From: Christensenellaceae bacterium Phil10
GTDB taxonomy: Bacteria; Bacillota; Clostridia; Christensenellales; CAG-917
Assembly (NCBI GenBank): GCA_001940895.1
Contig: MSGY01000012.1
Location: 1-57,978, forward strand
Direction: 5' to 3'
Length of the DNA stretch: 57,978 bases
The notes under the pieces were generated by a model. It was given only the letters and a program-made list of their open reading frames with translations. It had not been told where the DNA came from and ran no database searches. Of the stretch, positions 1-57,978 are shown piece after piece. The position numbers and the translations under genes are program-made. How positions within the stretch are numbered: the first letter of the stretch is position 1; each line of letters begins with the position of its first letter.

Positions 1-2
1 TT

Positions 3-215
3 AATTTACTTGTAAATTCAGTAATAGTTTATGAAGATGAAGATCCTGATCCTGACCATTATAAATTCCTATTGACGTGGAATTTAGACAGCACTAAGCC
101 AAAGATGATAGATTGTGCGTGTACAGCACAATCTACTCCACCACAGGAAAGTCCGATAAACACTGGCTTACAGCGTTATCGGACATTTTTATTTTTATTG
201 AAAAATCGGGTTTGA
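3..215 (+). CDS. 3' end of a possible large serine recombinase (partial)
   Basis: An open frame enters from the left edge and ends at TGA 213-215, giving about 70 residues. It begins NLLVNSVIVYEDEDPDPDHY. The pattern (a helix ending in VNSV, a short beta strand with YED, then a charged loop and strand) resembles the extreme C-terminus of large serine recombinases from Firmicutes integrative elements. That is a resemblance from memory, not an alignment. The last part of the frame overlaps a terminator-like hairpin. No catalytic region lies inside the window, so the assignment is tentative. If correct, the left edge of the window is the end of a mobile element. Confidence 0.35.
   Translation, partial: NLLVNSVIVYEDEDPDPDHYKFLLTWNLDSTKPKMIDCACTAQSTPPQESPINTGLQRYRTFLFLLKNRV
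151..198 (+). terminator. Terminator-like hairpin after the recombinase-like tail
   Basis: Arms gtccgataa (151-159) and ttatcggac (176-184) are perfectly complementary, have a 16-base loop and are followed by a T-rich tract (186-198). The hairpin sits at the end of the leftmost reading frame, on its coding strand. Confidence 0.5.
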
Positions 216-563
216 CGACAAATTTGACGCAAATCAAAAATGGAGTTTTTTAAAGTTTTCACCGGGTATTTATTGCTTTCCCCTACCCGGCTAACCCTTC
301 CTTTTCAATATCTTTCATGAAAAGGGAAAGATATATATTTACCGTATTTAAATCAGTTTTAATAATCGAAAATGTATTGTAACAGATTATTTTTCGGTTT
401 ATTTCCCGTTTTAAAACCTCCTATAATCTCAAATATAAATATAACAAGGAAAATATAATACTTATTATCCGTTCGGGTGGCTGACAATACCGATTTACAG
501 TCGGCAACGTTTCTGCAGGACGATTAACGGCATAAAAACGAAATAATTACAAATGATACGGAT
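216..563. other. Structured AT-rich intergenic region, no gene recognised
   Basis: No convincing gene. Visible structure: a 7-bp hairpin (262-268 with 284-290); an interleaved pair of 8-bp complementarities (300-307 with 318-325, and 308-315 with 327-334) that cannot both form fully; two TATAAT hexamers (422-427, 454-459) without good -35 partners; and ccgtt/aacgg (469-473 with 526-530) enclosing a segment with a small ccga/tcgg hairpin. No known riboswitch class or small RNA was recognised. Confidence 0.4.
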
Positions 564-932
564 ATGAAAATATACGAAGGATTCAAACTGTTCTGGACAA
601 GGGCTTTCGACTTTAAAGGGCGCACTTCCCGTTCCGAATTCTGGTGGGGAGTTCTGGCCAACTCCGTAATAATGGTCGCGCTTTTAATACTTCTGATAAT
701 AAGTCTGACCTGTCTTCCGACGACTGTAAACGTATTCAGTATAATAATGATTGCGTTGTTCGCGCTGTTTTGCGTTGTAGAACTTCTGCCGTCTATATCG
801 CTGATTATACGCCGGATGCACGACATAGGCAGAAGCGGCTATTATATATTCGTGTTGTTTATCCCCGTTATCGGATATATATGGTATATTTATCTTGTTA
901 CCCGCCCGGGCACTGCTGTTGCCGGAAACTGA
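564..932 (+). CDS. DUF805 family membrane protein
   Basis: A 122-residue protein with the DUF805 layout: an amphipathic N-terminus (YEGFKLFWTRAFDFKGRTSR) containing the family's F-x-G-R-x-S-R-x-E-F/Y-W stretch, then three or four hydrophobic segments with the short R-R-M-H-D-I loop between the later ones. The role of the family is unknown. It acts at the cytoplasmic membrane. The start at 564 gives the family N-terminus, but no proper Shine-Dalgarno sequence precedes it. It is a single gene, convergent with the MMPL gene on the other strand. The family call is firm, the function is not known. Confidence 0.8.
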   Translation: MKIYEGFKLFWTRAFDFKGRTSRSEFWWGVLANSVIMVALLILLIISLTCLPTTVNVFSIIMIALFALFCVVELLPSISLIIRRMHDIGRSGYYIFVLFIPVIGYIWYIYLVTRPGTAVAGN

Positions 933-1005
933 AAATTAATTGATTATCACTCCGTTTCGTCCGGCTGTTCCTGTCCCTTATACTCAATTGTTGCATTTCG
1001 CCAGT

Positions 1006-3471
1006 CTATTTGTGGTTCTGTTCCATATCGATATCGGATATTGCACTATTATCTTCGGAGTTTTCAGTTTGCGTTTTATTCACGCTGTCGCCGTAGAAAG
1101 GTTCTATCATGCCGGGTTCCACTTTTACGGTTTTGCTTTTTCGGCGGAATAACTTTTTAAAATCCGTCTTATCGACAAACTTATCGGCAATAAGCAACAT
1201 AGACGGCAGTACGAACAATACTATCACAAGAGACGTAAGCGTTCCTATGCCGAGAAGCATACCCAGTTGAGACACTACCCCCGAACTCAGCACCCCCATT
1301 ACGAAGCCCGTTGCGGTCAGAATTACGCCCGAGGTTATTACGGTTGAAAACACGGCGTTTTCGGCCGCCGCCATAGCGTCTGCTTTATCGTCAAAACCGC
1401 CTTTTATAGTGCGGTATCTGTTTGTAAGCACTATAGCATAGTCGATGGTCGCGCCCATCTGAATTGCGCTGATAATCAGATATCCGATGAAACAAATGGG
1501 ATTCCCCGCAAGAAACGGTATTGCGAAGTTAATGAAAATACCGCCCTGTATCGCAAGAATAAGTATAATCGGAAGCGCTACGTTTTTGAAAGTGAAAAGC
1601 AGAATTACCAGAATGAACAAATCCGTAAACAGGCAGACGAAAAGGTTGTCGTGAGTGAAAAATCCGCTCATCTCGTAACACACGACGCTTTCGCCGGTAA
1701 CGTAATTCTCGTCAAAATAATTACCTATATTGTTTTTGACCTCGCTTACAACGGCGAAGGCCTCGTCGTCTTCGATATCGGCGTCGATATTGAAAGTCAT
1801 ACGCGTATAATTTTCGCTTTCGAGATTGCTTTTTGCAAACGATATCTGTTTAATCTGTCCGAGATACGCGGCGTTATCGCCGAGCATGGCGCCGATAAGC
1901 GGGTTTACGTTTCCGTCTTTGTCGAATATAACGTCGGTGCATAAGTAGTCGAGAAAATCGACGACTCGCACTCTTTCCGCCTCACCGTATTTTTTAAGGC
2001 AATTATCGAAAGCCGTTCCTATCATTTTTTTGGCGGCGGCAATCTGTTCCTGCTGTTCCTCGGTTGCGGGAAATGCGTCGATTAAACCGAATATATCGTC
2101 TTTGCTTACCTTGTCGGTAAGATAAAGGTGAGTGTTTCCTTCAGGGTCGATAAACGAGTAAACGTCAATCGTCGACAGCGCGGTGGTCTGCGAAGCGTCG
2201 ATTGCGGAAAGTGAATTTACGTATCCGGCAAGTTCGCGTTCCTTTTCGGGATTGCCTTTCGGTACTACTATCACAAGCGAATTAAGGGTGCCGAATCCCG
2301 CGTCCCTGATTTCCTTTTTCGGCCCTACGATAAGCGAGCCGCTGTTATAGTTGAACGAATACTTGTTAAAACCCTGCCCCACTCCCGCGAGTACGGCGAT
2401 AATAAGGAATACGGGAACGATGACTTTTTTCGCTTTGACTACCGCGCGCGCGGGGCGCGTTACGTCGGGAACGAAAGATTTATGCCGCGATTTCATTATC
2501 GGTTTATCGCACAGAATCAGCATTGCGGGCATGAAAAACACCACAACCGCCATACTTATGACTATTCCTTTTGCAAGCGACAGCCCTATTTCCGCGCCTA
2601 TTCCAAGCGACATCAGCATCAGCGCGCAAAGCCCCGCTATTGTCGTAAGGGAACTTGAAAGTATTTCGGGCATGCCTTTCGTAAGAGCGGCAACGCAGGC
2701 CTCTTTTTTATCGAGACCGCCGTAGCGTTCCTCGGTATACCTTCTGAGAAGTATGATGGAATAGTCGAGCGACAGCGCGAGTTGCAGAACGAGCGCAACC
2801 AGGTTGGATATGTAAGAAATGCCGTTGAATACGAAATTCGTCCCCATATTTATTGCCATCGCAACGGCAAATACGACTACCAGAACAACAATTTCGAAAT
2901 AGGTTTTCGACGTGAAAAACATAACGAGCAGTATTATTACCACTATTGCTATTCCGAGTTTTAAAATGCTTTGCTCGGTTTCGAGCTTTGTATAGTATGA
3001 AAATGCGGATTGACCGGATAAATAGGCTTTTTCATCGGATAAAGCGTCGATTATGTTCTCAACCGCGGAAAACGCGCCTTCGGTGGAGTCGTAATCGGAA
3101 AGCGTAACGGTGTACATTGCGGCGTTGTTTTTATAATTTATTTCCCTGACGTAAGTAACGGTGGCAACGCCTTTAACGCCCTCTAATTCGCTTTTGATTT
3201 CGTCGGCATGTTCTTCGGTGATATCCTTTACCATCACGTATGCCATACCCTTGTCGTCGAATTCCTCGTGCAAAATTTTCATTGCCGCCGACGAACCGCT
3301 GCTTTCGGGAAGATAACCCGTAAGGTCATAATTTATTTTTGTGCGGGGAATCATTACGCAACCGAATATCGTAAGCGCAACAAACAATGCGGCGAACGCC
3401 CATCTCGCCTTTACGATACCGTGCGGAATCCGTTTTAAAGCGTGCGAAAACTTGTATAACTTCTTTTGCAT
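1006..3471 (-). CDS. MMPL/RND family exporter
   Basis: An 821-residue RND-type membrane protein of the MMPL family. There is one N-terminal membrane helix (about residues 24-42), a large extracytoplasmic domain, a block of about five helices containing LDYSIILLRRY, a second large loop, and a second helix block containing TIDYAIVLTNRYR. This duplicated D-Y layout is typical of proton-driven MMPL transporters that export lipids or other hydrophobic compounds. The tail after about residue 780 is charged and cytoplasmic. The start is backed by AAAGAGGA just upstream and by a TTGCAT-N17-TACAAT promoter. The substrate cannot be told from the sequence. It is transcribed alone. Confidence 0.85.
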   Translation of the reverse strand: MQKKLYKFSHALKRIPHGIVKARWAFAALFVALTIFGCVMIPRTKINYDLTGYLPESSGSSAAMKILHEEFDDKGMAYVMVKDITEEHADEIKSELEGVKGVATVTYVREINYKNNAAMYTVTLSDYDSTEGAFSAVENIIDALSDEKAYLSGQSAFSYYTKLETEQSILKLGIAIVVIILLVMFFTSKTYFEIVVLVVVFAVAMAINMGTNFVFNGISYISNLVALVLQLALSLDYSIILLRRYTEERYGGLDKKEACVAALTKGMPEILSSSLTTIAGLCALMLMSLGIGAEIGLSLAKGIVISMAVVVFFMPAMLILCDKPIMKSRHKSFVPDVTRPARAVVKAKKVIVPVFLIIAVLAGVGQGFNKYSFNYNSGSLIVGPKKEIRDAGFGTLNSLVIVVPKGNPEKERELAGYVNSLSAIDASQTTALSTIDVYSFIDPEGNTHLYLTDKVSKDDIFGLIDAFPATEEQQEQIAAAKKMIGTAFDNCLKKYGEAERVRVVDFLDYLCTDVIFDKDGNVNPLIGAMLGDNAAYLGQIKQISFAKSNLESENYTRMTFNIDADIEDDEAFAVVSEVKNNIGNYFDENYVTGESVVCYEMSGFFTHDNLFVCLFTDLFILVILLFTFKNVALPIILILAIQGGIFINFAIPFLAGNPICFIGYLIISAIQMGATIDYAIVLTNRYRTIKGGFDDKADAMAAAENAVFSTVITSGVILTATGFVMGVLSSGVVSQLGMLLGIGTLTSLVIVLFVLPSMLLIADKFVDKTDFKKLFRRKSKTVKVEPGMIEPFYGDSVNKTQTENSEDNSAISDIDMEQNHK

Positions 3472-3503
3472 TCCTCTTTACCTGCTTTGAAATTATTAAT
3501 ACT

Positions 3504-3532
3504 ATTGTATTAAATGATATAAAAAAATGCAA
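3504..3532 (-). promoter_or_regulatory. Promoter of the MMPL gene
   Basis: On the minus strand TTGCAT (3527-3532), 17 bases, TACAAT (3504-3509), 33 bases ahead of the start codon. Confidence 0.6.
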
Positions 3533-3537
3533 CAAAA

Positions 3538-3559
3538 AAGCAGTCTTTTACGGCTGCTT
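3538..3559 (-). terminator. Intrinsic terminator of the EFR1-type gene
   Basis: Read on the minus strand: AAGCAGCC, a six-base loop, GACTGCTT (one G-U pair), followed by a T run. It lies between the flavodoxin/ferredoxin gene and the MMPL promoter. Confidence 0.7.
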
Positions 3560-3564
3560 CGTCG

Positions 3565-4299
3565 TCAGAATTTTACGCGCGGATTGACGTATCTTCCGTT
3601 TTTATCCGATTTTTTTACCGATATTGCGTTTTGGGGACATCTGCTTAAACATCCGAGGCACATATCGCACTTTGATTTTATCCACACGGGACGGCCGTTT
3701 TCGATTTTTATTGCCGAAACGGGGCATATATTTGCGCAAAGGCCGCAGGATATGCATTTGTCGTTTACTTTAAACGTAGTTTTTCTTCCCGGTTCGTACA
3801 ACGGATACATAAAAGCAGTATTCAACTTTGGCAGCGCGCCTTTTACGACGTTGAAATCGCCGACTTCCCGGTTTTTGATTTTCAACGCCGCCTCTTCGAT
3901 TTTTTCGTCGAGCGCGTCAAGTCCTTTTATAACCGCCTCGCCCGAGGGGACCCTGAACATAGGACAATAATTGTCGACGGCCACAAGACCGAATACGGCG
4001 TCGGGACGAGCGTATTTTTCAAATATACCCTGTGCGTTTCCCGTGCTTCCGCCGCATTGCAGCACAAGCGCGAAATATCGCCCTTCCGTTTTCAGATTTC
4101 CGACAAATTCTTTAACGCTTGCGGGTATTCCCCAAAAATAAACGGGACAGACGAAAATCAGGCTTTCGTCGTCGAATAGTTCAAACGGCGCGTTACCTTT
4201 GGTAAAATCGGTAACGTTTCTGACATCGTCGCCCGTAACGGCCGAAATTTTATCGGCAACGTATTTTGAATTACCCGTACCGGTATAATAAACAATCAT
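3565..4299 (-). CDS. EFR1-family flavodoxin-ferredoxin fusion
   Basis: A 244-residue two-part redox protein. The N-terminal half is a flavodoxin-like domain starting with the FMN phosphate loop YYTGTGNSKYVAD (residues 4-16). The C-terminal part carries two 4Fe-4S cluster motifs, CxxCxxCxxxC, at residues 182/185/188/192 and 211/214/217/221. This is the EFR1 (ferredoxin plus flavodoxin) architecture common in anaerobic Clostridia, presumed to move electrons in the cytoplasm. Partner enzymes are not known and no neighbour suggests one. The start is supported by AGAGGTG eight bases upstream. A divergent promoter pair is shared with the glycosylase gene. Confidence 0.85.
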   Translation of the reverse strand: MIVYYTGTGNSKYVADKISAVTGDDVRNVTDFTKGNAPFELFDDESLIFVCPVYFWGIPASVKEFVGNLKTEGRYFALVLQCGGSTGNAQGIFEKYARPDAVFGLVAVDNYCPMFRVPSGEAVIKGLDALDEKIEEAALKIKNREVGDFNVVKGALPKLNTAFMYPLYEPGRKTTFKVNDKCISCGLCANICPVSAIKIENGRPVWIKSKCDMCLGCLSRCPQNAISVKKSDKNGRYVNPRVKF

Positions 4300-4318
4300 T
4301 TTTTCACCTCTTAAAATA

Positions 4319-4346
4319 ATTATATCACTCTTTTGTGCAAAATCAA
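4319..4346 (-). promoter_or_regulatory. Promoter of the EFR1-type gene
   Basis: Minus strand TTGATT (4341-4346), 16 bases, TATAAT (4319-4324). Its -35 box directly abuts the -35 box of the divergent glycosylase promoter. Confidence 0.6.
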
Positions 4347-4374
4347 TTGAGAACGGCGATTTCTGCGCTATAAT
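4347..4374 (+). promoter_or_regulatory. Promoter of the deoxyinosine glycosylase gene (leaderless)
   Basis: TTGAGA (4347-4352), 16 bases, TATAAT (4369-4374). The ATG at 4381 lies only six bases after the -10 box, so the transcript should begin at or next to the start codon. Confidence 0.65.
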
Positions 4375-4380
4375 TTACAT

Positions 4381-4848
4381 ATGAGTTACAAAGGGTTTAA
4401 ACCGTTTTTCGACGAGAACAGCAAAATCCTGATTCTCGGAAGTTTTCCGAGCGTCAAATCGCGCGAAACGGATTTCTATTACGGAAATCCGCAAAACAGA
4501 TTCTGGCGGGTTCTTGCCGAGGCCTTCGGCGACGCCGTACCCGTAAGTAACGACGAGAAAAAAACCTTTCTTAAAAAACACCGTATAGCGTTGTGGGACG
4601 TCGTTACCGAATGCGAAATAAAAGGCAGTCTCGACAGTTCCATTAAAAACGCCGTCATCGCCGACCTCGACCGCGTGCTTTCTTTTGCAAATATCGAAAA
4701 AATTATTCTTAACGGCGGAAAAGCGCGCGACATATTTGTCAAGAATTATAAAAATCTTTGTTCTTCGGCCGTTTTTTTGCCGTCCACAAGTCCTCTTAAT
4801 ACCCGTTTCGATAAAAAACTTTGGATTGACGCCTTGAAACAGGTATAA
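4381..4848 (+). CDS. DNA-deoxyinosine glycosylase, uracil-DNA glycosylase superfamily
   Basis: A 155-residue protein beginning with the ILGSFPSVKSRETDFYYGNP block, followed by NRFWRVL, ALWDVV and a C-terminal LPSTSPLN motif. This order (GSFPS/GNPQNxFW, then P-S-T-S-P-x-N) is characteristic of the small hypoxanthine/deoxyinosine-DNA glycosylases (UDG family 6-like), which remove deaminated bases in base excision repair. There is no ribosome-binding site. The ATG sits where transcription should begin, pointing to a leaderless mRNA. The hairpin just past the stop codon may end this transcript. Confidence 0.8.
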   Translation: MSYKGFKPFFDENSKILILGSFPSVKSRETDFYYGNPQNRFWRVLAEAFGDAVPVSNDEKKTFLKKHRIALWDVVTECEIKGSLDSSIKNAVIADLDRVLSFANIEKIILNGGKARDIFVKNYKNLCSSAVFLPSTSPLNTRFDKKLWIDALKQV

Positions 4849-4849
4849 A
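4821..4849 (+). promoter_or_regulatory. Possible promoter of the first YetF gene
   Basis: TTGGAT (4821-4826), 17 bases, TATAAA (4844-4849), inside the 3' end of the glycosylase gene. It would start the transcript at the foot of the hairpin that follows. Confidence 0.45.
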
Positions 4850-4884
4850 ACTTCCCGTCAGGTTAAAACTTCTGACGGAGTTTT
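4847..4884 (+). terminator. Hairpin between glycosylase and YetF genes that also holds the YetF ribosome-binding site
   Basis: Inner arms ccgtcag (4855-4861) and ctgacgg (4872-4878), plus outer aaaact/agtttt pairing. It resembles an intrinsic terminator for the upstream gene. The 3' arm and flank contain cGGAG (4876-4880), the only Shine-Dalgarno candidate for the ATG at 4887, so the hairpin could also limit translation of that gene. Confidence 0.55.
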
Positions 4885-4886
4885 AT

Positions 4887-5576
4887 ATGAACGATATTGC
4901 AAAAATCGTCGTTTTTTCGATAACGGCATACGTTTCGATTTTTATCATCGCGAAACTTCTGGGCAAAAAACAAATCGCTCAGTTGAGTTTCATCGACTAT
5001 ATCGTGGGCATCACGATAGGTTCCATTGCCGCCGAGATGACGACCGAACTCGAACAACCCTTCTACCACTATCTTATCGCGATGGCGTTGTTTTTCTTAT
5101 TCGATTTAGCGGTTACGCTTATCGGACGAAAAAGCGCGCTTCTCAAAAAAATCGTTACGGGAAAGCCCCTGATAATTATCAACGACGGAAAAATCGACTA
5201 CAAAGTTCTTAAACAAAGCAAACTCACCGTCGACGAGGTGCAGGGGCTTGCGCGCGATAAAAACATTTTCGACCTCAACGACGTCGCCTATGCCGTTCTC
5301 GAAACAAAAGGCACTTTAAGTATTCTGCCAAAAGCCGCCAAAATGCCCGTTGTAGCCGAAAATATTAACGTTGAATTGCCCGAACCGTCCCTTTCTCAAT
5401 CTGTCGTAATAGACGGAAAACCCTGCCGGGACACTCTTAAAACGCTTAATAAAGACGTGTCGTGGCTGCTTGAAAAAGCCGGCGCGAAAAACGAAAGCGA
5501 CCTTGACGGAATTATTCTTGCCACGTACGACGAGAACAAAGACGTACTGAACGTATGGAAAAAAGACGGGCAGTAA
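4887..5576 (+). CDS. YetF/DUF421 family membrane protein
   Basis: A 229-residue DUF421 protein. Three N-terminal membrane helices (about residues 5-22, 35-50, 62-82) contain RL/KLLGKKQ-x-x-x-L-S. They are followed by a soluble domain with GKPLIIINDGKIDY (about residues 92-105) and the AYAVLETKGTLSI strand. Family members such as Bacillus subtilis YetF are membrane proteins of poorly defined role, some linked to spore or envelope functions. A second paralogue lies at 16716-17420 and shares the GKPVIxIDDGKIDx core. Translation depends on a GGAG buried in a hairpin. Confidence 0.85.
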   Translation: MNDIAKIVVFSITAYVSIFIIAKLLGKKQIAQLSFIDYIVGITIGSIAAEMTTELEQPFYHYLIAMALFFLFDLAVTLIGRKSALLKKIVTGKPLIIINDGKIDYKVLKQSKLTVDEVQGLARDKNIFDLNDVAYAVLETKGTLSILPKAAKMPVVAENINVELPEPSLSQSVVIDGKPCRDTLKTLNKDVSWLLEKAGAKNESDLDGIILATYDENKDVLNVWKKDGQ

Positions 5577-5597
5577 ATACCGCCCGTCTGACTTACC

Positions 5598-5780
5598 TTA
5601 TCCGTCGTTTGGCTTTTCGCGCCGTTTTTTCTCTTTCGGCGCATTCTGAATTTTTATAATGAAACGGCTGTCGTCGTCGGTCTTAACCAATATGTGAAAG
5701 CCTTCCTTTCTGACGTAACTTATAAAATCCGAAACGGCAAGCGCGGCGGAAACTTTATCGGTAAAATCGTATAAACTCAT
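5598..5780 (-). CDS. Small hypothetical protein
   Basis: A 60-residue reading frame from ATG 5780 (a TTG two codons upstream is also possible) with plausible protein composition: MSLYDFTDKVSAALAVSDFI, then a strand pattern HILVKTDDDSRFIIKI and a basic tail rich in lysine and arginine. It has no recognised domain. The ribosome-binding site is weak. It sits convergent to the YetF gene. A real gene is somewhat more likely than not, because the helix-strand pattern is coherent and no better frame overlaps. Confidence 0.45.
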   Translation of the reverse strand: MSLYDFTDKVSAALAVSDFISYVRKEGFHILVKTDDDSRFIIKIQNAPKEKKRREKPNDG

Positions 5781-5885
5781 ATCCAAATTTTAACATAAAA
5801 AAAATTAAAAGGTTAACAATACATTAACAACTTTATCACGACATTTTTGATACGCTGATTACTAAAGACGGACGGGGGAGGTCTT

Positions 5886-6119
5886 ATGAAACTGAACGAG
5901 GCTGTTGCCCGACGCATCGACGAATACTGTACCGAACGCAATATTACGGTAAACAAACTCGCAACTTTGTCGGGCGTAATTCAGTCGACGGTAAACAGCA
6001 TATTTACCGGGCGCAGCAAAAATCCCAAACTTCAGACTATCGTGTGTTTATGCGACGGGCTTGAAATCTCGTTGAAAGAGTTTTTCGACAGCCCGCTTTT
6101 CGACGATATCGACGATTGA
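5886..6119 (+). CDS. XRE-family helix-turn-helix regulator
   Basis: A 77-residue single-domain Cro/CI-type DNA-binding protein. The helix-turn-helix covers about residues 20-45 (VNKLATLSGVIQSTVNSIFT), followed by the conserved third-helix segment LQTIVCLCDGLEISLKEFF. A strong ribosome-binding site (GGGGGAGG) lies six bases ahead of the ATG. Small proteins of this kind are repressors whose targets are usually nearby, but nothing here defines one. It is followed by yqeY on the same strand, which has its own promoter. Confidence 0.85.
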   Translation: MKLNEAVARRIDEYCTERNITVNKLATLSGVIQSTVNSIFTGRSKNPKLQTIVCLCDGLEISLKEFFDSPLFDDIDD

Positions 6120-6124
6120 TATCG

Positions 6125-6154
6125 TTGACTTTTATATTCGTTTCGGCTTATAAT
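6125..6154 (+). promoter_or_regulatory. Promoter of the YqeY gene
   Basis: TTGACT (6125-6130), 18 bases, TATAAT (6149-6154), then GGAGGTGATTAT before the ATG at 6172. Confidence 0.6.
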
Positions 6155-6171
6155 TTGTCGGAGGTGATTAT

Positions 6172-6594
6172 ATGACTATCGACGATTTCAAAAAAGCAAA
6201 AATCGAAGCAATGAAAAACCACGATAAGGATACCGTTACCGGACTTAACACCCTTATCAACAAACTTATGCTTTTCAATATCGAGAAACGCGCAAAAGGC
6301 GAAGAAATGTCGGAGGCCGATTACGTTCAGATTCTGAAAAAAACGCAGAAAGAACTGGTTGAAGAAAAAGAAGCTTTCGAAAAGGCGGGACGCGAAGATA
6401 CCGTCCGCTCGCTCGAAAATCAGATTGCCGCCATCGAAAAATACCTGCCGAAAATGATGAGCGAGGAAGAAATCCGCGCAGTCATCGCCGCCCTTCCCGA
6501 CAAATCCGTCCCCGCCGTTATGAAGCATTTCAAAACCGAATATGCCGGAAAATGCGACATGGCGGAAGTCAACAAAGTTCTGAGAAGTTTGTAA
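6172..6594 (+). CDS. YqeY/GatB-like domain protein
   Basis: A 140-residue all-helical protein of the YqeY family. The N-terminal half is a bundle (KAKIEAMKNHDKDTVTGLNT) and the C-terminal half resembles the tail domain of GatB, including EKYLPKMMSEEEIRAVI. The family is thought to touch tRNA because the same fold occurs in tRNA amidotransferase, but the cellular role of stand-alone YqeY is not settled. The length matches the family. It has its own promoter, an excellent ribosome-binding site and a terminator, so it is monocistronic. Confidence 0.85.
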   Translation: MTIDDFKKAKIEAMKNHDKDTVTGLNTLINKLMLFNIEKRAKGEEMSEADYVQILKKTQKELVEEKEAFEKAGREDTVRSLENQIAAIEKYLPKMMSEEEIRAVIAALPDKSVPAVMKHFKTEYAGKCDMAEVNKVLRSL

Positions 6595-6618
6595 TCGGAA
6601 ACTTTTTCTATTGCAAAA

Positions 6619-6642
6619 ATAAGACCGCAAACGCGGTCTTAT
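6619..6642. terminator. Bidirectional terminator between yqeY and the ABC transporter
   Basis: Arms ataagaccgc (6619-6628) and gcggtcttat (6633-6642), loop aaac, with A-rich sequence on the left and T-rich sequence on the right. It serves both convergent genes. Confidence 0.8.
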
Positions 6643-6681
6643 ATTTTTATAGTCGTTTTTTTGAAGACTCTGAACGCCCGA

Positions 6682-9546
6682 TTATCGGTTTTTGATTGCG
6701 TCGACGGGCTTTTTCCTCGCAATTCTCAGTACGGGGACAAAACTCGCCGCAAGCGCGGTTAAAATACAACCCGCAAGGATAATCGCGATTTCGCGGATAC
6801 CGTAATGCAAGAGAGTTATGGGAAGGCCGTAAGACGCTCTTAAACTTACGTTAACAAGCGCTACGGTTACGCCGCTTCCTATCGTCGCAAGCGCGAAAAT
6901 AATCAGCGCAATCACAAGCGCTTCACTAAAGAAAATGCCGAAAACGTTACCTGAACTTGCTCCTAAGGCTCGTAAAATGCCGATTTCGCGCTTTTTATAC
7001 GATACCGACGCCCCTATATACGTCGTAAACAGTATTATCGCAAACACGAAAATGCCGATGCCGACGTACAACAAAACCTTTGCGACGGTTTTTATCAGCG
7101 AACCTACCATATCTTCAAGAGTTACGACGTAATTCGAAAGCGCGTAACGAACGCCGTCTTTCGTCGTCATCGAAAAATTCACAATCTTTTCAAGCTCGGC
7201 TTTCGAAAGTTTTTCGCCCGATATCGCCCCGGCATATTTTCCGCCGGCATCCGCGTTTTTGAAAACGTCTGCCATTTCCTGCGATACGCCGATATACGAC
7301 GAACTGTCGCTGTACGTTTTTTCGTCGTAAAGCGTTTCGTCGTCAAAGAAAAATCCTTTCAGCTCGACATTTCCGTCAAAGTAATAGTCGTATTGCTCAT
7401 AGCAAAGCATATTTAATGCCAGACCTTTGACCATATATTTATTGACGGCGTTTTTTATTTCGCTTGCGTTTTCGGGACTAAGTTCCAACGATTCAAGTTC
7501 TGCCGCAACCGAAGATTCTCTGCCGTACAGATTAATCAGGGCTTCGGTAATAATTCTGACGTTTATCGCGACGCCGTTGCCGGAAAGCGTCGTCGAGTCG
7601 TCAAGATACACGACGGAAGGATACTCTCCGACGGTGAAATAATTCGAATAATCCCCAAGATATGCCGAGTCGTAATTATCCTCATCATTTGCATATTCGC
7701 CGTAAATCGACGCGTTTCCGGGGATTCTTCCCCCTACGCCCTTATACTCAGTTTCCGCAAAAAAGTCTTCCGCAAAATTTTCGTAGGCGAAAAACATTCC
7801 CGAAAAAGAACCCGAACTTTCCTCGTCGAACTGACTTTGCAAAACGAAATAATTCAGGACTTCGCCGTTTGCGACTTCTCCGTCGAGCGATGAATATCTC
7901 GAATAATCGTAACCGGTTTTCACTATACCTACGATTCTGAATACGCCGTTTAAATCGCGACCGGAAATTTCGACGTTCGGAGATTTTGAAAGAAATTCCT
8001 CTGCAGACGTTATATCGGCGGCATTTATATTCTTACTCTCGTCGAATTGACCTTCCTCGTCGACGTAACGATATCCCCACTTTTTAAAGCAATCGAAAGC
8101 ATAGTCGCTTATCGCTATTTCGTCTTTCGCCGCGGCGACGCGTCCCGCCAGCATCGAAAGATTGTGTTTTTCAAGCGTTGCGGCGTCAACCGACACGACG
8201 CCGGCGACGTCTCCGTTATAAATCATGCTTTTGGGACTTGTCAGAAAACTGGATATTATGTTTGCTTTTTCGCCTATTCCGTCGGTAACGACGGGCAACA
8301 AATCGAGCCCTGTAACGTTTTTGAGATATTCGACGTCGGCGTCCGTGAGTTTAATTTCAACGGAAAAATCCCTGCCCCCGTGTTCTTTGATATTCTGTTT
8401 CGTAAAAGCGGAATATTGAATGCCGCTGTCGTACATCGAATTCACTACGGCTTGCACGCTGTCGTACGACGCAAAGCTGTCGACTATGCCGAACATCGCG
8501 AAACAACAAAAACATAAAAGTATAGTAAATATCAGTCTGAAGGGTTTTGTTTTCATTCCGCTGACGCCCATTCTGAAATTTTCCTTTACGGGCATCCGCG
8601 ATTTAATAAGTCCGAACGGCTTTTCGTCGGTTGTCGTTATTGCGTTTTCGTCCGTGGGCGCAAAGGTTTCCATTTTTCCGTTTTCGTCGATGTGCGAAGC
8701 GGCTTTCACGTCGGAATTTATTTTCGCGTCGAGCGACAAAAACGCCTCGTCGTTTTCAAGGTAGTCGTTTATGCGCTTAACGTCGCCGACGGTCAGTTTG
8801 TAACCTTTCGGGAAGCGCAGAAGTTTACCTTTATAGTTTTCCGCACCGCCGCTTCCGACTTCGGCCGCGATACGATGTTTTTCTATATCCGATATTACCG
8901 CGCCGTCTTTAAGCTCGATGACTCTGTCGCCGTATTCTTCGGCGAATTCGCGGTCGTGAGATACGACGATGACGAGTTTGTCGCGCGACAATTTTTTCAG
9001 CGTGTCGAAAACCTGAATTCCCGTATTGCTGTCAAGCGCGCCCGTAGGCTCGTCCGCCATAATAATTTCAGGGTTTTTAACCAGCGCCCTTGCTATGGCA
9101 ACGCGTTGTTTCTGGCCGCCCGACAATTCGTTGGGTTTTCTTTTTCCGTAACCAGAAAGACCGACCTCTTCCAGAATCTCGTTGATTTTGTCGTCGGTTG
9201 CCTTTTCCCCCTGCAGTTTCAGCGCGAGCGCGATATTTGCGCCTACGTTAAAATCTTCGAGAATATTGTACTCCTGAAAAATAAAGCCGAGATACGTATT
9301 GCGATAACTGTCGAAATCGCCCGTCGAAAAATCGTTTGACGATTTTCCTTTTATAATAATCTCGCCGCTGTCGGCAGTATCGAGCCCGCCCATTACGTTC
9401 AGAAGAGTGGACTTTCCGCTGCCTGATTTTCCGAGTACGAACACAAGCCCCTTTTCGGGAAACTTGAGACTGACGTTATCAAGGGCTTTTACCGTGCCGC
9501 CTTTTTTCGGACGATAAGTTTTGACGATGTTTTTAATCTCAATCAT
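6682..9546 (-). CDS. MacB-type ABC transporter, ATPase fused to permease
   Basis: A 954-residue single-chain half-transporter. The ATPase domain is N-terminal: Walker A GKSGSGKST (about 39-47), signature LSGGQKQ (141-147), Walker B IIMADEPTG (161-169), switch histidine 197. A linker is followed by one membrane helix (about residue 340), a very large external domain of roughly 480 residues, and three C-terminal helices ending in the FtsX-like KREIGILRALGAS region. This is the MacB/FtsX (mechanotransmission) topology used for peptide, lipoprotein or antibiotic export. The ATG at 9546 is chosen because AGCAGGAG precedes it and ATPase homology starts there. No accessory partner is adjacent. Confidence 0.88.
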   Translation of the reverse strand: MIEIKNIVKTYRPKKGGTVKALDNVSLKFPEKGLVFVLGKSGSGKSTLLNVMGGLDTADSGEIIIKGKSSNDFSTGDFDSYRNTYLGFIFQEYNILEDFNVGANIALALKLQGEKATDDKINEILEEVGLSGYGKRKPNELSGGQKQRVAIARALVKNPEIIMADEPTGALDSNTGIQVFDTLKKLSRDKLVIVVSHDREFAEEYGDRVIELKDGAVISDIEKHRIAAEVGSGGAENYKGKLLRFPKGYKLTVGDVKRINDYLENDEAFLSLDAKINSDVKAASHIDENGKMETFAPTDENAITTTDEKPFGLIKSRMPVKENFRMGVSGMKTKPFRLIFTILLCFCCFAMFGIVDSFASYDSVQAVVNSMYDSGIQYSAFTKQNIKEHGGRDFSVEIKLTDADVEYLKNVTGLDLLPVVTDGIGEKANIISSFLTSPKSMIYNGDVAGVVSVDAATLEKHNLSMLAGRVAAAKDEIAISDYAFDCFKKWGYRYVDEEGQFDESKNINAADITSAEEFLSKSPNVEISGRDLNGVFRIVGIVKTGYDYSRYSSLDGEVANGEVLNYFVLQSQFDEESSGSFSGMFFAYENFAEDFFAETEYKGVGGRIPGNASIYGEYANDEDNYDSAYLGDYSNYFTVGEYPSVVYLDDSTTLSGNGVAINVRIITEALINLYGRESSVAAELESLELSPENASEIKNAVNKYMVKGLALNMLCYEQYDYYFDGNVELKGFFFDDETLYDEKTYSDSSSYIGVSQEMADVFKNADAGGKYAGAISGEKLSKAELEKIVNFSMTTKDGVRYALSNYVVTLEDMVGSLIKTVAKVLLYVGIGIFVFAIILFTTYIGASVSYKKREIGILRALGASSGNVFGIFFSEALVIALIIFALATIGSGVTVALVNVSLRASYGLPITLLHYGIREIAIILAGCILTALAASFVPVLRIARKKPVDAIKNR

Positions 9547-9588
9547 ATGTACTCCTGCTTCAGAAACAGAAAACGTTGTTATAAATTT

Positions 9589-9617
9589 ATTATACTTTAT
9601 GAAACGATAATATTCAA
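9589..9617 (-). promoter_or_regulatory. Promoter of the MacB-type transporter gene
   Basis: Minus strand TTGAAT (9612-9617), 17 bases, TATAAT (9589-9594), about 43 bases ahead of the chosen start codon. This supports the start at 9546 rather than an earlier one. Confidence 0.7.
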
Positions 9618-9684
9618 GACAAAATCGCACTTAAAAAAACGGCGATTTAAAAATCATCGGGTCGTTTTGCTCCGACAAATAAAA

Positions 9685-9708
9685 AAAGCACCTCTTACGA
9701 GATGCTTT
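9685..9708 (-). terminator. Terminator of clpB
   Basis: Minus strand AAAGCATCTC, loop GTAA, GAGGTGCTTT followed by further T residues, 16 bases after the clpB stop codon. Confidence 0.8.
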
Positions 9709-9724
9709 CATTCGTTTATAAGAC

Positions 9725-12331
9725 TTACGACTGCGTTTCCGGTTTTTCCGACGAGATTTTCAACGAGCCGTTTTCGGCGTCGACCGTTACCGTATCGCCT
9801 TCGTCGAGGTTTCCTTCAAGTATTATACGGGCGACGGGTGTTTCGATATGACTTTCGATATAACGTTTCAAAGGTCTTGCGCCGAAAGTTACGTCGTATC
9901 CGCCGTCGATAATGAGTTCTTTCGCCGCGTCGGTAACTTTAAGCCCGAGATTTTGTCTTTCGAGTCTTTTTTCAAGTTTTTCAAGCAGCAAATCGATTAT
10001 CTTTTTTACGCTGTCGCGGGCAAGCGGAGTGAACGTCACGATGTCGTCGAGACGGTTAAGGAATTCGGGACGGAAAGTGGTTTTAAGCAATGCGTTGACT
10101 TTTTCCTTTGCGTCCTCCGAAACGTTTCCGTCGGCGTCTATGCCGTCGAGGATATAACTGCTTCCCAGGTTGCTTGTCATAATTATAATGGTATTCTTGA
10201 AATTGACGGTTCTTCCCTGACTGTCGGTAATTCTGCCGTCGTCAAGCACCTGCAACAACACGTTGAACACGTCGGGATGCGCTTTTTCGATTTCGTCGAA
10301 CAGCACGACCGAATAGGGTTTGCGCCTTACCGCTTCGGTAAGTTGTCCGCCCTCGTCGTATCCGACGTATCCCGGAGGCGCGCCTATAAGACGGGAAACG
10401 CTGAATTTTTCCATATATTCCGTCATATCTATACGCACGATATTCCTTTCGTCGTCGAACAGATAGTTGGCAAGCGTTTTAGCAAGTTCGGTCTTGCCCA
10501 CGCCCGTAGGTCCTAAAAACATAAAACTGCCTATGGGACGATTTTCGTCGGCGATACCGGCACGCGAACGAAGTATCGCGTCCGCTACTTTAGTTACCGC
10601 CTCGTCCTGACCGATAACGCGTTTATGCAGTTCGTTTCCGAGGTTTAAAAGCTTGGTTTTTTCGCTTTCCATAAGTTTGGATACGGGAATACCCGTCCAT
10701 TTCGCAACGATTTTTGCGATTTCATCGGCGGTTACCTCGTCGCGGAGAAGACTGCCTTCCGAGCGTTTTCCCGATTTGTTTTCGGCTTCTTCCAGACGCT
10801 TTTGCAACTCGGGAAGTTTCCCGTATTGAAGTTCGGCCGCCTTTGAAAAATCACATGCTCGTTTTGCTTCCTCGATTTCCAGATTTACCTTATCGATTTC
10901 GGCTTTCGTTTCCTGTACGCCCGAAATTGCCTTCTTCTCGTTTTCGAGCTGCGCGCGCATTTCGTTGAATCTCGAATTGAGTTCGGCAAGTTCCTTTTTG
11001 ATGCTTTCCATACGGTCTGCGGAGAGTTTATCGTTTTCCTTTTTAAGCGCGGACTCCTCTATTTCCAGTTGCATAATTTTATGCGATATATCATCCATTT
11101 CCGCGGGCATGCTGTCGATTTCGGTACGAATCATCGCGCACGCTTCGTCCACGAGGTCTATCGCCTTATCGGGCAGGAATCTGTCGGTTATATATCTGTC
11201 CGACAGCGTTGCCGCGGCAACCAGCGCCTGGTCGTGAATTCTCACACCGTGATAAATTTCGTATCTTTCTTTCAAACCTCTTAAAATGGCAACGGTATCC
11301 TCAACGTCGGGTTGGTCCACCGTAACGGGTTGAAAACGACGTTCGAGCGCAGGGTCCTTTTCGATATATTTTCTGTATTCGTCGAGAGTCGTCGCGCCTA
11401 TGCAGTGCAATTCGCCCCTCGCAAGCATAGGTTTAAGCAGATTGCCCGCGTCCATACTTCCCTCGGTTTTGCCGGCACCGACAATGGTATGCAATTCGTC
11501 GATAAACAGTAAAGTACGGCCTTCCTGTTTTTTAATCTCGTTCAGCACGGCTTTCAGCCTTTCTTCGAATTCCCCGCGGTATTTCGCGCCGGCAATCAAA
11601 GCGCCCATATCGAGCGCAAATATTTTTTTGTCCTTCAGCCCTTCGGGCACGTCGCCGCGGACGATTCGTTGAGCAAGCCCTTCGACGATTGCGGTTTTAC
11701 CCACGCCCGGGTCGCCTATGAGAACGGGATTATTCTTGGTTTTTCTGGACAAAATTCTTATAACGTTTCTGATTTCCTCGTCACGGCCGATTACGGGGTC
11801 GAGTTTACCGTTTCGGGCGCGCTCTACAAGGTCGTAACCGTATTTTTCGAGGGCCTCGTACGTGTCTTCGGGATTGTCGGTTGAATTTGGCGCCGTTTTG
11901 ATATTTTTCAATGAATCCTCGAAAGCCCCGCGATTAACGCCGTATGCCGTAAACAATTTCTTAAGCGATGCGGTAGGATTGTCGAGAACGGCAGTGAAAA
12001 GATGTTCCACGCCGACGTAAGCGTCGCCGTCGCGTTTTGCGGATTTTTCCGCCGCGGCAATTATTCTTGCGGCGTCGGTTCCGAGATAAATGCTTGCGCC
12101 GTCTCCCGTTACCTTGGGAAACGATTTGATTAAATTGAGTACGGCTTCTTTCAAAGCGTTTACGCTTACTCCGTTTCCGCTTAAAATTTTTCCGATAAGC
12201 CCTTTCTCGTCGTCAAGCAGCGCGTATACGAAATGCTCGGGTTTTATCTCCTGATTATTGTATTCCAGCGCGATATTCTGCGCTCCGTTCACGGCTTCCA
12301 ATGCCTTTGCGGTATATTTATTAGTATCCAT
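9725..12331 (-). CDS. clpB: ClpB protein disaggregase
   Basis: An 868-residue Hsp100 chaperone with all family parts: N-terminal Clp repeat domain (about 1-150), first AAA+ domain with Walker A GDPGVGKT and pore loop [11 protein letters not shown], a long coiled-coil M-domain (about 400-530) that separates ClpB from ClpC/ClpA, and a second AAA+ domain with GPTGVGKT and pore loop [10 protein letters not shown]. It threads aggregated proteins with DnaK. The start at 12331 has AAAGGAGG upstream and gives the usual MDTNKYT-like N-terminus. A CIRCE operator over the transcription start indicates HrcA repression, as for class I heat-shock genes. Confidence 0.96.
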
Positions 12332-12389
12332 TAACGTATCCTCCTTTCCGTCAATCGGTTTCGGCGCTGGCAACCGAGATATCCGATTG

Positions 12390-12416
12390 TTAGCACTCTA
12401 ACCTATTGATTGCTAA
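12390..12416 (-). promoter_or_regulatory. CIRCE operator (HrcA binding site)
   Basis: TTAGCACTC, nine bases, GATTGCTAA. The left arm is a perfect CIRCE half-site and the right arm differs from GAGTGCTAA at one base. It begins just downstream of the clpB -10 box, where bound HrcA would block initiation. hrcA itself is not in the window. Confidence 0.88.
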
Positions 12417-12418
12417 TT

Positions 12419-12446
12419 ATTTTACCACCTTTTTTATTATTGTCAA
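12419..12446 (-). promoter_or_regulatory. clpB promoter
   Basis: Minus strand TTGACA (12441-12446), 16 bases, TAAAAT (12419-12424). This is a perfect -35 box, placed immediately before the CIRCE element. Confidence 0.8.
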
Positions 12447-12478
12447 TACTTTTATGAAAAAAAATTATCTAAAATAAA

Positions 12479-12502
12479 AAACGCGCCCGAAAAGGCGCGT
12501 TT
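12479..12502 (-). terminator. Terminator of the ROK kinase gene
   Basis: AAACGCGCC and GGCGCGTTT arms with a six-base loop. On the minus strand it is followed by a T-rich run. Confidence 0.8.
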
Positions 12503-12541
12503 CAATAAATATTCATTATGCACGGATTGAAAATCGGTTAA

Positions 12542-13513
12542 TTACCTTATCTTCCGTCCGGCACCTTTAAGCACGGGAAGAGCGGCGGCGCCGATAATTC
12601 CGGCGTCGTTTCCCAAAGTAGCCTTCATAACCTTAATATACGGATTTCTTCTTCCTCCGTAACTGTAACGCGTAACGTAACTTTGCAGTTTTCTTATGAA
12701 AAAGTCGCCTGCGTTGCTGATTCCGCCCCCGATAAAGATAATCTCGGGGCGGATATAATTTCCGATATTGACAAGGCCTTCGCCCACGTAACGCACGTAT
12801 CTCGATATTAATCGTTTCGCGGCGGCGTCTCCCGCTTCGTATGCGTCGAAGGCGGTGCGCCCGCTGACTTTTCCCTCTTTTTCCGCAAATTTGCGAAGCA
12901 GACTTTCGGGATGCTTTTCGATTGCCCTTTTCGTATCTCTTATAAGCGCGGTGGCCGAAGCATACGCTTCCCAGCATCCTCTTCTTCCGCAACCGCATTT
13001 TTCTCCTCCCATACGGATAACGGTGTGTCCGCCTTCGCCCCCTGCTCCTCTGAATCCCGAAACGAGAGTGCCGTTTACGAGAGTGCCTGTCCCTACGCCT
13101 GTTCCCAGCGTCACGATGACAGCGTTTTTAACGCCTTTCATTTTGCCAAAAACCGCCTCGCCTATGACCGCGCAGTCAGCGTCGTTGCCTATACACACGG
13201 GAAAAGAATAATATTTGCCGAATTCTTTTACGAAATCGTAATCTCTGAAAAGAATATTGCAGGTATAAAAAATTCTGTAATCGTCGGGGTCTACCGTGCC
13301 GGGCACCCCCATTCCGAGAGCGGCTATTTGGTTTTCGTCCGTTCCCGACGCCGTCAGAAGTTTTTTTACAAGCGCCGCAATGTCTCTGACGTTATCGTCC
13401 GAAGATTGCCCGGCGTCCGTCGTTACGGAATCTTTTATAATCACGACTCCGTTTTCGTCGACGATGCCGCCTTTTATTGCGGTGCCGCCAACGTCAATTC
13501 CTATATAGTACAT
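12542..13513 (-). CDS. ROK-family sugar kinase, probable glucokinase
   Basis: A 323-residue ROK protein. The ATP-binding DVGGTAIKGGIVD motif lies at residues 6-18. The catalytic GNDADCAVIGE region and the ROK zinc/sugar signature GGEGGHTVI followed by GEKCGCGRRGCWEAYAS are intact, with the three zinc cysteines in CGCGRRGC. ROK kinases with this layout usually phosphorylate glucose for glycolysis, although other hexoses or acetylamino sugars are possible. ATG 13513 is chosen over upstream alternatives because the ROK domain starts there, and GGGG plus a good promoter lie just ahead. It is monocistronic. Confidence 0.88.
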   Translation of the reverse strand: MYYIGIDVGGTAIKGGIVDENGVVIIKDSVTTDAGQSSDDNVRDIAALVKKLLTASGTDENQIAALGMGVPGTVDPDDYRIFYTCNILFRDYDFVKEFGKYYSFPVCIGNDADCAVIGEAVFGKMKGVKNAVIVTLGTGVGTGTLVNGTLVSGFRGAGGEGGHTVIRMGGEKCGCGRRGCWEAYASATALIRDTKRAIEKHPESLLRKFAEKEGKVSGRTAFDAYEAGDAAAKRLISRYVRYVGEGLVNIGNYIRPEIIFIGGGISNAGDFFIRKLQSYVTRYSYGGRRNPYIKVMKATLGNDAGIIGAAALPVLKGAGRKIR

Positions 13514-13536
13514 AACGATACCCCTTTTTTTGTTAT

Positions 13537-13565
13537 ATTTTAACATATACGGGTTACGCCTGCAA
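13537..13565 (-). promoter_or_regulatory. Promoter of the ROK kinase gene
   Basis: Minus strand TTGCAG (13560-13565), 17 bases, TAAAAT (13537-13542). It overlaps the upstream frame extension, which is therefore not coding. Confidence 0.65.
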
Positions 13566-13605
13566 TACAAAATCGCGAAAACAGCGCGTTTTTTTTGAAA
13601 TTATC

Positions 13606-13634
13606 TTGCAATATTAACGATGCAATGTTACAAT
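13606..13634 (+). promoter_or_regulatory. Promoter of the pyridoxamine-oxidase-like gene
   Basis: TTGCAA (13606-13611), 17 bases, TACAAT (13629-13634), about 40 bases ahead of the start codon. Confidence 0.6.
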
Positions 13635-13675
13635 AATACTCAAAATGATTTAATTGTTTAAGGGGATGAATTATT

Positions 13676-14083
13676 ATGAAACCGGAGGAAATTATCGCGG
13701 CGCGCATTTTATCCTGTGCCAACGAAGTTTTTTTATCGTCGGTGGGCGAAAGCGGCGGACCTCGTTCGAGTATCGTTACCAAATTAAAATCGGAAGACCA
13801 CAACGTAATTTATTTCGGTGCGCCGTTAAACAGCCGCAAAGTTCAGAATATAAAAAGCAATCCGAATGCAAGCATCTGTTATTACAACGGTTCCGACAGC
13901 ATCACGCTTGTGGGGAAAGTCGAGTTCGTTACCGACCCGTCTCTTAAAAAACAGCTTTGGTACGAGTGGTGCGACAAAAGCAATTCGATGACGATGAGCG
14001 AGTACGATTTTTGCCCTATGAAATTCACAACTACGGAAGCCACGTTCTGGATACGCAACAAACTTTCGACTTTTACGTATTAG
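13676..14083 (+). CDS. Pyridoxamine 5'-phosphate oxidase family protein
   Basis: A 135-residue split-barrel flavin-binding protein resembling general stress protein 26. Features are an N-terminal helix, FLSSVGESGGPRSSIV, IYFGAPLNSRKVQNIKSNPN, then CYYNGSDSITLVGKVEFV and the WYEW segment. The SRKVQNIKSNP stretch is characteristic. Such proteins bind FMN or F420/heme-like cofactors and are usually of unknown substrate; true PdxH activity is unlikely at this size. AAGGGG is the ribosome-binding site. It stands alone, divergent from the ROK kinase. Confidence 0.82.
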   Translation: MKPEEIIAARILSCANEVFLSSVGESGGPRSSIVTKLKSEDHNVIYFGAPLNSRKVQNIKSNPNASICYYNGSDSITLVGKVEFVTDPSLKKQLWYEWCDKSNSMTMSEYDFCPMKFTTTEATFWIRNKLSTFTY

Positions 14084-14131
14084 TTAGTATTCCTTTAGAA
14101 TATTTCCGACGGGCCCGAATATAAATACCGT

Positions 14132-14422
14132 ATGAAATATACGGTAATTCGCGTCGGTTCAGGCGACACGGCGGGCTCACTGGCAAGAAAATACAACACG
14201 ACCGAAAGGTCGATTTTCTTATTGAACAATCCCTCTTTTTTCGAGGGAGAAAGACTTATTATCCGCGAAAACTCGGGACGGATTTATACCGTCGGACCAT
14301 TCGACACCGCCGATTCGATTGCGGACAAATGCGGAATTTCAAAAGAAAAACTTATAAAACTTAACGGCACCGATAAATTCTTTCTCGGCCAGAGCGTTCT
14401 GATTTCCGATGACGGGGAATAA
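14132..14422 (+). CDS. Double LysM-repeat protein
   Basis: A 96-residue protein made almost entirely of two LysM-like repeats (about residues 3-45 and 51-93): YTVIRVGSGDTAGSLARKYN and YTVGPFDTADSIADKCGISK, each ending in a hydrophobic L-x-x-G-x-x-L-I strand. LysM binds peptidoglycan or chitin-type glycans. No signal peptide or membrane anchor is present, so whether it leaves the cell is unclear. No ribosome-binding site precedes the ATG, but TATAAA sits six bases upstream (14120-14125), so it may be leaderless. Its last codons overlap the start of the flippase gene by 14 bases, implying coupled translation. Confidence 0.75.
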   Translation: MKYTVIRVGSGDTAGSLARKYNTTERSIFLLNNPSFFEGERLIIRENSGRIYTVGPFDTADSIADKCGISKEKLIKLNGTDKFFLGQSVLISDDGE

Positions 14423-15932
14423 ACGCCAGAGTATTATTTCTTCGGTTGCGGTGGTAACGGGATTTTCCGTTGCGACGCGTCTTATTGCGTTTCTATTTAA
14501 GGTTTTCGTATCGCGCGAACTCGGCGCGGAAGCCGTCGGCGTCTACCAGATGGCGCTGAGCGTATACTTTATGGCTCTGACCGTTGCCGCAAGCGGAATT
14601 CCGACCGTATTAAGCCGAAAAATCGCCGAAGACGAAAAATACGGCGGCGGAAGAACGCCCTCTTACGTTACGTCCGCTTTTCTTATAACCGTGTGCTCTT
14701 CGCTTGCGGTTATGGCCGTTCTTTACCCTGTAGCGACGTTTCTGCCGTCGGCGTTTCCCGACGAAAGGGTTCTTCCTCTCGTTACGATAATGCTGCCGGC
14801 GCTTATCAGCACGTCGGTATACAACGTCGTCAGAAGTTGGTTCTGGGGAAGAAAATCCTTTATCGCATTCAGTTTTACCGAGACGCTGGAGGAAATTCTG
14901 CGTATAGCGTTTACTCTCGTATTTTCTCTCGGAATAATACGCGGATTATCTCCCGTAAAAGGTCTGTCGATAGGTTTTCTGATATCCGACGTAATATGCG
15001 CGTTGGTTCTCGTCGCCTTCTTTTTTATAAGAGGAGGACGGCCCGGGAAGCCCGCATATCCGGGCAGCCTGCTGCGTCCTTCCCTTCCTTTGACTGCCAC
15101 GAGAATTTTCGGCGGCGCCGTAGGCGCTTTCACCGCTCTTATAATTCCTTTGATGCTCGTCAGAAACGGAATGTCCAATGCGGAGGCCTCCGCAACTTTC
15201 GGCCGTGTAACAGGTATGGCGATGCCCCTTCTTATGGCGCCGACGATGCTTACGGGAGCGCTTGCCGTCGTGCTTATACCCGAAATCGCAACCCTGTCGA
15301 AATCCGAAAACGACGCTTTATCCGCACGCATTGACGGAAGTATAAATTTTTCAGTGATAATATCGTCTTTATTTATAATTCTTTACGTACCTCTGGGTAA
15401 AGAAATCAGCGTTTTCGTTTTTAACGACGTTTTTTCGGGCGAGTATCTTTCGAACGCGGCATTACTGCTTTATCCGATAGGACTCAATCAGATTACCGCG
15501 TCGGTACTGAATTCCATGGGTTATGAAAAAAAATCGTTCGTTCACTATGCAATCGGCGCGGCGCTGTTGCTTGTTTGTCTTATCGTCCTGCCCGGATATA
15601 TCGGTATATACGCGGTTGCCGCGGGAAGCGGCTTATGTTTTGCCGTGTCGAGCGCAATGAATCTCTTTCTTATAAACAAAAAAGCAAACGTCTTCCGTAC
15701 GCCGGGAAAAACTTTGCTTTCGTTATTATTCGTATTTCCGGCGGTGGCGCTTGCTTTTTTACTGAAAAATATCCTGCTTTCAAGAATTCCTTTATTTTTC
15801 GTAATCGCAATATCGGGAGGCATTCCCGTACTGCTTTACGCGGCGTGTATAGTTGCCTTCAGAATTGTCGACGTATCGCGTTTTTATCAACGTTTGAATG
15901 GAAAATTTTCGAAAAAACGGGATACAAAATGA
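14409..15932 (+). CDS. SpoVB-family polysaccharide/lipid flippase
   Basis: A 507-residue membrane protein with about 14 helices in the MATE/polysaccharide-transporter fold. The N-terminal GFSVATRLIAFLFKVFVSRELGAEAVGVYQMA and AASGIPTVLSRKIAE regions are typical of the SpoVB/YtgP/MurJ-like branch that flips lipid-linked cell-wall precursors. Which member (sporulation SpoVB or vegetative YtgP) cannot be told. The start overlaps the LysM gene, so both probably act on the envelope. The last 74 bases overlap the 3' end of folT on the opposite strand. Confidence 0.85.
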   Translation: MTGNKRQSIISSVAVVTGFSVATRLIAFLFKVFVSRELGAEAVGVYQMALSVYFMALTVAASGIPTVLSRKIAEDEKYGGGRTPSYVTSAFLITVCSSLAVMAVLYPVATFLPSAFPDERVLPLVTIMLPALISTSVYNVVRSWFWGRKSFIAFSFTETLEEILRIAFTLVFSLGIIRGLSPVKGLSIGFLISDVICALVLVAFFFIRGGRPGKPAYPGSLLRPSLPLTATRIFGGAVGAFTALIIPLMLVRNGMSNAEASATFGRVTGMAMPLLMAPTMLTGALAVVLIPEIATLSKSENDALSARIDGSINFSVIISSLFIILYVPLGKEISVFVFNDVFSGEYLSNAALLLYPIGLNQITASVLNSMGYEKKSFVHYAIGAALLLVCLIVLPGYIGIYAVAAGSGLCFAVSSAMNLFLINKKANVFRTPGKTLLSLLFVFPAVALAFLLKNILLSRIPLFFVIAISGGIPVLLYAACIVAFRIVDVSRFYQRLNGKFSKKRDTK

Positions 15933-16479
15933 GCGTCAGCGCAAAGTTAACCGCCGTTACCGGAGTCTGCGTCCCTGCGCGTACGGCCATATAAGCCCAG
16001 AACGTATTTCCTTTGGCAAGACCCATAAGATACAGGCCGTATGTCGTTATAAAAAGAGTACATACGACAAAAACGAAAACGTAGGACAATGCGATATGAA
16101 AATAAGGCACTGCTTTTTTCGGTCCGGGAATTTTAATATAAGACACAAGTCCCGGAATAACGCCTATAAGAACCGACGAACACAGTATAATGGGATTAGG
16201 AGCATATCCGCCGCCTACGAAACAGCCTATAACGTCACCTATTCCGCCTACCAGTCCGCCGTTAACGGGACCGAAAAAATATCCCGCAAGAAAACAGGTC
16301 GTGTAAGTCAGCGTGATTTTCAGCGTGCCGAGCCGCGGCGAAAAAATACTTACGACAACGTTTACGGCAATGAGAAGCGCAAGATAAGCAATCCTCTGCG
16401 CGGTAAAATAAACCTTTTTTTTCTTCGGAATGCCGGCGCTTTCCACGGCGGTTTCTTCCGAAATATCGTTTTTAACCAT
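15859..16479 (-). CDS. folT: ECF transporter S component for folate (FolT)
   Basis: A 206-residue S component: a cytoplasmic N-terminal segment, then about six membrane helices including the N-terminal block RIAYLALLIAVNVVVS, the internal YFFGPVNGGLVGGIGDVIG motif, and AGTQTPVTAVNFALTLILYP near the end. FolT pairs with the shared ECF energy module (absent here) to import folate. The identification is strongly supported by the tetrahydrofolate riboswitch in its leader. The start at 16479 has GGGAGG upstream; longer versions would run through the riboswitch. Its final 25 codons overlap the flippase gene convergently. Confidence 0.9.
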   Translation of the reverse strand: MVKNDISEETAVESAGIPKKKKVYFTAQRIAYLALLIAVNVVVSIFSPRLGTLKITLTYTTCFLAGYFFGPVNGGLVGGIGDVIGCFVGGGYAPNPIILCSSVLIGVIPGLVSYIKIPGPKKAVPYFHIALSYVFVFVVCTLFITTYGLYLMGLAKGNTFWAYMAVRAGTQTPVTAVNFALTLILYPVFSKIFHSNVDKNAIRRQF

Positions 16480-16483
16480 AAAA

Positions 16484-16539
16484 AAACCTCCCGAAATCAA
16501 CAAGAGGTCCGATGCAATATACGTCCGCACGGCGGACGT
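16484..16539 (-). promoter_or_regulatory. folT riboswitch expression platform
   Basis: Two hairpins follow the aptamer: ACGTCCGC/GCGGACGT (16521-16539) and acctc/gaggt (16504-16508 with 16486-16490), the second burying the Shine-Dalgarno sequence. There is no U-tract, so control is likely at translation initiation. Confidence 0.6.
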
Positions 16540-16544
16540 TTTTC

Positions 16545-16634
16545 GCAGCGAACGCGATAAGCCACCGCAGGTTTCCCTTTCGTTTGCGGGCGACATTCCA
16601 TCCCGCAACACTTAACGCGACTTATCTACTCTGC
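16545..16634 (-). ncRNA. Tetrahydrofolate (THF, folT) riboswitch aptamer
   Basis: The minus-strand leader of folT shows the folT-motif landmarks in order: AGAGTAGATAAG, CGCGTTAAGTGTTGCGGGA, TGGAATGTCGCCCGCAAACG, then CCTGCGGTGGCTTAT and the closing GCGTTCGCT strand. These match the conserved GUAGA, GCGUUAAGUG, GAUGUCGUC and CGGUGAAUC blocks of the class I THF riboswitch as recalled. THF binding would lower folT translation. Confidence 0.92.
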
Positions 16635-16643
16635 TTTTTTTTG

Positions 16644-16672
16644 ATAATAACCCATATCGGCAGAAAAATCAA
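16644..16672 (-). promoter_or_regulatory. folT promoter
   Basis: Minus strand TTGATT (16667-16672), 17 bases, TATTAT (16644-16649), about ten bases ahead of the riboswitch. Confidence 0.7.
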
Positions 16673-16715
16673 GCGCATTGCGCATAATTTGATTTTAATA
16701 AAAGATAATAGCGAT

Positions 16716-17420
16716 ATGCTTAACGTATTTCTTCGCGCGATTATTCTGTATTTTTTCCTGCTTGTGGCGATGCGGCTGATGGGAAAAAGACAAATGTCCG
16801 AATTTCAGCCGTTCGAATTTGCCATAACTCTCGTTGCGGCCGACCTTGCGTGTATTCCCATGTCGGACAACACAATTCCCATTATCTACGGCATTATTCC
16901 GATATTCACGCTCGTGATACTGCACAATATTCTGACATTCGCGGCAATCAAAAGCCATCGTTTCAGAAAACTGATAAACGGAAAACCCGTCATTCTCATC
17001 GATGACGGAAAAATCGACTGCGACATTCTTAAAAAATGCGGTATGACGGCAAACGACCTTCTTGAAAGTCTTCGCGAACAAGGATATTTCAAAATCGGCG
17101 AGATAGGCTACGCCGTTCTCGAAACAAACGGTAAAGTTTCCGTGCTGCAAAAATTCGCAAACGCCCCCGTAACCAACGCCGATTTGAAAATTTCGGGCGG
17201 GGAAAACGCTCTGCCTTATAACGTGGTGGTCGAGGGACGTTTTATGGGCGAAACTTTCGGATATATCAATCCTCCTCTCGAAAAAGACCTTATCGTTAAA
17301 ACTCTCGAAAAAGAAAATATGCGCGTGCGGGACGTATTCCTTTTCTCGCTTGACGGAAACGAAGCGTTCATTCAATCTTACGACGGTCGCGTCGTAAATA
17401 CTATTTTATCCGACAAATGA
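16716..17420 (+). CDS. YetF/DUF421 family membrane protein, second copy
   Basis: A 234-residue DUF421 protein with three N-terminal membrane helices, the RLMGKRQMSEFQPFEFAI junction and the soluble-domain core GKPVILIDDGKIDCDILKK. It is more typical of the family than the copy at 4887 because it is followed by a DUF4363 gene, a pairing common in Clostridia. The start at 16716 is where homology begins. No ribosome-binding site is visible, and a GATAAT six bases upstream raises the possibility of a leaderless transcript. Four bases overlap the DUF4363 gene (ATGA). Confidence 0.85.
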   Translation: MLNVFLRAIILYFFLLVAMRLMGKRQMSEFQPFEFAITLVAADLACIPMSDNTIPIIYGIIPIFTLVILHNILTFAAIKSHRFRKLINGKPVILIDDGKIDCDILKKCGMTANDLLESLREQGYFKIGEIGYAVLETNGKVSVLQKFANAPVTNADLKISGGENALPYNVVVEGRFMGETFGYINPPLEKDLIVKTLEKENMRVRDVFLFSLDGNEAFIQSYDGRVVNTILSDK

Positions 17421-17797
17421 AAAAGGCGATAATATTAACTATTATACTACTTCTTATACTGAGCGCCGGCATAAGCGAGCACTTTTTCGTGCATAAAACT
17501 TTCGACCGTTTTAAGGAGCAGACTCGTTCGATAGAAAATGCGATAAACGAGGACGACATAGAAACCGCGCTGGAAAAATCCGAGGCGCTTCTCGACTGGT
17601 GGAATAAAAAACGCGTTGTCATCGAAGCCATATCGTACTGTCAGGACGCAAGACAGGTAAACGTGGTGATAGGCGAAATGATAGGCAGTTTAAAATGCGG
17701 GGATATTGAAAACGCAAGCAGTAAAATAGTAAGTCTTAACGAGCTTACCGACAATATACGGGATATTCTCGATTTCAACGCGATTGATATTATATAA
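17417..17797 (+). CDS. DUF4363 family protein
   Basis: A 126-residue protein with an N-terminal membrane anchor (about residues 4-24, IILTIILLLILSAGISEHFF) followed by a helical external domain containing ENAINEDDIETALEKSEALLDWWNK. The W-W-N-K region and the placement directly after a YetF gene match DUF4363. Function unknown; the two products likely act together at the membrane. It is translationally coupled to the YetF gene by an ATGA overlap and is followed by a strong terminator. Confidence 0.82.
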   Translation: MKKAIILTIILLLILSAGISEHFFVHKTFDRFKEQTRSIENAINEDDIETALEKSEALLDWWNKKRVVIEAISYCQDARQVNVVIGEMIGSLKCGDIENASSKIVSLNELTDNIRDILDFNAIDII

Positions 17798-17801
17798 CAA
17801 A

Positions 17802-17830
17802 AAAGCGGTTTTAAATGTTAAAACCGCTTT
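17802..17830. terminator. Bidirectional terminator between DUF4363 and uvrA
   Basis: Arms aaagcggttttaa and ttaaaaccgcttt with a three-base loop, A/T-rich on both sides. It serves both convergent operons. Confidence 0.85.
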
Positions 17831-17852
17831 CTTAACTCATAATTAGGTAAAT

Positions 17853-20684
17853 TTATTTAATGTTAAATATTTTTTTAAGAAACTCTCCCGTATAGGATTT
17901 CTCGTTTCCGGCAATATGCTCCGGCGTTCCCGTATCGACGATACGCCCGCCTCTGTCGCCGCCGTCGGGGCCGAGGTCAATAACGTTATCCGCAACCTTG
18001 ATAACGTCAAGATTATGCTCTATGACAAGCACGGTATTGCCCCCCGCAACAAGCCTTTCAAGAATTGCGATGAGTTTGGACACGTCGTGCGTATGCAATC
18101 CCGTGGTGGGCTCGTCGAGGATATACAGCGTCTTTCCCGTACTACGTTTGCTTAACTCGGTTGCAAGTTTGACGCGCTGCGCCTCGCCGCCGGACAGAGT
18201 CGTCGCGGGCTGTCCGAGTTTGATATATCCGAGACCCACGTCGTAGAGCGTTTTGATTTTATTGTATATTTTAGGAAGATTTTTAAAATACTCGCACGCT
18301 TCCTCAACCGTCATCTCAAGGACGTCGTTGATGTTCTTGCCCTTATACTTCACTTCGAGGGTTTCCCTGTTATAACGTTTGCCGTGGCAGACGTCGCAGG
18401 GAACGTATATGTCGGGAAGAAAGTGCATTTCAATCTGAATAATCCCGTCGCCTCCGCAGTTCTCGCATCGGCCGCCCGATACGTTGAACGAAAATCTGCC
18501 CGCAGTATAACCGCGCGCTTTCGCGTCGGGGGTCGACGCAAACAATTCGCGTATCGGAGTAAATACCCCGGTATAGGTTGCGGGATTGCTGCGAGGCGTC
18601 CGCCCTATGGGCGACTGGTCGATATTGATAATTTTATCGAAATACTCGATGCCCGCAATATTTTCGTACTTTCCCTCCGTCAGGTTGCTTTTATTCAATT
18701 TGTTGTAAATTGCCGGGAAAATAATTTCGTTTACGAGACTGCTTTTTCCGCTGCCCGACACTCCCGTAACCACGTTGAACAAGCCTACGGGAATATCGAC
18801 GTCGATATTTTTAAGATTATTCTGTCTCGCGCCTCTCACCGAAAGGTATCTTCCGTCGGGCAGATTTCTTTTTTCGGGAACGTCGATTTTAAGCTCTCCC
18901 GACAGATATTTGCCCGTAACGGAACGGGGACTCGCTATGATATCCGAGACGCTTCCCGACGCAACGAGTTCGCCTCCGTGAATACCGGCACCCGGTCCGA
19001 TATCCACTATATAATCGGCCGCACGGATTGTATCCTCGTCGTGTTCGACCACGATAAGAGTGTTTCCCAAATCTCTAAGGCCTTTAAGACTGTTTAGCAG
19101 TCTTTCGTTATCCTTCTGATGAAGACCTATCGACGGCTCGTCCAGAATATACAGAACGCCGGTAAGTCCGCTTCCTATCTGCGTGGCGAGTCTTATACGC
19201 TGCGACTCCCCTCCGGACAAAGTTGCGGACGACCTCGACAACGTCAGATAATCCAGCCCGACGTTTATAAGAAATCTGAGACGGGCGCGGATTTCTTTGA
19301 CGATTCTCTCCGCAATGAGCGTTTTCTGATTGTCAAGTTGCAGATTTTCGAAAAACTCGTCGATTTTATTGACGCTCATATCCGAAAGTTCGGCAATGTT
19401 CAGACCTCCTACGGTTACGGCAAGGGCTTCCTTTTTAAGTCGTTTTCCGCCGCAGGTGCTGCAGGGCACCGATACCATATATCTCTCTATTTCGAGTTTC
19501 GTCCCCTCGCTTGTGGTTTCGCGGTAGCGGCGCATGAGATTATTGACGATTCCTTCGTAACGGGTCATAAACTGCCCTTTGAAACTGCGCGAATTATAAT
19601 CCATCGGAATTCTCTCGTCAACGCCGTATAAAATCGCGTCGAGTTTCCACTTGGGAAGGTCCTTTATAGGAGTATCCAGCGAAAAATCAAGCACTTTCGT
19701 AAGCGCTTTAAACTGCGAACGCACGATATCGCCGCTTCCGAGATTCCAGCCCGAAGGCGTAGCAAGGCCGCCGTTTCCGACGCCGAGATTTTCGTCGAGA
19801 ATTATTTTTTTAAGGTCTATTTCGTTGCGGAATCCCAACCCCCCGCATTCGGGACAGGCTCCGAAGGGATTGTTGAACGAGAAAAGTCGGGGTTCGAGCT
19901 CCTCTATGCTGATATCGCAGTCGGGACAGCTGTATTTCGTGCTGTACGTCGTTTCCTTTCCGCCGTTATCGACTACCACTAACCCGTCGGCAAGTTTCAG
20001 AGCGGCTTCGACGCTGTCGGTAAGTCTGCGCCCGCTGCCCTCTTTTACCGCTATTCTGTCGACGGTTACGAAAATATTGTGTTTTACGTTTTTATCGAGT
20101 TTAATTTCTTCGTCGAGCGTATAGTCGATTCCGTCGACGCGCACGCGCACGTAACCCGATTTTTTGAAATCTTCAAGCTCTTTACGGTATTCGCCCTTTC
20201 TGCCCCGCACAACGGGAGCCATTATAATTACTTTGTTGTCTCCGCTTTTTCGGGCGGCTTCGACTATTCTGTCCGTAATCTGGTCCACCGACTGATGCTC
20301 GATTTCCCTGCCGCATTTCGGACAGTGCGGAGTGCCTATGCGCGCGTAAAGCAGTCGCAGATAGTCGTATATTTCGGTTACCGTTCCCACGGTGGAACGC
20401 GGGTTTTTCGAGGTTGTTTTCTGGTCGATTGAAACGGCGGGCGACAGCCCTTCGATATATTCCACGTCGGGCTTTTCCATCTGCCCGAGAAACATTCTCG
20501 CATAACTGGACAGGCTTTCGATATACCTTCTCTGGCCTTCGGCGAAAATCGTATCGAATGCAAGCGAGGATTTGCCGCTTCCCGACAAACCCGTAAACAC
20601 CACGAGTTTGTCGCGCGGGATTTCCACGTCGATATTTTTAAGATTGTTTTCTTTTGCGCCTTTAACGAAAATTTTATCTATCAT
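17853..20684 (-). CDS. uvrA: Excinuclease ABC subunit A
   Basis: A 943-residue UvrA, the damage-sensing ATPase of nucleotide excision repair. Two ABC modules are present: the first with [15 protein letters not shown] near residue 32 and the second with [15 protein letters not shown]. Signature motifs are [13 protein letters not shown] and [13 protein letters not shown]. Zinc modules are visible as CPKCG (near 119), CxxC pairs in the insertion region, and CENCGGDG...CDVC near 740. Length is normal. The start overlaps the uvrB stop (ATGA), so the two are translationally coupled. uvrC is not in the window. Confidence 0.97.
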
Positions 20685-22648
20685 TGTCCGTTTCTCAATT
20701 CTTTCTTAAGTTCGGTTATTCTGTCTCTCAATCTGATAGCCGCTTCGAAATCCAGTCCGTCGGCGGCAACCTGCATAAGACCTTTAAGTCTTTCAAGTTC
20801 AGAAGCGATGTCTTTACGGTCGCGTTTTTCGTCTTTATCGAGTTTTTTGGTAATTTCGATAGTATTTACTATATCCTTTACGACGGTATGCGGTACAATG
20901 CCGTGTTCCTTATTGTAGTCGCTTTGTATCTTGCGGCGCCGATTTGTTTCGTCTATCGCGCGGCGCATACTGCCCGTTATCGTATCGGCGTACATAATGA
21001 CGCGCGCCTCGGTATTTCTCGCCGCCCTTCCCACCGTCTGAATAAGCGCGGTTTCGCTTCTCAGAAAGCCTTCCTTATCGGCGTCGAGAATTGCAACGAG
21101 CATCACCTCGGGAATATCCAGACCTTCTCTTAAAAGGTTTATTCCCACAACGACGTCCGTTTCGCCCTTTCTCAATGAATTTATTATTTCGATGCGTTCG
21201 AGCGTATCTATGTCGCTGTGCATATATTTGACTTTGATTTCCTTTTCTTTAAGAAACGACGTAAGGCTTTCGGCCATTTTCTTCGTAAGGGTCGTTACGA
21301 GAATTCTGCCGCCTTTATTTACCGTTTCGTTGATTTCCGAAATCAGGTCGTCAATCTGTCCTTCGACGGGGCGCACCGTGATTTCCGGGTCGATAATGCC
21401 GGTAGGTCTTATAAGTTGTTCGGCAACCCGGTCGGCTTCGGACAGTTCGTATGGGGCGGGAGTTGCCGAAACGCATATGAGCTGGCCTATCCGTTTATCG
21501 AATTCGTCAAATCTCAACGGACGATTGTCGAATGCGGCGGGAAGACGGAAACCGTAATCCACGAGGTTTTCCTTGCGGCTTCTGTCGCCGTTGTACATAC
21601 CTCTTATCTGCGGAATGGTCATATGACTTTCGTCAATGAAACATATAAAGTTTTCGGGAAAGAAGTCCAGAAGAGTATAAGGCGGTTCCCCCTCTTGTCT
21701 TCCGTCGAAATATCTGCTGTAATTTTCGATACCGCTGCAATATCCCATCTCGCGCATCATCTCGATATCGTATGCTACTCTCTCGCCTATTCTCTGCGCT
21801 TCGATAAGTTTATTGTTATCGGTAAAATATTTTATTCTTTCCTCGCGGTCTTTGGTTATCATCTTCAACGCGTTTTCCATACGGGATTCTCCCACGACGT
21901 AGTGGGTTGCGGGAAAAATGACGGCGTGTTCGAGCCTTGCGAGGGGCTTTCCGGTAAGGGCGTCTATCTCATACAGTTTTTCCACTTCGTCGCCGAAAAA
22001 TTCAACCCTTACCGCCACTTCCGAATTCGACGACGGGAAAATATCAACCACGTCGCCGCGCATTCTGAACGTACTGCGCTGAAAGTCGATATCTGCACGC
22101 TTATATTGTATATTAACGAGTTTACGCGCCAAATCGTCGCGGTCAAGTTCCATTCCCGGTCGTAACGATATCGAAAGATTAAAATACTCCTCGGGTGCGC
22201 CGAGGCCGTAGATACACGACACCGAACTTACGACGATAACGTCGTTTCTTTCGCACAGACTGCTTGTCGCGCTGTTTCTCAACTTGTCTATTTCGTCGTT
22301 TATTTCCAGTTCCTTTTCAATATAGGTATCGCTTCTCGGGATATAAGCCTCGGGCTGATAGTAGTCGTAATACGACACGAAAAATTCCACGCGGTTATCG
22401 GGAAAAAACTCGCGGAATTCGTTGCAGAGTTGCGCCGCAAGCGTCTTATTGTGCGCGATAACGAGCGCCGGCCGTTGCACCCTTTCGATAACGTTAGCCA
22501 TCGTGAAAGTTTTGCCGCTTCCGGTAACGCCGAGAAGAACCTGAGTTCGAAAACCGTCGTTAAGACCTTCGACAAGTTTTTCTATCGCCTGTTCCTGGTC
22601 TCCGCAAGGACTGAATCTGGATTGTAAACGGAATTGAAAATTCTCCAT
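20681..22648 (-). CDS. uvrB: Excinuclease ABC subunit B
   Basis: A 655-residue UvrB, the helicase-like damage-verification subunit. It has Walker [15 protein letters not shown] near residue 40, the beta-hairpin region [12 protein letters not shown], helicase motifs DESH and QTVGRAARN, and the C-terminal UVR motif (about 615-650) that contacts UvrC. ATG 22648 shares its first base with the stop codon of the upstream gene (TGATG), so translation is coupled to the small membrane protein before it. Confidence 0.97.
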
Positions 22649-23052
22649 CAAAGTTTGCCCATAATGGCGGGCGCGATGATATAACGTATAAGCATTGCGA
22701 TTATGCCCGAGACAACCGCCGTACAGGCCGTAATCATAAGTTTATTGTAAAAGCTCTTTCTCCACGCTCTTTCCACGCGGGCGAAAGACAATCCTTTCTG
22801 GTGCATCGTGATGCAATAGGTAAGTTCGCCGTGGTTGTCGGCCTGAATGTATTCGAGATAATCGTCGAGCGCAAGGCCTTTGAGCATAGGCTCGAGCTCG
22901 TCGGGAGTATATGCGTATTCGTACGGCAGCGCCTCGAAAATTTCCAGCGGTTTGACAAGACAAACCCCCTCGTCGTTTTTTTCGGCAAGATTAAGCAGTA
23001 CGTGCATCAGAGCCCTTTCTTTTTTGTTTAACGCGTGTCTCTCTACCGCCAT
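22648..23052 (-). CDS. Membrane-anchored winged-helix-like protein, uvrB-coupled
   Basis: A 134-residue protein of unknown function. Residues 1-90 look like a small helical or winged-helix domain ([20 protein letters not shown], then a helix and the beta-wing [13 protein letters not shown]). After a basic stretch ([10 protein letters not shown]) one membrane helix fills about residues 105-128. The layout matches the neighbouring 146-residue protein: a cytoplasmic DNA-binding-like fold tethered by a C-terminal helix. It lies 11 bases after that gene and overlaps uvrB by one base, so it belongs to the uvr operon. No family recognised. Confidence 0.75.
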
Positions 23053-23063
23053 AAAAACCTCGG

Positions 23064-23504
23064 TTACTTAGAATTGAGAAATACTCCTATCAACAGCGCG
23101 ATTACCGCGGTGATAAGCCCGCCGAGCATAGCGCCCCAGAAAGCGGCGTTTCTTATCATCTTGCGCAACGAAATGCTGTCAAGACGAATTTCTTTGGATT
23201 TTTTTCCTCCCGCGGATTCGTCGGAAAGCTCTGCCGTTTCGGAGACCGCGGATTCGTGTTCGGCGCGCTCGATAGCGCGGGCTTTTGCAAGCGTGGCGAG
23301 ACAGTATTCGTCAACGGTGGAGTATTTTACTTTAATATAATCGTTGTCCGAAAGCGTGCGAATAATCCCCGAAAGTTCCACCTTCGTGCAACGGTCGCTG
23401 TCGGATAATTTCGAAATAATTTCATCGGCGTCGATGATTTTGTACGAGCCGTCCGATATGTCGTTCAGAATACATAAAACGGCGTTCAATTGCTTGTCCA
23501 GCAT
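23064..23504 (-). CDS. Membrane-anchored winged-helix-like protein, first gene of uvr operon
   Basis: A 146-residue protein without a recognised family. Residues 1-75 show helix-helix-helix-wing order (AVLCILNDISDGS, ADEIISKLS, VELSGIIRTLSDNDYIKVKY, then TVDEYCLATL), followed by an acidic low-complexity linker (about 85-105) and one membrane helix at about 118-142 (FWGAMLGGLITAVIALLIGV). It starts at ATG 23504 with GAGGTAA upstream. It resembles the next protein in architecture and size, suggesting an old duplication. Its role in the uvrBA operon is unknown. Confidence 0.75.
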   Translation of the reverse strand: MLDKQLNAVLCILNDISDGSYKIIDADEIISKLSDSDRCTKVELSGIIRTLSDNDYIKVKYSTVDEYCLATLAKARAIERAEHESAVSETAELSDESAGGKKSKEIRLDSISLRKMIRNAAFWGAMLGGLITAVIALLIGVFLNSK

Positions 23505-23528
23505 AAATTACCTCATTTTAGTTATTAT

Positions 23529-23557
23529 ATTATACCACTCGTTTATATAAAATGCAA
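23529..23557 (-). promoter_or_regulatory. Promoter of the uvr operon
   Basis: Minus strand TTGCAT (23552-23557), 17 bases, TATAAT (23529-23534). No LexA/DinR-type box was recognised around it. Confidence 0.65.
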
Positions 23558-23608
23558 GCCGTTTCTCGTCTGCCCTCGCTTAACGGGATTATTTTCTTTC
23601 AAAAACCT

Positions 23609-23637
23609 TTGTGTTTTACGCAAAAGTGTGTTATTAT
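23609..23637 (+). promoter_or_regulatory. Promoter of the acyl-CoA synthetase gene
   Basis: TTGTGT (23609-23614), 17 bases, TATTAT (23632-23637), 31 bases before the chosen ATG. Confidence 0.5.
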
Positions 23638-23668
23638 TATTAAAATTATTGCGTTAAAGAGAAAAAAT

Positions 23669-25315
23669 ATGAATCTTCTTGACAACTATTTAAACGCGAC
23701 GGAATTCAAAGATTACGAGGATTTCAAACAAAACGCCCGTATCAGGGTGCCCGACGACTTCAACTTCGGTTTCGACGTTGCCGACGAATATGCGCGTATC
23801 GCTCCCGAAAAACGCGCTCTCGTATGGTGCAATCAGAAAGGCGAGGAAAAAATTCTGACTTTTTCGGACTTAAAGAAGTTATCCGATAAAATGTGCGGCG
23901 TGATAACGTCGTACGGCGTGGGACGCGGCGATTTCGTTATGAGCATGCTCAACCGCCGCTGGGAATACTGGGTGCTTGCGGTTGCCTGTTGCAAACTCGG
24001 CGTCGTGCTTATCCCCGCAACCCATATGCTTACGCCGAAAGACGTTGCTTACCGCTGTAACGAGGCGGGCGTAAAACTGATTTTCACCACAAACGAAGAG
24101 GACGTTTACGAACATATCGCCCTTGCCCTTCCCGATTGCCAAACGCTTAAAGGCGTGCTTTCGGTAGACGGGTCGAAGTTCGACAATCTTGCCGAAAAAC
24201 TCGGGCAGGCCGACGAAAGTTTCGAATTTACCTGCCGTCCTTCGGGACGCGAACTTATGCTCGTGTATTTTACTTCGGGCACTACGGGCATGCCCAAAAT
24301 GGTAATGCACGATTTCAACTATCCTCTCGGTCATATTTTCACGGCAAAATACTGGCAAAGCGTCGAGGACGACGGATTGCATTTCACAATGGCCGAAACG
24401 GGTTGGGCGAAATGCAGCTGGGGGAAAATTTACGGACAATGGATTTCGGGTTCCGCCGTGTTTGCATACGACTATCACGGCCGTTTTACACCCACGGACG
24501 TGCTTCCGTTAATAAAAAAATACAAAATTACAACTTTCTGCGCTCCTCCCACAATTTACCGTTTTCTTGTAAAAGAAGACCTTACACGTTACGATTTATC
24601 GTCGCTTAAACACTGTTCCACGGCCGGCGAAAGCTTAAATCCCGAGGTTTTCAGACAATTTTACAATGCGACGGGACATAAAATCTACGAGGGATTCGGG
24701 CAGACGGAAGGCACGGTAATGCTTGGCACTTTCAAATATCTCGAACCCGTTACGGGCAGTCTCGGAAAACCCAGCCCGCTGTACGACGTTCACCTCATCG
24801 ACGACGACGAAAACGACGTGCCGTGCGGCGAGGAAGGCGAAATAGCCATTCTCAAATCATCCGACCAATGCGGTCTCGTTTCGGGATACCTTAAAGACGA
24901 GGCGCGCACCGAACAAATGAAAAACGACAGATTCTTCCATACGGGCGACCTTGCGTATCAGGATAAGGACGGCTGGTTCTGGTACGTGGGCAGAAAGGAC
25001 GACATAATAAAATCGTCGGGTTATCGCATAGGGCCGTTCGAAGTCGAAAGCGCGCTTATGGAACACCCTGCCGTACTCGAATGCGCAATAACGGCCGTAC
25101 CCGACGACCTGCGCGGACAGATTGTAAAAGCAACAATCGTGCTTACAAAGAATTACGAGCCTTCGGACGCGCTCGTCAAGGAACTTCAGAATCACGTCAA
25201 ACGCGTTACGGCGCCTTACAAATATCCGAGAATCGTCGAGTTCGTTAAAGAACTTCCAAAAACCACTTCGGGCAAAATCCGCCGTGTCGAAATCCGCGAA
25301 AACGACAAAAAATAA
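23669..25315 (+). CDS. AMP-forming acyl-CoA synthetase
   Basis: A 548-residue member of the adenylate-forming (ANL) superfamily: P-loop YFTSGTTGMPKMV, GFGQTEGT adenine-binding motif, the hinge HTGDLAYQDKDGW...GRKDD, and the C-terminal catalytic lysine in PKTTSGKIRR. It activates a carboxylic acid to acyl-AMP and then to the CoA thioester. Sequence style is closest to acetyl/medium-chain acyl-CoA ligases; the substrate cannot be fixed. ATG 23669 gives the usual N-terminus, although the ribosome-binding site (AAAGAGAAAA) is weak. It stands alone with its own promoter and terminator. Confidence 0.88.
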   Translation: MNLLDNYLNATEFKDYEDFKQNARIRVPDDFNFGFDVADEYARIAPEKRALVWCNQKGEEKILTFSDLKKLSDKMCGVITSYGVGRGDFVMSMLNRRWEYWVLAVACCKLGVVLIPATHMLTPKDVAYRCNEAGVKLIFTTNEEDVYEHIALALPDCQTLKGVLSVDGSKFDNLAEKLGQADESFEFTCRPSGRELMLVYFTSGTTGMPKMVMHDFNYPLGHIFTAKYWQSVEDDGLHFTMAETGWAKCSWGKIYGQWISGSAVFAYDYHGRFTPTDVLPLIKKYKITTFCAPPTIYRFLVKEDLTRYDLSSLKHCSTAGESLNPEVFRQFYNATGHKIYEGFGQTEGTVMLGTFKYLEPVTGSLGKPSPLYDVHLIDDDENDVPCGEEGEIAILKSSDQCGLVSGYLKDEARTEQMKNDRFFHTGDLAYQDKDGWFWYVGRKDDIIKSSGYRIGPFEVESALMEHPAVLECAITAVPDDLRGQIVKATIVLTKNYEPSDALVKELQNHVKRVTAPYKYPRIVEFVKELPKTTSGKIRRVEIRENDKK

Positions 25316-25335
25316 TTCTTTCAACCTTAAATAAA

Positions 25336-25362
25336 AAAACCCCGCTCGTCAAGCGGGGTTTT
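25336..25362. terminator. Bidirectional terminator after the acyl-CoA synthetase
   Basis: Arms aaaaccccgct and agcggggtttt with a five-base loop. It serves this gene and the opposite-strand coaX-hom operon. Confidence 0.85.
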
Positions 25363-25379
25363 ATTTTGCGCGGTTACAA

Positions 25380-25820
25380 TTATTCTTTCTTATTATCGGC
25401 GGTTTCGTCCTTTTCCTCTCCGGTATTCGATTCGCTCTCTTCGCAAACGGCGATAACTTCTTCTTTCTTCTCCTCTTCACCGTCCGTTTTTACGGATTTA
25501 AGATTGAAATAAGCAAACAGACCGAAAACGAGATACGTCAGGATTTTCGCTATACCTATTATTCCGTTGATGATGTAGTATGCTTTATAGGCCTGCGCAT
25601 TGTAGGGCGCCATATTCATACACGCCGAAAAAATTACGGTAAACGCGCCGAGAAGCAGAAATACGAGAGTGACCGCAAATACTTTTTTCGTCTCTTTTTT
25701 AAGTTCGTCGTCGTCGGTTTTAAGCCATACGTATCCGCCGAGCAGCGCAAAAATAATACTGCTTGCGTACGCGCCGGCCCAAAGAATTACTTTTTGCCAT
25801 TTTTTGCTGATTTTTTGCAT
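25380..25820 (-). CDS. Hypothetical membrane protein
   Basis: A 146-residue protein with four hydrophobic stretches (about residues 12-30, 43-63, 76-100 with a central gap) and a highly acidic glutamate/lysine-rich tail from about residue 115. SD AGGAGATATT lies just ahead of ATG 25820. It is the last gene of the coaX-hom operon, but it has no recognisable link to that metabolism. No family recognised. Confidence 0.7.
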   Translation of the reverse strand: MQKISKKWQKVILWAGAYASSIIFALLGGYVWLKTDDDELKKETKKVFAVTLVFLLLGAFTVIFSACMNMAPYNAQAYKAYYIINGIIGIAKILTYLVFGLFAYFNLKSVKTDGEEEKKEEVIAVCEESESNTGEEKDETADNKKE

Positions 25821-25849
25821 AATAATATCTCCTGAAATTTTAATTCCTA

Positions 25850-26068
25850 TTATTTTTTACGGTCGTCTCTTTCGTCCTTTCTTTTTTTCGCTTCCATAAG
25901 ATTTACGAAAAAGACGATTCCCACGATTACGACAAGCCCGACGAGAATCCACACTTTGTACGTCGAAAAGAAAATTTGTATTTTCTCCCAAACCGTCTGT
26001 GCGTTTTCTATTTGTTCCTCGAACTTTTTAATCGTATCGCCGATTGCGGCAACCGTAATCTCAAACAT
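25850..26068 (-). CDS. Small single-pass membrane protein
   Basis: A 72-residue protein: an N-terminal amphipathic helix (AAIGDTIKKFEEQIENAQTV), one membrane helix at about 37-57 (VWILVGLVVIVGIVFFVNLM), and a basic-acidic tail KKRKDERDDRKK. The ribosome-binding site GAGGACTG overlaps the hom stop region, so it is cotranslated with hom. No family recognised. Confidence 0.7.
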   Translation of the reverse strand: MFEITVAAIGDTIKKFEEQIENAQTVWEKIQIFFSTYKVWILVGLVVIVGIVFFVNLMEAKKRKDERDDRKK

Positions 26069-26069
26069 A

Positions 26070-27353
26070 TCAGTCCTCTACGCGGATGACCGCGTCAACG
26101 GATTTTACTCCTTCCAGCGAAGAAATCTCTTTTAATGCCTTTCTGACTGCCGATTCGAAAGTATCGTGAGTAACGAAAATAATATCGGTCGTGCCGTTTT
26201 CGCCGACGGTATCTTTTTGCAACACCGTCGTAATTCCGACGCGGTTTTTACCGAATACCGTGGAAATTTTTCCGAGAGTCCCGCATTTATCAACGGCGGT
26301 AAGTCGTATATAATATTTACTTTCAAAATCGGTTATAAAATCACAATCGCGACTTGAACCGTCGTTTTTAAACGGTAAATATGCGTGTTTTGTCTGTTTC
26401 GCACAATAAACTATATCGCTTACGATTGCGCTTCCCGTGGGCAGATCGCCCGCGCCTCTGCCGTACATCATTATGTCGCCCACGCTGTCGCCGACCATAT
26501 GAACGGCGTTGAAACTGCCCGAAACCGACGCAAGCGGGTGTTCGTTTTTAATAAACGCCGGATGCACGCGCGCCTCGATTTTACCGTTCCTGTTTTTACT
26601 TATCGCAAGCAGTTTAAGAGTATATCCGAGACTGCCGCCGATTGCGATATCCTTCGTCGAAACTCCCGATATGCCTTCGCGGTAAATTCGCTCTACCGGG
26701 ACTTTTTTGTGATAAGCGAGCGTAGACAGAATTGACAGCTTGTATGTGGCGTCGAAACCGTCGACGTCTGCGGAAGGGTTTGCCTCGGCATATCCCAGCT
26801 CCTGCGCTTTTTTAAGAGCGTCCGCATACGACGTTCCTTCTTTGCTCATCGCCGAAAGAATGTAGTTGGTCGTGCCGTTTACTATACCTTTAATCGAAAG
26901 AACGGTATTTGCCTGCATTCCTTCGCAAATAGTCCTTATAACGGGAACGCCGCCTACGCAGCTCGCCTCGAAATAAAGTCCGGCTTTCCCTCGTTTTGCG
27001 GCCGCCTCGAGTTCGGGCCAGTGTTTCGAAAACAATTCCTTATTTGCGGTAACAATGCTTTTGCCCGCTTCGAGCGACCTAATAAGAAAGGTTTTCGCGG
27101 GCTCTATTCCGCCGAAAAATTCGCAAACAATCGAGATATCGGGATTATTTACGACGTCGTCGATATTTTCGGAAACAATCGCAGGGTCAACGCCGAGTTC
27201 CTCCACGCGTTTCATATTTCGTTCGATAACGTGCAAAACGTTTATATCGAGGCCTTCGTTTTTCCTGAATAATTCGTGATTTTTCCGCAATATGCGGTAA
27301 GTGCCGCCTCCAACTGTTCCGAGACCGAGCAGTGCCACTCCGATTTTTTTCAT
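26070..27353 (-). CDS. hom: Homoserine dehydrogenase
   Basis: A 427-residue NAD(P)-dependent enzyme reducing aspartate semialdehyde to homoserine, the branch to threonine and methionine. It has the N-terminal Rossmann motif GLGTVGGGTYRIL, the catalytic SCVGGVPVIRTICEG and GIVNGTTNYILSAM segments, and a C-terminal ACT domain (from about residue 345, YYIRLTAVDKCGTLGKIS) that normally senses threonine. ATG 27353 with AGGAGAATAAT upstream is preferred over a TTG five codons earlier. It directly follows coaX. Its substrate comes from asd at 40.7 kb. Confidence 0.95.
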   Translation of the reverse strand: MKKIGVALLGLGTVGGGTYRILRKNHELFRKNEGLDINVLHVIERNMKRVEELGVDPAIVSENIDDVVNNPDISIVCEFFGGIEPAKTFLIRSLEAGKSIVTANKELFSKHWPELEAAAKRGKAGLYFEASCVGGVPVIRTICEGMQANTVLSIKGIVNGTTNYILSAMSKEGTSYADALKKAQELGYAEANPSADVDGFDATYKLSILSTLAYHKKVPVERIYREGISGVSTKDIAIGGSLGYTLKLLAISKNRNGKIEARVHPAFIKNEHPLASVSGSFNAVHMVGDSVGDIMMYGRGAGDLPTGSAIVSDIVYCAKQTKHAYLPFKNDGSSRDCDFITDFESKYYIRLTAVDKCGTLGKISTVFGKNRVGITTVLQKDTVGENGTTDIIFVTHDTFESAVRKALKEISSLEGVKSVDAVIRVED

Positions 27354-27368
27354 ATTATTCTCCTGCAA

Positions 27369-28145
27369 TCAGTTATCTTTGTTCATATCGTAAAGAATTT
27401 TGAGGCCCTTAAGCGACAGCGAACGGTCAACAACGTCGATAATTGACGAGTCGGCGTTTACAACGAGTTCGGACAGACCGCCGGTAGCGACGACTTTGGC
27501 ATTTTTCATCCTTTCGTCCTCGCGGAATTTTTTTACGATATATTCCACCTGTCCGGCATACCCGAACACCGCGCCCGACTGCATGTTCTCTATCGTCGAA
27601 CGCGCAATTGCGTTTTTCGGCGGTACAAGTTCGAACCTCGGAAGTTTTGCGGCGGTGTTGACGAGACTTTCGCTTGCGGTTTTTACGCCAGGGCAGATTG
27701 CGCCGCCCAGAAAAACACCGTCCTCGGTAACCGCGTTGAAAGTAGTCGCGCTTCCGAAATCCACGACGATGACGGGGCCGCCGTAGATGTTGTATGCGGC
27801 AACGCTGTCCACTATTCTGTCGGAACCCAGTTCGATGGGATTGTAATATTTGTATTTCAATCCCGTATTAAGCAGCGCGTCAACCGATATGGGCTTGATT
27901 TTCATATAGTAGGTGCACATATGCTCCACAGTATAATTAAGAAGCGGGGCAACAGACGACATGATTATCCCGTCGATATCGTCGAAAGACACGCCCGCCG
28001 AGCCGAAAAGGTCGTAAAGAATCATCCCCAGTTCGTCCGCGGTGCGTTTCGCCTCGGTGGACAGACGCCAGCTTTTCAGCAGTTCGTCTCCTTTATAAAC
28101 GCCGAGTTTCATATTAGTATTTCCAACGTCGATAACAAGCAACAT
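27369..28145 (-). CDS. coaX: Type III pantothenate kinase
   Basis: A 258-residue ASKHA-fold kinase performing the first step of coenzyme A synthesis. It shows phosphate-binding DVGNTNMKLGVYKG at the N-terminus, GSDRIVDSVAAYNIYGGPVIVVDFGSATTFNAV in the middle, and GGAICPGVKTASESL. Type III enzymes need a monovalent cation and resist feedback by CoA. Length and motifs are normal. It is the first gene of the coaX-hom operon. CoA from this pathway could serve the neighbouring acyl-CoA synthetase, though that is only proximity. Confidence 0.95.
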   Translation of the reverse strand: MLLVIDVGNTNMKLGVYKGDELLKSWRLSTEAKRTADELGMILYDLFGSAGVSFDDIDGIIMSSVAPLLNYTVEHMCTYYMKIKPISVDALLNTGLKYKYYNPIELGSDRIVDSVAAYNIYGGPVIVVDFGSATTFNAVTEDGVFLGGAICPGVKTASESLVNTAAKLPRFELVPPKNAIARSTIENMQSGAVFGYAGQVEYIVKKFREDERMKNAKVVATGGLSELVVNADSSIIDVVDRSLSLKGLKILYDMNKDN

Positions 28146-28166
28146 ATTTTTCTCCGATTTTACGTT

Positions 28167-28195
28167 ATTATACCAAATAATAACATATTATACAA
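28167..28195 (-). promoter_or_regulatory. coaX promoter
   Basis: Minus strand TTGTAT (28190-28195), 17 bases, TATAAT (28167-28172). It is closely divergent from tspO. Confidence 0.65.
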
Positions 28196-28228
28196 CATAA
28201 TCTTAGCGAAAGGCAAATATAATTTGGT

Positions 28229-28699
28229 ATGAAAAAAGTAAAGTGGCTGTATGCGCTGTTTTTCGCGCTGACCTTCACGCTTATTTCGGAGGCGACCGGC
28301 GCCTTCGTCGTAGATAAAAATTTAGGATGGTACGCGTCGCTAACAACGCCCGTTTTCACTCTTCCCCCCGTTCTGCACTCCGCAATATGGTGCGTAGTTT
28401 ACGTTGCGGAAGCATACGTTATATCCGGGTTGCTTGTCGAAAACCGTTTCAGACCGTTCGTACAGTTTTACGTATCGGTAAAATTTCTTGCCGCGTTATG
28501 GACTACCGCTTTTTTCGGACTGCATTGTCCTTTGGCAGGTCTTGTCATATTAACTGTCATTTTGGCGATAAATTGGTTATTCGGTAAAAATTTGCTGAAA
28601 GTACGTCGCCATCCGCTAAAAAAATACCTCTTTCTCATATGCGCGCTATGGTACGAATATCTCTGGATACTCAACTATTCGATTATCGTTTTAAATTAA
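28229..28699 (+). CDS. tspO: TspO/MBR family membrane protein
   Basis: A 156-residue five-helix TspO homologue. The characteristic GWYASLTTPVFTLPPVLHSAIWCVVY corresponds to the family W-Y-x-x-L-x-x-P-x-F-x-P-P pattern, and ALWTTAFFG and WYEYLWILNYSIIVLN complete the fold. TspO proteins bind porphyrins, cholesterol-like ligands and related hydrophobic compounds, and affect tetrapyrrole traffic. No tetrapyrrole genes are nearby. No ribosome-binding site precedes the ATG; TATAAT at 28218-28223 is five bases away, suggesting a leaderless start. Confidence 0.85.
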   Translation: MKKVKWLYALFFALTFTLISEATGAFVVDKNLGWYASLTTPVFTLPPVLHSAIWCVVYVAEAYVISGLLVENRFRPFVQFYVSVKFLAALWTTAFFGLHCPLAGLVILTVILAINWLFGKNLLKVRRHPLKKYLFLICALWYEYLWILNYSIIVLN

Positions 28700-28721
28700 A
28701 AGGGACGGCGACGCCGTCCCT
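28700..28721 (-). terminator. Terminator of the cysteine-rich miniprotein gene
   Basis: Arms agggacggc and gccgtccct around a three-base loop. On the minus strand it is followed by TTTTAATTT. It may also end the tspO transcript from the other side. Confidence 0.65.
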
Positions 28722-28740
28722 ATGATGGGTGTTTTATGTA

Positions 28741-28944
28741 TTATTTGCACCCGCCGCCGCATCCGCAGCAGCAACATAAAATCACGAGCCACGGCCAGAA
28801 ACCGAACGCTCCGCCGCCGCATCCGCAACCGCAGCCGTCGTTGCAACCGCCATTGCAACCGCCGCAGCAGCACAACAGAATAAGTATCCACAAGATGCAT
28901 TCGCATCCGCAGTTACCGCCGCCACCACCAAAGAAACCGTTCAT
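28741..28944 (-). CDS. Glycine- and cysteine-rich 67-residue miniprotein
   Basis: A short protein with 17 cysteines and many glycines. It has an N-terminal GGGGG run, CGCEC (residues 12-16), a hydrophobic stretch ILWILILL (17-24), a middle block with CCC and G-C repeats (25-42), a second hydrophobic stretch with FWPW (46-56), then CCCCGCGGGC near the end. ATG 28944 is set by a perfect AAGGAGG six bases ahead. No family recognised. The pattern recalls short cysteine-rich membrane or spore-surface peptides of Clostridia, but that is only an impression. Confidence 0.75.
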   Translation of the reverse strand: MNGFFGGGGGNCGCECILWILILLCCCGGCNGGCNDGCGCGCGGGAFGFWPWLVILCCCCGCGGGCK

Positions 28945-29053
28945 AGCAAAACCTCCTTTTATACTCGATAACCGCAAAGATTATCTATACTTCACAATAC
29001 GCAAACGACGTTTTTTTTGTTACTTGCAAAAGGCTTCGCACGCACCGAAACGC

Positions 29054-29082
29054 TTGACTTTTTCTTTATATATTCATAGAAT
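29054..29082 (+). promoter_or_regulatory. glyS promoter
   Basis: TTGACT (29054-29059), 17 bases, TAGAAT (29077-29082), 32 bases ahead of the glyS start. There is no room for a T-box leader. Confidence 0.65.
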
Positions 29083-29114
29083 GGTAAATAATAAATTTAT
29101 TGAGGTAGAGAAAT

Positions 29115-30497
29115 ATGGCAGACCTTACTATGGACAAACTCGTCGCTCTTTGCAAAAACCGCGGTTTTATTTTCCCGGGAAGCGAAATTTACGGCGGCCT
29201 CGCAAACACATGGGATTACGGTCCTCTCGGCGTGGAACTTAAGAACAATATTAAAAAGGCCTGGTGGAAAAAATTCGTCACCGAAAGCGAATATAACGTA
29301 GGTCTCGACTGCGCGATTCTGATGAACCCGAAAGTATGGGAAGCAAGCGGCCATATCGGCGGCTTTTCCGACCCTCTTATGGATTGCAAATCCTGCAAAT
29401 CCCGTCATCGCGCCGACGACCTTATCGAAAATTACAACGCTAAAAAAGGCATCAGTCTGAATATTGCGGGCTGGAGTAACGAACAGATGGAAGAATATAT
29501 CAGCGACAATAAAATTCCCTGTCCCGTATGCGGAAATTCGGATTTTACCGGAGTAAGAAAATTCAACCTTATGTTCAAAACCTTTCAGGGCGTTACCGAA
29601 GACAGCGCTAACACGGTCTATCTCCGTCCCGAGACGGCGCAAGGCATATTCGTCAACTTCAAGAACGTTCAGCGCACGACGCGCAATAAAATTCCTTTCG
29701 GCATAGGTCAGATCGGCAAATCGTTCCGAAACGAAATAACGCCCGGCAACTTCATTTTCCGCGTGCGCGAATTCGAGCAGATGGAACTGGAATTCTTCTG
29801 CAAACCCGGCACCGACTTCGAATGGTTTGCATATTGGAAAGAATATTGCAAAAATTGGCTTCTCGGCCTCGGCGTCAAAGAAGAAAACCTTCGTCTGCGC
29901 GACCACGACCCCGAAGAACTCTGTTTTTACAGCCGCGCAACCACCGACTTCGAGTTTAAATTCCCGTTCGGCTGGGGCGAGCTCTGGGGTATTGCCGACC
30001 GCACGGATTACGACCTGAATTGCCATCAGCGCGTAAGCGGCGAAAATATGGATTACGTCGACCCCGTTACGAACGAACGCTACATTCCGTACGTAATCGA
30101 ACCTTCTCTCGGCGTCGAACGCACGGTGCTTGCTATGCTTTGCAACGCTTATGAGGAAGAAGAACTCGAAAACGACACGCGCGTAGTTCTGCATCTGCAT
30201 CCCGCGCTCGCGCCGTATAAGGTAGCCGTTCTGCCGTTGCAGAAAAAACTCGGCGAAAAAGGAATGGAAGTTTACCGCACGTTGCAGAAACGTTATTCCG
30301 CAACATACGACGAAAGCGCAAGTATCGGAAAACGTTATCGCCGACAGGACGAAATCGGCACGCCATTCTGCGTAACGGTCGATTTCGATACTCTCGAAGA
30401 CAATACCGTTACCGTCCGCGAACGCGACAGTATGGCGCAAATCAGATTACCCGTCGAAAAACTTACCGAGTATCTCGATAAGGAACTCGAATATTGA
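29115..30497 (+). CDS. glyS: Glycyl-tRNA synthetase, dimeric class II type
   Basis: A 460-residue alpha2-type enzyme charging tRNA-Gly. It contains [21 protein letters not shown] near the N-terminus, motif 2 [20 protein letters not shown], motif 3 [10 protein letters not shown], and the C-terminal anticodon-binding domain from about residue 360 ([15 protein letters not shown]). A zinc-type CKSCKS...CPVCGN pair lies in the insert. Length is normal. GAGGTAGAG is the ribosome-binding site. It is transcribed alone with its own promoter and strong terminator. Confidence 0.97.
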
Positions 30498-30521
30498 ACT
30501 TAATTTAATAATAAATAATTT

Positions 30522-30550
30522 AAGGCTCGGTGACGAACCGAGCCTTTTTT
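30522..30550 (+). terminator. glyS terminator
   Basis: Arms aaggctcggt and accgagcctt around a five-base loop, followed by TTTT. Confidence 0.9.
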
Positions 30551-30563
30551 AAGGGCGGAAAAA

Positions 30564-30830
30564 ATGTTATTCGGACAATTATTCAGACTTTTGAGAAAGC
30601 GCAAAGGCTTTACCAGTCAGCAAATTGCGGACGCTTTGCACGTATCGCGAAGCACGTACAGTCGCTATGAAAACGATTTAAAAGAAGTAGAACCCGATTT
30701 TCTTTTATCGGTTGCAGAGTTCTACGGCACTACCGTCGACGATTTTTTAATGTGGCACGCTTATATGAAATCGCCCGACTATCCGTATAACGTCCACGAC
30801 CTTCAGAATAAGGGAAAATTACCCAAATAA
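30564..30830 (+). CDS. Small XRE-family regulator
   Basis: An 88-residue Cro/CI-type protein. The helix-turn-helix is at about residues 17-38 (SQQIADALHVSRSTYSRYEN), with recognition-helix residues typical of the family, followed by PDFLLSVAEFYGTTVDDFL. The tail is short and polar and contains no ligand-binding domain. AAGGGCGG precedes the ATG. The 3' end overlaps the hflX 3' end on the other strand by 12 bases. Target unknown. Confidence 0.85.
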   Translation: MLFGQLFRLLRKRKGFTSQQIADALHVSRSTYSRYENDLKEVEPDFLLSVAEFYGTTVDDFLMWHAYMKSPDYPYNVHDLQNKGKLPK

Positions 30831-32405
30831 TTTTTCGTTAATTAAATTTTTAAGAGCCTCGACGCCGTCGCCGGTTTTTGCGGAGATTACGACGGAATCC
30901 TTTATATCGGTTGCAAAACGGACATTGACGTCCGCTTTGTTATAAATGTGAATCACGGGCGTATCTGCTACGCCGAGCGATTTCAGCACGTCGCCTACGA
31001 CCTTATCCTGCCTTTCGAGATCGGGCGAACTGCAATCCGAAACGTGAAGTATAAGGTCGGCGTATACGGCCTCTTCGAGCGTGCTTCTGAACGCGTCGAC
31101 GAACTCGTGCGGAAGATTGTCGATAAATCCTACCGTATCGGTCAGAAGATATTCTTTTCCGATATCTACGAAAATCTTTCGGGTAACGGGATCGAGCGTA
31201 GCGAACAACTTGTCCTCGGCCGTTACGCCGGCTTTCGTCATCAGATTCATCAACGTAGATTTACCCGCATTGGTATAGCCTACTATCGCCACGGTCTTTA
31301 TGCCCGATTTTTTACGCCGTTCGCGTCTTAAATCGCGTTCTTTTTTTAAAATCTCGATTCTTTCCGACAATTCGTATATGCTGCGCCTTATTCTCCTTCT
31401 GTCCGTTTCGAGTTTGGTTTCGCCGCTGCCTTTCGTGGCAACGCCGCCCGCACCGCCGCCGCCTATTCTCGAAAGAGCTTTTCCCTGACCCAGAAGTTTG
31501 GGAAGCGTATATTTCATCATGGCAAGCTGCACTTGCAATTTTCCTTCGTTCGAAGTGGCGTGCTTTGCAAAAATTTCAAGAATAAGCATAGGTCTGTCGA
31601 TTACTTTTACGCCAAGAAACTCCTCGACGTTGTTAATCTGACTGCCCGTAAGCATATTGTTGAAAATCACGTATTCCGTCGAGCGAATCTGAACGAGCCT
31701 TTTGATTTCTTCGAGTTTGCCTTTGCCCGCGCAGAAGTTTTTATCGGGATTCTGTTTTTGTATTATCGCGTCGGTTACCGTCAATCCCATAGTATCGGCA
31801 AGCCTTTTCAATTCCGCCGTTTCCGCCTCTGCTTCAGGCGAAGAATTTACGTTGACGAGAATAGCCGTATGTTTTTCGGGCGTGTTCTCCACAATATCGG
31901 GAATAACGGATTTTTTTTCAAATTCAGATATTTTAGCAAGCAATTGAGCGTCGTTAAGTACGGATAACGATTTAAAATAAAATTTCTCAACCTTTTTTCC
32001 GTTTATAAACGCCGCTTCGATATCGTTGGGTTTGCCGTGCATCACACCCACCGCAACCATCATATCGAGACGCATGGAAGTCAGCGCCGAAGTATCCATT
32101 TCGGACAGTTTCCCGCTGCCTCGCGGATGAGTGTGAATACACCTTACTCCCTGAAATCTTTTATCGCTTCTCTTCCGGCCTACGTCTTCGAGATTCACCG
32201 ACGAACCGTCGCCTACCCCTATGGTCGTTATCCTGCCCGACCGCGTTACGAAAACGCATATTTCGCGATTGATTTTTTCGGTAATATCGGCAACGTCGAA
32301 AAGAACCTCTCTGTCAATCAGAAGGTTTTTTTCATAATCGCCCGTCAGAGCGTCCAGCCTGTCGAGCACGGATTTTTTTATGCCTTTTACGTTGCCGTAT
32401 ACCAT
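30819..32405 (-). CDS. hflX: GTPase HflX with N-terminal JAMM/RadC-like domain
   Basis: A 528-residue protein. The C-terminal two thirds are HflX: the GTP-binding helical domain with AGKGKLEE and the glycine-rich GGGGAGG, followed by the G domain with GYTNAGKST, DTVGFI and NKAD. HflX splits stalled or 100S ribosomes after stress. Residues 1-140 are extra: they include REICVFVTRSGRI (45-59) and CIHTHPRGSGKLSEMDTSAL (89-108), giving H91-x-H93-x7-S101-x2-D104. That matches the JAMM metal motif of RadC-like proteins. It begins two bases after guaB, so the genes are cotranscribed. Confidence 0.92.
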   Translation of the reverse strand: MVYGNVKGIKKSVLDRLDALTGDYEKNLLIDREVLFDVADITEKINREICVFVTRSGRITTIGVGDGSSVNLEDVGRKRSDKRFQGVRCIHTHPRGSGKLSEMDTSALTSMRLDMMVAVGVMHGKPNDIEAAFINGKKVEKFYFKSLSVLNDAQLLAKISEFEKKSVIPDIVENTPEKHTAILVNVNSSPEAEAETAELKRLADTMGLTVTDAIIQKQNPDKNFCAGKGKLEEIKRLVQIRSTEYVIFNNMLTGSQINNVEEFLGVKVIDRPMLILEIFAKHATSNEGKLQVQLAMMKYTLPKLLGQGKALSRIGGGGAGGVATKGSGETKLETDRRRIRRSIYELSERIEILKKERDLRRERRKKSGIKTVAIVGYTNAGKSTLMNLMTKAGVTAEDKLFATLDPVTRKIFVDIGKEYLLTDTVGFIDNLPHEFVDAFRSTLEEAVYADLILHVSDCSSPDLERQDKVVGDVLKSLGVADTPVIHIYNKADVNVRFATDIKDSVVISAKTGDGVEALKNLINEKLFG

Positions 32406-32407
32406 AT

Positions 32408-33880
<1,473 letters not shown>

Positions 33881-33920
33881 TTATATAAATTTTTTCAAAA
33901 AATTGTAAATTTTTTTATAT

Positions 33921-33947
33921 ATTATAGTATTTAGTTATTATTGTCAA
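33921..33947 (-). promoter_or_regulatory. guaB promoter
   Basis: Minus strand TTGACA (33942-33947) with TATAAT (33921-33926) 15 bases on; a slightly shifted TAATAT gives a more usual spacing. The -35 box lies inside the 3' end of the ykvI gene. Confidence 0.5.
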
Positions 33948-34914
33948 CGGATTTGGACGCTTTTCGCGAACGCTTTTTCAAAAAAACCGATATGCTCAAT
34001 GCGATTACCGCAAGACATCCCATACCGGATACGAGAGGATAAAAATATTCAATTAAACTTTCAAACGAAAACAGAATTATAAAAGGCACCGACGTAATAA
34101 AAACAAAGACGATAGCCGCCGTTTTACGTTTGAAAACGGGAGATATTATGTCCGCGGCCGTCTCGAGTGCCGAAACCATGGTTGTGAATACGGCAAGCAA
34201 AATAACGATACCGGCGGCATATTTCAGCGAATGGGATTCGGCAACCGTAAACATCGGCATTTCACCGCCGCTTTTCCTGACTGCAAGCGTAATCATCGCC
34301 AATAACGCCGCCATTACGACGCCCGAACATATTCCCGCAGTCGCTATCGTCTTTTTATCCGCGTTTCTGCCCAAGCGCACCATTATTCCCATTGACAGAA
34401 CGATATTCATTGCGGAATAGGTTACGGAATTCAGAAAGTTCAGCCGACCACCCGGTTCATAAGGCGCGCTCTTTAAAAAAATAACGGTAATCAACGCCAT
34501 TATGACAGGTACGGCGACACCGTTAAGTATTTTCATAAATTTAAGACCGTTGACGGATATAAAAGCGGCAAGTACAACCCATATAATTCCCGTATATCCG
34601 ATACCGAACGTTTTATAAAACAGAGTTTCCGCGCCCGAAAACATTGCTATAAAAGTGACGTATGCGCATATATACATACAGGCGTCGTAGAATAATTCCG
34701 CCTTTTTTCCCGAAAAGATTCCGTCGCCGTCAAACGAAACGCTTGCGCCCACGCGCATAAAATAAGCGCAGAACAATCCGAGCGTCAATCCTGCGAGTAC
34801 GGGCACCGAAATATCGCTGTTTCCGAAATATAACAATACTTCCTGACCCGTCGCAAAACCGGCGCCTATTACGGTGCCTATAAACACGGCGGCGCACTTA
34901 AGACCGTCTTTCAT
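33931..34914 (-). CDS. YkvI-family membrane transporter
   Basis: A 327-residue protein with about ten membrane helices. The N-terminus AVFIGTVIGAGFATGQEVLLYFG is the hallmark of the YkvI family, related to APC-type amino acid transporters and containing the unwound G-x-G-x-A/G-x-G substrate-site helix. Substrate unknown. ATG 34914 gives the normal family N-terminus, but it lies only three bases after a 12-bp hairpin, and the only Shine-Dalgarno candidate (ATAGGG) lies inside that hairpin. It is followed by guaB, which has its own promoter. Confidence 0.82.
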   Translation of the reverse strand: MKDGLKCAAVFIGTVIGAGFATGQEVLLYFGNSDISVPVLAGLTLGLFCAYFMRVGASVSFDGDGIFSGKKAELFYDACMYICAYVTFIAMFSGAETLFYKTFGIGYTGIIWVVLAAFISVNGLKFMKILNGVAVPVIMALITVIFLKSAPYEPGGRLNFLNSVTYSAMNIVLSMGIMVRLGRNADKKTIATAGICSGVVMAALLAMITLAVRKSGGEMPMFTVAESHSLKYAAGIVILLAVFTTMVSALETAADIISPVFKRKTAAIVFVFITSVPFIILFSFESLIEYFYPLVSGMGCLAVIALSISVFLKKRSRKASKSVDNNN

Positions 34915-34917
34915 AAA

Positions 34918-34947
34918 ATAACCCTATGCATTGCGGCATAGGGTTAT
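34918..34947 (-). terminator. Hairpin ending the HEAT-like gene and abutting the ykvI start
   Basis: Arms ataaccctatgc (34918-34929) and gcatagggttat (34936-34947), loop of six. On the minus strand it is followed by TTT ATG. It can act as terminator for the upstream gene, and at the same time it buries the AGGG preceding the ykvI start. Confidence 0.7.
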
Positions 34948-34977
34948 TCTGAAATTATCCGAAGCAACGAAGATTAT

Positions 34978-35835
34978 TCAGTTTTTATTGTTTCCGGGAT
35001 TTTCTTCGGGTCCGTCGTCAATATGATTCATATATTTATAATACGGGTCGTCCGAAAAATCTTTTTCGACGTCCATCTCGCCCCCGAGCTCCTCGACGGC
35101 GTTGCGGATTTCGACGTACTCAACGTAATTCACGTCGAATTCGGCGGCGAAACTCTTCAGTATATCGATTGCGGCAGGGTCGCCGTAACTGCCGAGAAGA
35201 CCCGCGTAAAGAGGAACGTCTTCGGCGCGCTGCAACATGGTTATTAGCCAGTAAAAGACCTCTTTCCTTCCTTTGAAATTCGACAGAACTTCCACAAGGA
35301 TTCCCTGATTCTTTTCGGGAACGCCGTTAATGACGTCAAGTATCTTTTCGGGAACGCAATCGTCTCCTTCCGAAAGGAATTCGTAAGCGACGTTTTTTAC
35401 TTCGTCGCGGATTTCGTCGTTGGTAAGAACGGAAATAAACACGTCCTCGACCTCGTCGCCGCCTTTTTCGGCCAGCAATTTTACGCCGAGCATGTTTGCG
35501 TCGGGGTTCTGCTCGTACAAAAGTCCCGTAAGATACTCCGTTGCTTCGGGGTCTGTGATAAGAGCGTCGCAAACGGTATCGGTAACTTCTACGTTTTCGT
35601 CGAGACACGTCGATACGTATTCGGTAAGTTCGCGGTTTTTTTGTAATTCGCGTACGTATTCTTTCGGCGTTTTGCCGTCGAGCGTTCTGACTTTCGTGTT
35701 TTCGAATTTTTCGAAAAGCAGTCCGAGGTCGTTTTCGAGAGCCTCGTGAGAGTTATACTTTTCTTTGTTTTTTTTCACGGCTTCGGCAACGTACAATTCG
35801 AAAAGTTTATCAAGATTTTCAAATTTCGTATTCAT
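34978..35835 (-). CDS. Acidic helical-repeat (HEAT-like) protein
   Basis: A 285-residue acidic, mostly helical protein. The region from about residue 70 to 235 shows recurring helix pairs (VCDALITDPEATEYLTGLLY, GVKLLAEKGGDEVEDVFISVL, GILVEVLSNFKGRKEVFYWL, YAGLLGSYGDPAAIDILKSF) that look like HEAT-type repeats. The tail is acidic and ends in prolines and asparagines. There is no signal peptide. Its start overlaps the end of the TPR gene by 17 bases with CGGGAGG as ribosome-binding site, so the two repeat proteins are probably made together and may bind each other. No family recognised. Confidence 0.7.
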   Translation of the reverse strand: MNTKFENLDKLFELYVAEAVKKNKEKYNSHEALENDLGLLFEKFENTKVRTLDGKTPKEYVRELQKNRELTEYVSTCLDENVEVTDTVCDALITDPEATEYLTGLLYEQNPDANMLGVKLLAEKGGDEVEDVFISVLTNDEIRDEVKNVAYEFLSEGDDCVPEKILDVINGVPEKNQGILVEVLSNFKGRKEVFYWLITMLQRAEDVPLYAGLLGSYGDPAAIDILKSFAAEFDVNYVEYVEIRNAVEELGGEMDVEKDFSDDPYYKYMNHIDDGPEENPGNNKN

Positions 35836-37732
35836 CGTCTATCCTCCCGAAAAGTTCCAGACATTTTCCGTACGCTTCGTCCTGAAGCGTCAGCGGCGAT
35901 TTATTTGAAGTTTTATGAAGAGACATATCGTATAAAGCGTTTCTGACCGCAAGAAAATTGTCGATATCCATAACGTCTCTTACGGTTTCGCGGGGGCTTT
36001 TTTCGCTTAACATGAACGAAGACATTCTTCTCAGTCTTTCCGTCAGCGCGATGATAGCGGGTTTTAAGTTGTTCTCGGACATTATAATCTGAGCATACGC
36101 AAGATACGCGCCGTGGACGATAACGTCCGTGAGACCTTTCTCCCATCCGTAAGACGGCATTTCTGCGATTTTCAGTCTGTCGCCGACAGAGACGTAAACT
36201 TTTTTCGGCGCGCATTTATCAAGATACACCGCAAGTACGAGCGTCTTAAGATATGCCGACGCGTCGTGGTGCAAAAGAATTTTTTCGTAAAGACGGGTAA
36301 GTCGCGCCGAAGAATAGAAGGACAATGCGGTAACGACGGTATAGACGTTTCTGTCGCTTTCGTTAAGCAACAGAAATTCAAGATTTTTGCAGGCGTCTTT
36401 GTTATATTTAAGATAAGCCGTAAATTTTTTCCCGTCCTGTAAAGCAAGTTTGATTTCGTTGAGAAGACGCACTCTTTTAATCTGAATTTCGATTTCGCCG
36501 TAGGACATAAGGCCGCCTTCGTGCGAATTTATTTTATCGAGCATAAGCTGCGCTTCGAAATTGTCGGGATAAAGACGCAAAACGTCGAGAAAAGTCGCGC
36601 GCGCGGCCTTAATTTCGCCTATGTTGTACTGCGCCTTTCCCAGAAGTATCAGAAGCTGTGGCTGATAAGGAAATTCGGGCAGCACGTTTTCAACGGAATT
36701 AAGCACGCCTTCGTGGTTCATCGCAAGCCTGCATGCGTCGAGTTTTACCATATATTCCATCGAGTTTTTTGGCTTTACGGCGTCAATTTCTTTGTATATT
36801 CTGTCCGCTTCCTCGTTTTCTTCAAGCAGTTTAAGCGAAATATAATAGTAGCATTTCAGAGAAAAATCGTCGGGAAGTCCTTCCATAGCAATTTCCGCGG
36901 CAGTGCGCATAGACGATAATCTGTTTAGCGCAAGATAGCACATGACCTTGTTTTTGTGAGCTATGAAATAATATTTTCCGTTTTTGCGCGTTATTTTATC
37001 AAGCAGAACAAGAGCGTCTTCGGGTTTGCCTTCCGAAAACAGTCTGAATGCGTTGCGAATGTTTTTTTCACATTCGTCGTCAGGCATGGGATATACCTGT
37101 CTGAATCCTATTCCGGTGCGCCTTTTCGACGGTTTTTTTTCTTCGTCGTCGGTTTCGTCGTTAAAATCGAGAAGCTTCTCCATAAGCTCGCCGAACTTTA
37201 TAATATCGTCGTTTTCTCCCTGAAACCCTGTTGCGAAAATATTTCCGATGCTTTTTGCGTCGCGCCTGAGAGCGAGATTTTCTCCTCCTTTTTCGCGCCT
37301 GTCGACAATAAGTCTGAAATTTCTTTTTACATCGCCGGAATTATTATCGCCATTGACAAACAGCGACTCGCCGTCCTCGTTTTCGACGCTGAGAAACTCC
37401 GAAAAATCATAATCCACGTCGAAGGAATCCTTATAATATTTTGCTTCGCGGAATTTTCCGCGGCACATCATATTTGAAATTATACCTTTAATCGCGTCGG
37501 TATCGCCAGTGTTGCGATATACCTCCATATACTTTTCGTCGCTTGTTTCGAAGTCGTTCATTTCGGCGTAAATTCTTGCGACGAGCATGCCAGCGTCGAC
37601 GTTTCCGGGGTCTTTTTCAAGTACGGCGTTCAGAAGCGGCAACGCTTCGAAATAGTTTTCGTCGTCGTAAAAATCCTCGGCCCGTTCCAGCTTATATTCG
37701 TTTGTATCGTCAAACTTAATAATATCCGCCAT
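35819..37732 (-). CDS. Tetratricopeptide-repeat protein
   Basis: A 637-residue cytoplasmic protein. TPR-like helix pairs are clear near the N-terminus (ALPLLNAVLEKDPGNVDAGM, residues 29-48) and in the middle (LFSEGKPEDALVLLDKI; ILLGKAQYNIGEIKAARATF with LRLYPDNFEAQLML). An acidic linker with DETDDEEKKPSKRR sits near residue 200. There is no enzyme domain or membrane segment. It starts nine bases after hslO and overlaps the HEAT-like gene. A scaffold role is suggested by the fold; function is unknown. Confidence 0.75.
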   Translation of the reverse strand: MADIIKFDDTNEYKLERAEDFYDDENYFEALPLLNAVLEKDPGNVDAGMLVARIYAEMNDFETSDEKYMEVYRNTGDTDAIKGIISNMMCRGKFREAKYYKDSFDVDYDFSEFLSVENEDGESLFVNGDNNSGDVKRNFRLIVDRREKGGENLALRRDAKSIGNIFATGFQGENDDIIKFGELMEKLLDFNDETDDEEKKPSKRRTGIGFRQVYPMPDDECEKNIRNAFRLFSEGKPEDALVLLDKITRKNGKYYFIAHKNKVMCYLALNRLSSMRTAAEIAMEGLPDDFSLKCYYYISLKLLEENEEADRIYKEIDAVKPKNSMEYMVKLDACRLAMNHEGVLNSVENVLPEFPYQPQLLILLGKAQYNIGEIKAARATFLDVLRLYPDNFEAQLMLDKINSHEGGLMSYGEIEIQIKRVRLLNEIKLALQDGKKFTAYLKYNKDACKNLEFLLLNESDRNVYTVVTALSFYSSARLTRLYEKILLHHDASAYLKTLVLAVYLDKCAPKKVYVSVGDRLKIAEMPSYGWEKGLTDVIVHGAYLAYAQIIMSENNLKPAIIALTERLRRMSSFMLSEKSPRETVRDVMDIDNFLAVRNALYDMSLHKTSNKSPLTLQDEAYGKCLELFGRIDDEYEI

Positions 37733-37741
37733 AATCGCTTT

Positions 37742-38617
37742 TCAACCTTCTGCGCACGAAAACAGCGCGTCAAGTTCTTTTTCCGTAAACTTATATTTTT
37801 TATTGCAGAACTGACAGGTAAGTTCGACAAAGCCGTTCTGTCTGCAAATATCGTAAGCCTCGTCCTTTCCGAGCGACAATACAATTTGCTCGATACGGCT
37901 TCTCGAGCAGGTGCATTCGTAAGTCGGACGTATATCGGGCAAAGGGAATACGTCGTAAGACGAAAAATACTTTTCAATGATTTCGTCGACGGTATTTTCT
38001 TTCAGAAGAGCGCTTACTCTCGTGAAATTCGCGACGGTTTTTTCCATTTCCGATATCCACTCGTCTTTACAGCCCGGCATAATCTGAACGAATATTCCTC
38101 CGGCCGCAAGACATTCGCCGTCTCCCGCGAGTACGCCAAGCGCAACCGACGACGGTTGTTGTTCGGAAACGGTAAAATAGTAGGCGAAGTCGTCGGCGAT
38201 TTCGCCGTCGATAATCGGACTTCTTCCCGAATAAGGTTCCTTCAGTCCGAGGTCTTTTATAACGCTTATATATCCTTCGCGACCGACCGCGCCGCCTACG
38301 TCGAGTTTGCCGGCGGAATTAAGAGCAAGTTCGACCCGAGGATTCTCGACGTAACCGCGCACTTTCGCGCCGTAATCGCCAAGCACCACTATTCTTCCGA
38401 GAGGACCGCCGCCGTTTACGGTAATCGACAGTTTCTGCGCTTCGTCTTTCAGTTGTTCGCTCATAAACGCGCCTACTACGAGGGTACGCCCTAGCGCCGC
38501 CGCCGCCGTACGGGACAGCGAATGAATTTTTATCGCTTTATCGACCGTTTCTCTTGCGTCGATTACGCTTACGAGAACGGTTTTATCGAAAATCATAAAC
38601 CTTTTGAAAACATCCAT
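37742..38617 (-). CDS. hslO: Redox-activated chaperone Hsp33
   Basis: A 291-residue Hsp33. The N-terminal folding domain includes GPLGRIVVLGDYGAKVRGYV and the middle contains GDGECLAAGGIFVQIMPG. The C-terminal redox switch carries the zinc cysteines C235-x-C237 and C268-x2-C271 (CTC and CQFC). Oxidation releases zinc and activates the holdase. Length is typical. The start overlaps the methyltransferase stop by one base (TAATG), indicating coupling. Confidence 0.95.
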   Translation of the reverse strand: MDVFKRFMIFDKTVLVSVIDARETVDKAIKIHSLSRTAAAALGRTLVVGAFMSEQLKDEAQKLSITVNGGGPLGRIVVLGDYGAKVRGYVENPRVELALNSAGKLDVGGAVGREGYISVIKDLGLKEPYSGRSPIIDGEIADDFAYYFTVSEQQPSSVALGVLAGDGECLAAGGIFVQIMPGCKDEWISEMEKTVANFTRVSALLKENTVDEIIEKYFSSYDVFPLPDIRPTYECTCSRSRIEQIVLSLGKDEAYDICRQNGFVELTCQFCNKKYKFTEKELDALFSCAEG

Positions 38618-39324
38618 TATTTTTTTGCCACCGCAACGAGCCTGTTATCGCTTTCGTTGAATTTTTTGAATTTTTCGTTGAAAAACTCCGTTTTAAAACC
38701 CGCCCCTTTCAATGCAGCCGCAATTTCCGAAGCCTTGTGAACGTATTGCGTTTCCGTTTCGTCGGAACGCTTATACGAATCGCCTTGTTTTTCGAAAAAA
38801 GTCAATTCCATTTTAACCTTATCGCCTTTCAGAGAATTCTGCCAGAAATAAGTCAGATTTTCGTTGTCCTCGAAAAAGAGATTATTGCCGAGAACGTGTT
38901 TTAACTTGTGTTCGGAACTTATATCGAAAACGAAAACTCCTCCGTCGTTAAGAAGCGCGTAAATTGTCGAAAACACTTTTGACAGATTATTCGGTCTGAC
39001 GTAATTAAAGCCGTCGCAGACGGCCGTAACGAAATCGCGTTTTTTAATTGTTCCGATATTGTTCAGGTCACAGACGAAAAAGGGAATATTCAATCTTTGA
39101 CGGTGCGCTTTCCCGACGGCTTTTTCCAGCATTTCGGGCGAAACGTCGCACCCTGCGACGTCGAAACCTCTTTTTTTCAGGCGCACGGTCATTTCGCCGC
39201 TGCCGCAGGCCATATCGTAACCGTCGGTAAGTCCCGTCAGTTTTCCGGCAAGAAAAGCCTCGTACGCGTCGTAGTCGAAATCGGTCATAAGACCGTCGTA
39301 ATACTTTGAAAGTATCTCGTACAA
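38617..39324 (-). CDS. Class I SAM-dependent methyltransferase
   Basis: A 235-residue methyltransferase. SAM-binding motif I is MACGSGEMTVRLKKRGF (about residues 39-55), followed by GCDVSPEMLEKA (acidic motif II) and VTAVCDGFNYV (motif IV). The C-terminal half has a mixed beta region (YFWQNSLKGDKVKMELTFFE) as in small-molecule methyltransferases of the YqeM/UbiE-like group. The substrate is unknown. It is coupled to hslO and starts two bases after the upstream membrane-protein gene ends. Confidence 0.85.
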   Translation of the reverse strand: MYEILSKYYDGLMTDFDYDAYEAFLAGKLTGLTDGYDMACGSGEMTVRLKKRGFDVAGCDVSPEMLEKAVGKAHRQRLNIPFFVCDLNNIGTIKKRDFVTAVCDGFNYVRPNNLSKVFSTIYALLNDGGVFVFDISSEHKLKHVLGNNLFFEDNENLTYFWQNSLKGDKVKMELTFFEKQGDSYKRSDETETQYVHKASEIAAALKGAGFKTEFFNEKFKKFNESDNRLVAVAKK

Positions 39325-39325
39325 A

Positions 39326-40441
39326 TTATTTTTTTCTCCCGTTTCCGCCTTTATTGTTTTTGTGATTCTTCGTATTTACAACCTCGACGGGCTTGTCCTG
39401 TATCGGGGAAATCTCGTCTTTAACGGGATTTACGGCAACGCCGTCGGACTTCTTTTTTTTGTTTTTATTCTTAACGGCGGAATTCTTGTTTTCTTCCATT
39501 ATGTACAGCGGCGTCAGAACGCTGTCCAGCGCCCACTGCGAAAACGCAGTGAATATCAATCCGTAAAGAATGAGTCCGACCATCATCAACAATACGATAA
39601 TCACAATCAGAATAGCTGCATTGTTTATGAATAACAGCGCGACAGGTACCAGACAAATCAGGAAAAGAGGAAGCCCTATCGGCGCTAATTTTATGCTGAA
39701 AATCAAGGCGTCTTTAACTTGTTTGAAGAACGGCAAATCCACTTCCGCAAGCAAAGGAAGCAGCTGCATATTGACGTATAAAAGCAAAAATTCCGCGATG
39801 CATACGAATATCAGCATTGCCCAATGGCCGCCCGTTACCGCTCCGACCGCGCGAAGTTTCAGAAAATATATAACGGTGCTTCCGAGCGCAAGTACAAGAA
39901 GAGCGTTTACCGTCATTACGATAAGGTATTTCCACCAGAATTTCTTAACGCCTCTGAAAAACGGTTTCGTAACTTTTTCGATTTTTTCGCCCCACATGAA
40001 GGATTTGATGACGCTGAACGCACCCGCCATACCTATGGAAGTGACGATTATCGCAGGAACAAGCAGATACAGAACGAACTGATAGGCGTCGTACACCGCA
40101 AGTTGAGCCTGAACAAGCGTATCGGCTCCTCCGGGATATGCCATTCCTATGTTGCCCATAAAATCGAACCCGGAAACCGCAAGTCCCGCAAAATAATTCG
40201 TGCACCAGTAGACTACGAAAAAGAACGGCAACGCAAACAGCAGAAACCAACAGTTGTTTCTCATAAGCGGACTCGATTCCGCCCGGAAAACGTCGAAAAC
40301 CTGTTTGACTCTGCCGCGCGGATAGGGGCCCTTAGGCTCCTCGCCTCTTATTTCGGGGCCGAGCGAAAGTTTTTTATATAACGGACTCAGGTCCTGTGCG
40401 TTTTTTTTGTTTTTAGATACGTTTTTGTTTTTTGCGGACAT
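39326..40441 (-). CDS. YesL/DUF624-like membrane protein
   Basis: A 371-residue protein. A lysine/asparagine-rich cytoplasmic N-terminus precedes RVKQVFDVFRAESSPLMRNNCWFLLFALPFF, which resembles the start of the YesL/DUF624 family. About six membrane helices follow, with a paired-helix block FLLLYVNMQLLPLLAEVDLPF. The tail after about residue 330 is a highly basic KNKNKKKK and NNKGGNGRKK stretch. The start at 40441 is chosen because GGAG lies seven bases ahead; an in-frame ATG four codons earlier is possible. It is first in the methyltransferase-hslO-TPR operon. Function unknown. Confidence 0.7.
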   Translation of the reverse strand: MSAKNKNVSKNKKNAQDLSPLYKKLSLGPEIRGEEPKGPYPRGRVKQVFDVFRAESSPLMRNNCWFLLFALPFFFVVYWCTNYFAGLAVSGFDFMGNIGMAYPGGADTLVQAQLAVYDAYQFVLYLLVPAIIVTSIGMAGAFSVIKSFMWGEKIEKVTKPFFRGVKKFWWKYLIVMTVNALLVLALGSTVIYFLKLRAVGAVTGGHWAMLIFVCIAEFLLLYVNMQLLPLLAEVDLPFFKQVKDALIFSIKLAPIGLPLFLICLVPVALLFINNAAILIVIIVLLMMVGLILYGLIFTAFSQWALDSVLTPLYIMEENKNSAVKNKNKKKKSDGVAVNPVKDEISPIQDKPVEVVNTKNHKNNKGGNGRKK

Positions 40442-40470
40442 CGTTTGCTCCATAACCGTATTGTTTTTTA

Positions 40471-40499
40471 ATTTTACACTATAAAAAGAAATATATCAA
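40471..40499 (-). promoter_or_regulatory. Promoter of the YesL-like to HEAT-like operon
   Basis: Minus strand TTGATA (40494-40499), 17 bases, TAAAAT (40471-40476). Confidence 0.65.
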
Positions 40500-40572
40500 C
40501 AAAAAACAAGCCGAATTAGCGCCTATATTGTCACATTAACGCCAAAAATAATATTATATAGAAAAAGGTTGA

Positions 40573-40601
40573 TTGACAAACTCTCTTTCGTTTGCTATTA
40601 T
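40573..40601 (+). promoter_or_regulatory. Promoter of the asd-dapA-dapB operon
   Basis: Perfect TTGACA (40573-40578), 17 bases, TATTAT (40596-40601). Confidence 0.8.
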
Positions 40602-40612
40602 AGTAAACTAAT

Positions 40613-40639
40613 AAAGAGGGGCGCTTACGCCCTCTTTTT
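40613..40639 (+). terminator. 5' leader hairpin of asd, terminator-like
   Basis: Arms aaagaggggcg and cgccctcttt with one bulged base, followed by a T run. It lies at the very start of the asd transcript, too close to the promoter for an upstream aptamer. It may be an early attenuator or a stabilising 5' hairpin. GGAGG before asd lies outside it. Confidence 0.6.
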
Positions 40640-40659
40640 CATACTTTCCGGAGGTTGAT

Positions 40660-41664
40660 ATGAAAAAATACAACGTAGCCGTAGTAGGCGCAACCGGCAT
40701 GGTCGGAAATAAATTTTTAGAAGTTCTGTCCGAAAGAAACCTGCCCGTGGAAAACTATTATCTTTACGCAAGCGCGAAAAGCGCGGGAAAAGTTATCGAT
40801 TTTATGGGAAAACCGCACACAGTTATCGAACTGACGCGCGAAAACGTCGTCGATAAAAAAATAGATATCGCTCTTTTTTCGGCAGGCGCTGCCGTAAGCC
40901 GCGAATTTGCGCCCGTATTTGCCGAAAACGGCGCCGTGGTCGTCGATAACAGCAGTTGCTGGAGAATGGACGACGACGTTCCTCTCGTCGTGCCCGAGGT
41001 GAATCCCGAGGACGTCAGATGGAATCACGGTATTATCGCCAATCCGAATTGCAGCACAATTCAGGCTATGGTTGCATTAAAACCCCTTCACGACAAATAT
41101 ACTATTAAACGCGTGGTATACAGCACCTATCAGGCGGTATCGGGCGCGGGCGTGCAGGGTTATCTCGACCTCAAAGACGGCGTCAACGGCGTACCTCCCA
41201 AAAAATTCAATCACCCTATTTTCGCCAACTGCCTGCCTCAGATTGATTCCTTCCTCGATAATCACTATACCAAGGAAGAGATGAAAATGATAAACGAAAC
41301 GCGCAAAATACTTCACGCACCCGATATGCGCATTACCGCAACCACCGTACGCGTTCCCGTTTTCCACGGCCATTCGGAAAGCATTAACGTAGAATTCGAA
41401 AAGCCGTGCGACCTTGAAGGAGTTTTCGATTGTCTGAAGAACGCGCCGGGACTCGTTGTCATCGACGATATCGAAAACTGCAGATACCCGATGCCCGTCG
41501 ATATCGAAAATACCGACCCCGTTTACGTCGGTCGCGTCCGCATCGACGACAGCGTCGAAAGCGGAATAAACATCTGGTGCGTTGCGGACAATATCAGAAA
41601 AGGCGCCGCAACCAACACCGTCCAGATTGCCGAATTACTGATAAAGGAGAACCTGATAAAATAA
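40660..41664 (+). CDS. asd: Aspartate-semialdehyde dehydrogenase
   Basis: A 334-residue enzyme reducing aspartyl phosphate to aspartate semialdehyde. It has the Rossmann motif GATGMVGNKFLEVL, active-site cysteine in NPNCSTIQAMVAL, STYQAVSGAG and the catalytic histidine region VPVFHGHSESINVEFE. Strong GGAGG lies ahead of the ATG. It opens the asd-dapA-dapB operon, feeding lysine/diaminopimelate synthesis here and homoserine through hom elsewhere in the window. Confidence 0.97.
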   Translation: MKKYNVAVVGATGMVGNKFLEVLSERNLPVENYYLYASAKSAGKVIDFMGKPHTVIELTRENVVDKKIDIALFSAGAAVSREFAPVFAENGAVVVDNSSCWRMDDDVPLVVPEVNPEDVRWNHGIIANPNCSTIQAMVALKPLHDKYTIKRVVYSTYQAVSGAGVQGYLDLKDGVNGVPPKKFNHPIFANCLPQIDSFLDNHYTKEEMKMINETRKILHAPDMRITATTVRVPVFHGHSESINVEFEKPCDLEGVFDCLKNAPGLVVIDDIENCRYPMPVDIENTDPVYVGRVRIDDSVESGINIWCVADNIRKGAATNTVQIAELLIKENLIK

Positions 41665-41690
41665 AAAAATCAATATGATAAGAGGTGAAA

Positions 41691-42566
41691 ATGTCAATAT
41701 TCAAAGGTTGCGCGACAGCGCTCGTTACCCCGTTCGACGAAACGGGAGTGGACTTTTACTCTTTTGAACGTTTTCTCGATTTTCAGCTTGAAAACGGAAT
41801 TGACGCACTCGTAGTCCTCGGTACCACCGGCGAATCCGCCACGATGACCGAGGAGGAAAAAATCAGAACGGCAGACTTTGCGATAAAACACGTACGCGGC
41901 CGCGTGCCGGTAATCGTGGGCACGGGTTCCAACAATACCCGCGAAGTCGTCAGATACAGCAGAATTATCGAATCATTGGGCGCCGACGCACTTCTCGTCG
42001 TTACGCCCTTTTATAATAAATGCACGCAAAACGGACTGATTGAGCATTATCTGACAGTTGCGGACGCCGTAAAAACTCCCATCGTTTGTTATAACGTGCC
42101 TACCCGCACGGGCGTAAACATTCTGCCCGAAACTTTCAGAACGATAGCGGGACATAAGAACATATGCGCAATTAAGGAAGCGTCGGGGAATATCGAACAG
42201 ATTTCCGAAACCATAAGGCTGTCGCAGGGGCTTGCCGAAGTCATATCGGGAGACGACGGTCTGACGGTTCCATCGATGTGCATGGGAGCGACGGGCGTAA
42301 TCTCCGTGGCTTCAAACGTTTTTCCGTCGTTCGTACGCGAAATGACGGCGCTTGCCCTTAAAGGAGATTTCGACAACGCGTCTAAAATGCAACTTAAACT
42401 TAATCCGCTCGTCAAGGGTCTTTTTTGCGAAGTCAATCCGATTCCCGTCAAATACGCATTATCTAAACTCGGATATATAAAGAATATTTTACGCCTTCCT
42501 CTTACGCCCGTCACAAAGGCGGATTCCGACAAAATCGATACTTTAATAAACGATTTTATAAATTAA
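41691..42566 (+). CDS. dapA: 4-hydroxy-tetrahydrodipicolinate synthase
   Basis: A 291-residue TIM-barrel aldolase condensing pyruvate with aspartate semialdehyde. It shows GTTGESATMTEEE, the catalytic tyrosine in CYNVPTRTGVN, the Schiff-base lysine in ICAIKEASGN, and GDDGLTVPSMCMGATG. ATG 41691 with AGAGGTG eight bases upstream is preferred over an in-frame GTG two codons earlier. It sits 26 bases after asd and just before dapB. Confidence 0.97.
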   Translation: MSIFKGCATALVTPFDETGVDFYSFERFLDFQLENGIDALVVLGTTGESATMTEEEKIRTADFAIKHVRGRVPVIVGTGSNNTREVVRYSRIIESLGADALLVVTPFYNKCTQNGLIEHYLTVADAVKTPIVCYNVPTRTGVNILPETFRTIAGHKNICAIKEASGNIEQISETIRLSQGLAEVISGDDGLTVPSMCMGATGVISVASNVFPSFVREMTALALKGDFDNASKMQLKLNPLVKGLFCEVNPIPVKYALSKLGYIKNILRLPLTPVTKADSDKIDTLINDFIN

Positions 42567-42569
42567 AAT

Positions 42570-43289
42570 ATGATAAGAGTTATTCTGAACGGAGCGTGCG
42601 GCAGAATGGGGCGCAGTTTTGCGACGCTGTGCGAAAATACCGCGGATATATTTATCGTAGCGGGCGTCGACGAAAATACGAAGACTGCGCGTCACAGTTT
42701 TCCCGTTTACGACGATATCGGAAAAATCAGAGTCCCCGCCGACGTAATCGTGGATTTTTCGGTTCCCGCCGCCCTCGACCGTATACTTCGTTATGCGCTT
42801 GACAACAATCTTAAACTTCTCGTCGCAACTACGGGACACAGCCGTTCTCAACTTAACGATTTGCGTTTAGCGTCCGAAAAAATCGCCGTTTTCAAAGCGG
42901 CAAATTTAAGCGTCGGCATATCGGTTTTATCAAGACTCGCCGCGATTTGTGCAGACGCTCTGACGGATTTCGACGCGGCGATTACCGAAACACACCATAA
43001 AAATAAGCTCGACGCTCCGTCGGGCACCGCGCTTATGCTTAAGAATTCCATAACTTCGTCGGGTCCTCCGTCCCGCGCCGTATGCATCAATTCGATAAGA
43101 GGCGGCACGGTAACCGGAAAACACGAAGTGGTTTTTTTGGGTAATTACGAAACGATTACGATAACGCACGAAGCGACCTGCAAAGACGTTTACGCCTTAG
43201 GCGCGATACGCGCAATCAGATTTCTTTCGTCCGAAACGGCGGGTTTTTATACACCCGACGACCTTTTTATGACAAACTCCGGAAACTGA
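42570..43289 (+). CDS. dapB: 4-hydroxy-tetrahydrodipicolinate reductase
   Basis: A 239-residue NAD(P)H-dependent enzyme. It has NGACGRMGRSFATL at the N-terminus, VDFSVPAALDRIL, ATTGHSRSQL, the catalytic ETHHKNKLDAPSGTALML block, and the C-terminal RFLSSETAGFYTPDDLF. The start is three bases after the dapA stop. No ribosome-binding site is distinct, so translation probably relies on coupling. The last gene of the lysine/DAP operon visible here; later pathway genes are not in the window. It is convergent with pyrB. Confidence 0.95.
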   Translation: MIRVILNGACGRMGRSFATLCENTADIFIVAGVDENTKTARHSFPVYDDIGKIRVPADVIVDFSVPAALDRILRYALDNNLKLLVATTGHSRSQLNDLRLASEKIAVFKAANLSVGISVLSRLAAICADALTDFDAAITETHHKNKLDAPSGTALMLKNSITSSGPPSRAVCINSIRGGTVTGKHEVVFLGNYETITITHEATCKDVYALGAIRAIRFLSSETAGFYTPDDLFMTNSGN

Positions 43290-43304
43290 ATCCCGTCCTT
43301 CCCT

Positions 43305-44396
43305 CTATTTTTCAGAGGCTTCGTGTTCGCAATAGGCGCAAAACACCTTTCCCGTTTTATCCTTGTAAAACAGGCGGGACAGTTCCTGTTCGCACTCGCA
43401 GATGCAATGCGGATTCGTACAATCGTATTTATCGGAAACGAAAGTATTTTCCTGAAACGCTCCGTCGTTCTTTTCGGACGACTTGTTTTTTTCAAGCATC
43501 TTGAGAATAAGCGCCATACGCATCAGTTTTCCGTTTACGGTCTGTCTGAAATAGCACGCTCTCGGGTCGTCGTCGACTTTAACCGATATTTCGTTCACTC
43601 TCGGCAACGGGTGCAGAACGATTGTCTCCTTGCCCGCAAGACGCATTTTTTCTTCGGTAAGTATATACGAATCTTTCAGCCTTTCGTACTCTTCCTCGCT
43701 TCCGAACCGTTCTTTCTGAATTCGGGTCATATACAATACGTCAAGGCTGCCGATATTATCCTCAAGGGATTCGCTTTCGATATAAGAAATCCCCTTTTCT
43801 TCGATATAATCACGCTTTACAAACGAAGGCAGTTTCAGTTCCTCGGGAGAAATCAGCACGAATTCGACTCCCTTATAGCGCGACATCGCCGATATCAGCG
43901 AATGAACGGTTCTTCCGTATTTAAGGTCGCCGCAAAAACCGATTTTAAGATTTTCAAACCCGCCCTTCTCGCGGTATATCGTCAGCATGTCGGCAAGGGT
44001 CTGCGTGGGATGATAATGTCCGCCGTCTCCCGCGTTTATGACGGGCACCGACGAATGCCGCACGGCGACGTAAGGAGCGCCTTCTTTCGGATGTCTCATC
44101 GCGATAATATCGACATATCCGGACACCACTTCGACGGTATCGGCGACGCTTTCGCCCTTTGCAGCCGACGAAGTATTCGCTCCCGCTACGCTCACGACGC
44201 CGCCTCCGAGAGAGAGCATTGCCGTTTCGAAACTGAGTCGCGTCCTCGTGGAAGGTTCGAAAAACAGCGTTGCGAGAATTTTATGCTTGCAGGCGTCGCG
44301 GTATTTATCGGGATTTGCGTCTATATCCTCGGCAGTCGCGATAAGTTCTTCGATTTCCTTTTCCGATAAATCGAGAATATTTAAAAGATTTTTCAT
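43305..44396 (-). CDS. pyrB: Aspartate carbamoyltransferase fused to a PyrI-like zinc domain
   Basis: A 363-residue protein. Residues 1-305 are the catalytic chain: FFEPSTRTRLSFE (carbamoyl phosphate), MRHPKEGAP, GDLKYGRTVHSL and HPLPRVNEI (aspartate site). After a linker comes a zinc knuckle with C326-x4-C331 and C353-x2-C356 (CTNPHC and CAYC), very close to the PyrI zinc domain in cysteine spacing. The allosteric nucleotide-binding half of PyrI is missing, and no separate pyrI is in the window. It is last in the UMP operon. ATG 44396 has AGAGGAAAAAT ahead. Confidence 0.93.
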   Translation of the reverse strand: MKNLLNILDLSEKEIEELIATAEDIDANPDKYRDACKHKILATLFFEPSTRTRLSFETAMLSLGGGVVSVAGANTSSAAKGESVADTVEVVSGYVDIIAMRHPKEGAPYVAVRHSSVPVINAGDGGHYHPTQTLADMLTIYREKGGFENLKIGFCGDLKYGRTVHSLISAMSRYKGVEFVLISPEELKLPSFVKRDYIEEKGISYIESESLEDNIGSLDVLYMTRIQKERFGSEEEYERLKDSYILTEEKMRLAGKETIVLHPLPRVNEISVKVDDDPRACYFRQTVNGKLMRMALILKMLEKNKSSEKNDGAFQENTFVSDKYDCTNPHCICECEQELSRLFYKDKTGKVFCAYCEHEASEK

Positions 44397-44420
44397 ATTT
44401 TTCCTCTGTTCATTCAAGAG

Positions 44421-45062
44421 TTACGCTTTTATCCAGCTTTCGTCCGAAGGATTATCCCTGAACGCAATCAGTCTTTTAACGTGGGACGGCGCGACGTATC
44501 CTTCTTCGGCCGCCGCTTTCGCAACCTCGTCGAAATTCGTTAAACTGACGTTTCTAACGTTTTCTGCGGCAAGTCTTTCCGCGCCGCGCTTCATCCCATA
44601 GGTAAAAATACTTACGATTCCCAGCACGTTTGCGCCTTCCTCTTTCAGTGCGTCGACGACTTCCATCACGCTGCCGCCCGTAGAGATTAAATCCTCGACG
44701 ACAACGACTTTCTGACCTTTTTCGAGTTTTCCTTCGATACGGTTCTGCCTTCCGTGGTCTTTTGCGCCCGAACGGACGTAACCCATCGGCAGATTGAGTA
44801 TATGCGCGGTAATGGCGGCGTGCGCTATGCCGGCCGTCGACGTCCCCATAAGGACTTCGGCTTCGGGATATTCCCTTTTTATCGTTTCCGCAAGGGCGTT
44901 TTCAACGTCGTTCCTCACCTCGGGCGCGGTAAGCGTAAGACGGTTGTCGCAATATACGGGGCTTTTAATGCCGCTTGCCCAGACAAAGGGCTCGTCGGGA
45001 CGGAAAAACACGGCCCCTATTTTTAAAAGGTCTTTTGCAATGATTTTTTCTGTATTCTCCAT
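44421..45062 (-). CDS. pyrE: Orotate phosphoribosyltransferase
   Basis: A 213-residue enzyme joining orotate to PRPP to give OMP. It carries the PRPP-binding motif VVVVEDLISTGGS (about residues 118-130), the flexible-loop region RSGAKDHGRQNRIEG and N-terminal WASGIKSPVYCDNR. AAAAGGAGAG lies ahead of the ATG. It is between pyrF and pyrB in the UMP operon. Length is that of the short bacterial type. Confidence 0.96.
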   Translation of the reverse strand: MENTEKIIAKDLLKIGAVFFRPDEPFVWASGIKSPVYCDNRLTLTAPEVRNDVENALAETIKREYPEAEVLMGTSTAGIAHAAITAHILNLPMGYVRSGAKDHGRQNRIEGKLEKGQKVVVVEDLISTGGSVMEVVDALKEEGANVLGIVSIFTYGMKRGAERLAAENVRNVSLTNFDEVAKAAAEEGYVAPSHVKRLIAFRDNPSDESWIKA

Positions 45063-45084
45063 AAAAACACTCTCCTTTTCGCGG

Positions 45085-45786
45085 TTATCTTCCCAAAAAT
45101 TCTTTCAGACAACGTTCGTATGCCTTAACGGGGTCGGAAGCAGCCGTAACGGGTCTGCCGACAACGATATAATCCGACCCGAGTTCCCTTGCTCTTTCAG
45201 GGGTGGCAATGCGTTTCTGGTCCCCTTGTTCGCCTTCGGGAAAACGTACGCCGGGCGTAACGGTAAGAAAACCGTTTCCGCAGAATTCGTGCACTTTTCC
45301 CGCTTCGAGCGGCGAACACACTACGCCGTCAAGTCCCGCGTTTTTTGCGTTTAAGGCATAACTTTTTACGGTATTTTCCATCGTATCGCCTATTAGAAGT
45401 TCGTTTTTCAAAGCGTCCTCGTCGGTGCTTGTAAGTTGCGTTACCGCAATCAGCAGGGGTCTCGTCCCGTCCTCTCTCGTAAGCCCTTTCAGGGCGGCCC
45501 TCATCATACGGCTCGTGCCTGCGGCGTGCAGATTGCACATATCGACTTCCAGCGACGACAGCACTCTCATCGCCTTTTCGACCGTATTTGGAATATCGTG
45601 CAACTTTAAATCGAGAAAAATTTTGTGTCCTCTTTTCTTGATTTCCCTCACAATCGACGGCCCTTCGGCGTAATAGAGTTCCATCCCTATTTTGACGAAA
45701 GGCTTTTCGTCGCCGAACCTATCGAGAAACGCATAAGTTTCTTCCGCGCTTTTAAAATCGAGCGCGATAATTACGTCTTCAGCCAT
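45085..45786 (-). CDS. pyrF: Orotidine 5'-phosphate decarboxylase
   Basis: A 233-residue TIM-barrel enzyme producing UMP, the last step of the pathway. The catalytic FLDLKLHDIPNTVEKAM motif (D-x-K-x-x-D) is intact, with TPGVRFPEGEQGDQKR and VVGRPVTAASDP at the phosphate site. The start overlaps pyrD by eight bases with GGAGGAG as ribosome-binding site, so the two are coupled. Confidence 0.96.
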   Translation of the reverse strand: MAEDVIIALDFKSAEETYAFLDRFGDEKPFVKIGMELYYAEGPSIVREIKKRGHKIFLDLKLHDIPNTVEKAMRVLSSLEVDMCNLHAAGTSRMMRAALKGLTREDGTRPLLIAVTQLTSTDEDALKNELLIGDTMENTVKSYALNAKNAGLDGVVCSPLEAGKVHEFCGNGFLTVTPGVRFPEGEQGDQKRIATPERARELGSDYIVVGRPVTAASDPVKAYERCLKEFLGR

Positions 45787-46696
45787 TGTGTGCTCCTCCT
45801 ATGATATCTTTCAGACTGTTTATGCCGTATTTTTCCATAACCGCGGGCAACGCTTCGACAATCTCCTTCGAGGCGTACGGGTTTATAAGATTGGCGGTGC
45901 CTACTCCTACCGCGCTTGCCCCCGCAAGCATCATTTCGACAACGTCTTCGGCACAGGAAACTCCGCCCATTCCGATAATCGGAATTTTCACCGCCTCGTA
46001 AACCTGATAAACCATTCGCAACGCAACGGGAAAAACGCCCTTTCCCGAATAACCCGCTATTTTATTTGCCACAACGGGCTTTTTGCTTTTCAGGTCGACG
46101 CGCATTCCCGTCATAGTGTTGATAAGCGAAATTCCGTCCGCACCGCCGTCCTCGCACGCTTTTGCGACGGATACTATATCGGTAACGTTTGGCGTGAGTT
46201 TCATGTAAACGGGCTTTTCGGTAACGCTTTTCAGTCTTTTAACTATATTATAAACGTTTTCGCAGGAAGTGCCGTGGGCCATTCCCCCGTCTTTGACGTT
46301 CGGGCAACTCACGTTGATTTCGAGAATTCCGACCTGTTCTTCTTTCCCGAAAGCCTCGGCAAGTCTTGCGTACTCGTCGATATTCGCTCCTCCAAGATTT
46401 GCTATTACCTTTTTCCCGAAATATTTTTTCATTTCGGGAAGTTCCTCCGATATGACGTGCTCCATACCGGGATTCTGCAGACCGATAGAATTTATGATTC
46501 CCGCAGGACATTCGGCTATTCTCGGCGTAGGATTTCCGAATCGCGGTTCGACCGTCGTACCCTTGAACGAGAACGTGCCGAGTATATTGATATCGTACAA
46601 TTCCGCAAATTCTTTGCCGTATCCGAAGGTGCCGCTTGCGGGTATTACGGGATTATCCAGCTCCCACCCCGATAAGGTAACTTTTGTGTCTACCAT
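45779..46696 (-). CDS. pyrD: Dihydroorotate dehydrogenase, type 1B catalytic subunit
   Basis: A 305-residue FMN enzyme oxidising dihydroorotate to orotate. It has PVIPASGTFGYG near the N-terminus, NVSCPNVKDGGMAHG (active-site cysteine of class 1), KLTPNVTDIVSVAKA and MGGVSCAEDVVEMMLAGASAVGVGTA at the FMN phosphate site. With the adjacent PyrK it forms the NAD-linked type 1B heterotetramer. It overlaps pyrK by seven bases and pyrF by eight. Confidence 0.96.
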   Translation of the reverse strand: MVDTKVTLSGWELDNPVIPASGTFGYGKEFAELYDINILGTFSFKGTTVEPRFGNPTPRIAECPAGIINSIGLQNPGMEHVISEELPEMKKYFGKKVIANLGGANIDEYARLAEAFGKEEQVGILEINVSCPNVKDGGMAHGTSCENVYNIVKRLKSVTEKPVYMKLTPNVTDIVSVAKACEDGGADGISLINTMTGMRVDLKSKKPVVANKIAGYSGKGVFPVALRMVYQVYEAVKIPIIGMGGVSCAEDVVEMMLAGASAVGVGTANLINPYASKEIVEALPAVMEKYGINSLKDIIGGAHNG

Positions 46697-47421
46697 ATGA
46701 TTTCTCCTCTTTTCAGCACGGGACCGTCCTTGCAGATACGTTTGCTGCCGTATTTTGTCTTACACGAACATCCCATACACGCGCCGAAGCCGCAACCCAT
46801 GCGCTCCTCAAAACTGTATTCGCCGTCCGATTTTACCGTTTTCTCGACCGCTTTGAACATAGCCTCCGGCCCGCAGGCATAAAAATAGGTATAGTCGAGT
46901 TTTCCGATTACGTCGGTAACGTAACCTTTTATACCGTAGCTTCCGTCGACCGTCGTTACGTGCGTTTCGGCGCCTGCCGCCTTGAATTCGTCCTCGTAAA
47001 ATACCTCGTTACGGCTGTTGAATCCAAGCACCGCAACCGGACGCGCGCCCGCTCTGACGAGCGCCTTGCAAAGCATATACATAGGAGGCACGCCGGCTCC
47101 GCCGCCTATCAGAAGCGGTCTCTTCCCTCCCGCGCCGACGTCGTATCCGTTGCCGAGCCCCGAAAGGACGTCCATCGTTTCTCCCGGGCGTATACGGCTC
47201 ATTATTTCCGTTCCTTTTCCTACCGTTTTATATACGACCGTCAAAATTCCGTTTTCGACGTCGCACACGGATATAGGCCTGCGAAGATAGCATCCTTCAA
47301 CCGCAAAATTCACGAATTGTCCCGGTGCGGTTATCGATGAAAAATCCCCGCTTAAACGCATTTCATAAGTGTTTTCCGCTATTTTCGCGTTTCCTGTTAC
47401 CTTTGGAAAAATTCTTTCCAC
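46690..47421 (-). CDS. pyrK: Dihydroorotate dehydrogenase electron-transfer subunit
   Basis: A 243-residue FAD and 2Fe-2S protein that passes electrons from PyrD to NAD. It has the ferredoxin-reductase fold with RRPISVCDVE (FAD), GGGAGVPPMYMLCKAL (NAD) and the cluster cysteines in MGCGFGACMGCSCKT followed by RICKDGPVL. This matches the PyrK pattern C-x4-C-x2-C-x(n)-C. It sits 61 bases downstream of carB with GGAG-type ribosome-binding sequence, and overlaps pyrD. Confidence 0.95.
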   Translation of the reverse strand: MERIFPKVTGNAKIAENTYEMRLSGDFSSITAPGQFVNFAVEGCYLRRPISVCDVENGILTVVYKTVGKGTEIMSRIRPGETMDVLSGLGNGYDVGAGGKRPLLIGGGAGVPPMYMLCKALVRAGARPVAVLGFNSRNEVFYEDEFKAAGAETHVTTVDGSYGIKGYVTDVIGKLDYTYFYACGPEAMFKAVEKTVKSDGEYSFEERMGCGFGACMGCSCKTKYGSKRICKDGPVLKRGEIIW

Positions 47422-47482
47422 GACTTAACTCCTTTTTAAATTTTTCTGTATTAAAAGCACTTTATCGCCGATAAACAGTTCG

Positions 47483-50400
47483 TTAACTGTCGATTGTGGA
47501 AACACAAAGCGTAGTTTCTTCCAGCACGTCCAGCAATACCCGCACCGTATCGAGCGCGGTAAAGGTGGTGATATTGTTTTCTATAGCGGTTTTTCTGATG
47601 AGATATCCGTCGTTGCTTACGCTGTTTTTCGAGACGTCTCCGGTATTTATTACATAGGCGATATGTCCCTGTCTCAGCGCGTCGGGAATGTCGTGCGAAC
47701 CGTCGCTGATTTTTTTAAGAACGCGCGTTCTTATGCCGTTTTTCTTCAGAAACGCCGCGGTCCCTCCCGTTGCCTCGATATTGAAACCGAGATTATAAAA
47801 TCTTCGCACGAGAGGCAACGCTTCCTCTTTGTCCTTATCGCAGACCGTAACGAGTACGGTGCCGTAATTATGCAGTTTCATACCCGACGCCTGCAACGCC
47901 TTATACAGCGCGCGATTGAGTTTGTCGTCGTAGCCGATTGCCTCGCCCGTCGATTTCATTTCGGGCGAAAGATATGCGTCGAGACCTCTTATCTTCGAGA
48001 ACGAGAATACCGGCACTTTAACGTATCTCCGTTTCTTTTCCTCGGGATAAATTCCGAAAATGCCCTGCTCTTTAAGGCTCTTTCCGAGGATTACTTCTGT
48101 TGCGATATCCGCAAGGGAATATCCCGTAGCTTTGGACAGGAACGGCACGGTGCGCGACGAACGCGGGTTAACCTCGATAATATAAACTCTGTCCTGTTTG
48201 TCCACTATAAACTGAATGTTGAAAAGCCCCACTATGCCGATTGCAAGCCCCAGTTTTTTCGCATATTCGAGTATCGTGCCCTTTACTTTATCGGAAATAC
48301 TGAAAGGAGGATAAACGCTTATGCTGTCTCCGCTGTGAACGCCCGTTTTCTCGACGAGTTCCATTATTCCCGGAACGAAAACGTCCCTGCCGTCGCACAC
48401 GGCATCGACCTCGACTTCTTTTCCGACGATGTATTTGTCCACGAGGACGGGTTTTTCCTCGCTTATCTCGACCGCCGTCTGCAAATATCTGCGAAGTCCT
48501 TCCTCGTCGGCTACAATCTGCATTGCGCGCCCGCCGAGAACGAACGAGGGACGTACGAGAACGGGATATCCCGCTTCCTCTGCCGCTTTGACGCCGTCCT
48601 CGACGTTTGTAACCGCTCTTCCGACGGGTTTCGGAATATCGAGTTTTTCAAGCAGTTTTTCAAAAATATCGCGGTCCTCCGCCTTATCGATGGCGTCGCA
48701 ATCGGTTCCTATTATGTTCACGCCGTTTTCTTTAAGCGATTCGGCAAGATTTATTGCCGTCTGTCCTCCGAGAGACGCAATCACTCCGTACGGTTTTTCA
48801 AGATCGACGACGTTCATGACGTCCTCGGGCGTAAGCGGCTCGAAGTACAGTTTATCCGAAGTCGTGTAGTCGGTTGAAACGGTCTCGGGGTTATTGTTGA
48901 TTATGATTGCCTCGTAACCCGCTTTTTTTATGGTCTGCACCGCGTGCACCGTCGAATAATCGAATTCCACGCCCTGCCCGATACGTATAGGTCCCGCGCC
49001 GAGAACGACGATTTTCTTTTTTCCGCCGTCGGTTTTCGCATCGTTTTCCCGTCCGTCATAGGTGGAATAATAGTAAGGTATATATGCGTCGAATTCCGAC
49101 GCGCACGAGTCGATTGCCTTATATACGGGCAATATTTCGTTCTTTTTACGCATCGAACGCACGGTTTTTTCGTCCGTATTCCACAATCTTGCCACCGCTT
49201 TATCCGAAAATCCGTATTTTTTACATTCTTTAAGCGTTCCTACGTCCATAGGATTTGCTTTCGCTTCGTTTTCGAGCGCTACGATATGCGCGATTTTCGA
49301 TATGAAAAACCTATCGGTTTGCGTAATGCGGGCTATATCCTTTTCGTCCGCTCCTCTGCGCAACAGTTCGGCAATCATAAACAATCTGTCGTCCGTCGCC
49401 TCTTTCACGTATTCCCACAGTTCGGAAAGGGTCATCGATTCGGCCTTGCGGGAAAACAGGTGATACGCGCCGATTTCAAGCGAACGCACCGCTTTAAGAA
49501 GACTTTCCTCGAAGTTTCTTCCCACGCTCATTACTTCTCCCGTAGCCTTCATCTGCGTTGAAAGACGATTGCTCGCGCCCGCAAACTTATCGAACGGGAA
49601 ACGTGGCATTTTAGTTACCACGTAATCGAGCGACGGCTCGAAACATGCGGGAGTATTCGGAAGTTGAATTTCGTCGAGAGTAAGTCCGACTGCTATTTTT
49701 GCCGACACTCTCGCAATGGGAAACCCGCTTGCCTTGCTTGCAAGCGCCGACGAACGGGACACTCTCGGATTAACCTCGATAACGTAATAATCGAAGGAGT
49801 TCGGGTCAAGTGCGAACTGTACGTTGCATCCTCCCTCTATTTTCAGCGCCCTTATTATTTTCAGCGCGCTGTTGCGGAGCATCTGATACTCTTTGTTGGT
49901 AAGCGTCTGACTGGGACAAACGACGACGGAATCTCCCGTGTGAACGCCTACGGGGTCGACGTTTTCCATATTGCAGACCGTTATCGCGGTATCTGCCGAA
50001 TCCCTTATGACTTCGTATTCGATTTCTTTGAAACCTTTTACGCTTTTTTCAATCAACACCTGTCCTACGGGCGATAATTCGAGCGCGTTTTCAAGCAGCG
50101 CGGACAGTTCGTTTTCGTCGGACGCAAATCCACCGCCCGTGCCGCCGAGCGTGAACGCGGGACGAAGAACGACGGGAAAACCTATTCTTTTTGCCGCGGC
50201 AATGCCCTCTTCGAAACTTTCGGCAATTTCGGAAGGACACACCGGTTCGCCTATTCTTTCGCACAGTTCTTTGAACAATTCACGGTCCTCTGCCGTTTCT
50301 ATGCTTTCGCTTTTGGTGCCGAGAAGTTCGACGCCGCATTCTTTAAGCACGCCTTTTTTCTCAAGTTGCATCGCAAGATTGAGTCCCGTCTGCCCGCCTA

Positions 50401-50668
50401 TGCCCGGTATAATCGCGTCGGGTCTCTCGTAACGAATGATTTTAGCCGTGTATTCGAGGGTCAGAGGCTCCATATATACCTTGTCGGCAATCATCGTATC
50501 CGTCATAATGGTGGCCGGATTCGAGTTGCACAGCACGACCTCGTATCCCTCTTCTTTAAGCGCTATGCAGGCCTGCGTTCCCGCATAATCGAATTCCGCG
50601 GCCTGACCTATCACGATAGGGCCGCTGCCGATTACCATAATCTTTTTCAAATCCTTTCTGTTGGGCAT
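47483..50668 (-). CDS. carB: Carbamoyl-phosphate synthase large subunit
   Basis: A 1061-residue enzyme made of two homologous ATP-grasp halves: [20 protein letters not shown] in the first and [18 protein letters not shown] in the second. The C-terminal MGS-like domain (from about 930) is the usual site of allosteric control by UMP or ornithine. It makes carbamoyl phosphate for PyrB with ammonia from CarA. Length is normal. It starts four bases after the carA stop. Whether arginine genes share this enzyme cannot be told here. Confidence 0.97.
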
Positions 50669-50672
50669 AGTT

Positions 50673-51758
50673 TTATTTCCTTTTCATCATTTTTACGAAT
50701 TGGTCGAACAAATAGCCGCTGTCCTCCGGGCCGGGCGCGCTTTCGGGATGATATTGCACCGAAAACACTCCGTCTTTTTCGCAACGCAATCCTTCGACCG
50801 TACCGTCAAGCAGGTTTACGTGCGTGATTTCAAGCCCCGTGCCGTCAATTGACGACGCGTCCACGGCGTAACTGTGATTCTGCGACGTGATTTCGACTTT
50901 GCCGGTAAGAAGATTCTTGACGGGATGATTGCCTCCTCTGTGGCCGAATTTGAGTTTATACGTTTTCGCGCCGTACGCGAGAGCAATCATCTGATGTCCG
51001 AGACAAATACCGAAAACGGGAATTTTCCCTTTCATCTTTTTCACGAGTTCTATGACGGGCGTAACGTCGACGGGGTCTCCGGGACCGTTTGACAAAAACA
51101 GTCCGTCGGGTTTCATCTTTTCAATCTGCGAAGCCGGCGTGTCGTACGGAAAAACCGTAACGTCGCAACCTCGCTTGTTGAGAGAACGCAATATGTTCAG
51201 TTTGATTCCGCAGTCAATCGCCGCGACTTTATATTTCGGATTTACAGCGGGCGAAAGCCAAGGTTTTACGGTGGATACGGTAGAAACGGCGTCCTTTCTT
51301 TCGGGCGTCACGGATATTCTTTTCAGCCCCTCCTCAACGCTCACGTCTGCGGAAGTTATAATTCCTTTTCTGCTTCCGAAATCGCGGATGCTTCTTGCGA
51401 GTTTGCGCGTATCTATCCCCTCGATTCCGGGAATACCGCACTCCTCGAGCCATTCCGACAGCGTCTTTTCACTGCGGAAATTAGAAGGCTCGTCGTTATA
51501 TTCGGACACTATCAGCGCGCCGAGCGTAGGCGTTACCGTTTCGTTATCGTCTTTATTTATGCCGTAATTCCCGATTAAAGGATAAGTCGCAACCACTCCC
51601 TGAAAAGTATACGACGGGTCCGAAACGATTTCCTGATACCCCGCCATAGAAGTGTTGAAAACTATTTCAAGCACTCTTTCCTCTTTCGCGCCGAAAGCGT
51701 AGCCGTAATATTCGCTTCCGTCCTCCATTATAAGTTTTCTATCATACTGTCTTGCCAT
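50673..51758 (-). CDS. carA: Carbamoyl-phosphate synthase small subunit
   Basis: A 361-residue glutaminase subunit. The N-terminal CPSase domain includes [17 protein letters not shown]. The C-terminal class I amidotransferase has [31 protein letters not shown] (nucleophile cysteine in GICLGHQ) and the histidine-glutamate pair in [17 protein letters not shown] 51758 has GGAGGGAAGG upstream and fits the family start. The gene begins 31 bases before the end of pyrC, so it is coupled. Confidence 0.96.
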
Positions 51759-52969
51759 ACGACCTTCCCTCCGCATACCGTCAAAATGCATTTTCCATAT
51801 ACTTCTTCGCCGTCAAACGGCGTACTTTTTCCTTTTGACAAAAACTCCCGTGAGTTTATTCTGAACGGCGTTTTTAAATCGAATATCGCAAAATCGTCTC
51901 TGCTTTTCGGTAACCCGAATCTTTCTCTGGGATTCACGCACATCAGTTTTATCAGCGTTTCAAGCGATATTTCGCCCGTCTTTACAAGCTTCGTGTACAT
52001 AACGGGAAACGCGGTTTCCAATCCCGTTATGCCAAACGCGCTTCCCTTCAGCCCCTTCGATTTTTCCTCCGCCGAATGGGGTGCGTGGTCGGTTGCTATC
52101 ATATCGACGGTGCCGTCTTTGATTCCGTCGATAAGCGCTCTCCTGTCGCTTTCGGAACGAACGGGAGGATTCATTTTAAACCTTCCGTCTTCTTTAAGGT
52201 CGTTTTCGGTCAGAACGAGATAATGCGGCGCAGTCTCACAGGTTACGTCGATACCCTGCCTTTTTGCCCGCCTTATTTCCTCGACGCTCTCTTTCGTCGA
52301 TACGTGGCAAACGTGAAACTTCGCTCCCGTCTCCCCGGCCAGCGCGACGTCCCTCGCAACGGCTGCGAACTCGCTTGCCGAAGATATACCTTTATGATTA
52401 TGCGCCTTTGCGTACGCTCCGTCGTGGATATATCCTCCGAAAAGCAGAGTTTCGTCCTCGCAATGAGCCGCTATAACTTTGTTCATCCGCTTTGCCTCAA
52501 TCATCGCTTCCCTCATTACGTCCGCGTTCCGTACGCCTTTGCCGTCGTCCGAAAAAGCACAGACGAAAGGGGCGATTTCTTCCATATCCGAAAGTTTTTC
52601 GCCTTTTTCGGATTTTGTTATCGACCCGTACGGATACACGGCTATCGTCGCGTCTTTTTTAATGATTTCCGCTTGAATTCCGAGATTTTCTGCACAATCG
52701 GGTACGGGCGAGAGATTCGGCATCGTACAGACGGCGGTGTATCCGCCCCTTGCCGCGGCCTCTGTTCCCGTCAATATGGTTTCTTTATATGAAAAACCCG
52801 GCTCTCTGAAATGGACGTGAACGTCGCACAAGCCGGGTAAAACCGCAATCTCTCCGTCGTCCGAAATCACGGGAACGGAAACGTCGTTTTGAATATAGCG
52901 CTGTATCAGATAATCGTACCGTCGGGAAAGGTCAGGGTCGTTTTGCCGTTTAATATCGCTTTTAAGCAT
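51728..52969 (-). CDS. pyrC: Dihydroorotase
   Basis: A 413-residue amidohydrolase closing the dihydroorotate ring. The zinc ligands and substrate residues lie in LPGLCDVHVHFREPGFSYKET, AAHCEDE, FHVCHVST and ATDHAPHSAEEK. ATG 52969 has AGAGGAGAG ahead. The first 40 residues (SDIKRQNDPDLSRRYDYLIQ) do not resemble the usual N-terminal strands (a K-N-x-x-I-I-D pattern), so the small beta-sandwich domain is shortened or divergent; the active site is complete. First gene of the UMP operon, behind a structured leader. Confidence 0.93.
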   Translation of the reverse strand: MLKSDIKRQNDPDLSRRYDYLIQRYIQNDVSVPVISDDGEIAVLPGLCDVHVHFREPGFSYKETILTGTEAAARGGYTAVCTMPNLSPVPDCAENLGIQAEIIKKDATIAVYPYGSITKSEKGEKLSDMEEIAPFVCAFSDDGKGVRNADVMREAMIEAKRMNKVIAAHCEDETLLFGGYIHDGAYAKAHNHKGISSASEFAAVARDVALAGETGAKFHVCHVSTKESVEEIRRAKRQGIDVTCETAPHYLVLTENDLKEDGRFKMNPPVRSESDRRALIDGIKDGTVDMIATDHAPHSAEEKSKGLKGSAFGITGLETAFPVMYTKLVKTGEISLETLIKLMCVNPRERFGLPKSRDDFAIFDLKTPFRINSREFLSKGKSTPFDGEEVYGKCILTVCGGKVVWQDSMIENL

Positions 52970-52993
52970 TCTCTCCTCTTTGCACCGCGGCAT

Positions 52994-53018
52994 AAAAAAA
53001 CTTGCCGTATCCGACAAG
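52994..53018 (-). terminator. Attenuator in the pyrC leader
   Basis: Minus strand CTTGTC, six-base loop, GGCAAG (one G-U pair), then seven T residues. It lies 25 bases ahead of the pyrC start, inside the transcript. Its 5' arm is also part of the competing long helix described for the leader. Confidence 0.75.
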
Positions 53019-53115
53019 ACCGCACAACGTATCGTTACGTTGCAAAACTCAGGGATTGCTCTCCCTTTTTTTACGTTTCAATCTTATCGGCATCTCTGTG
53101 CGCGTTTAAAAATTT
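53000..53115 (-). promoter_or_regulatory. Structured pyrC leader with mutually exclusive helices
   Basis: On the minus strand CCGATAAGA (53082-53090) pairs with TCTTGTCGG (53011-53019) over nine bases including one G-U. The helix encloses AGGGA/TCCCT (53051-53055 with 53062-53066) and CAACGTA/TACGTTG (53025-53031 with 53036-53042). The 3' strand of the long helix overlaps the 5' arm of the terminator, so only one can form: the arrangement of a riboswitch, protein-binding antiterminator or translation-linked attenuator. No known class (PyrR-type loop, T-box, PRPP) was recognised. Confidence 0.65.
53049..53093 (-). CDS. Possible leader peptide of the pyr operon
   Basis: A 14-codon frame (MPIRLKRKKRESNP) runs from ATG at 53093 to TGA at 53049, inside the pyrC leader. 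ACAGAG just before it is a weak ribosome-binding site. Its start codon touches the 5' strand of the antiterminator-like helix, so a translating ribosome would disrupt that helix. It may also be chance. No family exists at this length. Confidence 0.3.
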   Translation of the reverse strand: MPIRLKRKKRESNP

Positions 53116-53121
53116 CGATTT

Positions 53122-53150
53122 ATTATAACCCCTTTTAAAAAATATATCAA
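53122..53150 (-). promoter_or_regulatory. pyr operon promoter
   Basis: Minus strand TTGATA (53145-53150), 17 bases, TATAAT (53122-53127). Transcription should start near 53115, leaving a leader of about 145 bases. Confidence 0.75.
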
Positions 53151-53399
53151 GGAAACTACCGCCGTTTTTCAAAAAAATTTTATACGCCTCTTATAATCCC
53201 CCCAAAACCTGCTTTAATAAAACGCGCGTGACCAAATCGCGCGGCGCCTATAAAGTCCCGGCAATAAACAAACTTAATAACTAAATAATGTCAACTCTTT
53301 ATAAGCGGTTTTCAGAACCGTTTATCCACGTCCTCTGCCGCGGCAACGCATTGTTTCGCCGCTCTTTTTAAATTGTTTTCAAAATATTCGCAATAAAAG
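53151..53399. other. Intergenic region between pyr operon and tRNA-Ser
   Basis: No gene seen. It contains a 17-base sequence (53159-53175) repeated at 54561-54577, GC-rich inverted sequence around 53222-53242 (cgcgcg either side of tgaccaaat), and a small hairpin cggtt/aaccg (53306-53310 with 53316-53320). Confidence 0.4.
53159..53175 (+). repeat. 17-base direct repeat, left copy
   Basis: ccgccgtttttcaaaaa, identical to 54561-54577. The two copies bracket the tRNA-Ser, the decayed gene and the DUF3592 gene. Confidence 0.5.
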
Positions 53400-53428
53400 T
53401 TGCCAAAATTCCCGAAATGTTGTATATT
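53400..53428 (+). promoter_or_regulatory. tRNA-Ser promoter
   Basis: TTGCCA (53400-53405), 17 bases, TATATT (53423-53428), 35 bases ahead of the tRNA. Confidence 0.65.
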
Positions 53429-53462
53429 ACACACGTTGGGCTAATTCCGCCCGCCTGAATTT

Positions 53463-53553
53463 GGAGAGATATCGAAGTGGTCATAACGAGCCGCACTCGA
53501 AATGCGGTCGTCAGGAAACTGGCGCAAGGGTTCGAATCCCTTTCTCTCCGCCA
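53463..53553 (+). tRNA. tRNA-Ser (anticodon CGA), CCA encoded
   Basis: A 7-bp acceptor stem GGAGAGA/TCTCTCC, D arm with AGTGGTCATAACGA, anticodon stem ccgca/tgcgg with loop CTCGAAA (anticodon CGA at 53498-53500), a long class II variable arm (gtcaggaaactggc) and T arm GGGTTCGAATCCC, followed by G and CCA (53551-53553). It reads UCG, a codon used heavily in this window. A reading frame on the opposite strand here is only its shadow. Confidence 0.96.
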
Positions 53554-53554
53554 C

Positions 53555-53600
53555 AAGCACCCAATTTGAACTTTAAGGGTTCAAACGGGGTGCTTTCTTT
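53555..53600 (+). terminator. tRNA-Ser terminator
   Basis: Outer arms aagcaccc/gggtgctt and inner arms tttgaac/gttcaaa stack into one long hairpin, followed by a T-rich tract. Confidence 0.85.
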
Positions 53601-53885
53601 ATTTTCCGCATCTTTTTCGGCTTTTTTGTTACTTAAATCGCGTAAAGACTGCAATTCTTCTTTTTCCAACTTTACTTTTGTCGGATATTCGGGCGAAGTG
53701 TTGTAGAAAATGTAGTTATAAGCATTATATCGATAATCTGTCCGTGTGTCGTCAACTTTTCGCACGTTTGGTTTTTAAAAACCTTCGGTGTCAATGACAT
53801 ATTTGTCCAAGTCGGGTATGCTGACATATACGCCGATATCGTTACCTATGGCATAGCTATCGCTTCCGTTAAGAAACGCCTTTTG
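53601..53885 (-). pseudogene. Remnant of an unidentified gene
   Basis: One minus-strand frame runs from after a stop at 53886-53888 down toward the tRNA with a single internal TAA (53775-53777). Before the stop it reads NGSDSYAIGNDIGVYVSIPD then LDKYVIDTEGF. After it, in the same frame, come DYRYNAYNYIFYNTSPEYP and a helical KLEKEELQSLRDLSNKKAEK. Protein-like composition on both sides of one stop, with no start codon, suggests a decayed gene. The family was not recognised. Confidence 0.4.
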
Positions 53886-53993
53886 TTATTTCGTTGAAAT
53901 TTGTTACCTAAAAAAACGAAAGTTGCGAGCATCTTGCAGTTAACACGCGCTTTTTTTGTTAAACCGCTCAATCCTCGCAACGACAAACTTTCA
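53886..53993. other. Short region with inverted repeat
   Basis: gttgcgag (53922-53929) and ctcgcaac (53974-53981) form an imperfectly spaced inverted repeat with T-rich sequence between. The minus-strand frame across it does not look like protein. It may be a degenerate small repeat element or a terminator for the DUF3592 gene. Confidence 0.4.
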
Positions 53994-54437
53994 TCAATTT
54001 TTGTATTTATCAGAGGTTTTGCTTTCCTGACTCGCGGTGGGCTTGCGTACGAAACGAACAACTACTACAACCATCACAACAGCCGCTGCAATAAAAAACA
54101 CTATACTCGGCAAATAATTTAATTCTGCACTATGAAAATCGTTCGGATCGTCGGGCAGATAATACACGGAGGTTTTCCCGCCCTCACGCATGCTCGAATC
54201 ATAATAGTCGAGCTCTCCTCCGTACGTTTTTCCGTCCACCTGAAATTGCACTATAGCAGTGTGTCTCTTTTCGCCTTTCGATGTCCTTTCAACGACAATA
54301 CTCGTTATTTCCGCTTCAGTCTTGACGCCGTTGTTTTCGTAAAACTTTGCTCTCTTCAATAAGTACACACCGAAGACTGCCAAAACAACCGCCGTGACGA
54401 TTAAAATAATATTCACAGCAAGTTTCTTGTTTTTCAC
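53994..54437 (-). CDS. DUF3592 family membrane protein
   Basis: A 147-residue protein with an N-terminal membrane helix (about 8-27), an external beta domain with the DUF3592 pattern TEAEITSIVVERTSKGEKRH...IVQFQVDGKTYGG, ending in VYYLPDDPNDFH, and a second helix at about 108-130 followed by a polar tail. The family function is unknown. The ribosome-binding site is poor (CGGTGAAAA), and TATAAT lies ten bases ahead of the ATG. Its context after a tRNA and next to a decayed gene suggests an accessory region. Confidence 0.8.
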   Translation of the reverse strand: MKNKKLAVNIILIVTAVVLAVFGVYLLKRAKFYENNGVKTEAEITSIVVERTSKGEKRHTAIVQFQVDGKTYGGELDYYDSSMREGGKTSVYYLPDDPNDFHSAELNYLPSIVFFIAAAVVMVVVVVRFVRKPTASQESKTSDKYKN

Positions 54438-54873
54438 CGTATTATAACCTCTGTTACTATTCTACGGTTTATTTTAGCATACGACCATACTAATCATCAA
54501 GAATTCGCAACGCAATAACCGTAATTGTTGCAAGCAAAAGTGTTGCGATGACAGATAAACCCGCCGTTTTTCAAAAAGCAAATAAAAAGCGTGTTGTCGC
54601 CACGGTTAAAACCGAATCATAACTTAAAAACTAAGGTATCGATACTTGTTATTTTCTTATGCATGAATAAGCGCGCCCATATACTTGTACGGGTCTGCGA
54701 AAATTTTGCGCGACATATTTTAAAATACTTCGATATGCCCCAAAAAAAACATTTTATGAGCAATTGCGAAATGAAACACCAAAAAATTAATCCGTTATTT
54801 TTACCGTGTCTGAAAAAATAGTCGAATTAACGGGCCTGTTTGTTTACTCGATATTGTTTGTTTTTGCAGACTT
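54438..54873. other. Gene-poor AT-rich region
   Basis: No convincing gene. A 76-codon plus-strand frame at 54591-54821 lacks a ribosome-binding site and protein-like composition. The region contains the right copy of the 17-base repeat (54561-54577) and several short gttgc-containing stretches near 54510-54550. Confidence 0.4.
54561..54577 (+). repeat. 17-base direct repeat, right copy
   Basis: Identical to 53159-53175, about 1.4 kb apart. Confidence 0.5.
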
Positions 54874-55869
54874 TTATTTGTGGCATTCGGCGTCGGAGCG
54901 TTGATATTTTTCCTGCATTTTTATGATTGTTTCGCGGATTGTGTTTCGCAAAGACTCCGGCGACAGAACCTCCGCATTGGAGCCGTATTGCATAGCCCAG
55001 TGTTTCATGGCCTCGGGGCTTGCGACCAAATCGACGGTTATCATACCGTTTTCAAGTGGTTTAACCCTTATTTCGTCGCCAAACCAATCAATGATATCGT
55101 CAATGGATTTTTCATCCGCTCTGATTACGATATGCACCGGAGCATCGGCGTACATATACGGACGGCACGTTGAGATAACCTTATAATCTATTCCGTTTTT
55201 GTAACCCTCGACGGTTTTGATTGGCGTACGGGATTCGTCGATTATCCTCATGCCGGTGATTTTATCCATCCTGTAAAACGAAACGTCCTTCCACTTTTCG
55301 TCGCGCGCCATGAGATAGTAGTGCTGATTATGCAATACCATCTGATACGGACTGACTACGTGACAGGCGATTTTGCGCAGTTTTTTATCGACGCCCATTT
55401 TGTTATAGTCGAAATAGATTTGTTTTTCGTTTTCGATTGCCTCGTCTACAATGTCGATATTCAGAAATAAGTCGGGATTTTTGGTTTTGTTCCAGTCCTT
55501 AACCGAATAAACGTGCTTGACGTGCGCTTTGAAATTGTGCCCTCCCGCCGCAATGAGTTTATCGATAAGTTGCCCGGAATGAACGGCGCTGATATGGCTG
55601 CTGCCGAGAACGCTGTCAATAAGAATGCGCAGTTCGGAATTTTCAAAAGGCCTGTCCTCTATGTACGAACCGCGCTTGTCCGAACGTATGTTATATCCCA
55701 TCTCTTTCAGATAGGACATATTGCGCCCGACGGCCTTACGTTCGACGACAAGTCCGAAATCCCGCTCGAGTAATTCAATAATACGCTGCTGAGTAAGAGG
55801 ATGTTCTTCGTCGGAATATTCGCATAAAATCTGATAAAGTCTGAATAATAACGTCTGTTTGCTTTCCAT
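54874..55869 (-). CDS. WYL-domain transcriptional regulator
   Basis: A 331-residue regulator. The N-terminal winged helix covers about residues 1-75 (LTQQRIIELLERDFGLVVERKAVGRNMSYLKEMGY). The WYL domain follows (about 145-220) with KIACHVVSPYQMVLHNQHYYLMARDE and a C-terminal WCX extension ending VSPESLRNTIRETI. WYL regulators sense nucleotide or DNA-derived signals and often control defence or mobile-element genes; no defence system is visible here. The start follows GAGGTATAAGGG. Neighbours give no target. Confidence 0.88.
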   Translation of the reverse strand: MESKQTLLFRLYQILCEYSDEEHPLTQQRIIELLERDFGLVVERKAVGRNMSYLKEMGYNIRSDKRGSYIEDRPFENSELRILIDSVLGSSHISAVHSGQLIDKLIAAGGHNFKAHVKHVYSVKDWNKTKNPDLFLNIDIVDEAIENEKQIYFDYNKMGVDKKLRKIACHVVSPYQMVLHNQHYYLMARDEKWKDVSFYRMDKITGMRIIDESRTPIKTVEGYKNGIDYKVISTCRPYMYADAPVHIVIRADEKSIDDIIDWFGDEIRVKPLENGMITVDLVASPEAMKHWAMQYGSNAEVLSPESLRNTIRETIIKMQEKYQRSDAECHK

Positions 55870-55898
55870 AACCCTTATACCTCAAAACTATCGGAAAA

Positions 55899-55927
55899 AT
55901 TATAGCATACTATTTTAATTATTTCAA
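55899..55927 (-). promoter_or_regulatory. Promoter of the WYL regulator gene
   Basis: Minus strand TTGAAA (55922-55927), 17 bases, TATAAT (55899-55904). Confidence 0.7.
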
Positions 55928-56069
55928 TCCCGCCGCCCCGTAAAAGGTACATTGAACGAGAATCCTTACTTTTATACTTCCGTTTCAGATTCCGATAACC
56001 GTATTTTACAATTCTTACTTGCCCTACGACAGTCAGTCAATATATGTGGCAGTATTGTTTAAATTCAAA

Positions 56070-56095
56070 GCGGGGGAGCAGTTCAGCTCCCCCGC
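56070..56095 (-). terminator. Terminator of the LRR surface-protein gene
   Basis: Perfect 10-bp arms gcgggggagc and gctcccccgc with a six-base loop, 20 bases after the stop codon. The T tract on the minus side is short (TTTGAATTT). Confidence 0.75.
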
Positions 56096-56115
56096 CTTTT
56101 TGTGGGTTTAAATAA

Positions 56116-57978
56116 TTAAACCGTCTCTTTTACCCATATGACGATTTCGCCGTCTACATAGTGCCAGTAGTTGCCGTCGTATGCCGTTTCATCCGCATTT
56201 AATGCAGGCTCGGTTTCGGAGTAGTGGTATACGGTTGCACTCGTTAATTTATCGTTGCCCGTACTATCTATATTAATATCAGCCCACTCTTCCGCCGTAC
56301 CGCCGTAATATACGGTTGATAGCGAATTGCAGTAGTAGAACGCATGCTTGCCGATTGAGGTTACGCTGTCGGAAATGAATATGCTTTCAATCAAAGGGCA
56401 GTAACTGAACGCTGAACCGCCGATTGAGGTCAATTGACTGTTTGTGCCAAACGTTACGGTTTTAAGCGATCCGCACTGATCGAACGCATTATCACCGATT
56501 GAGGTTACGCTGTCGGGTATTACTACGCTTGTAATCGTAGTGTTGAATTGGAATATACCATTGCCGATTGCGGTTACGCCGTTCGGAATAACGACGTCTC
56601 CTCCGCTGCCCGTATATCCCGTGATAGTACAGCTATTCTGAGTACCGCCGCCTACAACTACCGCTTTTGTCTTAAAAGTGAAGTCCGTCATTTGCAAATC
56701 GGCTTCCCAAACGGCAGTAAACGCTGCAGTCTGGTCTGTAATCCGCCATATGGTGTCGGTGAATATTACAGGAGTTTCAACCGAGTTATCCAAAGTCCAG
56801 CCCTTGAAGATATAACCAGGTCGTTCGAGAGTAGGCAAGGTACAACTTGCGCTATAGTAATATTTTGCACTTTCTAACGTGTCGCTGTCCGCTTCGGCAT
56901 TTAAATCAAAGGTTACGGTCGTATACGTCCACACGGTAGGAACATCTTCTATATAGTGCCAGAAGCTGCCGTCTTCGGTAGGCGCGCTTTCGGAGTAGTA
57001 ATACCTCGCTGCATCCGTTAATTTACTGTTATTGTTACCTATTGCAATTTTATTCCAATCGTCTGCCGTACCGCCATAAAATACGCTTGTAAACGGAGAG
57101 TAATAATAGATTACGCCGTCACCGATTGTGGTTACGCTGTCGGGAATGGTTACGCTTTTAAGCGAAGTGCAATCATCGAACGCAAAAACTGATATAATCT
57201 TTGCACCCGTGTGTATACCGCAAGTCGTTATCGACGTATCGCTTGCCCTGACAAGAACTAAATAGGGGTTGGTATCGTTACCCAGATACTTGGCGTTATC
57301 GTACACCGTAAAAGCATCCGACTCAAAGTCTAATGCCCTATATTCGATTGTAGTTACGCTATCGGGAATGGATATACTTGTAATCTTATCGCAGCCGTCG
57401 AACGCAGCCTCACATATAGTGGTTACACCGTCGGGGAGAATAATACTTTGCAAATAACTAGCAAAGAATGCATACTTCCCGAGAGTGGTCAATTGACTGC
57501 TTGCGGCAAACGTTACGCTTGTAACGCCGCAATATGCGAATGCATACTCCCCGATAGTGGTTACGCTTGCAGGTATTGACGTACTTGTAAAAGACTTGAC
57601 TTGTTTAAACGCATTGGAACCTATTGCCGTTACGGGCAACTTCCTGTACGTAGCAGGGATTATAAGGCCAGTATCTTTACAATACCCCATACCGACAACG
57701 GTATAACTTGCGTTATCGGCATTGAGCGAATACTCAAGCCCCACGCTGTAATCACGTTCCTTGCCCCGGATTACGGGAGTTACGCCGTCCGTATCGTAGT
57801 GCCAGAAGTAGCCCTCCGCAGGTTCGGTTTCGGAGAAATAGTAAACTTTTGCGTCTATGAGATAATCGTTGCCGTTTCCTATTGAAGAGCAAAGAGTTTC
57901 CCACTCTCCTTCGGTACCGTTATAATATACGTTTGTAAGCGAGGTACAACCGTTGAATGCACAATCAATAGGCACAGG
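56116..57978 (-). CDS. BspA-type leucine-rich-repeat surface protein (5' end outside window)
   Basis: About 620 residues of a longer protein; the frame runs off the right edge and the start is not present. It is built of BspA/TpLRR repeats with the I-P-D-S-V-T-x-I-G-x-x-A-F-x-x-C consensus, in two blocks. Between them lies an InlB/Listeria-Bacteroides-type beta domain (TVTFDLNAEADSDTLESAKY...GYIFKGW). Short Y-Y-G-G-T-A-x-x-W and S-E-T-E-P repeats recur four times. It is presumably secreted and adhesive. No LPxTG or other anchor is seen at the C-terminus, which ends IVIWVKETV. Confidence 0.88.
   Translation of the reverse strand, partial: PVPIDCAFNGCTSLTNVYYNGTEGEWETLCSSIGNGNDYLIDAKVYYFSETEPAEGYFWHYDTDGVTPVIRGKERDYSVGLEYSLNADNASYTVVGMGYCKDTGLIIPATYRKLPVTAIGSNAFKQVKSFTSTSIPASVTTIGEYAFAYCGVTSVTFAASSQLTTLGKYAFFASYLQSIILPDGVTTICEAAFDGCDKITSISIPDSVTTIEYRALDFESDAFTVYDNAKYLGNDTNPYLVLVRASDTSITTCGIHTGAKIISVFAFDDCTSLKSVTIPDSVTTIGDGVIYYYSPFTSVFYGGTADDWNKIAIGNNNSKLTDAARYYYSESAPTEDGSFWHYIEDVPTVWTYTTVTFDLNAEADSDTLESAKYYYSASCTLPTLERPGYIFKGWTLDNSVETPVIFTDTIWRITDQTAAFTAVWEADLQMTDFTFKTKAVVVGGGTQNSCTITGYTGSGGDVVIPNGVTAIGNGIFQFNTTITSVVIPDSVTSIGDNAFDQCGSLKTVTFGTNSQLTSIGGSAFSYCPLIESIFISDSVTSIGKHAFYYCNSLSTVYYGGTAEEWADINIDSTGNDKLTSATVYHYSETEPALNADETAYDGNYWHYVDGEIVIWVKETV

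Follow-up and report, generated by a model that had tools for sequence, protein, structure and literature searches.

We found that the leader of the UMP operon in Christensenellaceae bacterium Phil10 is almost certainly a PyrR-dependent transcription attenuator, a divergent copy of a known type. The leader is read from the minus strand of the window, the whole 57,978-nucleotide stretch of contig MSGY01000012.1 that was analysed, and precedes eight genes in the order pyrC-carA-carB-pyrK-pyrD-pyrF-pyrE-pyrB. By their NCBIfam names these genes are complete for UMP synthesis, in agreement with the original prediction of a whole UMP operon downstream, and some of the adjacent reading frames overlap slightly. 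That prediction, made from the window, took the leader for an undescribed regulatory RNA. Its central idea, that alternative helices which exclude each other attenuate transcription in response to pyrimidines, is supported, but the leader can no longer be called undescribed, since it carries a PyrR binding loop, the genome encodes pyrR, and homologous pyrC leaders from other Clostridia reach the Rfam cut-off for the PyrR family. The anatomy of the leader, its conservation and covariation among relatives, and the presence of pyrR were all observed directly in this analysis.

The features of the leader and its operon are collected in Table 1. Judging from the promoter (TTGATA-17-TATAAT), transcription would begin near 53115, at the base of the predicted binding loop. 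This loop, which had not been recognised originally, is a two-tier hairpin with a lower stem of 6 bp (53114-53109/53085-53080), an internal loop UAAA/AU, an upper stem of 5 bp with one bulged C (53102), and a hexaloop CAGAGA (53098-53093) that fits CNGNGA. The same two-tier hairpin is the minimum-energy fold of the isolated segment 53116-53077, and all the features by which the binding loop of a PyrR attenuator is recognised, namely a purine-containing internal loop, the CNGNGA hexaloop and both stems, are present. The 9-bp long-range helix around two hairpins proposed originally has the sequence described, with CCGATAAGA (53090-53082) paired to TCTTGTCGG (53019-53011), and extends to 12 bp (53090-53079 with 53022-53011) when G-U pairs are counted. 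Also as described, its 3' strand overlaps a terminator at the 5' arm, and seven U residues follow the terminator hairpin, which has the sequence CTTGTCG-GATA-CGGCAAG (53018-53001) and an energy of -8.4 kcal/mol. The 3' strand of the binding loop can pair alternatively with the terminator 5' arm, which is the three-state layout of PyrR systems, and the intrinsic terminator stands ahead of the pyrimidine genes. On the opposite strand, a short terminator-like hairpin at 53051-53073 (+) within the leader spacer is at chance level.

Table 1. Features of the pyr leader and the operon behind it (positions in the window)
Feature	Positions	Strand	Basis
Promoter, sigma-70-type, TTGATA-17-TATAAT	53122..53150	minus	11/12 consensus matches
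Predicted PyrR binding loop (anti-antiterminator)	53080..53114	minus	segment fold, held-out model R1, sub-threshold RF00515
Antiterminator 5' strand (binding-loop 3' strand)	53079..53090	minus	12 pairs with 53022-53011
Spacer inside antiterminator, two hairpins GGGAgagcaaTCCC and CAACGTaacgatACGTTG	53023..53078	minus	folds; variable in relatives
Antiterminator 3' strand, overlapping terminator 5' arm	53011..53022	minus	pairing with 53090-53079
Intrinsic terminator	52994..53018	minus	7-bp hairpin 53018-53001, then T7 53000-52994
pyrC, dihydroorotase, first operon gene	51728..52969	minus	NCBIfam
carA, carB, pyrK, pyrD, pyrF, pyrE, pyrB, rest of operon	43305..51791	minus	NCBIfam and ORFs

In a permissive Rfam scan, the PyrR binding site model RF00515 aligned with the whole leader end to end (53116-52992) at 24.1 bits, short of its gathering cut-off of 54 bits. 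A confident match to a known family had been named beforehand as the outcome that would speak against a new RNA, and RF00515 is such a match in substance, though not in score. In line with the original prediction, no T-box or riboswitch model of Rfam matched within 52850-53300 at E <= 10, and both of these readings were dropped; matches to CRISPR-DR5, SECIS_3 and rli43 near the leader are at chance level. R1 is a calibrated covariance model of 38 distinct pyrC-leader loops from relatives, from which the window was left out. Its best match in the window is 53119-53076 (27.5 bits, E 0.004). Across the genome at E <= 10 it has two matches only, the leader of pyrR (31.6 bits, E 0.011) and the leader of pyrC (27.5 bits, E 0.07). 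These E-values are modest singly, and the strong point is that the only two matches precede pyrR and the UMP operon. RF00515 has further weak matches in the genome (L003-L007, 17.6-27.5 bits). We discarded these, since R1 does not match them and their sequences, in the parts that were read, resemble terminator hairpins without a CNGNGA loop.

The pyrR gene, which the original reading could not have seen from the window, is located on a contig other than that of the UMP operon (G000:C23:47101-47625). Its product scores 245 bits, where the cut-off is 138, and the nearest solved relatives of this product are PyrR proteins. The leader immediately upstream of pyrR matches the one in the window, with its own binding loop, antiterminator and terminator, and itself scores 42.8 bits with RF00515, below the cut-off of 54. 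The lower R1 score of the pyrC leader compared with this pyrR leader, along with a bulged C in the upper stem that is missing from the aligned relatives, might suggest decay: a lower stem rich in A-U and G-U pairs together with the bulge would have cost PyrR binding and left a constitutive partial terminator. Decay is nonetheless very improbable, given an intact hexaloop, lower stem, antiterminator and terminator and, ahead of them, a promoter close to consensus.

A PyrR-dependent attenuator would be expected to work as follows. When pyrimidines are scarce, the long antiterminator helix would form in the growing transcript and hide the terminator 5' arm, so that the UMP operon would be transcribed. 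With ample UMP or UTP, nucleotide-bound PyrR would stabilise the weak binding-loop hairpin, which would take up the antiterminator 5' strand, and the terminator could then form and stop transcription before pyrC. We infer the binding of PyrR, its UMP or UTP ligand, and the direction of control from Bacillus subtilis, where the anti-antiterminator contains ARUCCAGAGAGGYU and is stabilised by PyrR-UMP so that the terminator forms (PMC7430163). While the terminator is incomplete, the antiterminator state is calculated at -31.4 kcal/mol versus -21.1 kcal/mol for the binding-loop state, and thus read-through would be the default. With the terminator completed, the state with binding loop and terminator (-30.2 kcal/mol) comes close to the antiterminator (-33.3 kcal/mol). 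Stabilisation of the binding loop by a protein could shift this balance toward termination, and by homology this protein would be PyrR with UMP or UTP. It is conceivable, albeit unlikely, that the variant with the bulged upper stem is recognised by its own PyrR otherwise than the Bacillus type, and that the pyrR and pyrC leaders respond at different pyrimidine levels.

That the leader looked new is explained by the Rfam cut-off, which leaves most leaders of its type in this order undetected. In a set of 297 genomes from the order, 126 of them with pyrR, RF00515 exceeded its gathering score in 2 and reached E <= 0.001 in 47. Since it rejects all but 2 of these genomes as well as the pyrR leader described above, the cut-off delimits the family poorly in this clade. 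R1 matched (E <= 0.01) in 72 of the 297, and 69 of these 72 carry pyrR, as do 57 of the 225 genomes without an R1 match. This association across the order is clear (Fisher p about 2e-28, a value that ignores shared ancestry and whose significance is inflated by it). The genome of the window is absent from this list because its matches are weak under the stricter filters used there. An undescribed metabolite-sensing riboswitch, in which UMP, UTP, PRPP or orotate would bind directly to the leader and shift the helices without a protein, would agree with the leader's score below the Rfam cut-off and with an antiterminator/terminator geometry that would suit any sensor. However, the held-out model identifies the sensor region as the PyrR binding loop, the element keeps company with pyrR in the proportion just given, homologous leaders belong to RF00515, and the spacer, being variable, offers no further conserved aptamer among the relatives viewed; a riboswitch is thus extremely unlikely.

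The case for a PyrR-dependent attenuator rests on comparative evidence and not on the fold of a single leader. Taken alone, the structure is only suggestive, because 23 of 500 Markov-shuffled leaders give a helix equally long and equally far apart, and the fold of the whole leader exceeds shuffles in stability by only about 2 SD (z-score about -2). For comparison, we took 80 pyrC genes of relatives from public genomes and looked for the motif TTTAA-N4-9-CNGNGA within 420 bases upstream. The motif was present in 44 of the 80, compared with 2.8% of shuffled regions and none of the 80 on the opposite strand. When the 38 distinct loops were aligned, the two-stem structure formed in 93.5% of cells; because the loops were chosen by motif, the TTTAA and CNGNGA columns are fixed, whereas the 3' strands of the stems are not. 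Both-sided changes occur at 8 of the 11 pairs, and the covariation score is 0.368 versus 0.209 for shuffled alignments, with 0 of 500 shuffles as high; the signal is lost when partners are slid. The comparison of pyrC leaders from relatives, which had been put forward with the original prediction, revealed compensatory changes in the binding loop. In addition, for the 41 leaders in which a terminator could be recognised, own antiterminator arms pair better (mean -10.9 kcal/mol) than swapped arms (-9.1 kcal/mol), with none of 20,000 permutations as good (shared ancestry ignored), and the terminator arm of the window is the best partner for its own loop among all 41. Two of the 20 relatives' loci scanned exceed the gathering score of RF00515, both in the pyrC leader (L106, 65.9 bits; L157, 54.9 bits). 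Chance hairpins next to an ordinary terminator, without regulation, would fit the shuffling results but are already contradicted by the comparison, in which relatives carry the element at the corresponding position and with compensatory changes, and have a negligible probability.

Not all relatives share the same arrangement. Loop-arm pairing is absent in several leaders (e.g., L091, L096 and L112), and therefore the exact antiterminator differs among relatives. The pyrC leaders L118, L120, L122, L133, L139 and L141 have a PyrR loop, with scant pairing between loop and terminator arm in some of them, and this group may use an alternative antiterminator, CAAGATCT with GGATTTTG. Within the same family, a similar leader on pyrC was seen in just one further genus (three genomes, in which pyrR and pyrC are adjacent); most family members are without pyrR, and in those that carry it the motif was not seen immediately ahead of pyrC.

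Some other features of the window were observed. The pyrB gene (43305-44417, minus) encodes an aspartate carbamoyltransferase with a C-terminal extension (residues 304-368) matching the zinc-binding part of PyrI, and its product, judged from sequence, is a PyrB-PyrI partial fusion. Divergent from the pyr operon lies a tRNA-Ser (CGA) gene (53463-53553, plus), which is overlapped by an 84-aa ORF (53511-53765, minus) that is probably spurious. The sole riboswitch found in the window, away from the pyr leader, is a THF element (RF01831, 75.8 bits) at 16544-16635 (minus). It overlaps the start of a membrane-protein ORF (15859-16611, minus) that resembles the S component of a folate ECF transporter (FolT), and the true start codon of this ORF is probably internal. 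A THF riboswitch and a folate transporter are a known pairing.

In summary, the leader belongs, as a divergent member, to a regulatory kind already known; it is ordinary biology missed by a standard cut-off. This offers a probable explanation for control of the whole UMP pathway in an uncultured clostridial lineage and removes one candidate new RNA. Since the PyrR cut-off of Rfam misses most attenuators in the order, such leaders can pass for orphan regulatory RNAs, and recalibrating RF00515 with clostridial leaders would fix this under-detection.

Like RF00515 and the pyr attenuators of B. subtilis, the leader has a CNGNGA hexaloop, an internal loop and a lower stem. As in the B. subtilis pyr system, the 3' strand of the loop is common to the antiterminator, a terminator stands before the coding sequence, the targets are pyrimidine biosynthesis genes, and PyrR is encoded in the genome. 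Unlike RF00515, the sequence of the leader is divergent and its score is under the Rfam cut-off, and the upper stem is GCA/UGC with a bulged C in place of the B. subtilis ARUCCAGAGAGGYU core. Whereas the B. subtilis pyr operon has three attenuators, a single one precedes the operon here, and pyrR, with a leader to itself, is on another contig. The pyrR-pyrC leaders of a sister genus within the family (L008-L010) share the binding-loop core ACAGAGATGCCGAYAAG with the window and also have an antiterminator and a terminator, but in these genomes one leader serves adjacent pyrR and pyrC, whereas here pyrR and the pyrC operon have one each.
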